Virus record (IMG/VR): IMGVR_UViG_3300046656_000113 | Coordinates: 1 to 40,472 of that record | Length of the DNA stretch: 40,472 nt | Strand: one strand, 5' to 3' | DNA from: a virus | Part shown: positions 1 to 40,472 of the stretch, piece after piece | Position numbering within the stretch: position 1 is the first letter of the stretch | Layout of the letters: every line of letters begins with the position of its first letter | Made by a program: the position numbers and the translations under genes | The notes under the pieces: generated by a model | Databases searched by the model: none | Told to the model about the DNA's origin: nothing | What the model saw: only the letters and a program-made list of their open reading frames with translations

Positions 1-131
1 ACCTCGCGATCTCGGAAAAATTAAAACCGGAAAACAAGATCGACGGCCCTGACGCGCTGATCACGGCGCTGAGTCGCGCGACGACGGCCGCGGAGGAAAA
101 ATATTTGTCGACTGAGGTTTACGCCGTCTGA
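1..131 (+). CDS. Terminase large subunit, C-terminal end (partial)
   Basis: The frame starting at base 3 is open from the window edge and encodes 42 residues ending in a TGA at 129-131. The stretch KIDGPDALITALSRA matches the usual end of phage terminase large subunits, where a conserved D-A-L-I/T motif closes the nuclease domain. The family packages DNA into proheads. The stop overlaps the portal start as TGATG, and the portal gene directly follows, as in HK97-type phages. The ATPase and catalytic parts lie outside the window, so the call rests on this tail plus context. Confidence 0.72.
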   Translation, partial: LAISEKLKPENKIDGPDALITALSRATTAAEEKYLSTEVYAV

Positions 132-1480
132 TGTTTCCAGAAATTCGGAAGGGATTGAGGGAATTTTTCGGGGACAACGGCGCGCCGATCTCCCTGAATC
201 TGAAAACGACGGGCAACGTCCTTAATTTTGCGAGCACGGTCGAGGAGCAATATCTCCGGAAGTTCCCCACGATCTACGAGATTGTCGCCGGCGGCGGGCC
301 GGCATGGTCGGGCGAAACGGTCAACATCGACACGGCGCTACAACATCCCGTCGTTTGGGCCTGCAATGCAGTCGTCGCCGGCACGATGGGAACGCTCCCG
401 GCTACGCTGAAGCAGGTTAAGAACGGGCAGATCCGCGACGCGATCGAACATCCGATGTATTCGGCGATGCAGGACGAGCCGAACGAGGAGTCGACGTCGC
501 AGTCGTTCCGCGAGCTCCTCACGACTCACGCCCTATTCACCGGGAACGGTTACGCGCAGGTCATCCGGCGGAGCGGCGGATCGGGAACGGCGATCCAACT
601 CCGGACGCTGCTCCCTGAAAACGTGAATCCGGCCAGGGATCGATCCGGGCGCCTGGTCTACGTCGTCAGCCAGGCCGGCAACTCCGACAAGGTCTATACG
701 GTCGAGCCGAACAAGGCGCACGACATCCTGCATATTCGCGGCGCCGGATGGGACGGGCTGAAGGGCTATCCCGTTATTCGCATGATGCGGCAGTCGGTCG
801 GGACGGCGATCGCGGCCGAGCGTAACGTCGCGGAGTTCTGGGCCAATGGCGGCCGGATCCCCTACCACCTCGAGACGACGGTCCCTTTTAAGGACGAAAA
901 CGACGCGAACCTGTTTCGCGCTAACTGGAACGAGAAATACGGGAAACCTCACGTCGTCCCGATCCTCCCGCCGGGAATTACCTACGAGCAGGACGGCCTG
1001 AACATGAAGGACGCCCAGGCGCTCGAGTTCCGACAGGACTCGACGGCTGTGATCTGTCGCTATTTCGACGTTCTGCCTCACCTGGTCGGCGACCTTTCGC
1101 GGGCGACGTTCAACAACATCGAACAACTCGCGCTGCAGTTCGAGAAGCTGACGCTCTCGAAATGGCTCACGCGCTGGAACAAAGAATTTCGACGCTGCGT
1201 CCTGACTCCTGAAGAAAAGGCCGCCCGCTATTACCTACACCACAACCTCGACGCGCTACGCCGCGGCGACTTTGTGGCTCGGATGACGGGCTACGCAACG
1301 GCACTGCAAAACGGCTGGCTGAATCGCGACGAGGTCCGCGAGCTCGAGGACCGCAACCCGATCCCGGACGGCGCCGGCGCGGATTACACGATCCAGCTAA
1401 ATATGCAGGGCCTACCACTCACAGACGCCGCCGATCTCGCGAAGCAACTACAGAAAAAACCGCCTACGGGAGGGAACTGA
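131..1480 (+). CDS. Phage portal protein, HK97 family
   Basis: This 449-residue protein should form the dodecameric ring at the unique capsid vertex through which DNA is packaged and to which the connector attaches. The length fits the HK97 gp3 family. Recognisable features are the N-terminal segment with VNIDTALQHPVVWACNAVVA, the LPATLK region, the GLKGYPVIRM segment, and a C-terminal half with RYFDVLPHLVGD followed by FNNIEQLALQF, which is the characteristic portal signature. The start codon overlaps the terminase stop (TGATG), suggesting translational coupling. The prohead protease follows after 2 bases. The family call is firm. Confidence 0.96.
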   Translation: MFPEIRKGLREFFGDNGAPISLNLKTTGNVLNFASTVEEQYLRKFPTIYEIVAGGGPAWSGETVNIDTALQHPVVWACNAVVAGTMGTLPATLKQVKNGQIRDAIEHPMYSAMQDEPNEESTSQSFRELLTTHALFTGNGYAQVIRRSGGSGTAIQLRTLLPENVNPARDRSGRLVYVVSQAGNSDKVYTVEPNKAHDILHIRGAGWDGLKGYPVIRMMRQSVGTAIAAERNVAEFWANGGRIPYHLETTVPFKDENDANLFRANWNEKYGKPHVVPILPPGITYEQDGLNMKDAQALEFRQDSTAVICRYFDVLPHLVGDLSRATFNNIEQLALQFEKLTLSKWLTRWNKEFRRCVLTPEEKAARYYLHHNLDALRRGDFVARMTGYATALQNGWLNRDEVRELEDRNPIPDGAGADYTIQLNMQGLPLTDAADLAKQLQKKPPTGGN

Positions 1481-1482
1481 TT

Positions 1483-2148
1483 ATGAAATTTCTACGATTC
1501 AAAACAGCCGGCGACGCTGACGGATATCTGTCGATCGAACTGAAGGCGGTCGGCGAGGCAGGCAAGTTTTCGGGAATCGCGTCGATCTACGGCGTCGAGG
1601 ACCTCGGCGGCGACATCGTCGACAAGGGCGCCTTTACCAAAACCGTCGCGGAGAATCCGCAGATTCCGATCCTCTGGATGCACGATCAGAAAGAAGTAAT
1701 CGGCGTCGGCCAGGTCAAGGAATGGCAGGGAAAACTGATGATCGACGCGAGCCTCGACATGGAGGACCCGGCCGCCCAGAAGGCGTTCCGCAAGATGAAG
1801 GCGGGCCTGATCAAGGGGCTCTCGATCGGCTATAAAACGATCAAATCGACGTATCAGACGGTCGAGGACAAGCTGATCCGACACATCCAGGAGCTAAAAC
1901 TTTACGAAGTTTCGGTCGTGACGTTCCCGATGTTACCGGCCGCCCAAGTTACCAGAACCAAGCAGCAGGAGGAGCGCGACGGCGAGGCCCTCCGACTCCT
2001 GCAGGAAACAAATTCGGCACTCCTCACGCGCGTCGAGGCACTCGAGGCGAAGGCGGAGCCGCCACTCACCAAAACCGAGCCGGTCGATGACCACTCGGCG
2101 GCAGCACTGGACGCGGCGAAAAAGATTCTCGACGCCCTCGGCCAGTAA
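1483..2148 (+). CDS. Prohead protease, HK97 family
   Basis: This 221-residue protein resembles the U35/HK97 gp4 prohead serine protease, which cleaves the scaffold (delta) domain of the major capsid protein during maturation. The sequence shows the family core: SGIASIYGVEDLGGDIVDKG near residues 29-48, the conserved ILWMHDQKEVIGVG segment containing the catalytic His (near residue 66), and a later KGLSIGYKTI segment (near 106-115) holding the catalytic Ser, followed by LYEVSVVTFPM. It sits between portal and major capsid genes in the standard order. The C-terminal 60 residues are charged and look like a flexible tail. Confidence 0.95.
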   Translation: MKFLRFKTAGDADGYLSIELKAVGEAGKFSGIASIYGVEDLGGDIVDKGAFTKTVAENPQIPILWMHDQKEVIGVGQVKEWQGKLMIDASLDMEDPAAQKAFRKMKAGLIKGLSIGYKTIKSTYQTVEDKLIRHIQELKLYEVSVVTFPMLPAAQVTRTKQQEERDGEALRLLQETNSALLTRVEALEAKAEPPLTKTEPVDDHSAAALDAAKKILDALGQ

Positions 2149-2184
2149 TTCAAAACCGAAAAATTTAATAGGAGGAGTCGTCCA

Positions 2185-3585
2185 ATGGACAGACGTACCC
2201 AGAAGTATGATCGAAAGCGATGGTTTGCCGTGCACTGCTGCAGGCAGACCGTCAACGCGCCCCCGATGGCGCAGCCGAGCCTCGAGATGGGCCTCGGCCT
2301 TGTAATGGCGAGCCTGCTCGCCGTCCTCGCGATTGGCGCGATGGTTCATTTCATGGGGACCACGGCAACGGCCGGGACCATTCTCGCGAGCGCGCCGATC
2401 GCGGCGATCCCTGTCGAGCTTAAGACCGCCCTCGACGGGATCCTGGCTAAGATGAGCGAGGCGAAAACAATCGAGGACGCCGAGCGTAAGAAATTCGGCG
2501 AGACTCTGGCCTCGACCCAGGAAACGATCGTCAGCCTGCAGCGGCAACTCGACGCGATCGACGTCAAGATCACCGAGCAGCGCGCGAACGAACCCCAGGT
2601 TAAGTCGCTCGAGGAGGAGTTCAAAGAAAACGCCGGCCTTCAGCAACTGCTCACGACCAAAACGGGATCGGCGAAAATCGTAATCGCCGGCAAACATTTC
2701 CTGAACTGGCTCGAGCGTAAAACCACGATCGATCGCGCGGCCCTGGGCTTCCCGACCGTGGCGGTTCTCCAGAGCGATCGCACTCCTGGGATCATCCAGG
2801 AGGCGCGCCAGATCCTGACCGTCCGAAACGTATTGGCCTCGCGGCCGACGTCGCTCGGCATGGTTGACTTCGTGAAGATCAACTCCGCGCAGGCTGCGGC
2901 GTCGATGCAAACGGAATCTTCGGCGAAGGTCGAGAATGCGATCACGTTCACCACTGGCTCGCAGAAGGTGGAGACTATAGCGTCGATTATCCCCGCCTCA
3001 CGTCAAGCCCTAGAGGACATGGCCGAGCTGATGGCTGCGATCGACAGCGGTCTCAGCTATGCCGTGAACGAGCGCGAGGAAAAAGAGCTCCTCTTCGGGA
3101 ACGGCAACTCGCCCGACCTGAACGGGATCTATACCCAAGCGACGGCGTTCAATACGGCGCTGCTCTCCCTGACGCCCGGCTGGACGAAGTCCGATCAGAT
3201 CTCGGTCGCAATCCAGCAGATCGCGATCGCGAAGGAAATCCCGCCCACGTTCGTCGTGCTCCATCCGACGGACTATTGGCAGATCCTCCGCACGAAGGAC
3301 GCGAACCGGAACTATCTGTTCGGGAATAATGGCATGGTCGATCCCTTCTGGGGTCTGACTCCCATTCCTACCGTTCACATGAGCTCTGGCGAATTCCTCG
3401 TCGGTTCCGGCTCTCCTGTCGCGGCAGAAATCCGCGATCGCATGGCGCTCGAGGTCGTGGTTTCCACGGAACACAGCGACTGGTTCGCCAAGAACTTGAT
3501 CGCGATCCGCGGTGAAAAACGCCTGGCGCTCGCGGTCTACAGGGCTGGATCGTTCATCAAAGGCACGTTCAACACCAGCCCCTAA
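2185..3585 (+). CDS. Major capsid protein, HK97 fold, with an unusual hydrophobic N-terminal extension
   Basis: This 466-residue protein follows the protease and fits an HK97-type major capsid protein. Residues about 80-150 are charged and heptad-like, as expected for the delta/scaffold domain, and the rest carries the capsid fold (for example LGMVDFVKINSAQAA, IIPASRQALEDM, FVVLHPTDYWQILRT). The start at 2185 has a strong AGGAGG ribosome site 8 bases upstream. Oddly, residues 33-57 form a membrane-like hydrophobic stretch in front of the usual start region near VELKTALDG. This extension would probably be removed with the delta domain. Internal ATG codons at 2266 and 2287 are alternatives but lack an equally good ribosome site. 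Confidence 0.93.
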   Translation: MDRRTQKYDRKRWFAVHCCRQTVNAPPMAQPSLEMGLGLVMASLLAVLAIGAMVHFMGTTATAGTILASAPIAAIPVELKTALDGILAKMSEAKTIEDAERKKFGETLASTQETIVSLQRQLDAIDVKITEQRANEPQVKSLEEEFKENAGLQQLLTTKTGSAKIVIAGKHFLNWLERKTTIDRAALGFPTVAVLQSDRTPGIIQEARQILTVRNVLASRPTSLGMVDFVKINSAQAAASMQTESSAKVENAITFTTGSQKVETIASIIPASRQALEDMAELMAAIDSGLSYAVNEREEKELLFGNGNSPDLNGIYTQATAFNTALLSLTPGWTKSDQISVAIQQIAIAKEIPPTFVVLHPTDYWQILRTKDANRNYLFGNNGMVDPFWGLTPIPTVHMSSGEFLVGSGSPVAAEIRDRMALEVVVSTEHSDWFAKNLIAIRGEKRLALAVYRAGSFIKGTFNTSP

Positions 3586-3616
3586 TCTGGGCTGAATTGA
3601 CCGTATAATGCGGGAA

Positions 3617-3643
3617 CGGCCGGTTGTATTCAGCAACCGGCCG
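3617..3643 (+). terminator. Hairpin after the major capsid gene
   Basis: A perfect 10-bp stem (CGGCCGGTTG at 3617-3626 with CAACCGGCCG at 3634-3643) closes a 7-base loop, 32 bases after the capsid stop. It is followed by CCCCTTG rather than a T-run, so it may be a partial terminator or an mRNA-stabilising 3' end that lets capsid message exceed downstream message. Confidence 0.6.
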
Positions 3644-3676
3644 CCCCTTGACATCGAGAAAGGATAAGTTTCCCGA

Positions 3677-5650
3677 ATGCCCAACCAAAAGATACCCCGA
3701 CCAGATTCAATGAACAAGACAGCATCGCAATTCAATCTATGGCTCTTTCAGCAGAGCGCGAAAGACAAGGTTCTCTCTGAACTGAAGTCCGGCAACGCGA
3801 CGCTGCTTGTCTCTCCGACAGGATCAGGAAAGACCGTCATGGCCTCGGAGATTGCGAAGCACTTCACTCGCGTGCTCTTCGTCGCACACCGGCAGGAAAT
3901 CATCGATCAGGCTCGGGCTTCGATGGGGCCAAATGTCACGGCGGTCGGCATTCAGAGCGTGATGCGACACGGCCCTAATGGAACGGACCTTCTCATCATT
4001 GACGAGGCCCACCGATCCGCAGCGAAAACATACCGCGAACTCATAGAGCGGTATCCCGAAGCGGCTCGACTCGGACTGACAGCAACTCCGCTCCGCACCG
4101 ACGGCAAGGGCCTGTCCGGAGCGTTCTCCGTTTTGGTCGAGGCTGCGAATACTCGCGATCTGATCTCGCTAGGACGCCTCGTTCCCTATCGGTCATTCGA
4201 AGCGCCAGACGAATTGTTGCGGCAGCTTGCGACGACGCGGAAGCGCGCGGGAGATTACGATCAGGCCGAACTTTCAAAATTGATGAATCGGCCTCGACTT
4301 GTGGGCGACGTTGTTCGTGAGTACAAAAAGAATGCGACCGGCAGGAAATCAATCGCTTTCGCTGTGAGCGTCGAGCATTCAATCGCGATGACGCAGGCGT
4401 TCAACGAAGCGGGCGTCCGAGCCGCACACCTTGACGGCAGGGCCAGCGATAAATTGCGCAGAGAGGCGCTGGCGGCACTCAGGAGCGGTAAGATCGATGT
4501 TCTATCCAACGTGAATCTCTTCACGGAAGGATGGGACTGTCCTGAAGTTTCCTGCGTGATCGTCGCACGGCCAACGATGTCCTTGACGCTGCATCTCCAG
4601 TCGATAGGCCGCGGGATGCGCGCATGCGAAGGCAAGAACGATCTCATCATTCTCGACCATGCCGGGAACATTGAACGGCATGGTCTCCCGGATGCGCCGC
4701 GCGTTTGGTCTCTCGAAAGCGATGCGGAAAGGGCCACGCGCGAAGCCGAAGTCGCCGAACTGGAACGATTGCACGCGCTGGGATTCGATTCGATCGAGGC
4801 GGAGCTGGAAGAGAAGCAGAGAATTCAATCCACCACATATTTGGCCGGTGAAGTTTCGGGAATAGTTCGGCGCATCACAGGGAAGAGTGGCGCGAATTCG
4901 TTCTTAAAATTCTGGGGAGTGGCTCCGATTTCAGGGGCTGCCAGCTTAGTTCGGTATCTGCGAAGCGATGTCGATGCCGTGATCGAGACCTACAATTCTT
5001 CCTACTCGACAAAGCAGGCATGCTTAAAACTTGGAGTAACAAGGGCGAAGCTGCGGGCGATTTACGCAGACAGGGGGATCTCTCCAGTTCGCAGACCTGG
5101 CAAGTATCGAGGCAGCGACTGTTTATTCCCGAAACTGGAAATCGATGGCATTGCTGCCGACCTCGATCGATTTATTGGACTTTCTGAGGCGTCGAAATTG
5201 CTCGGGCTCAGTAGAGACATGACGATCCGCCTTATAAGTCTCAGGGGTGTTTCCAGGGGAGATTCCCGCAGTAATCGACATGGGTACAGCCGGGCGGAGG
5301 TCGATCAAATTGCACGAGAGCGAGACCGGCAAGGATGGATCTCAATCTCAGAGGCAGCCGCGACTCTTGGATCGTCACGCGACAAAGTCAGTGTCGCTCT
5401 TATCAGGCTAGGCATTGCACCAAAACGATTTGGGCGGAGAAAGTGCTATCTCGTGACAGACATCGAACGCCTGAAGAGAATGATTGACGATTCCTGCTTG
5501 TCGCGTGATGTGAGAGCGTCACTGGATCTTTCAAAATCGGAATTTCACGCACTACTCCGGGAGCATCGCATAAGGCCGTTATTCGGATCTGGGGCAGCTA
5601 CGCGCTACAGCAAATCAGACGTTGATCTAATCGCTCGATCGAGATCGTAA
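3677..5650 (+). CDS. SF2 DEAD/DEAH-type helicase with tandem winged-helix DNA-binding modules
   Basis: This 657-residue protein has a complete superfamily 2 helicase core: Walker A SPTGSGKT (46-53), DEAH (109-112), TATPLRTD (135-142), and motif VI QSIGRGMR (308-315). The core resembles UvrB/type III restriction helicase subunits and should couple ATP hydrolysis to DNA strand movement. The C-terminal 240 residues are not part of that family core. They contain four or five MerR/excisionase-like helix-turn-helix units, each ending in a Y..(S/T)(D/E)(V/I)D-type wing (about 412-438, 440-500, 500-550, 554-605, 610-657). No nuclease or methylase partner is adjacent. It sits between capsid and glycosylation genes and looks less G+C-rich than its neighbours, suggesting acquisition. 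The start at 3677 has AGGA 12 bases upstream; Met12 is an alternative. Confidence 0.9.
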   Translation: MPNQKIPRPDSMNKTASQFNLWLFQQSAKDKVLSELKSGNATLLVSPTGSGKTVMASEIAKHFTRVLFVAHRQEIIDQARASMGPNVTAVGIQSVMRHGPNGTDLLIIDEAHRSAAKTYRELIERYPEAARLGLTATPLRTDGKGLSGAFSVLVEAANTRDLISLGRLVPYRSFEAPDELLRQLATTRKRAGDYDQAELSKLMNRPRLVGDVVREYKKNATGRKSIAFAVSVEHSIAMTQAFNEAGVRAAHLDGRASDKLRREALAALRSGKIDVLSNVNLFTEGWDCPEVSCVIVARPTMSLTLHLQSIGRGMRACEGKNDLIILDHAGNIERHGLPDAPRVWSLESDAERATREAEVAELERLHALGFDSIEAELEEKQRIQSTTYLAGEVSGIVRRITGKSGANSFLKFWGVAPISGAASLVRYLRSDVDAVIETYNSSYSTKQACLKLGVTRAKLRAIYADRGISPVRRPGKYRGSDCLFPKLEIDGIAADLDRFIGLSEASKLLGLSRDMTIRLISLRGVSRGDSRSNRHGYSRAEVDQIARERDRQGWISISEAAATLGSSRDKVSVALIRLGIAPKRFGRRKCYLVTDIERLKRMIDDSCLSRDVRASLDLSKSEFHALLREHRIRPLFGSGAATRYSKSDVDLIARSRS

Positions 5651-5665
5651 GCAAGACAAGCAAAC

Positions 5666-7111
5666 ATGAAAATCCTCTGTGACGGCCCTTTGGTCGTGGA
5701 CGGCGAGCTATACCCAAAAGGGGCAGTGCTGACCGTCGAGAAGTCCGTCGGAGAGCGATGGATCAGCCGGGGAGTCGCGCGCCATGCGCTCCCGCCCGAC
5801 ATACTTCATGAAACAAACTCACGAGAACAAGATGCTGCTCTTAGAGAACAAGGGGTCACCTGCCTCTGTCTCACGCGCAACCGTCGGGAATGGCTCCCGA
5901 AGGCAATCGCAAGCTATCTCGCGCAAAGCTACGGGATCCGCGAGCTCCTCATCGTCGCCGATGGCGAGGACATCCGGGACCTCGTCCCCGATCGTCCGGA
6001 TATCCGGCTAATCCATGTGGAAGAGGGCCGAACGATCGGCGACAAGCGAAACTTTGGCGTCAGCCAGGCGCGCGGCAAATATGTTGCCCATTGGGACGAC
6101 GATGACTGGTCAGCGCCTGATCGCTTACTTGAACAGGGCCTCCGACTCCGACTATCAGGACTCGCCGTCACCGGATATCACCAATTTGATTTCAACAACC
6201 GCGGGCAATGGTGGCGCTACCAAGGCGATGAAGGCTACGGTCCGGGCTCGACGCTCCTCTACGAGCGCGACTGGGCTCTCCGTCATCCGTTCCCGGCGCT
6301 CCAGATTGGCGAGGATGGCAGATTTTGCGAGACCGCGCGGGAGTTCAAGCAAATCGTGACCTCTCCCTCCTGCGGCATGCTGACCGCGTCGATTCATATC
6401 AGCAACACGAGCCCGCGGAATCTCGGGAACGAGGTCTGGACACGCCTGGAACGATCGGGATCGGGCCTGACCGTCATTATCCCGAGCAGAAAACTCTCTA
6501 ACGTCGGACCCTGCGTCGAGGCCGTTCGCCGGCTGAATCCGGAGGTCCGGATCGTCGTCGTCGACGACGGCGTCGAGAATGTCGGGTCTCTCGGCGTCGA
6601 CGTCATTCCGGGAATAAATCCTTTTATCTTCGCGCGCAACATGAACGCCGGGATCCGATTCGCCGGACTCGACGACGTCCTCCTCCTGAACGACGACGCG
6701 ATCCTCGAGACGCCCCGCGGATTCTCCCTCCTGCAGGAATGCGCGCGAAATTATCCCGAGTTCGGCGTGATCGCCGCGACGACGAACGCCGTCGGAAACC
6801 GGAATCAACTCCCGATGGGCGCCGGCCTCCGCGAGGACCCTCGGATGGTTTGCTTTGTCGCGGCCCTCATCCCGCGGGCGACGCTCGAGAAAATCGGCTA
6901 CCTCGACGAGCGGTTTAACGCTTACGGATTCGAGGACGACGACTTTTGTTATCGCGTTCGCCGGGCGGGGCTGAAAATCGGGATCCTCGACGATTGTTTC
7001 GTCGATCACGCCTCCCTCGAGAGCACGTTCCGCGGCGAGGCCCTGGCCGGCGGAAACCTGGAAGGCGGCCGGCGAATCTTCGAGGACAAATGGGGCGCCT
7101 ATCCCTTATGA
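5666..7111 (+). CDS. Two-domain glycosyltransferase (GT2 + GT2) with a small N-terminal phage domain
   Basis: This 481-residue protein appears to be three parts. Residues 1-45 resemble a short phage domain with a GELYPKGAVLTV and ISRGVARH pattern. Residues about 64-250 form a first GT-A fold of family 2 with CLCLTRNR at the start and a DDDD metal/nucleotide-binding motif at 144-147. Residues about 265-475 form a second GT2-like domain with IIPSRK, VVVDDG (298-303), LLLNDDA (340-345) and the acceptor-side GFEDDDFCYR (421-430). It should transfer sugars from nucleotide donors. It leads a coupled carbohydrate gene run and overlaps the next start (ATGA). The substrate is unknown. Confidence 0.93.
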   Translation: MKILCDGPLVVDGELYPKGAVLTVEKSVGERWISRGVARHALPPDILHETNSREQDAALREQGVTCLCLTRNRREWLPKAIASYLAQSYGIRELLIVADGEDIRDLVPDRPDIRLIHVEEGRTIGDKRNFGVSQARGKYVAHWDDDDWSAPDRLLEQGLRLRLSGLAVTGYHQFDFNNRGQWWRYQGDEGYGPGSTLLYERDWALRHPFPALQIGEDGRFCETAREFKQIVTSPSCGMLTASIHISNTSPRNLGNEVWTRLERSGSGLTVIIPSRKLSNVGPCVEAVRRLNPEVRIVVVDDGVENVGSLGVDVIPGINPFIFARNMNAGIRFAGLDDVLLLNDDAILETPRGFSLLQECARNYPEFGVIAATTNAVGNRNQLPMGAGLREDPRMVCFVAALIPRATLEKIGYLDERFNAYGFEDDDFCYRVRRAGLKIGILDDCFVDHASLESTFRGEALAGGNLEGGRRIFEDKWGAYPL

Positions 7112-7638
7112 AGCTATTCCTATCGCCCCACAATGACGACGCGGCGCTGTTCGGGTCGTTTACGATCCTGCGGGAACGGCCTCTGGTCGTAACGGTCCTC
7201 GACTCTCACAAGCAATGCACCAACGGCGGCCCGACGATGGTTCAGCGGCGACGCGAGGACGAGGCCGCGATGATCGTCCTCGGCGGCGCGCCGATCATGT
7301 TCTGGGGCGCCTCTGACGCCTCGGCAAACTGGCCCGATATCGAGGCGCAGTTCCGATCCTTCTTCGGTCAGCCGGAAATGGTTTACGCGCCGGCATACGA
7401 GGCCGAGGGGCACGCCGACCACAACGCTCTCGGGACTCTCGCCGGCCGGGTCTTTAAGAACGTCACGTACTACATGACGTACACGCGGAACGGGAAATCG
7501 ACGGGCGTTCCGGTCAATTACGAGCCCGGATGGGCGGTCAAGAAGCTCCAGGCGCTCGCCTGTTACGAGTCGCAGATTCGACAGCGGAATCAGGTCGAGC
7601 ACTTTCTAAGGGAGCAAGGCGAGTATTACCGTGCTTAA
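7108..7638 (+). CDS. PIG-L/LmbE-type deacetylase
   Basis: This 176-residue protein has the signatures of PIG-L-family zinc deacetylases, which remove acetyl groups from N-acetylglucosamine-type sugars or conjugates: LSPHNDDA at 5-12 (usual form HPDDE), RRREDE near 47-52, and EAEGHADHNALG with the H-x-D-H zinc site (102-105). The Asn in PHNDD, replacing Pro of the usual motif, is a variation, but the metal-binding His and Asp residues are kept. The ATG at 7108 overlaps the previous stop as ATGA; the open frame extends further upstream but lies inside the glycosyltransferase gene. It probably edits a sugar used by the neighbouring transferases. Confidence 0.88.
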   Translation: MKLFLSPHNDDAALFGSFTILRERPLVVTVLDSHKQCTNGGPTMVQRRREDEAAMIVLGGAPIMFWGASDASANWPDIEAQFRSFFGQPEMVYAPAYEAEGHADHNALGTLAGRVFKNVTYYMTYTRNGKSTGVPVNYEPGWAVKKLQALACYESQIRQRNQVEHFLREQGEYYRA

Positions 7639-8413
7639 AAAAGTTCTGATTCAGACACAGTTCGGCTCGCCGCATCCCTGGACGGCCGAGTACCTCGAGC
7701 ACTTCGAGAGGCTCGCGGATACCGGATGGATCCTGAAAGTTTTCACGCCGAACAACCTCCGGGCCGGCCGAAACGTCGAGATTATTCCGATGACGGTCGA
7801 GGAGTTCGACGTCCTGGTCGAGCTCAACTGCGGAGTTAAGGTCGGAAATCACCTGAAAAACGGCGTTCCGTCGAAACTGATCAGCGATTTCTATCCGGCG
7901 CACGGCGCCATCTTTGCGGATTTCCTGAAGGACGCGGATTTCTGGGCGATCAGTAATTGGGATTGCGTTTACGGCCGGCTGTCGCACTTCGTCCCCGACT
8001 CGCTGCTCGAGGAAATCGACGTCTACGCTGATGAGGGCTGCGTCGCGTTTAACGGGATTTTTACCCTAATGCGGAATGTCTGCCGGGTCAACGACCTCTA
8101 TCGACAGGTTCCGGACTGGGAATCGAGCTTCACGAGGCATGAGCCGACGGCGTTCGACGAGGTCCAGTTCACGCACACCCTGCGGGACGCTGTGGTCCGC
8201 GACGAGATCCTGTTCGGGCATCCTTCAAACTTCGGCCAACACAGTTACGACCGCCTTATTCAGCATCAGCCGCGGCCGAATCTCTACTTCGAGGACGACG
8301 GCGCCCTGATCGAACGCTATGAGGATCGAACGCATTTTCCGGCGCGCGTCGGATGGCATGGTCGCGAAATTCCCCTGTTTCATTTCAGCAGGACGAAGGC
8401 CTGGCCGCTATGA
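7631..8413 (+). CDS. Glycosyltransferase-like protein (DUF6625-like)
   Basis: This 260-residue protein starts with GTG and overlaps the deacetylase by 8 bases. Its middle segment, with FWAISNWDCVYGRLSHF followed by IDVYADEG, resembles the DUF6625/GT-A-like family, in which a W-x-x-x-D-x-D/V-x-G-R pattern surrounds the nucleotide-sugar site; here the pattern reads SNWDCVYGR. The DUF6625 assignment is from memory of the motif, not a search. Its position between a deacetylase and an epimerase-like gene supports a role in building a glycan. The exact activity is unknown. Confidence 0.8.
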   Translation: MLKKVLIQTQFGSPHPWTAEYLEHFERLADTGWILKVFTPNNLRAGRNVEIIPMTVEEFDVLVELNCGVKVGNHLKNGVPSKLISDFYPAHGAIFADFLKDADFWAISNWDCVYGRLSHFVPDSLLEEIDVYADEGCVAFNGIFTLMRNVCRVNDLYRQVPDWESSFTRHEPTAFDEVQFTHTLRDAVVRDEILFGHPSNFGQHSYDRLIQHQPRPNLYFEDDGALIERYEDRTHFPARVGWHGREIPLFHFSRTKAWPL

Positions 8414-9162
8414 GAGACCGCGAAGTTTGCATAATTGGCCGTCACGGGCTGATCGGCGCCGCCCTGGCGAAACACTTCGGCGACGTCACGCCGTTCCCGG
8501 TCGCGGAAACCCGGATCCTATTCCATTTCGGCTCGTATGTTCACCCGACCTTTGAGCAGAACCCGACCTATCTGATGCAGAGGGAGCTCGAGGAGTTCGC
8601 GAGGCTCCTGCCGTATTGCTACGAGCGCGGGATTCAGTTCGTTTACCCCTCGAGCGCGCTGGTCTACGAGCGGGAAACTCAGTTCTCCAGGTTCAAAAAA
8701 ACACTCGAGCAAATGGCCGGCTGTTTCGACACCCGGACGCTCGGCCTCCGGATTTTCCCGGTATACGGTCCCGGCGAGGACCGGACCGTGATCTCGAAAT
8801 GGGCGCGCCAGATGGCCCGCGGCGAGGCGCCTGTCGTTTATGGCGACGGCGAGCAGTCTCGAGCCTTTATCTATATCGACGACGTCGTCGATCAAATCCT
8901 GACGCTCGTCGAGCGATGCGCGCACCGGTCCGGCGTTCACGATGTCGGCTCGGACACTCGGATCGTCTTTAACGACATCGTCGGCGAGATAAACAGGCAA
9001 CTCGGGACCGAGATCAAGCCGCGATACGTCAATCGGCCCTCGAGTTATTCGGAGGGCTTCGTTTGTCCGAATCCCTTGCCGGTAAAAGTCCCCCTCAACG
9101 TCGGAATCAGAAACATTTTGAAGGCGCTGGAATGCTCAAACCTCGAACTGTCACGGCAGTAA
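8410..9162 (+). CDS. NAD-dependent epimerase/dehydratase-like protein (extended SDR), catalytic Tyr replaced
   Basis: This 250-residue protein has a Rossmann-type N-terminus with CIIGRHGLIGAALA (glycines at 10, 13, 16), the VYPSSALVY strand (78-86), and a C-terminal half with YIDDVVDQI and a substrate-binding-like IFPVYGPGE. It belongs with nucleotide-sugar epimerases and dehydratases. At the place of the Y-x-x-x-K catalytic pair the sequence reads F92-S-R-F-K96, followed by the expected E100, so the general acid/base tyrosine seems absent. Activity may be altered or lost. The ATG at 8410 overlaps the previous stop as ATGA. Confidence 0.88.
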   Translation: MRDREVCIIGRHGLIGAALAKHFGDVTPFPVAETRILFHFGSYVHPTFEQNPTYLMQRELEEFARLLPYCYERGIQFVYPSSALVYERETQFSRFKKTLEQMAGCFDTRTLGLRIFPVYGPGEDRTVISKWARQMARGEAPVVYGDGEQSRAFIYIDDVVDQILTLVERCAHRSGVHDVGSDTRIVFNDIVGEINRQLGTEIKPRYVNRPSSYSEGFVCPNPLPVKVPLNVGIRNILKALECSNLELSRQ

Positions 9163-9689
9163 TCCCGACCCGCGGCGACGTCAGCCTCGGCGCGCTGACG
9201 GATCACCTGCGCTCGTATCCCGAGATCGGCGAGATCCGTTTCGTCATCGGCGACACGCCGTTTAATAGATATCGGGCGATGCTCGAGGAGTCGGGCTCGG
9301 AGATTTTCCTCACACAGGACGACGACTGCGTAACGGACCTCCGCCCGCTGCTCGATGCCTACGACCGCGCGGTCATCGTCAACGCAATGACTCGCGAGCA
9401 TGCGGCGCAGTACCAAGGGAACCAAACGCTGATCGGATTCGGGGCGCTGTTTCATCGAGACCTAGTCAGTTATGCGTTCTACGGATGGAACTGGCAGCGC
9501 GACGACCTGTTTTATCGCGAGTCCGATCGGATTTTCCCGACCGTCATTCCGCATAAGACGGTTTTCCCTCAGATCAGTATTTTGCCGCATGCGAGCGCGC
9601 CGAATCGCCTCTGGAAGCAACCGGACCACAACTCAGCGCGCCTCGAAATGAATAGGCGAATTTTCGACATGACAGGGATCCCGGCATGA
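9132..9689 (+). CDS. Glycosyltransferase, GT2-like
   Basis: This 185-residue protein starts VTAVIPTRGDVSLG near its N-terminus and has LTQDDDCVTD near residues 67-76. Together these are the opening strand and D-x-D-like motif of a small GT-A glycosyltransferase. It is shorter than most family members, so it may lack part of the acceptor domain. The start at 9132 overlaps the end of the epimerase-like gene by 31 bases and is preceded by GAAGG. The next gene begins in its stop codon region (ATGA). The nucleotide-sugar donor cannot be inferred. Confidence 0.85.
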   Translation: MLKPRTVTAVIPTRGDVSLGALTDHLRSYPEIGEIRFVIGDTPFNRYRAMLEESGSEIFLTQDDDCVTDLRPLLDAYDRAVIVNAMTREHAAQYQGNQTLIGFGALFHRDLVSYAFYGWNWQRDDLFYRESDRIFPTVIPHKTVFPQISILPHASAPNRLWKQPDHNSARLEMNRRIFDMTGIPA

Positions 9690-10384
9690 TCGACCTAATC
9701 CACCTGTCGCACAACCGCCTGGAGTTCACGAAGGCGAGCCTCGCGGCGCTCGAGGCGAATACCAACTGGGCAAAGGTCGGTCGGCTGATCCTCTACGACG
9801 ACAACTCACAGGACGGGACTCGCGAATTCCTCGAGGCGTGGGCGCGCGAAACCCTGATCGGGACCGATGTCGAATTACGTTTCGGGACTTTCGGGCACCC
9901 GGTAAACGTGATGCTCGATTTCCTCAGAAACCTCCAACGCCATAGCATTTTCGGAAAAATCGATTCCGACACGATGGTCCCGCCGGCGTGGCTCGATCAA
10001 TGCCTCGACGTGATGGATCGGCGCCCCGAGCTCGACCTGCTCGGAATCGAGGCGATGAATCCCGTCGACGACTGTCCGCAGAAACGGAGCTACACCGACG
10101 CGCGATTTATCGGCGGGATCGGCCTCATGAGGGCCGCGGTATTTTTCCAGAATCCCGGCCTCGGGCCGAGCGGTCGCTATTTCGGCTTTACGGAATGGCA
10201 GGAGCGAAACCCAATCGTTAAAAAGGGTTGGTTGAATCCATCGCTCCCTGTTTTCCTCCTCGACCGAGTCCCCCTCGAGCCCTGGCGATCGCTCTCGAAA
10301 GAGTACACGGAACGATTCGGACAGCGCGACTGGGGTCCCTACGACATGAACATGGCCGCAATGTGGGAATGGTGGCGCCGATGA
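9686..10384 (+). CDS. Glycosyltransferase, family 2
   Basis: This 232-residue protein has a compact GT-A layout: IDLIHLSHNRLEFTKASL at the start, LILYDDNSQDGTREFL near residues 34-49 (the typical V-D-D-x-S-x-D-x-T motif), and FGKIDSDTMVP near 90-100 holding the D-x-D metal site. These are direct family 2 signatures. It starts at an ATGA junction with the previous gene and ends in an ATGA junction with the next. The acceptor is probably a phage or host surface glycan, by context only. Confidence 0.92.
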   Translation: MIDLIHLSHNRLEFTKASLAALEANTNWAKVGRLILYDDNSQDGTREFLEAWARETLIGTDVELRFGTFGHPVNVMLDFLRNLQRHSIFGKIDSDTMVPPAWLDQCLDVMDRRPELDLLGIEAMNPVDDCPQKRSYTDARFIGGIGLMRAAVFFQNPGLGPSGRYFGFTEWQERNPIVKKGWLNPSLPVFLLDRVPLEPWRSLSKEYTERFGQRDWGPYDMNMAAMWEWWRR

Positions 10385-10746
10385 TCAACAGCGGTCTCAA
10401 CTTGGGACAGGTCATCACGCTCCTCTCGAAACGTCCAGGGGATCACCTGTGCGCCTTTGACTTCGGTGGGACCCGACCCGCGGGCGTCGGCTCCTATCGC
10501 GGGTTCTATGAGGACCTCGCTATCGGCTTCGAGGAAGACAACTCAGCCACCGTCGCCGAGGTTCTGGCAACGCTGAAGGCCGCGATCGGAGAAACCTTCC
10601 ACGGATGGAAGGGCGGCGAATATCGGATGAAAGAAAGCAGCACGGTCTGGGTCGCGAACCGCGGCAACACGTCCGACACCTTCATCAAAGGGCTTCGGGA
10701 CTGCGATTACATGACCATCATCGAAACGGACTGGGAGGCATCGTGA
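10381..10746 (+). CDS. Conserved-type phage protein of unknown function
   Basis: This 121-residue protein contains DFGGTRPAGVGSYRGFYEDL followed later by FHGWKGGEYRMKESSTVWVA. I associate this combination with a small domain found in many phages, but I know of no established function. It has no visible membrane segment or catalytic motif. It is embedded in the carbohydrate run, overlapping both neighbours by 4 bases (ATGA upstream, GTGA downstream). It may be co-expressed with the cluster without being an enzyme. Confidence 0.82.
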   Translation: MINSGLNLGQVITLLSKRPGDHLCAFDFGGTRPAGVGSYRGFYEDLAIGFEEDNSATVAEVLATLKAAIGETFHGWKGGEYRMKESSTVWVANRGNTSDTFIKGLRDCDYMTIIETDWEAS

Positions 10747-11453
10747 ACATCGTCGGAATGATGCGGATCAAGAACGAGGGGCGGTGGATCGAGCGGGTCC
10801 TGCGGTCCATGATGGCCGTCTGCGAGCGGATCTACATCCTCGACGATCACTCGACCGACGAGACGGTCGCGATCTGCCGGCGCTTTTCTCAGGTAACTCT
10901 CTGGAATTCCGAGTTCGAGGGCGTTCAGGAAACGCGGGATAAAAACTGGCTCCTGTCGAAAATCGAGGAGCGAGTCCCGGCCGGGACCTGGATTATCGCG
11001 ATCGACGGCGACGAGGAGATCGCGCCAGGCGGCGCCGAGGTCATCCGATGGATCGCGGAAAACCCGCATTCGCCGGACGCGGTCCGATTCCATGTTCAAT
11101 ATCTCTGGGACTCCGAGACGCAATGGAGGACCGACGGGATCTATCTCGATTTTCACCGGCCTTCTATGTTTCGGCTCGTCCCCCTGCAGAGGTTTTTCTC
11201 CGCGGCCGGCGGCGGTTTTCACTGCGGGAATGTTCCCGACGGCGGCGGCGCCCCGCGGGCCGAGGTCCGCCTCCTGCATTACGGCTACCTCCACCGGGAG
11301 GATCGGATCCGGAAGTTCGAATGGTACAACGCCGCCGACAAGCAACCGATACCGGAGCTCGAGGACGGATATCGACACATGGTCATCGGCGACCTTTTCC
11401 CGGCTGACTCCGAGTTTCGACACGGCGGGCCGCTACAAATGAGGTCGCTATGA
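10743..11453 (+). CDS. Glycosyltransferase, family 2
   Basis: This 236-residue protein opens with NIVGMMRIKNEGRWIERVL, then YILDDHSTDETVAI (about 31-44) and WIIAIDGDEEIAP (about 82-94). This is the classic arrangement of GT2 transferases of the waaE/KdtX-like type: acceptor Asn-Glu, nucleotide-binding D-D-x-S-x-D, and the D-G-D-E metal site. The GTG start at 10743 overlaps the preceding stop as GTGA; the frame is open further upstream but only inside the neighbouring gene. It closes the carbohydrate run and overlaps the head-tail connector start by 4 bases, tying the cluster to late gene translation. Confidence 0.93.
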   Translation: MNIVGMMRIKNEGRWIERVLRSMMAVCERIYILDDHSTDETVAICRRFSQVTLWNSEFEGVQETRDKNWLLSKIEERVPAGTWIIAIDGDEEIAPGGAEVIRWIAENPHSPDAVRFHVQYLWDSETQWRTDGIYLDFHRPSMFRLVPLQRFFSAAGGGFHCGNVPDGGGAPRAEVRLLHYGYLHREDRIRKFEWYNAADKQPIPELEDGYRHMVIGDLFPADSEFRHGGPLQMRSL

Positions 11454-12049
11454 GTCTGAACGCGAACGCGATCGTATCGCTCGCCGAGGGGAAGGCGTTC
11501 CTCGAGGAAAACGGCAACGCGAAGGACACGCTAATCGAGAGGCTAATCAATTCGATCTCGACCCAGATCGAGGCCGCGGTCGCGAGAAAAGTCGCGCAGC
11601 AAACACTGACCGCCTATCGGATGGACGGCAACGGATCGACCTCGATGAGGTTTCCGCATACGCCTCTGAAATCGATCTCCTCGCTGGTCTCGAAAAGCCC
11701 TGTCGACGACACGACGCTGACGACGTTTACCAGTTTCTCGATCATCAATCCAAATACCGGAAACGTCCTGCTGACCGCGGGAGAGGTTTTCCCATGCGGC
11801 CGGGACAATATCGTCGCGACGATGTCGGTCGGATATGCAACGTCGCCGGCGGAGGATAACGACCTCTCGACGTTCAAGCTCGCGACGCTCATGCAACTGA
11901 AAAACAATTTCAAGCGATACGAGTCCCAGGAGATCGGCCTGCTCGGGCATTCAATGCCGAATGGCGCCGTGACACTCGCGCCGCCTCGAGGGCTCCTGCT
12001 CGAGGTCCTCGAGATGATTCGGCCGTTTACGGCGCAGAGGCTCGCCTGA
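11450..12049 (+). CDS. Head-tail connector protein, gp6-like
   Basis: This 199-residue protein has the start expected of head-tail adaptors: SLAEGKAFLEENGNAKDTLI, then a helical segment IERLINSISTQIEAAVARK and later HTPLKSIS. HK97 gp6/YqbG-like proteins bind below the portal and receive the tail. The C-terminal helix with LATLMQLKNNFKRYE also fits. It resumes the canonical structural order after the accessory block and overlaps the next gene as TGATG. Confidence 0.88.
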   Translation: MSLNANAIVSLAEGKAFLEENGNAKDTLIERLINSISTQIEAAVARKVAQQTLTAYRMDGNGSTSMRFPHTPLKSISSLVSKSPVDDTTLTTFTSFSIINPNTGNVLLTAGEVFPCGRDNIVATMSVGYATSPAEDNDLSTFKLATLMQLKNNFKRYESQEIGLLGHSMPNGAVTLAPPRGLLLEVLEMIRPFTAQRLA

Positions 12050-12510
12050 TGTCGATCGAGATCATCGGCCTCGAGAAGCTCTCGGACATCGTCGAGGCGA
12101 TCCCGGCGCGGATCCAGAAGGGGACCGACAAGGGAATTCGCAAGCTGACGAGCGAGGCCCGGCGCCTCCTGCGTCAGAGGATGTCTTTTAAGGGCGACGA
12201 CACGCCCCCCGACATGCTCGGAACTGTCACCGGATACACCCGAAAGGGCGTTAGAAGGGCAACATTCCGCGACGGCGAGGGCCTCGTCGGAAAAGTTTAT
12301 GTCGGAAGTAAAGGATTCAGCCAAACGCCGACGCCTGGGACCATTGCGGCGATCAACGTCGCCGGCGCCCCTGCGAGGACGCGCGGCGGGGCGCTCCCGG
12401 CTCGCGATTTCTTTATGCCGGTCCGCGAGTCCGTTCGCAATTTGGCCGGCGACTGGATCGACGCCGCGGTCGCCGACGAGCTTGTCCGGCCTCTGACGGA
12501 GGTCCTCTGA
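12049..12510 (+). CDS. HK97 gp10-like neck/tail completion protein
   Basis: This 153-residue protein fits the HK97 gp10-like family: an N-terminal helix pair (GLEKLSDIVEAIPARIQKG, then IRKLTSEARRLLRQ), a basic central stretch, and the C-terminal PARDFFMPVRESV motif that is typical of these proteins. Family members sit at the head-tail interface and help stop DNA leaking and join the tail. Order between connector and tail terminator agrees. Both ends use TGATG overlaps. Confidence 0.88.
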   Translation: MSIEIIGLEKLSDIVEAIPARIQKGTDKGIRKLTSEARRLLRQRMSFKGDDTPPDMLGTVTGYTRKGVRRATFRDGEGLVGKVYVGSKGFSQTPTPGTIAAINVAGAPARTRGGALPARDFFMPVRESVRNLAGDWIDAAVADELVRPLTEVL

Positions 12511-12569
12511 TGGTTACGCCTCAACTGGAGTCTGAATTGATCGCGCTGACCGGAGCCGTGAAACCCTGA
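12510..12569 (+). CDS. Possible 19-residue coupling ORF
   Basis: A 19-codon frame (MVTPQLESELIALTGAVKP) starts at an ATG overlapping the gp10-like stop (TGATG) and ends in a TGA that overlaps the next start (TGATG). Translation of this short frame would carry ribosomes exactly to the tail terminator gene. It could encode a real micropeptide, be the remnant of a longer gene, or act only as a coupling leader. There is no independent ribosome site. Confidence 0.4.
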   Translation: MVTPQLESELIALTGAVKP

Positions 12570-13051
12570 TGGCGCCGCCGATCCTCCCTCGAGCGGAAGT
12601 CCTCGACGATCTCCGAACGGCGCTCCTGCAGATCAATGGCGCGCCGAATTGGAACTACCAGATAAAGACGGTCCAGATCGGCCGCGACATTACGCGGAAG
12701 TTCAACGTAAGCGACCTCCCGCTCGTCATGCTCGATCCGCAGGAGGACGTCGAGGAGCGCGAAACGATGGGCGGGGCGACGGCAAACCGGCATCATCGAC
12801 GATGGAGCATCGAGCTTACGGCGGTCTGTAAGCCGGACTCCGACGCGGATATTCGCGCCGAGGGCGAGCGATTCCTGGCCGACATTATGAAAAAACTTCT
12901 GACGATTACGGTCGGAGCGAATAGCGCCGGCATCGTCATGATCGCCAGGCGGATCCTCGGCGCCGAGAATTTCGAACGATCGGAAAATAAAACGGTTTTT
13001 GTGGGCGTCGACCTGGACGTGATCTATCAGGTCGTGGCGAGGGATTTATAA
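12569..13051 (+). CDS. Tail terminator-like protein
   Basis: This 160-residue protein lies at the usual place of the tail terminator (gpU/HK97 gp11 type), between neck and tail tube genes. The sequence is an alpha/beta mix: an N-terminal helix with PRAEVLDDLRTALLQI, a long hydrophobic-polar beta section including SIELTAVCK, and RFLADIMKKLLTI near residues 106-118. This agrees with the fold that caps the tail tube and joins it to the head. The call is by order and general pattern. Confidence 0.78.
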   Translation: MAPPILPRAEVLDDLRTALLQINGAPNWNYQIKTVQIGRDITRKFNVSDLPLVMLDPQEDVEERETMGGATANRHHRRWSIELTAVCKPDSDADIRAEGERFLADIMKKLLTITVGANSAGIVMIARRILGAENFERSENKTVFVGVDLDVIYQVVARDL

Positions 13052-13054
13052 ACT

Positions 13055-13555
13055 ATGGCAACTAACGCGGTTTACCAAAAAGAAGGCTCGGCGATCACGT
13101 TTCAGGACGCGAGCGGAACTGTCGTGATGGCGACCAATAACCTCGCTACTGTCAACGGCGTCACGTCGGCAGAGTACGACCGCGGATCAACGGGGCCGCT
13201 CGCGATGTGGTTCAAGTGGGAAGCGACCGTGCGATGGAAGACGAGCCTTGTCCTCGGCGACCCTCTACGGATTTACGCTCGCGGATACGACACGCCAGGG
13301 AACATCTATCCCGCAGCGTCGGCGACAGCGATAACGCCGGAAACAAAATTCAACGACTGGGTGTTGGTGGACACCGTGTATTGCAGCGTGGCGACCGCAT
13401 CGCAGGCGTTTTACAAGTCAGGGCTCATCTACCTTCCGGGGCGCTATCTCATGATCGGCGTCTGGAACGGATCGACGGTCAATCTCGAAGCAACAAACAA
13501 CCTGACGGCCGTGACCTTAACGCCTCTCTTCGACGACATACAGGCGGCAGCATGA
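13055..13555 (+). CDS. Beta-rich virion-associated protein, function unknown
   Basis: This 166-residue protein is rich in Thr, Ala, Gly and aromatic residues with no cysteine-rich or catalytic motif. It looks like a beta-sandwich structural protein, with a stretch such as FYKSGLIYLPGRYLMIGVWN that could form core strands. It sits among tail-module genes and is followed by a 4-base overlap with a very short gene. I do not recognise its family. A decoration or minor tail role is inference from position. Confidence 0.8.
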   Translation: MATNAVYQKEGSAITFQDASGTVVMATNNLATVNGVTSAEYDRGSTGPLAMWFKWEATVRWKTSLVLGDPLRIYARGYDTPGNIYPAASATAITPETKFNDWVLVDTVYCSVATASQAFYKSGLIYLPGRYLMIGVWNGSTVNLEATNNLTAVTLTPLFDDIQAAA

Positions 13556-13659
13556 GCGTAAACACCGGAGGCCCGAACCTTGCGGCCCGAGCCTCCTTCT
13601 ACTGCCAGCGCCTTTTCAGGTTAGCTGAACAGCAACTCCCTGGGGGCATCTTAGCATGA
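13552..13659 (+). CDS. 35-residue coupled ORF, function unknown
   Basis: A 35-codon frame begins with ATGA overlapping the preceding stop and ends with ATGA overlapping the next start at 13656. Its product begins MSVNTGGPNLAARASFYCQR and has a basic centre. Being hooked at both ends by overlapping start/stop codons makes translation likely. The product has no recognised domain and may serve mainly as a coupling bridge. Confidence 0.5.
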   Translation: MSVNTGGPNLAARASFYCQRLFRLAEQQLPGGILA

Positions 13660-14078
13660 CGATCAATCTGGCAGCACTCAAGACGGAACTGACCACGGAC
13701 CCCGCGGCCCTCGGCTATGCGGCATTCCTGCCGATGTCGGATGCCAAGCCGCTCCTGGCGATCATCAACGCGGTCCCGCCCTTGGCGACCGCGAATCTCG
13801 GCGTCCAGGACGTTTCGGCGAGGGATCTGATAAACGCGATCGACCCCTCGGAGATCCAGTCCTTCTCGGCGTCTCAGTCGCAGATGATCTCCTGGATCGT
13901 TGCGGCAGGCGGTCTGTCCGTCGATAGCTTCACTCAGGCGAATGCGATCTTCCCGGCGGGCAATTCGCGGACGGCGTTCATGAAACTTTTGAAGCGCAAA
14001 CCGACGCGGGCTGAGCAACTATTCGGGCGTGACACGATCGTTACCGTATTCGATCTTTCGGCGGCGCTCGCGCTATGA
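13656..14078 (+). CDS. Conserved-type phage protein, probably tail-associated
   Basis: This 140-residue protein starts MTINLAALKTELTTDPAALG and ends with a KRKPTRAEQLFGRDTIVT segment. I recognise this layout (LK-x-EL-x-x-DP start, S/TRAE-x-LFG near the end) from proteins in tail modules of many siphoviruses, but I know of no assigned function. It is helical and alanine-rich. It overlaps the next gene as ATGA. Confidence 0.84.
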   Translation: MTINLAALKTELTTDPAALGYAAFLPMSDAKPLLAIINAVPPLATANLGVQDVSARDLINAIDPSEIQSFSASQSQMISWIVAAGGLSVDSFTQANAIFPAGNSRTAFMKLLKRKPTRAEQLFGRDTIVTVFDLSAALAL

Positions 14079-15373
14079 GCCTGATTCAAGTAGGTCCAGG
14101 GGTCCGCCTGCCGGATCGGGCGCTTCTTTTCGGGCAAGCAAACTCCGACCGCGTGGACCTCGGCACAGGTTCGGCAATCGACGATATGGCGATTTCGACT
14201 TGTGTCGTTCTCGCCTACTTCACGACAACGCCGTCTGACGGACAGATTGTCTTTTTCAAAGGACTAACCGGCGCGAATGGCCGCTGGACTTGCGTATTCA
14301 CGGACTCCGGCTCCGGGATGTCTTTGACGGCGGCCCGCCGACGAGTCACGGCAGGCTCCAACGTCGAAGGAATACTCACAAGATACAAAGCGTGGGGGCT
14401 TAACAAGTGGGTATGGTTGGCCTTTATTTCAGACACGACCGCCGACCTGGGCAACAGAGCACTTATCGGCGATTTCAACACCCCCTTTGGCGACCCCTCT
14501 AGTTACACGGTTCGAACTGCTGGCAGTGGGACCGTGACCTCTAACGCCGGGTCAACCGCATGGTGGGGCAATAACAGCAACTTGACGGCGGGATTACCTG
14601 CCGGGTCTCGGCTGGCCGCTGGATGGGTATTCCCTCGGGCGCTGAACAACAACGAACTCGAATTCATCCGAACTACCGGAGCCGCACCTGCTGGCGCCGT
14701 GCTAACCACGCTACACGGCGACAACGGCACATCCATTCAACCCAACATTTCAGGTGGGACCGGCCTCAACGGCACGGTAACAGGGGCAACGCAGGCAAGC
14801 GGTCCGGCGTGGGAATACGCGAGACGGGTTAAGCCGAGACGGACGTATTTCGCGCCGACCGCATCGGCATATTCTCTGGCACTCGCGCAGGGCTCCTACG
14901 CGCTCACCGGACAGACCGTCGGGCTTAAGGCGGCGCGTCAGATCGTCGCGGCCCAGGGCTCCTACGCGCTGACGGGTCAGGCTGTAGCGCTCAAGGCCGA
15001 TCGGCGCGCCGCGCTCGCCCAAGGGTCTTATTCCCTGACCGGACAGTCCTCGATCCTGACAGCGCAGCGGCGAATCGTTCCGGCGCAGGGCGCCTACAAC
15101 CTGACCGGTCAGGACATCAACCTAACGCTCGCCCACGGCTTCGTCCTGACGATGTCGGGCGGGTCTTATGCGCTGGCAGGACAGGCGCTGACGCTCAAGG
15201 CTGCGCGCGCGCTGGGCGTTCCGTTCGGCTCCTACGTCATCGATGGTCAGGCGGCGGGGCTGACTTATTCCGGGAACCTGATCGTGACGCCGTCCGGCCG
15301 AATTATCCCTATAGCTCGCGAGATTCGAACGCTCGCGATCGCATCTGAAAACAGAATTTTCCCTGTGAGTTAG
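14075..15373 (+). CDS. LamG-like domain plus tandem-repeat virion protein
   Basis: This 432-residue protein has an N-terminal half (about 20-235) that resembles a concanavalin/LamG-type beta sandwich (for example NSDRVDLGTG and LAAGWVFPRALNNNELEFI). Its C-terminal part has six tandem units of about 22 residues built on AQGSYALTGQxVxLKAxR (about 265-400). The final RIIPIAREIRTLAIASENR pattern is common at the end of phage structural proteins. LamG folds often bind carbohydrates, so a surface-binding role is plausible. Repeats 1 and 2 keep a 66-base DNA period. Confidence 0.82.
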   Translation: MSLIQVGPGVRLPDRALLFGQANSDRVDLGTGSAIDDMAISTCVVLAYFTTTPSDGQIVFFKGLTGANGRWTCVFTDSGSGMSLTAARRRVTAGSNVEGILTRYKAWGLNKWVWLAFISDTTADLGNRALIGDFNTPFGDPSSYTVRTAGSGTVTSNAGSTAWWGNNSNLTAGLPAGSRLAAGWVFPRALNNNELEFIRTTGAAPAGAVLTTLHGDNGTSIQPNISGGTGLNGTVTGATQASGPAWEYARRVKPRRTYFAPTASAYSLALAQGSYALTGQTVGLKAARQIVAAQGSYALTGQAVALKADRRAALAQGSYSLTGQSSILTAQRRIVPAQGAYNLTGQDINLTLAHGFVLTMSGGSYALAGQALTLKAARALGVPFGSYVIDGQAAGLTYSGNLIVTPSGRIIPIAREIRTLAIASENRIFPVS

Positions 15374-15381
15374 GAGAGCAA

Positions 15382-15792
15382 ATGGCGACATACGTAAAGT
15401 TTCAACCGTTCGTGGAAAAGCTGGCCGAGAAGGTTTTTAACCTCCAGTCCGACACGCTGAAGGTCGCCCTGACCAACGTGGCGCCGTCGGCGGCGAATGC
15501 CATCCTTACGGACATCACCGAGATCGCCTACACGTTTTGCTCGGCGCGCGCGCTGACGGTCTCGAGCTCGGCGCAAACGAGCGGCACTTACAAGCTCGTC
15601 ATCGCGGATCTGATCCTGACCGCGACCGGCGGCGCCGTCGGCCCGTTCCGGTACGTTGTGATCTACGACGACACCGCGGCCAGCGACGACCTGATCTGTT
15701 ACTTCGACTACGGGTCCGCGATCACGCTCGCCGACACCGAAACACTGACGCTCGATTTCGACGCCTCTAACGGGCTCCTCCAGATCGCCTGA
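15382..15792 (+). CDS. Conserved-type phage structural protein, function unknown
   Basis: This 136-residue protein starts MATYVKFQPFVEKLAEKVF and contains LQSDTLKVALTNVAPS near residues 21-36. I recognise this beginning from a widespread siphovirus tail-module protein of unassigned function. The rest is beta-rich with GPFRYVVIYDD and LICYFDYG. A GGAGAG ribosome site precedes the ATG. It may be a decoration or tip protein. Confidence 0.85.
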   Translation: MATYVKFQPFVEKLAEKVFNLQSDTLKVALTNVAPSAANAILTDITEIAYTFCSARALTVSSSAQTSGTYKLVIADLILTATGGAVGPFRYVVIYDDTAASDDLICYFDYGSAITLADTETLTLDFDASNGLLQIA

Positions 15793-15794
15793 TC

Positions 15795-16097
15795 ATGATC
15801 ACACTCGTAAAGGACCCGAATGCGGTCCTCGATTACAAGTTCGACTGGAAGGCGCTGACCAACGGGAGCGGGCCGAGCGACTGGCTCGCGGCCGGCGAAA
15901 CGATCTCGACGATCACGATCACGGCGGCGAGCGGGCTCACGGTCAACAGTTCGTCGATCACCGATACGAGCACGAGCGCGACCGTCTGGCTCTCGGGCGG
16001 GACCGCCGGCACCGAATACACGCTCGCCTGCAAGATCACAACGTCAGCAGGGCGCACCGATGAACGGACGATAACTATCTCGGTCAGGGATCGATAG
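15795..16097 (+). CDS. Fiber-tail adaptor-like protein
   Basis: This 100-residue protein has an all-beta, Thr/Ser-rich sequence with AVLDYKFDWKAL near the start, DWLAAGETISTITIT in the middle and VWLSGGTAGTEYTLACKITT followed by RTDERTITI. This matches the small Ig-like proteins annotated in phages as fiber-tail adaptors, which join receptor-binding or decoration parts to the tail. It follows the previous gene by 2 bases and is closed by a terminator before the tail tube gene. Confidence 0.85.
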   Translation: MITLVKDPNAVLDYKFDWKALTNGSGPSDWLAAGETISTITITAASGLTVNSSSITDTSTSATVWLSGGTAGTEYTLACKITTSAGRTDERTITISVRDR

Positions 16098-16147
16098 CGG
16101 AAAACCAACTCTAACAATTTCGGATTCAACGAAGGGCGGCACCCAAC

Positions 16148-16170
16148 AAGGGCGCGGCCCTTTTTGTTTT
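16148..16170 (+). terminator. Rho-independent terminator before the tail tube gene
   Basis: AAGGGC-GCG-GCCCTT forms a 6-bp stem with a 3-base loop, followed by TTTTGTTTT. It lies in the 87-base gap before the major tail protein and would separate transcription of the upstream small virion genes, or trim it partially, from the tail operon. Confidence 0.7.
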
Positions 16171-16184
16171 AAGGAGGCCCACAA

Positions 16185-17117
16185 ATGGCAGTCGGACAAA
16201 AACATGAGGCATATGCGGCGATCGGGATTCAGTCGGCCAACGGAACCCCAGTCGCTCGCACCGTATTTTTTGACATCGTCGCGGAGAGCCTGGCTCGAGA
16301 TTCAACTCGCGCCATGAGCGCGCGCCTCGGGTCCGCGTCTCAGCGGGTACACACCGAGGTTATGGTCAAGTCGGGCGGCTCGATCGAGGTCGAGGGCAAT
16401 TACGAGGGGCATGAGTCGCTCTATAAGGTGGCCTTCGGCGCCTCGTCGGTCTCGACCTCCGGCGCGAATCCTTATACGCACGTCGTCACGCTAAAGAAGC
16501 TGACGCCGACGGGCGGCCTGTCGATCGAGGTCTGTCGAGACATCGCAACATTCCTTTACGCCGACTGCAAGGTCAACACCGTCGAATGGTCCCAGGACCC
16601 CGACGGATACATGAAGGTTTCCTTCGGCATCCTCGGCCGGCGCGAGTCTCAGGTCACGGCGACGGCGCTCGGGACGTTCCCGTCGACGCTCCCGATCATC
16701 GGGCCTCACCTGTCGTTTACGATCGACGGATCCGCGGCGGTCCTGAATAACTTCCGATGCACGCTCGACAACAAGCTCGGACACCGGCCGCAACTCGGCA
16801 GCGCGAGCCCGAAAGAAGTGATCAGAGTCGGCGCCCGTGAAGTTACCGGCTCCTTCGAGATGGATTTCGAGGACGTCACTCAATATAACAAGTTCGTGTC
16901 GAATGCCTCGGTCGCGCTGATCGCAACATGGGCGAGTTCTCCCGCGAGCTTCAAGCTCGAGCTCCCGACCGTCCACCTCACCGGCTCGACCCCAGTTTCC
17001 TCCGCGGGTCAGGGGCCGTTTACGGTCGCGTTCAATTTCGTCGCGCTGGAAGCAACGCGCGCCGCTATGGACGAATTGAAACTCACGATCATCAATTCCG
17101 TCGTCACCGTCGCATGA
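16185..17117 (+). CDS. Major tail (tube) protein
   Basis: This 310-residue protein should polymerise into the tail tube. It starts MAVGQKHEAYAAIGIQSANG and shows a typical tube-protein beta pattern, with VKSGGSIEVEGNYEGHESLY, an interior SGANPYTHVVTLKK, and EVTGSFEMDFED near residue 220. It has one of the strongest ribosome sites of the window (AAGGAGG, 7 bases before ATG), as expected for an abundant protein. It directly precedes the tail assembly chaperones, the canonical order. Confidence 0.92.
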   Translation: MAVGQKHEAYAAIGIQSANGTPVARTVFFDIVAESLARDSTRAMSARLGSASQRVHTEVMVKSGGSIEVEGNYEGHESLYKVAFGASSVSTSGANPYTHVVTLKKLTPTGGLSIEVCRDIATFLYADCKVNTVEWSQDPDGYMKVSFGILGRRESQVTATALGTFPSTLPIIGPHLSFTIDGSAAVLNNFRCTLDNKLGHRPQLGSASPKEVIRVGAREVTGSFEMDFEDVTQYNKFVSNASVALIATWASSPASFKLELPTVHLTGSTPVSSAGQGPFTVAFNFVALEATRAAMDELKLTIINSVVTVA

Positions 17118-17608
17118 GCAACGCGGCGGACCTCAAAGCGAAAAGCCGGCGTCAAGTCGTCGGCCCGTCGACCGGGACTGTTTTCACGATTCGGAAACTG
17201 ACGCGGACCGAACTATCCGCGGCCGGCCTCTCTGTGATCATCCCGGTCGACAATCCAAGAAAAGACGCGACTACCGATCTCCTCGCGATGGCGCGACAGG
17301 GCGAGGAAATCGTGATCGCGCAAACCCGGCACGCCCTCGAGAACGGCGTCGTCGAGCCTCGGGTCGTTTACGGACCCGAGGCCGAGACGCCCGAGGGCGC
17401 AGTCCATGCAAGCTGGATCGCGGAGGACGAGCGACTGCTATTCCTCTCGATCATGGAGTTCTCTGGAATCGCCAACGAGCAGGCGACGAAGGAGCTCAAG
17501 GAATACACAAAAAACGCGCCTGGGTCCGAGCCGTCGACGGCATCTGTCGCCGATACGGGAAGCTCCCTCACGAGTTCCTCGGAGACGATCTCGGACCCCG
17601 CGAAATAA
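17114..17608 (+). CDS. Tail assembly chaperone, G-type product
   Basis: This 164-residue protein is in the position of lambda gpG and HK97 gp13. It is read from ATG 17114, overlapping the tube gene stop as ATGA. It contains a globular N-terminal part (RRQVVGPSTGTVFTIRKLTR) and ends in a Ser/Thr-rich tail. The slippery heptamer A-AAA-AAC at 17509-17515 lies near codon 134, so a fraction of ribosomes should switch frame and make the GT fusion, while most terminate here. Chaperones of this type bind the tape measure and recruit tube protein. Confidence 0.9.
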   Translation: MSNAADLKAKSRRQVVGPSTGTVFTIRKLTRTELSAAGLSVIIPVDNPRKDATTDLLAMARQGEEIVIAQTRHALENGVVEPRVVYGPEAETPEGAVHASWIAEDERLLFLSIMEFSGIANEQATKELKEYTKNAPGSEPSTASVADTGSSLTSSSETISDPAK

Positions 17609-17745
17609 GTATCGATTACCACACCTGGCGAATCGTCGAGGAGCAGCAGGCGAAGGACTTTAAGAAGATCGCCGCCGAGGTCCGCCGATCGAAAAGCGAC
17701 CCGACGGCGATGCTCCTCCTAAACATTCTCGAGAGACTGGGCTAA
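17114..17745 (+). CDS. Tail assembly chaperone GT, made by programmed -1 frameshift
   Basis: After a -1 slip on A-AAA-AAC (17509-17515), reading continues in the frame that holds WVRAVDGICRRYGKLPHEFL and then DYHTWRIVEEQQAKDF up to TAA at 17743-17745. The fused product would be 210 residues: 134 from the G frame plus 76 from the T frame. The YGKLP segment is typical of the T part of tail chaperones. The T frame has no start codon of its own, supporting fusion only. A perfect palindrome GCCGTCGACGGC (17530-17541) lies 15 bases downstream and could stimulate slippage. Confidence 0.85.
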
Positions 17746-17750
17746 CAACA

Positions 17751-20378
17751 ATGGGCAGCGTAGTAGAAATCCTGATCAGGGCCAAGGATGAGGCCTCCGC
17801 GCAGATCGGCAAGCTCGACAAAAGCGTAAAGGATCTCGCTGCGTCTGGCGCTGTCATGGCTGGCGCCGGGCTCGCGATGGGCGCGGCAATGCTCGCGATG
17901 GGGAATAAGGCCGCGGAGGCAGGCGACGACGCCCTCGAGGCCGCCCAGCGACTCGGGACGACGACCCAGGCGATCGCCGGGCTCAAGCTGATCGCCGGCC
18001 AGTCCGGGACGTCCTTCGAGGCGCTGTCAACGGGCATGGGGAAGCTCGCGAAGGACGCGACCTCGGGCGGCGAGAAGCTGAAGGACCTCGGGATCTCGAT
18101 CGTAGATTCCAGCGGTCGCGTTAAGCCGATGAATACCCTCCTGGGCGAGGCGGCGGACAAGTTCGCCGGCATGAAGGACGGGACGGTAAAGACGGCGCTC
18201 GCGATCGATCTATTCGGCAGGTCCGGCGCGGAACTGATCCCAGTCCTTAACGGCGGGTCGGCGGCACTGAACGAGGCCGCGGAAAAGGCGGCCAAGTATC
18301 ACACGGCCATCGGGCCGGAGGCCGCAGCGGCCGGCGATCGATTCAAGGATTCCCAGGCGGATCTCCGGGAGTCCCTCGACGGCCTGGCTCTCACGATCGG
18401 GACGGCCCTTGTCCCGGCGATGACGAGCATCGTCGAGGCGCTGACGCCTGTCGTCGTCGGGATCTCGGACTTCGTCGCGGAGCATCCCAAGGCGATCGAG
18501 CTCGTCGGCGCGCTCTCGGCCGCCCTCGTCGTCGCCGGCGGCGTCCTGATGGGAATGGCTATTACTTCACTGCCGGCAGTCGAGGCGGCCCTCCTCGCGG
18601 TCGGCGGATCCGTCGTCATTGCGACAGGCGGGATCGCGCTCCTGGTCGCCGCGGCGTTTACGTTCCGGAGGGAGATCGCCTCGGTCGCCGCCGATATTGC
18701 GGGAATGTTCCTCGGCGCGATGGAAAAGCTCATCGGGGCCGCGGAGGCCGTCGCCGTCGCGATGGGGCTGGGCGGCATGGTCGGAACGATGGAGATCGCC
18801 CGGAAGAAGCTCCTCGAGATGAGGGAGGTCACGGACAAATACAAAGTTTCCGTCCTCGATACGACCGATGTCGTCGGAGATCACGAGCGCGCCCTCGGCA
18901 AGAAAACGAAGGCGCAGGTCGACGCGACGATCGAAGACAAGAAGGCGACCGAGGCTCTAAAGAAAACCGCGGAGGCCCAGGAAAAGCTAAACAAGGCGGT
19001 CTATGACGCCGGAGAGTTTTGGAAAAAGGCCGAGCGCGACGCGACGGCGGAGATCGAAAAGAATTTCCAGCTAACGCTATCCCTCAATGAGCTTCGGATG
19101 AAGCGCGAGGAGGCAAACAAGGCCGCGGAGCGCACGGCGCAGATCAACGAACTCTCGGTCCAGTCGACGGGCCTGCTGCTCCAGGGTATTAACGATTTGA
19201 CGGCCGGACTAAAGCCGCTAACCGATGGCCTCTCGTCTGAGATGGCCGTCCAGGTGGCAGTTAAGAAGTCTGTCGACGACAGCAACGCGGCGATGGGAAT
19301 CTCGGTCGACCTGATCGCTGACGTAACAGGGGCGCGGCGGGAGGACATTATCGCCGCCCGCGAGCACGCCGGAGAGCAGGACAAGGTCGCGCAGGCCGCG
19401 CAGGCCGCCGCCGAACAATATCAGCGAGTCTGGGAAACGGCCGCGGGCGCCATGAGCGCGGGACTCGGCAAGGCGTTCACCGACGCGCTATTTCACGGCG
19501 GAAACTTCAAAAACTCGATGATCGGGCTCCTGAAAGAGACCGGCGAGGGAATGTTCCAGTCGATCATCACCGGCTTTATCACGCCATTTACAACGCACCT
19601 GGCTGGCATCGGGACGAAACTTTCGAGCGTGCTGTCTGGCGCCCTTGGGGTCGGCGGCGGAGGCGGCGCGGCAACTACAATTCCTGGGGCGGCGGCTATA
19701 CCGGGCGCAGCACCGGGCGGCGGATCCGCAGTTGCCGGCCTTCTAACGAATCCCTGGACGATCGCGATCGGCGCCGGAATCGCAGGCGCGATGGCCTGGC
19801 TAAAGTCCCAGGCGCATCACGAAGCAAATACGCTCGTCAAGGATATTGAAAATCCGTTCTGGGCGGCATGGGGCCAGATCCTCCCGAGCGACAAGCCGGA
19901 GGACCTGATCGCGCTGGATCCGGATAAGGCGGCGGCGATCGGCGCAAACCTCGCGACCATGAACGCGAATTATCTCTCCCTGATCAGTGAATTCAGCAAG
20001 GGCGGCAAGGATGAGGAGCTCGTCTCGAATCAGTCGCTCGCAAATACGCAACCGCATTACAACGAGCTAATAGCGGCCCTCCGGGCTTCCGTAATCAACG
20101 GCGGACGGATCCCTCAGTTCCGCCGCGGCGTCGAGTATCTGAATCGCGACACGCTCGGTTATTTACATCAGGGCGAGGCCGTCCTGACCAAAGAGCAGAA
20201 CGCCGCCCGGCTCGCCGGCTCCGGCGGGGCCTCCGCGGAAGTTTGCGCGCTCCTCCGGGAACTGATCACGGCGACGCGCCAAGGGCTGAGCATAGACGGG
20301 ACTCGGCTGACTCGGGCTGTAGCGACGAAGCTCAATAACTTCGAGCGATTCGACGGCGTGTCGATCGGGGGCTTTTAA
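17751..20378 (+). CDS. Tail length tape measure protein
   Basis: This 875-residue protein is the longest of the tail core and directly follows the chaperones, as tape measures do. The N-terminus IRAKDEASAQIGKLDKSVK is typical. The central part has long helical stretches, a hydrophobic membrane-active segment at about 248-307 and a second one at about 669-684. Residues about 380-470 are strongly charged and coiled. The C-terminus carries a YLNRDTLGYLHQGEAVLTKE motif seen in many tape measures. It fixes tail length and is ejected into the host envelope. The start ATG 17751 follows the GT stop by 5 bases. Confidence 0.95.
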   Translation: MGSVVEILIRAKDEASAQIGKLDKSVKDLAASGAVMAGAGLAMGAAMLAMGNKAAEAGDDALEAAQRLGTTTQAIAGLKLIAGQSGTSFEALSTGMGKLAKDATSGGEKLKDLGISIVDSSGRVKPMNTLLGEAADKFAGMKDGTVKTALAIDLFGRSGAELIPVLNGGSAALNEAAEKAAKYHTAIGPEAAAAGDRFKDSQADLRESLDGLALTIGTALVPAMTSIVEALTPVVVGISDFVAEHPKAIELVGALSAALVVAGGVLMGMAITSLPAVEAALLAVGGSVVIATGGIALLVAAAFTFRREIASVAADIAGMFLGAMEKLIGAAEAVAVAMGLGGMVGTMEIARKKLLEMREVTDKYKVSVLDTTDVVGDHERALGKKTKAQVDATIEDKKATEALKKTAEAQEKLNKAVYDAGEFWKKAERDATAEIEKNFQLTLSLNELRMKREEANKAAERTAQINELSVQSTGLLLQGINDLTAGLKPLTDGLSSEMAVQVAVKKSVDDSNAAMGISVDLIADVTGARREDIIAAREHAGEQDKVAQAAQAAAEQYQRVWETAAGAMSAGLGKAFTDALFHGGNFKNSMIGLLKETGEGMFQSIITGFITPFTTHLAGIGTKLSSVLSGALGVGGGGGAATTIPGAAAIPGAAPGGGSAVAGLLTNPWTIAIGAGIAGAMAWLKSQAHHEANTLVKDIENPFWAAWGQILPSDKPEDLIALDPDKAAAIGANLATMNANYLSLISEFSKGGKDEELVSNQSLANTQPHYNELIAALRASVINGGRIPQFRRGVEYLNRDTLGYLHQGEAVLTKEQNAARLAGSGGASAEVCALLRELITATRQGLSIDGTRLTRAVATKLNNFERFDGVSIGGF

Positions 20379-20968
20379 TGTCGCTCCCGGAGATCACCTA
20401 CAACTCGAAAACGATCAGTTTCCTCGAGGGATTCGACGACCTGAACGTCTACTATCCCGACGCGCAGATCGCGCCCGAGTCCGCCTCCGGGATCGGCGAG
20501 ACACTCGGGATCTCGGTTGGCTGTCGAGTCGAGTTATCGAGCTCGCAGATGGACACCGGGACGACGCTCGAGCGGAACCTTAAGCAGTTTCACCAGTGGG
20601 CGAAGTCCGGCCAGGCGTGGTATTTGGCACTCGACGCCGCGGAGAAAATCCTCACGACACTGTCGCTCTCGGCGCTCCAGGGCGCGACGGCCCTAACGCT
20701 GACGACGACATCCGGGATCACGGCCGGAAATCTCTACGTCGTGCGAAGTAAAACGGCGCTCGACATCGTCAAGGTCGCGAGCGTCGACTCCGGGACCGTC
20801 ATCACGCTAACCGAGGCGCTCAATTTTGCATTCGCTTCGGGATCGCGATTCCGCTCTGAAAAGTATTGGCCCGGACGCCTGGTCGATCAGGAGCCGGCGC
20901 TGATCAGCCGGCCGCCCGTTCAATACGATTTCGTTTTGAGATTCCGCGAGGACGTTAACGCGCTGTGA
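20378..20968 (+). CDS. Distal tail-like protein
   Basis: This 196-residue protein follows the tape measure, the place of Dit/minor tail proteins. It has a split pattern: an outer domain (SLPEITYNSKTISFLEG and FHQWAKSGQAWYLALDA at the N-terminal half, PPVQYDFVLRFREDV at the end) and an inserted beta module of about 60 residues (roughly 100-160: ALTLTTTSGITAGNLYV). The ATG overlaps the tape measure stop (TAATG). The baseplate/hub-attachment role is inferred from order; the family was not positively recognised. Confidence 0.82.
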   Translation: MSLPEITYNSKTISFLEGFDDLNVYYPDAQIAPESASGIGETLGISVGCRVELSSSQMDTGTTLERNLKQFHQWAKSGQAWYLALDAAEKILTTLSLSALQGATALTLTTTSGITAGNLYVVRSKTALDIVKVASVDSGTVITLTEALNFAFASGSRFRSEKYWPGRLVDQEPALISRPPVQYDFVLRFREDVNAL

Positions 20969-23900
20969 GAACGGTCTCGTCGGCCTACGCTGCTGCAGTC
21001 GCGAACCTCAATAGAATCCCTGTCTACACCGCCGAGATCGAGGGCGACGACACGATCTATTCGACGCATCCTCTGGTCGACTACACGTCGGAAATTCTGG
21101 CCGATCTCCCGTCGCTATATCTCCGGCTGAATGAGTCCTCGGGGACCTCGGCGGCCGACTCGAGCGGCAACGGCCTGACCGGCACGCTATTTAATACGCC
21201 GACGCTCGGAGTCGCCGGCGGGCTGACGGGCTGCTCGAGCACGGCGATGACGCTCGCCGCGGCGAGTTTCGAGTACATCACGGTTGCCGATAACGCCCTG
21301 CTCGATCCTGGCGACACTTTCACGATCAAAATTCGCGTAAAGTTTACGACCCTGCCGGGCGGCGGCGCCTTCTACGATCTCGTCGACAAGGGGACAAACG
21401 GCTACCGCGTCACCGTCAACGGCTCCGGAACGGTTTTCCTCGTCAAGGGCGGCGGATCCACGATCTGCAGCAATGCCTCGCCGCAGAACATGACGACGGG
21501 CGTCTGGTATGAGATCGCCATCACCAAGGCCGGTTCCGTTTTCCACGTCTATATCAACGGCGTCGAGAGCACGACATCCTTTGGAAACCAAACGATCGCG
21601 GGAACGGCGACGAACCTCAATATCGGGCGCAACTCCGGCGCGACGAGCTACCTTAACGGGACAATTCAGGAACTCGCGCTCTATCCGACGGCGCTCTCGC
21701 CCTCCCGGATCCTCGCCCACTATCAGGCCGGACTCGCTCTCCATGATTTGACGGGCGTCCTCGACTGCATGAACGCGCCGGTCGGATTCGCGGCGAAGGT
21801 CGAGCCGGACCGCGGGCGATCCTGGATCGGGTCGGCAGTTCTGAATCTCCGCGATAAGAGCACCTACGACGCCGAGGTCCTCTCCGACTCTCCGGCCTTC
21901 TATCTGGGCGACGCTCCGAAAGCCGGCGCGACCTGGCCCGATCTGGGCGACAACAATCTCGACGCGACGCTGGTCGCGACGCCTGTCCTCGGGAACGGCG
22001 GCCCGCTGCAAGGGATTCCGAATCTTTGCGTCACGCTCGACGGATCGACGCAATATATCAACAGGGCGGACGACGCCGCACTCGATCCCGGCGACACTTT
22101 CACGCTCGAAATCTGGGCCTACCCTACCTCCGTCTCGAGCAATCGAACGCTGCTCAGCAAGGACACGGGCGGTTATTACCTCGCGCTGCAAGGCGGGCAG
22201 ATCCTACTGAACAAATACGGGACGGGCGATATCGTCCTCTCGACTTCAGCCGCGGCGGCGTCGACCTGGAGTCACATCGTTTGCACAAAGAGCGGCCCGG
22301 CAGTAAAGACGTACCTCAACGGCGTCGACGTCACGGGCGTTATTACAAATCAAACCATCGCGGCGACAGCCTCGGCGCTCCGGATCGGCACCACGAACGC
22401 GGGCTCCAGTTGGTTTGTCGGATCGCTGGCGCGCCCGGCCATCTATCCGACCGCCCTCTCCGCCGAGCGCGTCCTGGCTCACTACAACTCAGGCAAATAC
22501 AACATCGGAACCCGTGGCGCAATTACGCGCATGGTTACGGGGACGATCGGAAATAAAACGGTCGCGGTCAAGCAGGGCTTTATCGGGCTGCAATATGAGG
22601 AATTCGACGATATGCCGGGCGGCGTCATCGCTGATTTCGGCCGCGATCGATCGCTGACGGCCTACGACCTGAAAGTCCAGGAGCCGCAGTCTCTCGTCAA
22701 TCGCGAGATTTTCCAATGCGGGACGACGATCCTCGACGCCGATATCACCGACACCGACACATCGTTGACGATTCCCGCCGGCGGGGCGGATTTTTTCCTC
22801 TCGGCCGGCTTCATCCAGATCGACGAAGAAAAGATTTATTACGACCCGAGCGCGTCGACTTCACTGAGCGGGCTCCTCCGCGGGCAGTTAGGCACAACCG
22901 CGGCGGCCCACACCGCCGGCGCCGTGATCACAGAGGTCCTGAAGATTGGCCCGGCTCACCCGATCACGATTCTCGACTATACATATCAGGCGATAGACAA
23001 AAGGGGCCTGTCGATCGCCTCCGCGATGCTCGACCGGGCGGCGATCACTGCGGCATCGATCGCGACCGGCGATATCTCGATGATGTTTCTCGTTACCGAG
23101 GCGGTCAACGCGAAGGACTGGATTGAGCAGGAAATTCTGAGCAAAATCGGCTGTTACGCCGTCACCCGCAACGGAAAACTTTCGATCGTCCAATATGACG
23201 CGCCCGACCCTCTTGACAGCGTCGCGACGCTCACGCACGACAACATAGCGAAGAACGGGCAGGGCCTGCCGGCGCTGTCCTGGCAGGGCAATTTCGGAAC
23301 GACGATTAACTCTATCGTTTTCCAATACGATTACGATCCGCTGACAGGCACGTTCAAAACGACCTCGGAGCCCTACGAGGACGCGGCGTCGATCGCGGCA
23401 TATGGGCTCTACCGGGTCACGATTCAATCCAAGGGCATGCGATCTCCGCTGTTTCGGCGCTCGGACGACTTCGATCGCGCGAATAGCAACTCCCTCGGTA
23501 CCGACTGGACGGAGAGCGAGGACGCCGTCGGCCGGATCAAGATCGCATCCAATCAACTCTGGATGGGCAGCACCGCGGCGAGCGGCGACGGCGACGGGAT
23601 CGCCTACCGGAACGACACGGTCGACTCGAGCGTCGACATTTATTCTCCGAATCAATGCTCCGAACTGACATTCAAGGCGTCGACGAATTCTGGATACTCC
23701 GGCCCGGCCGTCGCGCTGTTCGGCGCCTACAATAGCTGCTTTGGTTACGCGGCGATCTATGACAAGGGAAACTCGCTAATGTACCTGAAATCATACTTCG
23801 CGCTCGTCAACCTGGAGACTGCTGGGCCGCTGGCCGGCGCGGACGTCGTCGCTCCAGTCGCTTGTACGCTCGTCGACGGCGATCGGGTCGGGATCCGGAT

Positions 23901-24345
23901 AAGCGGGATCGGAGAGACCTCGCTCGGCTATCTCTCTGTGATGGTCAATGACGTCGCGATCATGAGCGCGTCGAGCGTGACGTGGTATGCAGGCGCGAGC
24001 CCCGGCGTCGTCGTCAACTGCGCTGACGGTCACGACGCACAATGGGAAAACTGGCGCGGCGGCGACGATGTCGGAAACGTCGGGGCGATGTTGACGGACA
24101 TCTCGGGCCGGATCCTCGCCCGGTACAGTTCGGGCGGCGTTCCGAGCGTCAACGGCCGGCTGCTCCTGCAGAACAGCATTCTCGAGGCCGGCGACATCGT
24201 GAAGCTCACGACGCCAGTCCTCCCGGACAAATCCACAAGGACGCTCGGAATCACCGACGCTCTATTCGAGGTTACAAGCTGCGAGCCTCAGCCGGACGCC
24301 GGCGAGATGGACGTCGAGCTCCTTCAGACGGGCTGGAACCTGTGA
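20965..24345 (+). CDS. Tail hub/tip protein with two LamG insertions and a third LamG-like domain
   Basis: This 1126-residue protein should form the tail tip/hub. It begins at GTG 20965 in a GTGA overlap. Residues about 40-250 and 300-510 are two LamG-like (concanavalin) sandwiches sharing ALDPGDTFT and YPTALS-x-x-R(I/V)LAHY landmarks. A hub-like core lies at about 511-830 (QPSLVNREIFQ-like and DEEKIYYDP, LLRGQLGTTAAAH). A third beta sandwich starts with DDFDRANSNSLGTDW at about 833 and runs to about 1030. LamG folds commonly bind glycans, so host recognition is the likely use. No peptidase or lysozyme motif was seen. Confidence 0.85.
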   Translation: MRTVSSAYAAAVANLNRIPVYTAEIEGDDTIYSTHPLVDYTSEILADLPSLYLRLNESSGTSAADSSGNGLTGTLFNTPTLGVAGGLTGCSSTAMTLAAASFEYITVADNALLDPGDTFTIKIRVKFTTLPGGGAFYDLVDKGTNGYRVTVNGSGTVFLVKGGGSTICSNASPQNMTTGVWYEIAITKAGSVFHVYINGVESTTSFGNQTIAGTATNLNIGRNSGATSYLNGTIQELALYPTALSPSRILAHYQAGLALHDLTGVLDCMNAPVGFAAKVEPDRGRSWIGSAVLNLRDKSTYDAEVLSDSPAFYLGDAPKAGATWPDLGDNNLDATLVATPVLGNGGPLQGIPNLCVTLDGSTQYINRADDAALDPGDTFTLEIWAYPTSVSSNRTLLSKDTGGYYLALQGGQILLNKYGTGDIVLSTSAAAASTWSHIVCTKSGPAVKTYLNGVDVTGVITNQTIAATASALRIGTTNAGSSWFVGSLARPAIYPTALSAERVLAHYNSGKYNIGTRGAITRMVTGTIGNKTVAVKQGFIGLQYEEFDDMPGGVIADFGRDRSLTAYDLKVQEPQSLVNREIFQCGTTILDADITDTDTSLTIPAGGADFFLSAGFIQIDEEKIYYDPSASTSLSGLLRGQLGTTAAAHTAGAVITEVLKIGPAHPITILDYTYQAIDKRGLSIASAMLDRAAITAASIATGDISMMFLVTEAVNAKDWIEQEILSKIGCYAVTRNGKLSIVQYDAPDPLDSVATLTHDNIAKNGQGLPALSWQGNFGTTINSIVFQYDYDPLTGTFKTTSEPYEDAASIAAYGLYRVTIQSKGMRSPLFRRSDDFDRANSNSLGTDWTESEDAVGRIKIASNQLWMGSTAASGDGDGIAYRNDTVDSSVDIYSPNQCSELTFKASTNSGYSGPAVALFGAYNSCFGYAAIYDKGNSLMYLKSYFALVNLETAGPLAGADVVAPVACTLVDGDRVGIRISGIGETSLGYLSVMVNDVAIMSASSVTWYAGASPGVVVNCADGHDAQWENWRGGDDVGNVGAMLTDISGRILARYSSGGVPSVNGRLLLQNSILEAGDIVKLTTPVLPDKSTRTLGITDALFEVTSCEPQPDAGEMDVELLQTGWNL

Positions 24346-24698
24346 GAAAACTATCGCTCGCCCTGATGCTCCTCCTGCCCGCCATCGCGCACGCCCAGGA
24401 TCACGCCTACGCGACGAGCCGGGTCGCCCTTTACGGCGGGACGGCCTGGGATCTCGGGACGACTGAGGTCATTCTGAAGGCCGGCGGGCGGGAATTGAAT
24501 CCCGTCCTCGGGCAGAATCCTTACCGGCGGATTTCGGTCGCGATCGGCGCAACGGTCGCAACGGACCTCGCGACGCGATGGTTTAAGAAAAACGGGCACC
24601 CAAAGCTCGCCGCGGTTATCAATTTCGCATTCGGCGCCGCGCATATCGGCGCCGGGATTCACAACGTCCGCGGGATCGAGAACGACTGGAGGAGATAG
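24342..24698 (+). CDS. Exported small protein with signal peptide
   Basis: This 118-residue protein starts at GTG 24342, overlapping the hub stop (GTGA). It has a clear signal peptide: RK, a hydrophobic LSLALMLLLPAI core, and an AHA-QD cleavage site near residue 19. The mature part contains TAWDLGTTEVILKAGGREL and a later hydrophobic PKLAAVINFAFGAAHIGAG. The WDLGTTE..NP pattern recalls small DUF5658-like membrane proteins of bacteria, a weak resemblance. Given its location after the tail genes, an envelope or lysis-related role is possible but unproven. Confidence 0.78.
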   Translation: MRKLSLALMLLLPAIAHAQDHAYATSRVALYGGTAWDLGTTEVILKAGGRELNPVLGQNPYRRISVAIGATVATDLATRWFKKNGHPKLAAVINFAFGAAHIGAGIHNVRGIENDWRR

Positions 24699-24703
24699 GC
24701 CTG

Positions 24704-24976
24704 ATGCAACCCGAGGTAATCGTCGCAGTGATCGCAGCAGTCGGGGCGCTGGCCGTCTCGATCGTCAGCGCATGGGCCAGTTCGGGCGCAAAAACGACGA
24801 TGCTCGAAGTTAAAAATCACCTCCTGCAGTTCGAGAATACTTTCGTCGAGCGGCTCAATGGAAAGTACGTTCGGCGGGAGGAATGGAACCTGATACGGGA
24901 GGATTCCGAGAGGGATCACGCCCGATTCGATCGCGAAATCCAGGCGCTACACGGGCGGATCAGCGGCAAGGGGTAG
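24704..24976 (+). CDS. Membrane-anchored coiled-coil protein, holin/Rz-like candidate
   Basis: This 90-residue protein has one N-terminal membrane helix (about 4-25, VIVAVIAAVGALAVSIVSAW) and then a charged helical tail ending in GRISGKG. The layout resembles small phage holins of the XhlA/Rz type. It follows the exported protein by 5 bases and has a GGAGGAG ribosome site. It is the last gene of the late rightward run. Holin activity is inferred from topology and place only. Confidence 0.78.
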   Translation: MQPEVIVAVIAAVGALAVSIVSAWASSGAKTTMLEVKNHLLQFENTFVERLNGKYVRREEWNLIREDSERDHARFDREIQALHGRISGKG

Positions 24977-25141
24977 CACCCCTCACCCTTCATCCTTAGC
25001 ATCCACAATCCCTCCTCAATCGCCTGAACTTTTCGTGCTTTGCGGCCTTTCCCTGCGTTATGGCCGCGTATCCCCACCGGCGTATTTCGGCTTTCGCTCT
25101 TAGTACCCAACAGCAGTCATGGGGCCGCAGCACGAACCTGG

Positions 25142-25366
25142 TTAGCTGTCAGTGGCGAACTCTCTCGCATTCATCATGGCGTCAGCAAGCGCGTAGGCTC
25201 GTGCTGCCATTATCGGCGGAGTGAATGCTGAATTACCCCAACCAGCAGTTATTCCAGTCAAAGCATGGGCCGCGAAGTAGTCCCGCAGCGACATGCCATC
25301 ATAAGTAACTTCCGTAGTCCCCGTTGCTGGATGCAGCGGAAAGGCAGAGCCTCCATCTTTCGCCAT
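25142..25366 (-). CDS. Small conserved-type phage protein, function unknown
   Basis: This 74-residue protein is read leftward from ATG 25366 behind a GGTGGAG ribosome site. It contains a DGMSLRDYFAAHALTGI segment. The pattern T-D/G-GM-(T/S)-LRDYFAA-x-A is familiar from many phage early-region proteins of unassigned function. It is the last gene of the leftward operon. No membrane segment or catalytic motif was seen. Confidence 0.82.
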   Translation of the reverse strand: MAKDGGSAFPLHPATGTTEVTYDGMSLRDYFAAHALTGITAGWGNSAFTPPIMAARAYALADAMMNAREFATDS

Positions 25367-25392
25367 CTACTCCACCTTTCCCGCGAGGGCCA

Positions 25393-25824
25393 TCACAGTG
25401 ACGCACCAGCATCTCGTTCCGCATATGCCAGCACTTCGGCTTCAAGTTCAGCCACCTGCCCCCGGAGCGTGGCGTTCTCTTGCCGAAGCATGTCGAATTG
25501 ATAGCAGAGGTTCTCCGCAGATTCCGCCGTAATCATGTATCGGCGCATCGCAACCACGAACTTCGCTGCCGCTTCTTTGGCGTTAGAATTCTGCTGCTCA
25601 AGATCAGCGAGTCCCCGCTCCAACTCCTGCCGCAATTCGGCGATCAAAGCAACATCATCCGGGTGATGGTGAAAGGTATCTGCACGTAGAACTTCCAGTC
25701 TCCGCTCCATCGCCTCGTAGGCGTCGGCTAGTTTCGCGGCTTCGTTCACCAAATCTTCCTCTTCATTCGCCAGCGTTGCGGCAAAGGCCATCAGGCGCTT
25801 AGAGAGCTCAATCACCTCTTTCAC
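25393..25824 (-). CDS. Coiled-coil protein, function unknown
   Basis: This 143-residue protein is highly charged and helical throughout (for example MERRLEVLRADTFHH and LRQENATLRGQVAELEAEVL near the end), so a coiled coil is likely. The start is chosen at GTG 25824 because AAGGAGG sits 6 bases upstream; the ATG at 25866 lies inside the neighbouring gene and lacks such a site. The chosen start overlaps the upstream stop by 17 bases. No further function can be read. Confidence 0.75.
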   Translation of the reverse strand: MKEVIELSKRLMAFAATLANEEEDLVNEAAKLADAYEAMERRLEVLRADTFHHHPDDVALIAELRQELERGLADLEQQNSNAKEAAAKFVVAMRRYMITAESAENLCYQFDMLRQENATLRGQVAELEAEVLAYAERDAGASL

Positions 25825-26122
25825 TTGGGCCTCCTTCGGACAGGTTCTTTCTGATGTGATTCGCAATCAATGGATGGCATACGTAGCCTAGACCTTTGAC
25901 CTGAATACAGAGCGGCTCCATCCGGTCACGCCAATTCCGAGGATTCTTCGCCCACTTTCGCCGCATCCTGACCTTCCGACTTCGCGGGAATCGAACCTGC
26001 TCATGGTGGAATTTGGCGCAGTTGGAGTCCTCAATAATCTGCAAAGGAACATCGGGCGGCGGTCCAGCGATGTCTTCGAGTAGCCGCATAGATGCTCGAA
26101 GGTCTGCAATCGTTAGCGTCAC
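25808..26122 (-). CDS. Small basic protein, function unknown
   Basis: This 104-residue protein begins at GTG 26122 in a GTGA overlap with the upstream gene, with GAGGGAGG just before it. The centre is very basic (RFPRSRKVRMRRKWAKNPRN), which suggests nucleic-acid contact or a structural turn, followed by CIQVKGLGYVCHPL. I do not recognise a family. It belongs to the leftward run of small accessory genes. Confidence 0.7.
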   Translation of the reverse strand: MTLTIADLRASMRLLEDIAGPPPDVPLQIIEDSNCAKFHHEQVRFPRSRKVRMRRKWAKNPRNWRDRMEPLCIQVKGLGYVCHPLIANHIRKNLSEGGPSERGD

Positions 26123-26502
26123 CCCTCCCTCGCTTTCTCGATGGCGGATTCTCCCTGTGCGATTCTCCGTTCAAGTTCAGCCATTGCACTTTGCTGAGCC
26201 TCGCCGGTAGCAGTCTGGAGCCGTCGCCGGATGACAACCAGTGCCCTCGTTGTCGCCTCCAGCGCGGCAAGCAACTGGGCGTGCTGGTTCACGCAGCGGA
26301 CGAACCTATTCGCGTCCTCAAGCGACTTCCTGCCCGTCTCGGTACGGTCCAACTGGTCAGGCCACAGATAGCCGTCAACGTAGATGCACGCATACGCAGG
26401 CTTGCCGTGAAAGTCGAAGGAAAGCGGCCCGATCTTGTGGCACGAACCGACCGAAGTTTTAACAGTCTCTAGTGTCAGTTTCAACGCCGTCGTCTCATTC
26501 AT
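26119..26502 (-). CDS. Helical protein, function unknown
   Basis: This 127-residue protein is started at ATG 26502 because that codon overlaps the upstream stop, as elsewhere in this operon; upstream Met codons lie within the neighbouring gene. The first half has FDFHGKPAYACIYVDGYLW, and the second half is charged and helical (MAELERRIAQGESAIEKA). No domain was recognised. Its end overlaps the next gene by 4 bases. Confidence 0.72.
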   Translation of the reverse strand: MNETTALKLTLETVKTSVGSCHKIGPLSFDFHGKPAYACIYVDGYLWPDQLDRTETGRKSLEDANRFVRCVNQHAQLLAALEATTRALVVIRRRLQTATGEAQQSAMAELERRIAQGESAIEKAREG

Positions 26503-26710
26503 GGGGTTTGGTCCTCTCAATCTCGTAGGTCGTGACAACCTGCTCATCATCTCGACAGGTCTCAGCGAACGTCAGCTTCCCTCGTGATTCCAGCTTCTTC
26601 CAGTCGAGGTTGAGTCCGGCTTGCGTCATCACGGATTGATACTCGCGCCATTCGTCGTCATCGAGATCGCGAATCGTGGTGATTGTCAGCCTGCGGGTTT
26701 TCTCTGCCAT
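26495..26710 (-). CDS. Small protein, function unknown
   Basis: This 71-residue acidic protein begins at ATG 26710 with GGGAG just upstream; the ribosome site and start share the 12-mer GGAGTAGATGGC with the gene at 25366. It contains IRDLDDDEWREYQSVM and ends EIERTKPHE. No membrane segment, zinc site or known motif was seen. It overlaps the next gene by 8 bases. Confidence 0.72.
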   Translation of the reverse strand: MAEKTRRLTITTIRDLDDDEWREYQSVMTQAGLNLDWKKLESRGKLTFAETCRDDEQVVTTYEIERTKPHE

Positions 26711-26724
26711 CTACTCCCTCCCTG

Positions 26725-26988
26725 TCAGCTTGAAGCGGGTGCCAACTCGTGTTTGCCTTCGCTATTGCATCGCCCGAGGCACATTTTGAACGCGCCGACA
26801 CCGCCGCAGATTTCGCATATTTCGTCGTCTTCGGGCTCAAGACAACAACAGGAGTCCTCGCCACAGTCATGCCCGAAAACGCCATCGCCGCCACACTGCC
26901 AGCATTCCTCGAATCCGGCCGAACAACACTGACATCGAGAACAGAAGTCGCTTTCGTCGTAGCTCACCCCGAGCTTTTTCGCGGTCAT
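26725..26988 (-). CDS. Cysteine-rich zinc-binding protein, DnaJ-like CxxCxG
   Basis: This 87-residue protein has about 15 cysteines arranged as CSRCQCCS, CWQCGGDG, CGEDSCCC, CEICGGVG and C..C near the end. The CxxCxG-x-G repeats recall the zinc-binding region of DnaJ. Such small proteins in phage early regions bind zinc; a specific target is unknown. It starts at ATG 26988 in an ATGA overlap with the upstream gene and is followed by a 14-base gap. Confidence 0.82.
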   Translation of the reverse strand: MTAKKLGVSYDESDFCSRCQCCSAGFEECWQCGGDGVFGHDCGEDSCCCLEPEDDEICEICGGVGAFKMCLGRCNSEGKHELAPASS

Positions 26989-27404
26989 GGATCAATCCCG
27001 ACGGAGCGGAGGGCGCAGAGGGCGATTGCTTCCCTTGCCGACACGGTGCTGTCGGCGGTATGCCGGATTCCTGCTCGATAAAGCTGAACCGTGAATAGAG
27101 CCGGTATTGAGCCGAATCTGCCGATGTCGTAATTCCATCCCATCCGAGACAGCGCCTCAAGCAGTTGGTCAGACGCCACGGGTGAAGTGGAATAGGCGGG
27201 ATACCGCTTCCATGCTCCGATGTGATACTGCGAATACGCCGGATAATCCTTCAGTTTCCGAGCGAGCCATTCGTCGCCTTCTTGCTTCGAATCGAACGAG
27301 CAGCATGTTGCCGTCTCGTCATCGGTGAGCGCGTTCCAGAGCAATTCAGGCTCAACATGAGTGACCTTCTCGGCAATCTCACGATCCATCTCTCGCTGTG
27401 TCAT
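26985..27404 (-). CDS. Phage ABA-sandwich-domain-like protein
   Basis: This 139-residue protein has a start-region MTQREMDREIAEKV, then a conserved-type PVASDQLLEALSRMGWNYDI and a final TVSAREAIALCALRSVGID. This is the layout of the phage ABA sandwich domain, a small fold common in early regions with no settled function. I chose ATG 27404 with GGGAG upstream; GTG 27434, overlapping the methyltransferase stop (GTGA), is a real alternative that adds 10 residues. Confidence 0.85.
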   Translation of the reverse strand: MTQREMDREIAEKVTHVEPELLWNALTDDETATCCSFDSKQEGDEWLARKLKDYPAYSQYHIGAWKRYPAYSTSPVASDQLLEALSRMGWNYDIGRFGSIPALFTVQLYRAGIRHTADSTVSAREAIALCALRSVGIDP

Positions 27405-27430
27405 GGGCGCTCCCTGGCGACTTGGATCTT

Positions 27431-29152
27431 TCACGCCAGCACCGCCTCGCAGAGAGCCCGAGCCATCGACCCGTCCACCGCGTTCCCGATCTGCTTCACG
27501 ATCGCCTCACGGTTGCCAGTGAACTGGTACGTGTCCGGGAAGGACATCGCACGGGCCAGCTCGCTGGGTTTCAGCATCCGGAAGTGGATATCGAGCGCGA
27601 CCTGGGTACCGTCTTCCAAGTGCCGGACCAGCGGAGTCACGAGGCCGAATCGATCCTTTGCCGTGACCGTGTCCAGCGGCTCGCTTACCGGCCTGCACTG
27701 ACCGGTCCCGTAATATTTCGCGATCAGCGGTTCAACGATTCCCGTCGCATCGACGCTGGTTATTGTGGGCAGCGGATGCTCAACGGAGTGCGTTCGCGTG
27801 TCGTTCTTGCCGTGATTGACGGGCATGATGAACGGCTGAACCAGGGCATGCTCGCCGCCCTTCGCGGTCGTTATTGTCGAAAGCGGCGACTCGGTCGAAC
27901 GTACCGGCGCGGTCTTTGCCTTGGTGTGAGTCACCTTGGTTACGAATGGCTGCGCGAGTCCCATGCCGCGGCTCGTCGTTGTGATCGCTCCTACGGGCTC
28001 ATCAACGGACTTCGGATTGGCGTCGCTGAACTGCGGAACGATGAAAGCTTTCGGCTCGACGATTCCCATGTCGCTGCCGCCCTTTGCGGTTATCGTCCGC
28101 AGCGGCCGCTCGATGGAATCAACACAGGCTTCGTCAAACTGCCGGTGTCCGAGAATGAATGGCTTCGGCTCAACCAGACCGTACATATTCCCCGTGTGGA
28201 GCGTTCCGATCGGCTCATCGACAGAGTAGTTTCGTTTCTCGCTGTCCGAGCCTCCATGGAACGCGGCAAGGAACGGCTGCGCGACGCCAACATGGTTTCC
28301 GCCAGCCGTCAGAGTTGGCAGTGGTTTCTCGATCGAACTCGCGTCCGCGTGGTTCCGGAGGATGACGAGGAACGGCTCCAGCTCCTTCCCTCCAAACTTC
28401 TCAAGGCCAGCGATGATCCGCGCCATGGTTGCCGGGGCGAGTGCGCGCTTCCGCCCGAAGATGCTCCGGCTCGGCGTCTGCCATTCGATGACTTCCCGCG
28501 CGGCCCGCCACTTCTTCGTCTTCCCGAACAGCGTCTTGCCGCCGAGCTTCGAGTGCGAGGGATTCGGCCAGTTGACAGCTTTCTTCCCGCGGCGCGCCTG
28601 GATGAACAGCCGCTCGCGTGTCGTCGCGGCACCATAGTCCGCGGCGTTCAGGACCTTCCACTCCACGCGGTACCCGAGAGACTTCAAGGATTGAATGAAG
28701 GCGCGGAACGTCTCGCCCTTCTTCGATTTCATCGGCCGGCCGTTGACGCCCACAGGACACCAGTCGCGAAACTCCTTCACGTTCTCAATGAGGATCGTGT
28801 CGATATAGAGGAGCTCGGCCCAGCGCAGAATCAGCCAGGCGGAGGCTCGACCCTGATCGGTGACGGGCTTTCCGCCACGGGCTACGCTGAAGAATGTGCA
28901 CTCCGGAGACGCCCACAGCAGATCGAGGCGTCCGCCAGGGACGGCGATTCGCGGATCCACCGTATCGACGGAAGCGCACGCATGCTGCGCATCCGGATGG
29001 TTGGCCGTGTGCGTGGCGATCGCGACGTCCCAGTGGTTGACCGCGAAAAGGTCCAGCCCGTAGCCCATGCCATCGCATGCCATCTGGAGGCCCGTTGACG
29101 TTCCGCCGGCGCCGCAAAACAAATCAGCCGCTCTGACCAGTCGCTTCTTCAT
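27431..29152 (-). CDS. DNA (cytosine-5-)-methyltransferase with seven internal repeats
   Basis: This 573-residue protein transfers a methyl group from S-adenosylmethionine to cytosine C5. Motif I is DLFCGAGGTS (10-19), the catalytic Cys motif reads SPECT (82-86), motif VI is ENV (123-125), and motif VIII is RERLFI (179-184). Motif IX-like LKPSELARAMSFPD and X-like IGNAVDGSMARAL close the protein. Between VIII and IX, residues about 273-515 contain seven tandem units of about 36 residues, each with a S(V/I)(D/E)xP(L/V)xT(I/L)T start and a G(L/I)V(E/Q)P(F/K) end. This replaces the usual target-recognition region. No cognate restriction enzyme was seen, so self-protection against host restriction or regulation is likely. 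Confidence 0.95.
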   Translation of the reverse strand: MKKRLVRAADLFCGAGGTSTGLQMACDGMGYGLDLFAVNHWDVAIATHTANHPDAQHACASVDTVDPRIAVPGGRLDLLWASPECTFFSVARGGKPVTDQGRASAWLILRWAELLYIDTILIENVKEFRDWCPVGVNGRPMKSKKGETFRAFIQSLKSLGYRVEWKVLNAADYGAATTRERLFIQARRGKKAVNWPNPSHSKLGGKTLFGKTKKWRAAREVIEWQTPSRSIFGRKRALAPATMARIIAGLEKFGGKELEPFLVILRNHADASSIEKPLPTLTAGGNHVGVAQPFLAAFHGGSDSEKRNYSVDEPIGTLHTGNMYGLVEPKPFILGHRQFDEACVDSIERPLRTITAKGGSDMGIVEPKAFIVPQFSDANPKSVDEPVGAITTTSRGMGLAQPFVTKVTHTKAKTAPVRSTESPLSTITTAKGGEHALVQPFIMPVNHGKNDTRTHSVEHPLPTITSVDATGIVEPLIAKYYGTGQCRPVSEPLDTVTAKDRFGLVTPLVRHLEDGTQVALDIHFRMLKPSELARAMSFPDTYQFTGNREAIVKQIGNAVDGSMARALCEAVLA

Positions 29153-29820
29153 TTCCTCCCTGCCGAAATCCCACCAGTCACAACCAACTTCACGCCGGGA
29201 TAGTTGAAGGTGTCTTTCATGGCGCGCGCCTGCTGACCCAGGAAGACCGTGTTTGCCTGGATCGCCATTGCGGGGACCTTGCCGTCGGCCACGGCGCGGA
29301 TGAGCTCCTGCAGGTTCGTGACCTGCGCAGAGTATGTTTTCGTGGCGACGATGCCCGTGACCTTGGGAGCCTGGCGTGGGACAAACACCGGCACGGAAAC
29401 CACGGGCTCCTCGAGCAGCGTGTTGGCCGCATCCGTCTCGCCCATCTCATCGAGCACGACGGCGTTCTCTAGTCGCTGGCGTTCCTCCTCCGCGCGGGCT
29501 GCCTGTTCGAGCCGGAGCTCCTCGGCCTTGCGCAGGCGCTCCTGCTCCTGGAGGTATGCGGAGAGCTTGGGCTTCAGCAGCCCTTCCGCTTCGGCCAGGG
29601 GCGCTTCGTACTTCCGTTTCTGCGCCAGGGCTTCCTTGTGGGCCTCGTGAGCCTTGCCGATGATCGGATCAAACGTGCCGTCCACTTCGGCGCGCAATCC
29701 TTTGATCGTCTTCAGAAGTTCGCCGGCACGCTCGAAATCCTCGTTTGTCGTGATGACGAACGTCTTCGCGCGCTCCGGGACCGAGCCGACCTCTTTCTCT
29801 AGTTCCTGCACGGTTTGCAT
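29149..29820 (-). CDS. Coiled-coil protein linked to the recombination genes
   Basis: This 223-residue protein has a long charged coiled coil at about 70-120 (for example LRLEQAARAEEERQRLENAV) and a small C-terminal globular part with LQELIRAVADGKVPAMAIQA. Such proteins often neighbour RecT/annealing and exonuclease genes in phages, where they have no established activity. It is immediately downstream of the exonuclease-like gene; its ATG 29820 overlaps that stop (TGATG). It ends in an ATGA overlap with the methyltransferase. Confidence 0.82.
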   Translation of the reverse strand: MQTVQELEKEVGSVPERAKTFVITTNEDFERAGELLKTIKGLRAEVDGTFDPIIGKAHEAHKEALAQKRKYEAPLAEAEGLLKPKLSAYLQEQERLRKAEELRLEQAARAEEERQRLENAVVLDEMGETDAANTLLEEPVVSVPVFVPRQAPKVTGIVATKTYSAQVTNLQELIRAVADGKVPAMAIQANTVFLGQQARAMKDTFNYPGVKLVVTGGISAGRK

Positions 29821-30395
29821 CAATCCTCCACTGCGGTCTTGCCGTAGAGCGTTCGCCCGTGAACGGTCGCGACAAGGGAAAAGAAATAGTTGGAATCGGT
29901 TCGGTAGTCTTTGTATTCGGGCGAGAGAACGTACTTCCCTGTCTTCTTGAGCTGGACGCCTGCGCGTTTGATCCTGTCCGGACTAGGCAGGCAGGAGGCA
30001 TACGCAGCGGTCTGGAGCTTTACCCATTCGGCGACGATGCCGCTTTTCAGGTCGATCAGCCAGGGGTGGTCGTTGTCGCCCATCCGGCCAGTCAGGTCGA
30101 GCGTCCCTTTGTAGCGGCGCGTCTCGTGGTAGACCGGATGCTCGACCAGGTCGGGCCTGAATTTCGTATCCGCCAGGAAGGACTGGAACGCGATCGCGTA
30201 GCCTTCCAGCTCTGTGCCTGTCCAGTAGTCCGGCTCGCCCTTCACGATCGACTCGCAAATCATGTGCACGTCCTGGCCCCGCTGCAGGTAGAACTCGATG
30301 TTCGGGATGCTCGCGAAGTCGGCAATGCCCGTCGCTTTCAGGACTTCGGTAACTCTCGGCCAGTCGGAGATGTCGGGCGCCTTATTTGAATCCAT
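29820..30395 (-). CDS. PD-(D/E)XK nuclease, RecB/Cas4-like
   Basis: This 191-residue protein has the core of a PD-(D/E)XK nuclease: a Glu near 86 (VEHPVYHE), KGTLDLTGRM with Asp100, then LIDLKSG with Asp115 and Lys117, and finally LQTAAYA with Gln128, the expected motif QxxxY. It should be a DNA exonuclease supplying single strands for annealing. The start ATG 30395 is preferred over an upstream Met because that region overlaps the neighbouring gene. It overlaps the annealing-type protein gene by 14 bases. Confidence 0.85.
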   Translation of the reverse strand: MDSNKAPDISDWPRVTEVLKATGIADFASIPNIEFYLQRGQDVHMICESIVKGEPDYWTGTELEGYAIAFQSFLADTKFRPDLVEHPVYHETRRYKGTLDLTGRMGDNDHPWLIDLKSGIVAEWVKLQTAAYASCLPSPDRIKRAGVQLKKTGKYVLSPEYKDYRTDSNYFFSLVATVHGRTLYGKTAVED

Positions 30396-31251
30396 CAGGG
30401 ACCTTGTCGCCAGCGCCCGGCCCGCGCTCCAGCTCCGCGCAGATCGCGTTATATTTGTCGCCCTTCGTGATGACCTTGTCGGACTCGAAGCCGTGGCGCT
30501 TGACCAGGGCGCGGTATTGATCGACCGACCAGCCATTGTTTTTGCCGATGGCAAAGCAGCGGCCCTTCTGGGCGTCGGAGATGGTGTCTCCGCCAGCGCC
30601 GGGCGCCTTTCGTTCTTCCCGCTTCGGATGGCGCTCCGCTCGAGGCTGACCTTCGCCTGCCACCTCGTTCTGGATCTCTTCAGGCAGGTCCTCGATGTCT
30701 TGGGTAAAGCAGTCCGACGCGGCCGTCACCTGGAGAATCACGGCGATCGCCGCGCGCTTGACCGCCATCTTCAGGACCGTATTCGCGATGTCGGCAGGCT
30801 CCGTTCGGACCTGATTGACAGCGTAGCTCTGTTCGGCGCGCTTCCACTTCCGGCGCCGCCGATCGACAGGCGTTTCGTCAAACTCTTCAGTACAAACCGC
30901 GGCGCGCCATTTGTACTTCTCTTCATTGGAAGAACACTCGCCAAGCCCGGCGCCGAGGAAGGCGCCCGAGTTCTGGGATGTGGCAGCAGCTCGGATGCGG
31001 TAGCGGATCACATCATCAGTGGAAAGATCCGCCTCGACCTGCGGATCGACGGCGATATGGAACGTCGTGCCGAGGATCTCGGCGCCAGGCTTCCACAGCG
31101 ACGGTTTGTCCGTGCCTGGGATCTTGCCGAAGTGTGTTCCCTCTTTCATGACTTCCGCCATGACCTGCTGGATGAGGTTGACGTGGGCCCGGTGTTCGGC
31201 GGCAGTCAGCGCGCGAGGCTCCTGAACTGCCAATGCTTCCGTTGTGCTCAT
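30382..31251 (-). CDS. Putative single-strand annealing/recombination protein
   Basis: This 289-residue protein begins at ATG 31251, overlapping the upstream gene by 4 bases. It contains VMKEGTHFGKIPGTDKPSLW and KPGAEILGTTFHIA near residues 36-63, a combination I know from phage proteins beside exonuclease genes. The C-terminal 60 residues (ISDAQKGRCFAIGKNNGW onward) resemble the small domain at the end of Rad52-like and Sak-like annealing proteins. With the nuclease next door, homologous recombination is the likely role. It could instead be a non-catalytic helper; the family is not certain. Confidence 0.78.
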   Translation of the reverse strand: MSTTEALAVQEPRALTAAEHRAHVNLIQQVMAEVMKEGTHFGKIPGTDKPSLWKPGAEILGTTFHIAVDPQVEADLSTDDVIRYRIRAAATSQNSGAFLGAGLGECSSNEEKYKWRAAVCTEEFDETPVDRRRRKWKRAEQSYAVNQVRTEPADIANTVLKMAVKRAAIAVILQVTAASDCFTQDIEDLPEEIQNEVAGEGQPRAERHPKREERKAPGAGGDTISDAQKGRCFAIGKNNGWSVDQYRALVKRHGFESDKVITKGDKYNAICAELERGPGAGDKVPDGFK

Positions 31252-31547
31252 GATTTCCTTACTCTCCGTTCCGAAACTTCCACCAGATGCGGGGCTCTCT
31301 CGTGCACCTTCACGTCCTGCGGGAACGAATGAATCTCCTTCGGGGCCGGATTGGCCAGAACTTCGGTTAAGACCCGGGCGAGTTCCCGCGCTTCGTCGAG
31401 ATCGAGAAAGGCAACCGTCTGGAGCATTGGCGAGTGACGACGCAACGTGAGCACCAAACGCTCGTTGCCATCCTTTGTTGAGGTATCGCGGCTGACCGAG
31501 ATCCCCATCCTGTCGAACGAAAATCCGTTGATGGTGCGCGTGATCAT
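31248..31547 (-). CDS. Small protein, function unknown
   Basis: This 99-residue protein is started at ATG 31547 with GGAGGCGGAG just before it; the longer frame upstream runs into the neighbouring gene. It has an N-terminal MITRTINGFSFDRMGISVSR that may form beta strands and a helix with LDLDEARELARVL. No known motif was recognised. Its end overlaps the annealing-type gene start by 4 bases (ATGA). Confidence 0.72.
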   Translation of the reverse strand: MITRTINGFSFDRMGISVSRDTSTKDGNERLVLTLRRHSPMLQTVAFLDLDEARELARVLTEVLANPAPKEIHSFPQDVKVHERAPHLVEVSERRVRKS

Positions 31548-31735
31548 CTCCGCCTCCGCACCGCATTCGCCGAGAAGAGGCCCCATACCAAGCAAGCGAC
31601 CCATGAAAGCAACAGGCCGGTGAATGTGCGGGGCAGCAGTGCCCTGCTCTCGAACCCGACGATGATGGCCCCACCGATGCACAGGAGCAGGCCCCGGTCC
31701 GCGAGACCGTCCTCGATGGCTTCTTTAATGTTCAT
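31544..31735 (-). CDS. Small two-helix membrane protein
   Basis: This 63-residue protein begins at ATG 31735 with GGAG 5 bases upstream. It has two likely membrane helices (LLLCIGGAIIVGF at about 15-27 and FTGLLLSWVACLVWGLFSA at about 37-55) and a basic tail RRRR. Function is unknown; superinfection exclusion or a host-envelope interaction would fit its early position. It overlaps the next gene by 4 bases. Confidence 0.7.
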   Translation of the reverse strand: MNIKEAIEDGLADRGLLLCIGGAIIVGFESRALLPRTFTGLLLSWVACLVWGLFSANAVRRRR

Positions 31736-31768
31736 GAAAACTCCAAAGTTCAGAAGGTGGGATTCAGA

Positions 31769-31785
31769 CGCGAGCCCGACCAAAG
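31769..31785 (+). repeat. 17-bp direct repeat, copy A
   Basis: CGCGAGCCCGACCAAAG recurs exactly at 32657-32673. This copy lies in the 84-base gap upstream of the small membrane protein gene. Confidence 0.75.
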
Positions 31786-31867
31786 ACGCGCGTCACAGAA
31801 TTCAGTCCCTCAGTTCCTATTCAGTTGCGCACTCATCACCCGCAGTGCGACGCGCGGGGTTAAATCG

Positions 31868-32083
31868 CTACTGCTGGAGCCACGCGTCGATCGCAGGCAC
31901 TAACAACTTGCCGCGCGCGATCAGCTCTTCACGTGTGTACTTCCCGGCGCGAATCCGACGGAGTATTGCCTGATTGCAGGGGTCGCAATACCCAGACTCC
32001 CGAACGGCATCGCGATCACAGACCGGATTCAAGCAGTCCCCTTTTCGGAGATTCGATGCGACGAAAGTTGTTTCACGCCGCAT
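31868..32083 (-). CDS. Small zinc-ribbon-like protein
   Basis: This 71-residue protein has C-x4-C and C-x2-C pairs: CLNPVCDRDAVRESGYCDPC (about residues 17-36), then basic AILRRIRAGKYTREELIARG. This looks like a minimal zinc ribbon with a DNA- or RNA-binding tail. ATG 32083 is chosen; a TTG at 32104 would add seven residues. It overlaps the XRE gene stop by 11 bases. It could be a regulator of the leftward genes. Confidence 0.72.
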   Translation of the reverse strand: MRRETTFVASNLRKGDCLNPVCDRDAVRESGYCDPCNQAILRRIRAGKYTREELIARGKLLVPAIDAWLQQ

Positions 32084-32297
32084 GCCTGCTTGCCTTTCGC
32101 ACAAGGCTTTTCCACGGCAGGTTCAATACTTCAGCCATTCGGAACAGCCCGCGCTCGCTCGGCTGGCGATCCCCAGCCTCAAACCTTCGAATCATGTTTT
32201 CGGAGTAACCAGAAGCGATGGCCAGCAACGCGGGAGTCATGTTCTTTGCTCTCCGCGCCTCAACCAGCACCTTCGGTTTGAGTTCAAAGTTCGTCAT
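32073..32297 (-). CDS. XRE-family helix-turn-helix regulator
   Basis: This 74-residue protein is a bare helix-turn-helix domain: TPALLAIASGYSENMIRRFE (about residues 21-40) followed by PSERGLFRMAEVLNL. It should bind operators in the adjacent control region and is the first gene of the leftward operon. It has no ribosome site, and the probable promoter puts the transcript start almost on the ATG, so it seems leaderless, like lambda cI from PRM. It lacks a dimerisation or cleavage domain, so it is smaller than a typical CI repressor. Confidence 0.9.
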   Translation of the reverse strand: MTNFELKPKVLVEARRAKNMTPALLAIASGYSENMIRRFEAGDRQPSERGLFRMAEVLNLPWKSLVRKASRHAA

Positions 32298-32312
32298 AAC
32301 GAAAGATGTTAT
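32296..32312. promoter_or_regulatory. Operator-like inverted repeat over the XRE start
   Basis: ATAAC (32296-32300) and GTTAT (32308-32312) form an inverted repeat with a 7-base spacer, overlapping both the -10 region and the start codon of the XRE gene. Binding here would give autorepression. The repeat is short, so the call is tentative. Confidence 0.4.
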
Positions 32313-32337
32313 CGCACGAACCTTTATTTATTGTCAA
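32308..32337 (-). promoter_or_regulatory. Probable leftward promoter for the XRE operon
   Basis: On the minus strand, TTGACA (32337-32332) and GATAAC (32313-32308) are separated by 18 bases. The expected transcript start is near 32301, only a few bases before the XRE ATG. Confidence 0.6.
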
Positions 32338-32350
32338 GGATTGTCACAGG
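32331..32350 (+). repeat. 10-bp tandem direct repeat in the control region
   Basis: TTGTCAAGGATTGTCACAGG contains two TTGTCA-x-x-G-type units exactly 10 bases (one helix turn) apart. The first overlaps the leftward -35 box. It may be a regulator site. Confidence 0.5.
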
Positions 32351-32377
32351 TTTTTTTTGACGGGACACGCAGGGGCT

Positions 32378-32611
32378 GTGAAACTACCTCCCGTGACGAA
32401 GAAGGACGTTGGGGATAAGTTCAAAGAAATCAGGGCCGCCGCGTTTTCCACAACGCGGGATCTGGAGCGTCAGACAGAATCAGACGTCTCGTACCAAGTT
32501 GCCGAGTCCTACCGCGTCACCGTCAATGGTCCGGCGCCGGGTCCTGGGCTGATCAATCGCTTCGGCAGCATGCGATTTACCGAGGGCGGATCGATGGATT
32601 GGGGGCAATAG
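32378..32611 (+). CDS. Small rightward protein, function unknown (weak)
   Basis: This 77-residue frame starts at GTG 32378 or, less probably, GTG 32393; upstream sequence is the AT-rich control region. It reads KKDVGDKFKEIRAAAFSTTR then LINRFGSMRFTEGGSMDWG. It occupies the place of a Cro-like gene but shows no helix-turn-helix. Ribosome site quality is poor (AGGGG 2 bases away). It may not be translated. Confidence 0.42.
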   Translation: MKLPPVTKKDVGDKFKEIRAAAFSTTRDLERQTESDVSYQVAESYRVTVNGPAPGPGLINRFGSMRFTEGGSMDWGQ

Positions 32612-32621
32612 AAAAAACTTC

Positions 32622-32651
32622 TTGACGAAAACGCAACGCTTCCCCCATATT
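32622..32651 (+). promoter_or_regulatory. Possible rightward promoter
   Basis: TTGACG (32622-32627) and CATATT (32646-32651) are 18 bases apart, ahead of the rightward genes from 32772. The 160-base gap holding it also contains a repeat copy and a hairpin. Confidence 0.4.
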
Positions 32652-32656
32652 CTCCT

Positions 32657-32673
32657 CGCGAGCCCGACCAAAG
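32657..32673 (+). repeat. 17-bp direct repeat, copy B
   Basis: Exact second copy of CGCGAGCCCGACCAAAG (first at 31769-31785), placed just after the possible rightward promoter. Confidence 0.75.
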
Positions 32674-32707
32674 TTTCGCAACCGTCTGGAAAAATCTCTT
32701 CCTCTAA

Positions 32708-32727
32708 GCTCTAGCGACCGCTGGAGC
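32708..32727 (+). terminator. Hairpin in the rightward leader
   Basis: GCTCTAGCG (32708-32716) pairs with CGCTGGAGC (32719-32727) with one G-U pair; the innermost pair would open to give a workable loop. It is followed by CTTTCC. It could attenuate rightward transcription, but there is no clean T-run. Confidence 0.35.
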
Positions 32728-32771
32728 CTTTCCTATTCCAATTAAACCGTCTCTCGAATTGCGAGGGAACC

Positions 32772-32954
32772 GTGACCTGGGCTCACTTCTTTCTGATCGC
32801 TGGCGGCATCCTGATATTCAATGCAGGAATCCTTTTCGGAGGCTTCCTGAGATACCGCAGGAAGGTGTCTCGTATTGACCGGGAGCGCAGGAGGTTCAAT
32901 GAAACCCACACACGAACAAACCGCATGGATCGGCCGCGCCGTAAAGGCCAATAA
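32772..32954 (+). CDS. Small membrane-anchored protein
   Basis: This 60-residue protein starts at GTG 32772 with GAGGGA upstream. One N-terminal membrane helix (WAHFFLIAGGILIFNAGILF, about 3-22) is followed by a very basic tail with KVSRIDRERRRF. Topology suggests an inner-membrane protein with a cytoplasmic, possibly nucleic-acid-binding, tail. The C-terminal half overlaps the next gene by 56 bases in another frame, which lowers confidence in its exact end. Confidence 0.65.
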   Translation: MTWAHFFLIAGGILIFNAGILFGGFLRYRRKVSRIDRERRRFNETHTRTNRMDRPRRKGQ

Positions 32955-33192
32955 GGAGCAGGGAATGAAGAACGAGAAAACGAGCGCCCGCGTATCAAAG
33001 ATTGCCGGGAAGATTCTGGAGCGGATGAAGGGCCGCAAGCTTGACCCGCCATTCGTATGGGTCGCCTCAGAATCGATAGCAATTTGCAGCGTTTCCGAAT
33101 TGAAGGCGCTCGCAGCCTCCGCCCTGACCCAGGCGCCGGATCGCAAGAAGACAGGAAAGTCAACAACCCCAAGCAAGACAACGAAAAACTGA
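32899..33192 (+). CDS. Small conserved-type phage protein, function unknown
   Basis: This 97-residue protein starts at ATG 32899 with AGGAGG 6 bases upstream, so this start is preferred over an upstream Met in the same frame. It contains TSARVSKIAGKILERM and ELKAALASALTQ-like AASALTQAP near the end. The TS-x-x-VxKIA-x-K(I/V)L followed by (A/G)SALTQ arrangement is common in phage early regions with no known function. Confidence 0.82.
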   Translation: MKPTHEQTAWIGRAVKANKEQGMKNEKTSARVSKIAGKILERMKGRKLDPPFVWVASESIAICSVSELKALAASALTQAPDRKKTGKSTTPSKTTKN

Positions 33193-33201
33193 GGAGTGAG
33201 T

Positions 33202-33951
33202 ATGAGCACCGAAACACCGGAAGTATTGGATCTCGAAGCGTTGGAGCTGAAACACGGCGCCCACAAGAGCTGCAAAGATGGAATGTGCCTGATCGAGGCG
33301 GTCAGCGTGTATCGCAGGCACAACCTGAAGATGAGCGATGCCCCGTTCACGGATCACGACGAAACAGTGGATCCGCAGCTTGCGGCATTCGGTCGAGACC
33401 TGAACGATTTCTTGCCGGACGATGAGCGTCAGAAGTTAAAGCGGTTCATTCCCCGTCTCATTGGAACGCGCAATGACGGACTGCAGCGGGAGCGCGGCGC
33501 TGTGGCAATCAACGGTTATACGCGCGAGTTCTTCCCGATGGCGTTGCGGCCCCTGGCAGACCTTTTGGAGAAGGTGGACGAAGTCGCCGCTGCAATTGAA
33601 TTGCGTGGCTTTGCGGACAAGTTGGCAGCGTTGCCGGAGATCGTGGACCAGGCGACGTGGGATCAAGCGCGTGAAGTGCTCAACGCCCTCGCCCGCGCCC
33701 GCGCCCTCGCCCGCGCCCTCGACCTCGCCCGCGCCCTCGACCTCGCCCTCGCCCGCGCCCTCGCCCTCGCCCTCGCCCTCGCCCTCGCCCTCGCCCGCGC
33801 CTGCGCCCGCGCCCCTTCAGGGGTAGAGGCCATGCGCAGGGAGTTCTATAAATTCTTTATTTCGTTGATGGATCGATTGCTTTCGGTGGGAGGCGCGAAC
33901 GCGACTCCGAGTACCGAGCCGGGGACAGCGCCTTGCGAGGTTACGGAATGA
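33202..33951 (+). CDS. Phage/actinobacterial-type conserved protein with a hexanucleotide repeat tract
   Basis: This 249-residue protein has a conserved first half: LELKHGAHKSCKDGMCLIEA near the start, then DPQLAAFGRDLNDFLPD and IPRLIGTRNDGL. I know this combination from a widespread phage protein family without a fixed function. Residues about 162-204 are encoded by about 21 GCC-CTC/GCC-CGC hexamers (33685-33813), giving alternating Ala-Leu and Ala-Arg. Copy number changes by slippage would keep the frame. The start is ATG 33202 with GGAG upstream, rather than GTG 33196. It overlaps the HNH gene by 4 bases. Confidence 0.85.
   Translation: MSTETPEVLDLEALELKHGAHKSCKDGMCLIEAVSVYRRHNLKMSDAPFTDHDETVDPQLAAFGRDLNDFLPDDERQKLKRFIPRLIGTRNDGLQRERGAVAINGYTREFFPMALRPLADLLEKVDEVAAAIELRGFADKLAALPEIVDQATWDQAREVLNALARARALARALDLARALDLALARALALALALALALARACARAPSGVEAMRREFYKFFISLMDRLLSVGGANATPSTEPGTAPCEVTE
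33685..33813 (+). repeat. Hexanucleotide tandem repeat tract inside a gene
   Basis: About 21 consecutive 6-base units of the type GCCCTC or GCCCGC (with two GACCTC and one GCCTGC), encoding Ala-Leu/Ala-Arg dipeptides. One purine-poor strand makes it prone to slippage. Confidence 0.95.
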
Positions 33952-34370
33952 GCGCGCGCGTACGGAAGGCTTATCGCCGGGTCCCAATGCCAGCCGATCA
34001 CCAAACTACCCGGCTTAACGGTTGGGTCGAGGAACACATTTTAGTGGCGGAGCGAGCACTGGGTAGGCAGTTGGAGAGTCATCGTCGAGTTCACCATCAC
34101 GACGAGAATGGCCTCAACAACGCCAACACGAACCTCGTCGTTTGCGAAAACGAGGCATACCACCAACTACTTCACGCAAGGATGCGGATTATCAAGGCCG
34201 GAGGAGACCCGGATATTCAGAAAATTTGCGGCAGATGTAGGAACGTAAAGGCGAAATCTGACTTTCATCTCAGCCGAACAGTCCAAGACGGCCGCTCTCG
34301 TATGTGCATCGCATGCGACAAATCGCGGCACTTCTCGTCGCCACGAGCCCGCCGGATGGTGGCCGCATGA
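33948..34370 (+). CDS. HNH homing-type endonuclease
   Basis: This 140-residue protein has an HNH core: GWVEEHILVAERALG, then VHHHDENGLNNANTNLVV (about 48-65) with the metal-binding His/Asn residues, and CENEAYHQLLH. A C-terminal zinc-like site is formed by CGRCRNVKAKSDF and CIAC. Free-standing HNH genes of this kind often spread as homing elements. It starts at ATG 33948, overlapping the previous stop (ATGA). Confidence 0.88.
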   Translation: MSARVRKAYRRVPMPADHQTTRLNGWVEEHILVAERALGRQLESHRRVHHHDENGLNNANTNLVVCENEAYHQLLHARMRIIKAGGDPDIQKICGRCRNVKAKSDFHLSRTVQDGRSRMCIACDKSRHFSSPRARRMVAA

Positions 34371-34519
34371 GCCGCTGGGGCGACCGCCTGGCCGAGCCCT
34401 GTGAGCACCAGGAGCCCGAAGAATTCCCGGTCTGGCTCCATCTCCTGATCTGGTTCGCCGTCATCGGGATCGGATGGGCCGCGTCGTGGTTGCTGGCGAT
34501 CTTTGAGCCGGGGTTTTAA
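34367..34519 (+). CDS. Small single-helix membrane protein
   Basis: This 50-residue protein begins at ATG 34367 overlapping the HNH stop (ATGA). It has an acidic start (AEPCEHQEPEEF) and a membrane helix (LHLLIWFAVIGIGWAASWLL, about 23-42). Function is unknown. It ends just before the structured noncoding segment. Confidence 0.68.
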   Translation: MSRWGDRLAEPCEHQEPEEFPVWLHLLIWFAVIGIGWAASWLLAIFEPGF

Positions 34520-34521
34520 GG

Positions 34522-34723
34522 ATTGCCGGACGAGGGGGCCCCTTTAGCAGTGGCTGGGTCACCTGGGTCGCTCCTGAAGGTCTCGTCCGGCGATGAGTTT
34601 CGGCGCGATGTGCGCCGATTGTACCGAGCCTGAGCACGTCTTCCTAAGGGCCGTGCGGTTCGGAGTCCGGTCTGTAGTCGATTAAAAGGGGCGGCGGATT
34701 GAATCCCCGTCGCTCCTATTTTT
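34522..34723 (+). ncRNA. Candidate structured noncoding RNA ending in a terminator
   Basis: The 253-base gap 34520-34772 holds no gene but several strong helices. P1 pairs 34522-34534 with 34582-34594 (13 bp, one G-U) around an inner branch. P2 is a 7-bp hairpin (34600-34606 with 34612-34618). P3 pairs CCGAGCC (34624-34630) with GGTTCGG (34657-34663), then a TGA bulge and GCACG/CGTGC (34634-34638 with 34652-34656) around a 13-base loop. A terminator hairpin follows. I recognise no known RNA family. A DNA-level role (for example near the origin) is possible. Confidence 0.55.
34687..34723 (+). terminator. Rho-independent terminator
   Basis: An 11-bp stem with two G-U pairs (34687-34697 with 34707-34717, 9-base loop) is followed by ATTTTT (34718-34723). 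It ends the structured segment and separates it from the replication genes. Confidence 0.85.
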
Positions 34724-34772
34724 GGAGAACAGGCTGAGCCGTGAATCGGCTGGATGAGGAACTGAGGGACTG

Positions 34773-34988
34773 ATGAAGACTGAAACTGACATTCTGACGC
34801 ACTGGCAAACCGTAGCCGACGCTGTTTCCTTCGATTCCACGGCCACTATCGACTCGTTCAACAGCGAGATCCACCGCGAAATCATCACCCAGGAACACAA
34901 GGATCAGAAACTGGCCCTTGAGCTTCTCCGCATCAAATTCGACATCAACAAACGCTACTACCAGCACCGGAGAGCACATGGGAAGTAA
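34773..34988 (+). CDS. Small helical protein, function unknown
   Basis: This 71-residue protein starts at ATG 34773 with AGGGA 4 bases upstream. It is helical and charged (for example REIITQEHKDQKLALELLRI) and has no known motif. It leads the replication run and overlaps the initiator by 11 bases. A helper role in replication is inference from position. Confidence 0.72.
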   Translation: MKTETDILTHWQTVADAVSFDSTATIDSFNSEIHREIITQEHKDQKLALELLRIKFDINKRYYQHRRAHGK

Positions 34989-35661
34989 TCCTCCATGGTT
35001 CCGTTTTTACCATGAGGCTCTCGACGATCCGAAGGTCCAAAAACTGTCCGCGGACACCTTCCGCGTTTGGGTGAATATGCTCTGCCTTGCCGCCCGAAAC
35101 GGCGGTTTCATACCCCCGATAAGTGACGTTTCATTTGCGTTTCGAGTGACCTCCGAAATCGCCGACGAATACGTTTCAAATTTGGTCAATGTCGGGCTAC
35201 TTGACCGTTTTAGGAATGGCTCCGTGCGTCCGCATAACTGGGATTCGAGACAGTTTAAGTCCGACTCGTCAACGGAACGGGTGAAACGTTTCAGGAAACG
35301 TTCCAAAACCGTTCCTGTAACGGTGGATGAAACGGACCAGAGCAGAGCAGAGCAGAGCAGAGTAATACACCCTATAGTCCCTCTTTTGGAACTTGGAGAG
35401 TTCAAGTGTGCCCGAATGACCCAGGAGCAGCACGGCAAACTTGCGTCAAAACTCGGCGGCAACCTCGAAGCATACATCGAGCGATTTGACCGTTGGGTTC
35501 ACGAACTGCCGGAAGCCAAAGCATCGGGAGCGAAGCGGAAAGATAGGCACGCTTACGAATCTATCCTCGCGTGGTTCGACCGTGACGTGAAAGACGGGAA
35601 GGTCAAGCCGTCAAACCTGAAGAACGGTAAGAAAGTGTGGCAGGCCCATGAATATCTCTGA
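34978..35661 (+). CDS. Winged-helix replication initiator-like protein
   Basis: This 227-residue protein starts WFRFYHEALDDPKVQKLSAD near residue 6, followed by WVNMLCLAARNGGFIPPISD. This is the N-terminal winged-helix pattern of DnaD/lambda O-like phage replication proteins. It should bind the origin and load helicase. The C-terminal part with YERFDRWVHELPEAK-like IERFDRWVHELPEAK resembles a DnaD-type end. The centre has dense short repeats (TGAAACGTTTCA and AGAGC units) that may be the origin itself, as in lambda. The ATG at 34978 is preferred over an upstream Met in the same frame. Confidence 0.85.
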   Translation: MGSNPPWFRFYHEALDDPKVQKLSADTFRVWVNMLCLAARNGGFIPPISDVSFAFRVTSEIADEYVSNLVNVGLLDRFRNGSVRPHNWDSRQFKSDSSTERVKRFRKRSKTVPVTVDETDQSRAEQSRVIHPIVPLLELGEFKCARMTQEQHGKLASKLGGNLEAYIERFDRWVHELPEAKASGAKRKDRHAYESILAWFDRDVKDGKVKPSNLKNGKKVWQAHEYL

Positions 35662-36127
35662 GGCGCTGCTCTCACGGCTCCAGGGCGTCAAGGGTCGTGA
35701 CGGACGATGGGTCGCACGATGTCCATCACACGACGACGGAAGCCCGTCTCTCACCGTCAAGGCGATGGATTCGCGCGTTTTAATTCACTGCTTCGCCGGC
35801 TGCACTCCAGAAACCGTGCTCCAGTCTGTTGGCCTTTCCATGTCGGACCTGTTCGCGGATTCAAAATCCCAAGGCGACGTGAAGGTCGAACTCAGAAAAA
35901 CTGCGAATCAGTCCATCGCGGAATGGGTAGAGATGCGGATGATGCAACTCGCGATCACGCTCCGAACCCGAGACGCGATGCTCCGCCTGCTCGGGGACCG
36001 CGAAGACGATCTGGCGCTGACCTGGAAGGCGCACTGCTATCGCAACTACGACTTACTTGAGTGGGAATTCCAGACCCTCAGAACGGGCACATCGGAACAG
36101 AAAGTGAGGCTCTGGCGTGAGCGATAA
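35648..36127 (+). CDS. CHC2 zinc-finger primase-like protein
   Basis: This 159-residue protein carries the CHC2 zinc-finger of DnaG-type primases: WVARCPSHDDGSPSLTV (C25, H28) and VLIHCFAGCTPETVLQ (C48, C52). The Toprim domain is missing, so it is either a primase fragment or a zinc-binding helper that reads the template. It overlaps the initiator by 14 bases and the helicase by 11. The C-terminal half is helical with no known motif. Confidence 0.88.
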   Translation: MNISEALLSRLQGVKGRDGRWVARCPSHDDGSPSLTVKAMDSRVLIHCFAGCTPETVLQSVGLSMSDLFADSKSQGDVKVELRKTANQSIAEWVEMRMMQLAITLRTRDAMLRLLGDREDDLALTWKAHCYRNYDLLEWEFQTLRTGTSEQKVRLWRER

Positions 36128-37022
36128 CTACAGCGAATTCTTAACCTCCGAAGAAGTCCTCGAACAGAGCGGCGTTGAGCTTCTCAAGCCATCCTCGAAA
36201 ATGGCTGAAGTCCAGTTGCTCTACCAGCGCGGCATCCAGGGCGGCGTCTCTCCGGGATGGCCGGAAATGGCTCAGTTCTGGACGCTCCGACCTGGGGACT
36301 GGACTCTCGTGACCGGCGTCCCCTCTCACGGCAAAACCAGCTTCATGAATGCCGTCATGGTGAATACTGCGCGGCTCCACGGCTGGCACTGGCTCGTGTG
36401 GTGCTCAGAATCCCTGCCTCACGAAATGCACATTGCCGACCTGCTCGAACAGTACGTCGGGATGCCGTTCAACGAGGGCTATCGAAAGCGCATGAGCGCC
36501 AAGGAAGTGGAATCCGGCATGGCGTTCATCGAGGAACATTTCCGATTCATCCAGATGCCCGAGGAAAAAGAAACTGTCGATCACCTGCTTGCCGCGGCAG
36601 AGGCCAGCGATTGGCCGACAGGTCTCTATATCGACCCGTGGAACGAACTGAACCATCCGTTCGCAGATCAGAAAATCAGCGAGACGGAATACATCAGCCG
36701 ATCGCTGAAGAAAATCCGCCGCTATGCCTCACGCGCAAAGGTTCATGTGATCGTTGTGGCGCACCCTCAGAAGCCAACACGCGGGAAGGATGGCACGTAC
36801 CCGATTCCGAACCCCTACGACGTTTCAGGTAGCTCCCACTGGCGGAATAAGGCTGACTGCGCTCTCTGTGTTTGGCGCGACGAAGCGAAGCCAGGGGAGA
36901 CCACGGTATTCATCCAGAAGATCAGGCGGAAGGCGGTAGGCAGGACGGGCAGCGCGGAGTTCCAGTTTGACGTTCCGACTGGCCGGTACTTTATGCGAGA
37001 GCCAGGGAGCGACGATGAGTAA
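36117..37022 (+). CDS. DnaB-like replicative helicase (RecA-type ATPase)
   Basis: This 301-residue protein has a RecA-like ATPase core: WTLVTGVPSHGKTSFMNAVM with a Walker A (GVPSHGKT near residue 68), ESLPHEM near 100, LYIDPWNELNHPF with the Walker B-type Asp near 172, and VHVIVVAHPQKPTR. These fit the C-terminal ATPase of DnaB/Twinkle-like helicases; the N-terminal domain of DnaB is short or absent. It starts at GTG 36117. Together with the CHC2 protein it forms a split primase-helicase pair. Confidence 0.9.
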   Translation: MSDNYSEFLTSEEVLEQSGVELLKPSSKMAEVQLLYQRGIQGGVSPGWPEMAQFWTLRPGDWTLVTGVPSHGKTSFMNAVMVNTARLHGWHWLVWCSESLPHEMHIADLLEQYVGMPFNEGYRKRMSAKEVESGMAFIEEHFRFIQMPEEKETVDHLLAAAEASDWPTGLYIDPWNELNHPFADQKISETEYISRSLKKIRRYASRAKVHVIVVAHPQKPTRGKDGTYPIPNPYDVSGSSHWRNKADCALCVWRDEAKPGETTVFIQKIRRKAVGRTGSAEFQFDVPTGRYFMREPGSDDE

Positions 37023-37359
37023 CCTCGGCGAAGGCAACTGCATCAAGCTCGATATTCCCCTATCGGCGACTCTCAGCGTGCTCGTGTTCTTCGATGGCGG
37101 AATCCCTGACGCCGTGGCGTTCACGCGCCTACGGGAAGCCTTGGCAGTTGTGGAGCGGTCGCTGGTGGCTGTGCCGGAAAAGCCGATTCCCGTGAGCGAA
37201 CCGTTGAAGCCTCGGAAGCCTCCGAAGCCTCGGAAGCTTCGCGAATTGGGGCCATGCCTGAAGCACCCAGAAGCAGCGCGGCATGCCACAACGAACCGCT
37301 GCGTCCGGTGCCTTGCGGAGTTCGGGGAGCGGCTGCGAAGGGGGCAGATCACAGCATGA
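37015..37359 (+). CDS. Small protein with a C-terminal zinc motif, function unknown
   Basis: This 114-residue protein starts at ATG 37015, overlapping the helicase stop. A beta-rich N-terminus (LDIPLSATLSVLVFFDGGIP) is joined by a Lys/Pro linker (KPRKPPKPRKLRE, encoded by short CGGAAGCCT-type repeats) to a zinc-like site (CLKHPEAARHATTNRCVRCL). I recognise no family. The zinc part suggests nucleic-acid binding. It overlaps RusA by 4 bases. Confidence 0.75.
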   Translation: MSNLGEGNCIKLDIPLSATLSVLVFFDGGIPDAVAFTRLREALAVVERSLVAVPEKPIPVSEPLKPRKPPKPRKLRELGPCLKHPEAARHATTNRCVRCLAEFGERLRRGQITA

Positions 37360-37718
37360 TCAAGTTCACTGTTTTCGGGGTCTGCTACTCGATGAAAAAC
37401 AGCAAGACGCTCACCAGCCGGGGCGGTCGTCCGCGCATGGTGAAGCACTGGAAAGCGAGCGCATTCGAGCGGGATTTCCTGCTGCAGGTTCCAGCGTGCT
37501 ACCGATCTTTGGCGATGGGGAGTTCGGAGTTTCCGCTATCCGCAACGGTCACGGCGTTCTATCCGAACAGGCGCCAAGACCTTGACGTCGAAATTGTGTG
37601 GGATTTGCTCCAGAAAGCAGGAGTTGTTTCTAACGATCGATTTATACGTCGGAAGGTGGCCATCTGGGGATTGGATCCGTCGAGTCCGAGAGTTGAAATT
37701 GAGGTGGATTACCTATGA
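37356..37718 (+). CDS. rusA: RusA-type Holliday junction resolvase
   Basis: This 120-residue protein matches the size and layout of RusA resolvases, which cut four-way DNA junctions: the N-terminal FTVFGVCYSMKNSKTLTSR, then RRQDLDVEIVWDLLQKAGV and VSNDRFIRR near the end. The family uses paired Asp residues in D-x-D-N and D-D-x-x-(I/V) segments; here the second reads N-D, so one acidic position is changed. The start ATG 37356 is in an ATGA overlap. It probably resolves recombination and replication intermediates before packaging. Confidence 0.88.
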   Translation: MIKFTVFGVCYSMKNSKTLTSRGGRPRMVKHWKASAFERDFLLQVPACYRSLAMGSSEFPLSATVTAFYPNRRQDLDVEIVWDLLQKAGVVSNDRFIRRKVAIWGLDPSSPRVEIEVDYL

Positions 37719-38236
37719 GATCAGACTGTAAGAAAGTTCCATTTGTCTGGTTCGTGCCGCTCCTGATCACGATATTCCTGGTCCTGATGGCGAAGCTCCA
37801 TCTTGGCGCCGCACTGACCGACACTCAGGCCCGCGCGCAGGCGATCGCCACCTACGGCCCGACGGGCTGTATCCGCAAGTCCACAGGCCCGACAACCTCG
37901 TGGCGCTACGAGGTCGGCACCTGCGACAAGTACGGGTTCACGCCGAAGACCGTGCCTGCCAGCAGTTGGGTCAACGCCTTCGCAGCGAAGCCGCCAGTGA
38001 GCATTCCGATGGTGGCCAAGCGATCGGGGCGCAACTTCGACAGGATTAACCTACGGGTCGTGCCGACAATCATCACCGCGGACGTATTCGCCACGAAGGC
38101 CCAGAACGAAAAGACCAACGCCGAGGCGGAGTCGCACCTGACCCAGTTCATCGAGCTTGTCTGCGCGAAAGCGCCCTTGGCCTGCTCGCTCAAGGGCGAG
38201 GAGCTCGGCGTCAGCCTGACCAAGGTGGCGCCGTGA
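37715..38236 (+). CDS. Membrane-anchored protein, function unknown
   Basis: This 173-residue protein begins at ATG 37715 (ATGA overlap with RusA). One N-terminal membrane helix (PFVWFVPLLITIFLVLMAKL, about 9-28) leads to an outside domain with two cysteine pairs (GCIRKS, GTCDKY and VCAKAPLACSL). This suggests a periplasmic or envelope protein with disulfides. No lytic motif was recognised. It overlaps the next gene by 4 bases. Confidence 0.75.
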   Translation: MRSDCKKVPFVWFVPLLITIFLVLMAKLHLGAALTDTQARAQAIATYGPTGCIRKSTGPTTSWRYEVGTCDKYGFTPKTVPASSWVNAFAAKPPVSIPMVAKRSGRNFDRINLRVVPTIITADVFATKAQNEKTNAEAESHLTQFIELVCAKAPLACSLKGEELGVSLTKVAP

Positions 38237-38409
38237 ACAGCAGGCAGAGGCGCAAGCATAAACACGCTTGGCGGAAGGAATTCAAGCACGTAGAAAAGGC
38301 CTCGAGGAGATTCGGTCGAGCGGTCGGAATTTTCTTCGACTCGATCCGGGCGTTTCAGGATCAGGCGGTCCAGGCGGTTATCGATACGACGAAGGACGGG
38401 CGGGCGTGA
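38233..38409 (+). CDS. Small basic protein starting at GTG
   Basis: A 58-residue frame begins at GTG 38233, overlapping the previous stop (GTGA), and ends at TGA 38407-38409, overlapping the next start. The product is basic at its N-terminus (SRQRRKHKHAWRKEFKHVEK) and then helical (FFDSIRAFQDQAVQAVI). It has no ATG, so simple ORF calling misses it. The double overlap and coding-like composition support it. Confidence 0.68.
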   Translation: MNSRQRRKHKHAWRKEFKHVEKASRRFGRAVGIFFDSIRAFQDQAVQAVIDTTKDGRA

Positions 38410-39224
38410 TCGATCGGAAGAATTGGGCGCCCGCCGACTGCGTCGAATGCGGCAAGCCAATAACCATAAAAACAAAGGGGCCGGCGCCAACGAACACCTG
38501 CTCTCGAGGATGTCGAGATAGGATGCGGAAAAAGAAACGAGTCGAGGCGGCGTGCGTAGTCTGCGGCGGGATATATCTCCGAGCAAAGTCGAGCGGCTCG
38601 CGTAAAACTTGTAGTCAGGCCTGTAAGGACACGACCCTCGTTAGGAGTATCCCCCTTGTTTGCGGGTTCTGCGGTCGAATATTCACGCGCGTCAGCCAGC
38701 GGAGGAGCACGAAGTACGGCATTCACTGCTCGAGGGCCTGTAATGGAAAAGCACATCTCGCGCCCCTGCGAAAATGCGAGCAATGCGGCGAGGACTTTCG
38801 GAAAAAATTCGGCAAGGGCCGTTTCTGCTCGAGAGACTGCTCGTTTCTGTCTGGACGATCTCGTAAAGCCCTCCGACTGGCGACAGCGCGGAATTGCAAG
38901 GTCTACTTTCCGAACTGTCGCAACTGCGGGCGCTGGTTCACTGCTCGTCACCGGTCGAAGAAAATTTGCTCCAGAAAATGCATTAACGCCGGGCGGAGAG
39001 TTGTAGTGAAGACACGGATCGCTTCATGCGCTGTATGTGAGAAGGAATTCATGACCCGGCGGGGAAAATATTGCGGCGTTCGATGTGAACGGTACGTTTA
39101 TAAAAATCAACTAACCAAACTAACTTTATCGACGGAGGGATTATGGATCCTAAGAGCAAAAAAGAGCCTAACGGAACTAAGGAAAACGGTAATAGCGCAG
39201 TCGCGGCAACGCCGACAAGTATAG
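38406..39224 (+). CDS. Six-zinc-finger protein
   Basis: This 272-residue protein starts at GTG 38406 (GTGA). It is built of six consecutive C-x2-C...C-x3-C units: C12/15-C32/36, C50/53-C69/73, C86/89-C108/112, C124/127-C141/145, C171/174-C188/192 and C208/211-C223/227. Each unit looks like a small treble-clef or ribbon, as in some HNH-related and phage proteins, but no nuclease residues are seen. The protein is very basic, so DNA or RNA binding is likely. Its last 82 bases overlap the next gene, which has its own strong ribosome site. Confidence 0.85.
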   Translation: MIDRKNWAPADCVECGKPITIKTKGPAPTNTCSRGCRDRMRKKKRVEAACVVCGGIYLRAKSSGSRKTCSQACKDTTLVRSIPLVCGFCGRIFTRVSQRRSTKYGIHCSRACNGKAHLAPLRKCEQCGEDFRKKFGKGRFCSRDCSFLSGRSRKALRLATARNCKVYFPNCRNCGRWFTARHRSKKICSRKCINAGRRVVVKTRIASCAVCEKEFMTRRGKYCGVRCERYVYKNQLTKLTLSTEGLWILRAKKSLTELRKTVIAQSRQRRQV

Positions 39225-39451
39225 CAATCGCCAAACGAGGGATCTCGACGAGCCTCGACGTCAAGCAACTCACGTCCGCACTGGCGTGCGATGTTGTAAA
39301 CGGCCTCGTCCCGGCGGCGAGCGCGAACGCAAGCTGCAACGCGATCGGAAAGCTCCTCAAGGTAGTCGAGCTGGAATACAAATACGGCCGACAGTCCGAA
39401 TCGGGCGAGCGATCGCTGGCCCTTACGTCGGGCGACCCTAACGCCTGCTAA
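39143..39451 (+). CDS. Small conserved-type phage protein, function unknown
   Basis: This 102-residue protein starts at ATG 39143 with GGAGGG 3 bases upstream. It has a Ser/Thr/Lys-rich beginning and a helical core with SLDVKQLTSALACDVVNGLV and NAIGKLLKVVELEYKYG. Similar short helical proteins occur just before terminase in phages without known function. It begins inside the end of the zinc-finger gene. Confidence 0.78.
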   Translation: MDPKSKKEPNGTKENGNSAVAATPTSIAIAKRGISTSLDVKQLTSALACDVVNGLVPAASANASCNAIGKLLKVVELEYKYGRQSESGERSLALTSGDPNAC

Positions 39452-39477
39452 CGCTCACGGCAAAACAGGGGGGAATT

Positions 39478-39672
39478 CTGAGTCGACGCGGGCGCAATCT
39501 CCAATTCTCGGGAACGCTACTTGAGGCAGAACAACGCGGGGCGAAGGATCGCGAGGACGGCGTCTCACGGCGAGACGTTCCGTATTCCGATATCAGTAAG
39601 GCGATCGCCTGGGAGATCGGATGGGATAAGAAAAACCTTGAATTGCAAAACGAACAGAGTAAAACCTCATAA
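39478..39672 (+). CDS. Probable small gene with a rare CTG start
   Basis: The frame 39478-39672 encodes 64 residues with coding-like composition (for example TLLEAEQRGAKDREDGVS and SKAIAWEIGWDKKNLEL). There is no ATG, GTG or TTG near its start; CTG 39478, behind an AGGGGGGA site, is the best start, with CTG 39445 as an alternative. The codon choice matches neighbouring genes and no competing frame explains the region. The gene is followed by a strong terminator. Confidence 0.55.
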   Translation: MSRRGRNLQFSGTLLEAEQRGAKDREDGVSRRDVPYSDISKAIAWEIGWDKKNLELQNEQSKTS

Positions 39673-39729
39673 CTGAACGCATCAGGCAAGACGGCTGAGT
39701 CGTCTCCTCTGAGCTATCCCTGGCAACGA

Positions 39730-39767
39730 GCCCGCCTTGTCGACAAGCAAGGCGGGCTTTTTGTTTT
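39730..39767 (+). terminator. Strong rho-independent terminator
   Basis: A perfect 10-bp stem (GCCCGCCTTG at 39730-39739 with CAAGGCGGGC at 39748-39757) with an 8-base loop is followed by TTTTTGTTTT. It ends the rightward replication run. Confidence 0.93.
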
Positions 39768-39821
39768 AGTCCCCCTGAATCGGACGCTGACCGTCACAAC
39801 AGCAGTCGCCTATCCCGAACT

Positions 39822-40100
39822 ATGCAAAAAATGAATCGAGAACAACGTGGGGCGAAGTTCCGCGCGATCGCAGAATTAAGCCCGAATCAGCGCGCCTGGC
39901 GTGACCACCTTAGTGACCATCAGTTCGAGCCAGTCGTCAAAGCGGTCGAGGATAAGAGCACGGAGTCGAAGTACACGCCCTGCCAGAAACCCTGCTGCTC
40001 GATGCTGATCCGAACAGAAGGCGGCATCAACTCCCACTTTCCAGGCGCGCCGATAACGCGGACATGGCAGCTCGAGCGGACCATACGAGCGGGCGCATGA
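39822..40100 (+). CDS. Small protein, function unknown
   Basis: This 92-residue protein may start at ATG 39822 or ATG 39831; neither has a clear ribosome site. It contains NQRAWRDHLSDHQFEPVV and a CQKPCCSML cysteine cluster in the middle, then a final TWQLERTIRAGA. It lies after a terminator and immediately before the HNH gene (1-base gap). No family is recognised. Confidence 0.68.
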   Translation: MQKMNREQRGAKFRAIAELSPNQRAWRDHLSDHQFEPVVKAVEDKSTESKYTPCQKPCCSMLIRTEGGINSHFPGAPITRTWQLERTIRAGA

Positions 40101-40101
40101 T

Positions 40102-40461
40102 ATGCCAGATCGGGCGCCTCGGCCCTGTCGAGTATGCGGCCGGCCTGCTAACGGCGCGCGCTGTCCACTACATCCAGCACCAAAGCGACCCGATCGCTTT
40201 AGCGCGGTCAGGCGCGACGTCTACTGGACAGGCCGATGGAAAGTCCTTCGCGTCTTCAAGATCAAACAGAACCCCACCTGCGAACATTGCGGGGCTATTG
40301 CTTCGGCCGAGGTCGATCACATCCTTGCGATCATCGACGGCGGCGATCCTTGGGATTATCAAAACCTGCAGGCCCTTTGCACTCCCTGTCATCAATTCAA
40401 AACGGCAAACGATAGGAAACTTCGCAGGGAGGGGAGGGGCGCCTCGCTTTTACGGCGCTGA
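40102..40461 (+). CDS. HNH endonuclease (terminase-associated type)
   Basis: This 119-residue protein has a zinc-stabilised HNH core: CEHCG (about 60-64), VDHILAIIDGGD (about 70-81, with the catalytic His), NLQALCTPCHQFK (about 87-99). An N-terminal CRVCGRPANGARCPLH adds a second zinc site. HNH proteins of this size beside terminase are known to take part in cos cleavage in HK97-type phages. The expected next gene, terminase small subunit, lies beyond the window. Confidence 0.92.
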   Translation: MPDRAPRPCRVCGRPANGARCPLHPAPKRPDRFSAVRRDVYWTGRWKVLRVFKIKQNPTCEHCGAIASAEVDHILAIIDGGDPWDYQNLQALCTPCHQFKTANDRKLRREGRGASLLRR

Positions 40462-40472
40462 CACTGTGTCAC

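Follow-up and report, generated by a model that had tools for sequence, protein, structure and literature searches.

A glycosyltransferase with a lambda gpFI-like N-terminal domain in a carbohydrate-gene cassette of a phage head operon

The window, i.e. the whole stretch of DNA analyzed here, is an IMG/VR virus record of 40,472 bases. Its head genes are arranged in the order portal, protease, HK97-type major capsid protein (MCP), helicase, carbohydrate cassette and connector; all of them are on the plus strand. The portal protein (131..1480) has homologues in approximately 40 related loci, and homologues of the prohead protease (1483..2148) are located 5' of the MCP in related loci. The MCP (2185..3585; TIGR01554, 8e-29, residues 83-462) has an extra N-terminal hydrophobic segment and ends with ...GTFNTSP. 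The next gene encodes a RadD/ResIII-type helicase of 657 aa with C-terminal HTH repeats (3677..5650; PF04851, 3e-22; NF053632, 2e-31). This insertion occurs only in the window phage and has no counterpart at the same spot in its relatives. The cassette had been described as lying between the capsid and connector genes; it is indeed part of the head operon, but the helicase separates it from the MCP. On its other side the cassette adjoins the head-tail connector (11450..12049; phrog_442, 1e-13).

The original prediction listed eight open reading frames at 5666..11453, seven of them of carbohydrate type and one encoding a small phage protein. All eight are present, with Pfam or PHROG matches except for gtB. 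The first gene, GTa (5666..7111; PF00535, 5e-21), encodes a protein of 481 aa with an FI-like domain and two GT2 domains. It is followed by genes for a PIG-L-type deacetylase with a PHNDD motif (7108..7638; PF02585, 2e-7, over the cut-off; 50% homologues in L007 and L008), a DUF6625 protein (7631..8413; PF20330, 2e-23; 54% homologue in L007) and a short SDR or heptose-epimerase-like protein (8410..9162; PF01370 (NAD epimerase), 2e-20; TIGR02197, 2e-23, below the cut-off). Then come gtB, a putative GT-A protein (9132..9689; TQDDDC; 53% homologue in the L010 cassette), the GT2 gene gtC (9686..10384; PF00535, 1e-5; homologues in L009-L011), the small phage protein (10381..10746; phrog_12889, 7e-15) and a further GT2 gene, gtD (10743..11453; Glyco_tranf_2_4, PF13704, 4e-10), which is the final gene 5' of the connector in many related cassettes. 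As had been noted from the sequence, most junctions are ATGA or GTGA overlaps: there are five ATGA overlaps (at 7108, 8410, 9686, 10381 and 11450) and one GTGA overlap (at 10743), while the rest are overlaps of 8 nt (at 7631) and 31 nt (at 9132). The overlap at 11450 joins gtD to the connector gene, so that the predicted translational coupling of the cassette to the connector holds. The cassette block and the head genes have the same GC content (0.600 and 0.599); hence there is no compositional sign of a recent import. The presence of homologues in the same order in other contigs indicates that the cassette is not a product of chance.

The gene identities stood for the GT2-GT2 fusion, the PIG-L protein, the epimerase-like protein and two of the GT2 enzymes. 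DUF6625 is a family without an assigned function, and the label 'transferase' given to this protein is a guess. Searches of gtB against Pfam, PHROG and NCBIfam were negative, a profile comparison with the GT2 proteins of the cassette gave nothing significant, and its assignment as a GT2-type enzyme is putative and unproven. In the SDR the catalytic Tyr of the YxxxK motif is replaced by Phe; the resulting FSRFK is also found in L007 and L009. The cassette proteins look soluble, with a maximum KD19 of 1.29, and no transmembrane segments were found in them. The middle cargo differs among relatives and can include a DegT aminotransferase, an RmlD-methyltransferase fusion, FkbM and other methyltransferases, or a TOD1-like glycosyltransferase (GT).

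The AlphaFold2 model of GTa is confident (pLDDT 90.5). In it a small domain of beta-beta-beta-beta-alpha-beta order is followed by a disordered linker (residues 43-51) and two GT-A domains. The nearest structure in Foldseek is the E. coli K4 chondroitin polymerase (2z86; E 3e-16). Two consecutive GT-A domains are also present in the other bifunctional GT2 polymerases, Pasteurella heparosan synthase 2 and Mimivirus R699. The identity of GTa to this group is low (10-16%), and GTa differs from it by the additional FI-like domain. The DDDD and ED motifs are invariant among 16 relatives.

Residues 1-45 of GTa (5666..5800) are not part of the GT domains, a feature that the original prediction had missed. 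By profile comparison this segment is a DUF7210/lambda gpFI-like domain fused to the GT, and this is the new element of the present analysis. Phages that have related MCPs and no GT encode a small protein of FI-like pattern directly 3' of the MCP; annotations of such proteins include 'DNA-packaging protein FI' (Mesorhizobium phage P1) and 'phage lambda FI protein' (PseuP_224). Matches to DUF7210 (PF23843) were obtained for several of these stand-alone proteins. The window's own domain matches the DUF7210 Pfam family weakly (E 0.18). A profile of the fused domains (A1) aligned by hhalign with a profile of the stand-alone post-MCP proteins (A2) with a probability of 97.2% (E 3e-11); the score of 49.5 compares with at most 13.7 in 100 column-shuffled controls. 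With the stand-alone FI-like proteins of GT-bearing phages the hhalign probability was 98.8% (E 1e-16). Lambda gpFI itself, used as a single sequence, aligns through its 27 C-terminal residues, keeping this register, with 68-78% probability. The alignment is short (27 columns), and its score of 25.9 exceeds those of all 200 shuffles, the best of which reached 15.3. The AlphaFold2 pLDDT of the domain is 92-94 over residues 1-40. Foldseek with the 62-aa model of the domain gave no PDB match at E<=0.001; there were only weak matches to small folds, including the ribosomal L9 N-domain and, at rank 22 with E 0.85, YqbF (2hjq), which is among the proteins likened to gpFI. Profile A1 gave no significant match to PDB sequences.

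Besides the window, 19 loci have the domain fused to the GT, and the fusions occur in two diverged MCP groups, that of the window and that of L040-L069. Among the unfused GT-bearing relatives, 22 of the 24 gaps behind the MCP contain a stand-alone FI-like ORF (21 with E <1e-4). A 25th gap, not counted among the 24, belongs to the window itself, in which the domain forms part of the GT further downstream. The FI-like domain or gene is thus found directly 3' of the MCP in the relatives; in the window the helicase intervenes. The GTa domain and the lambda gpFI/DUF7210 proteins have in common the place between MCP and connector and the profile similarity over 45 aa. They differ in that the domain is fused here to a bifunctional GT and lacks the N-terminal helical part of lambda FI. 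The C-terminal domain of lambda gpFI reportedly binds the major head protein and, by analogy, GTa is probably docked on the capsid through its FI-like domain. Lambda gpFI acts on proheads; its head binding is credited to Popovic 2012, with partial support in PMC4493119.

We then asked how often this arrangement recurs. A scan of IMG/VR with GTa alone as query, which was blind to position, returned 70 loci. Most are contig fragments, and their ORFs were called mechanically. After mapping of the window genes and ordering of the ORFs, the order portal-protease-MCP-GT was found in most loci that reach far enough. The GT starts within 500 nt of the MCP stop in 35 of the 45 loci with an upstream MCP, and within 1 kb in 42 of the 45; the insertion point given in the original prediction therefore recurs in related phages. 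The three longer gaps (L034, L038 and L063) contain connector-type genes. The typical layout is MCP-[FI]-GTa-...-gtD-connector, and the minimal form is MCP-FI-GT-connector (L026 and L027). The GT family recurs across MCPs down to approximately 30-40% identity. Single-sequence scans of viral contigs with the MCP and with the DUF6625 protein gave zero matches, the patterns being too specific.

In approximately 50,000 named phage records we found only two weak matches to GTa, and the MCP-GT layout was not found in named phages. Of the 80 loci obtained in a scan of GTDB genomes, the best five include four Acidobacteriota prophages with the cassette layout (L089-L091 and L093). These four encode a terminase, a portal and a protease of the window's kind, and L089-L091 also encode the MCP; Acidobacteriaceae bacterium KBS 96 is among the carriers, and L090 shows the order MCP-FI-GT. 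Homologues in a host LPS locus had been named as evidence against a virion function; the close relatives are instead these prophages. The other 76 loci are distant GT2 proteins, mostly 29-41% identical, with no window-type head genes nearby. Among 396 Acidobacteriota genomes, KBS 96 was the one sure MCP-GT prophage, while L170 is a portal fragment near a GT; the remaining GT matches in these genomes were without head genes in the stretches of ~3.6 kb examined. We infer that the host of the window phage would be a member of the Acidobacteriota, because L089-L091 sit inside the same clade of the MCP tree.

The GT-associated MCPs end with a common motif, ...G[ST]F.[TN]SP(A..). Two further MCP scans provided 160 loci, and the MCPs were clustered at 80% before the tails were counted. 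The Ser-Pro (SP) tail is present in 40 of 44 GT-bearing and in 3 of 29 GT-less MCPs. Of these three exceptions, L244 has a different motif, and L195 and L198 are rearranged contigs. The Fisher p value of 1.8e-12 for this association is overstated, since the tailed MCPs are one clade. In the MCP tree this clade has 44 rows, 42 of them with the tail, and an SH-aLRT support of 99; the GT-bearing phages outside it (L019, L034, L038 and L063) are without the SP tail. The association hence rests on few events and is not an independent proof. The SP tail is a conserved trait of the clade and no more than a candidate acceptor. We also looked for co-evolution of MCP and GTa beyond linkage and did not find it. 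In rank correlations the divergence of GTa is closer to that of the portal (rho 0.90) than to that of the MCP (rho 0.67), and the partial correlation of GTa and MCP given the portal is -0.13. The GT is therefore passed on together with the other head genes and shows no additional link with the MCP.

Glycosylation of the virion has been demonstrated in a small number of actinobacterial phages, and as a kind of process it is already known from the mycobacteriophages Corndog and Che8. In Corndog, three GTs and an O-methyltransferase are encoded between the portal and protease genes (PMC4351075), and Corndog gp38 and Che8 gp110 are reported to be essential for capsid glycosylation (PMC12363180). 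In mycobacteriophages the capsid and tail-tube subunits carry their glycans at the C-terminus (PMC12619734); virion glycosylation of Corndog, Che8 and Myrna is credited to Freeman et al. 2023, as related in PMC12363180 and PMC12619734. The cassette shares with this system phage-encoded GTs (here the two GT2 domains of GTa, gtC and gtD) and, with Corndog, the placement of a GT/methyltransferase block among the head genes. The Corndog block is between portal and protease, whereas the window-type block follows the MCP, and the sugar repertoire of the mycobacteriophage system is smaller than that of window-type cassettes. The glycan on capsid and tail-tube subunits in these phages would have a predicted counterpart in the window phage. 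Homology to the validated mycobacteriophage virion GTs, of the Corndog gp36-38 type, was looked for and not found: for gp34-36 of Catdawg, a Corndog relative used in its place for the protein comparison, the best BLASTP E value was 0.05 and hhalign gave at most 10%. The post-MCP protein of Catdawg had no FI-like match. Two named phages with a related MCP, Pseudomonas phage Psp6 and Tetraselmis viridis virus S20, have sugar- or modification-type genes between the MCP/FI-like gene and the connector or just after the connector (a methyltransferase, a GT-D protein and an MptE-like protein, the latter at E 0.16 only). In contrast to the window they have no GTa homologue, and their FI-like gene is separate. 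We found no description of an FI-GT fusion or of GTs placed after the MCP among the openly accessible papers searched. The cassette is best read as a variant of virion glycosylation that is not homologous to the mycobacteriophage GTs.

Together, these results make it fairly probable that the cassette builds a short glycan, which decorates the phage's own capsid and possibly other virion proteins in the cytoplasm during late assembly. This reading is favored by the GT position right after the MCP and by the fused or adjacent FI-like domain, and it is plausible because the mycobacteriophage precedents were verified. By means of the FI-like domain, GTa would attach to capsids, whether complete or still being assembled, and add the first sugar or sugars there; gtC, gtD and possibly gtB would lengthen the chain, and the PIG-L protein, by deacetylation, and the SDR would alter the sugars. 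The conserved Ser-Pro tail at the C-terminus of the MCP would be the likeliest acceptor site. The helicase of the window, which breaks the adjacency of MCP and GT, does not fit easily with this scheme. A more specific version, in which a packaging chaperone became a glycosyltransferase, with the FI-like domain recruiting GTa at the packaging stage and the Ser-Pro tail as dedicated acceptor, is a tentative proposal to which we give about one chance in three.

The FI-like protein could also remain a packaging chaperone that is merely joined to the GT. Fusion would then reflect genome compaction only, and the GT would act freely in the cytosol on a virion protein or another protein. This alternative, which overlaps partly with capsid decoration and would strip the docking step from it, draws on the fact that an FI-like protein is ordinary at the same locus in GT-less phages and that FI-like protein and GT are separate genes in many relatives. 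We consider it rather unlikely, somewhat more so than the chaperone-turned-enzyme, in view of the fusion in two diverged MCP groups and the adjacency in nearly all other relatives.

Modification of the host envelope (LPS or exopolysaccharide) during infection or lysogeny, with an incidental location in the head operon, is improbable. Envelope loci typically encode GT2, PIG-L and heptose-epimerase-like enzymes, distant GT2 relatives are abundant in bacterial genomes, and GtrB-like proteins are present in Acidobacteriota viruses (PMC11924767). Against this explanation are the constant place after MCP/FI and 5' of the connector, the FI fusion and the translational coupling to the connector. Furthermore, an envelope system of the seroconversion (gtrABC) type would be expected to bring a GtrA-type flippase (PF04138), which was absent in 21 records (control positive in 7 of 14), or a membrane-bound GT, whereas the cassette has no transmembrane segment. 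The interpretation in the original prediction is partly supported: virion proteins are a better-supported target than LPS, on evidence not available to that prediction, namely the GT position in most related phages and prophages, the FI-like domain and the absence of such signature genes. Its alternative target, LamG/repeat tail proteins, received no support from anything we found. Glycosylation of the tail alone, be it the tail tube or these proteins, with an unmodified capsid, is slightly less probable still: in L034 and L063 the GT block does follow the head-completion genes and lies just 5' of the tail-tube gene, and mycobacteriophage tail tubes are glycosylated too (PMC12619734), but in most relatives the GT adjoins MCP and FI, and the FI family is head-linked. 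That the GTs glycosylate modified bases in DNA is very improbable, despite a C5-cytosine methyltransferase in the window (27431..29152; PF00145, 3e-35) and virus GTs that hypermodify DNA (Pyle 2024, as related in PMC12619734), since the GT sits in the head operon apart from the DNA genes, a thymidylate-synthase-like protein (PF00303) occurs in 0 of 26 records (control positive), Tet/JBP (PF12851) in 0 of 21 (the Tet control itself gave no match) and the C5-methyltransferase in 6 of 26 GT-bearing records, many of them fragments.

The analysis thus describes a non-homologous family of head-operon GTs, which recurs in diverse phages and in Acidobacteriota prophages and carries in its FI-like domain a built-in clue to its target. 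This domain and the candidate acceptor, the Ser-Pro tail of the MCP, provide a testable model for the way in which a phage GT locates its substrate. If a packaging chaperone did become a glycosyltransferase, glycosylation would be coupled to the assembly of the capsid, and some of the GT2 'auxiliary metabolism' reported for soil phages would be capsid decoration. The GT2 genes that are counted as carbon-utilisation AMGs in soil viromes (e.g. PMC11924767) may include capsid-decorating enzymes, if they belong to the GTa family.

The last glycosyltransferase gene of the cassette before the head-tail connector, gtD (window 10743-11453, + strand), has a single match in NCBIfam, to the peptide S-glycosyltransferase SunS family, with an E value of 9e-5; the match falls well short of the cut-off. 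This match is a weak hint at a protein acceptor. In the epimerase-like SDR encoded at window 8410-9162, Phe replaces the catalytic Tyr, giving the motif FxxxK; the motif occurs in all three of the phage SDR homologues in which the region is present (the window and the related loci L007 and L009). Judged from this substitution, the protein may not be a normal epimerase.

The first cassette gene, GTa, is represented in L009 (9995-11469) by two separate genes, FI-GT2 and GT2; therefore both fusion and fission happen in the GTa family. Between the MCP gene and its own FI-GT gene the window carries an inserted RadD-like helicase gene (3677-5650, + strand) with C-terminal HTH_17/excisionase-type repeats. 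Its GC content is 0.552 versus 0.60 in the neighbouring genes, and no helicase was seen at this spot in the relatives when the window genes were mapped onto related loci. Elsewhere in the window, a C5-cytosine methyltransferase of 573 aa (27431-29152, - strand) has a long insert separating its two catalytic parts, visible as split domain matches; the record of L019 contains a comparable split match.

In L195 and L198 an MCP with a Ser-Pro C-terminal tail is followed by the protease gene, a reversed order of the two; no glycosyltransferase was seen in these loci.

The MCP ORF of the window opens with ~76 additional residues (2185-2412) that precede the HK97 delta domain. They comprise YDRKRWF..HC... 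and then a hydrophobic stretch, GLGLVMASLLAVLAIGAMV (KD19 2.37), and the extended ORF has a strong ribosome site, AGGAGGAG. Homologues of the extension are present in frame in L005, L007, L008 and L202 (40-60%). A capsid precursor with a membrane anchor would be unusual.
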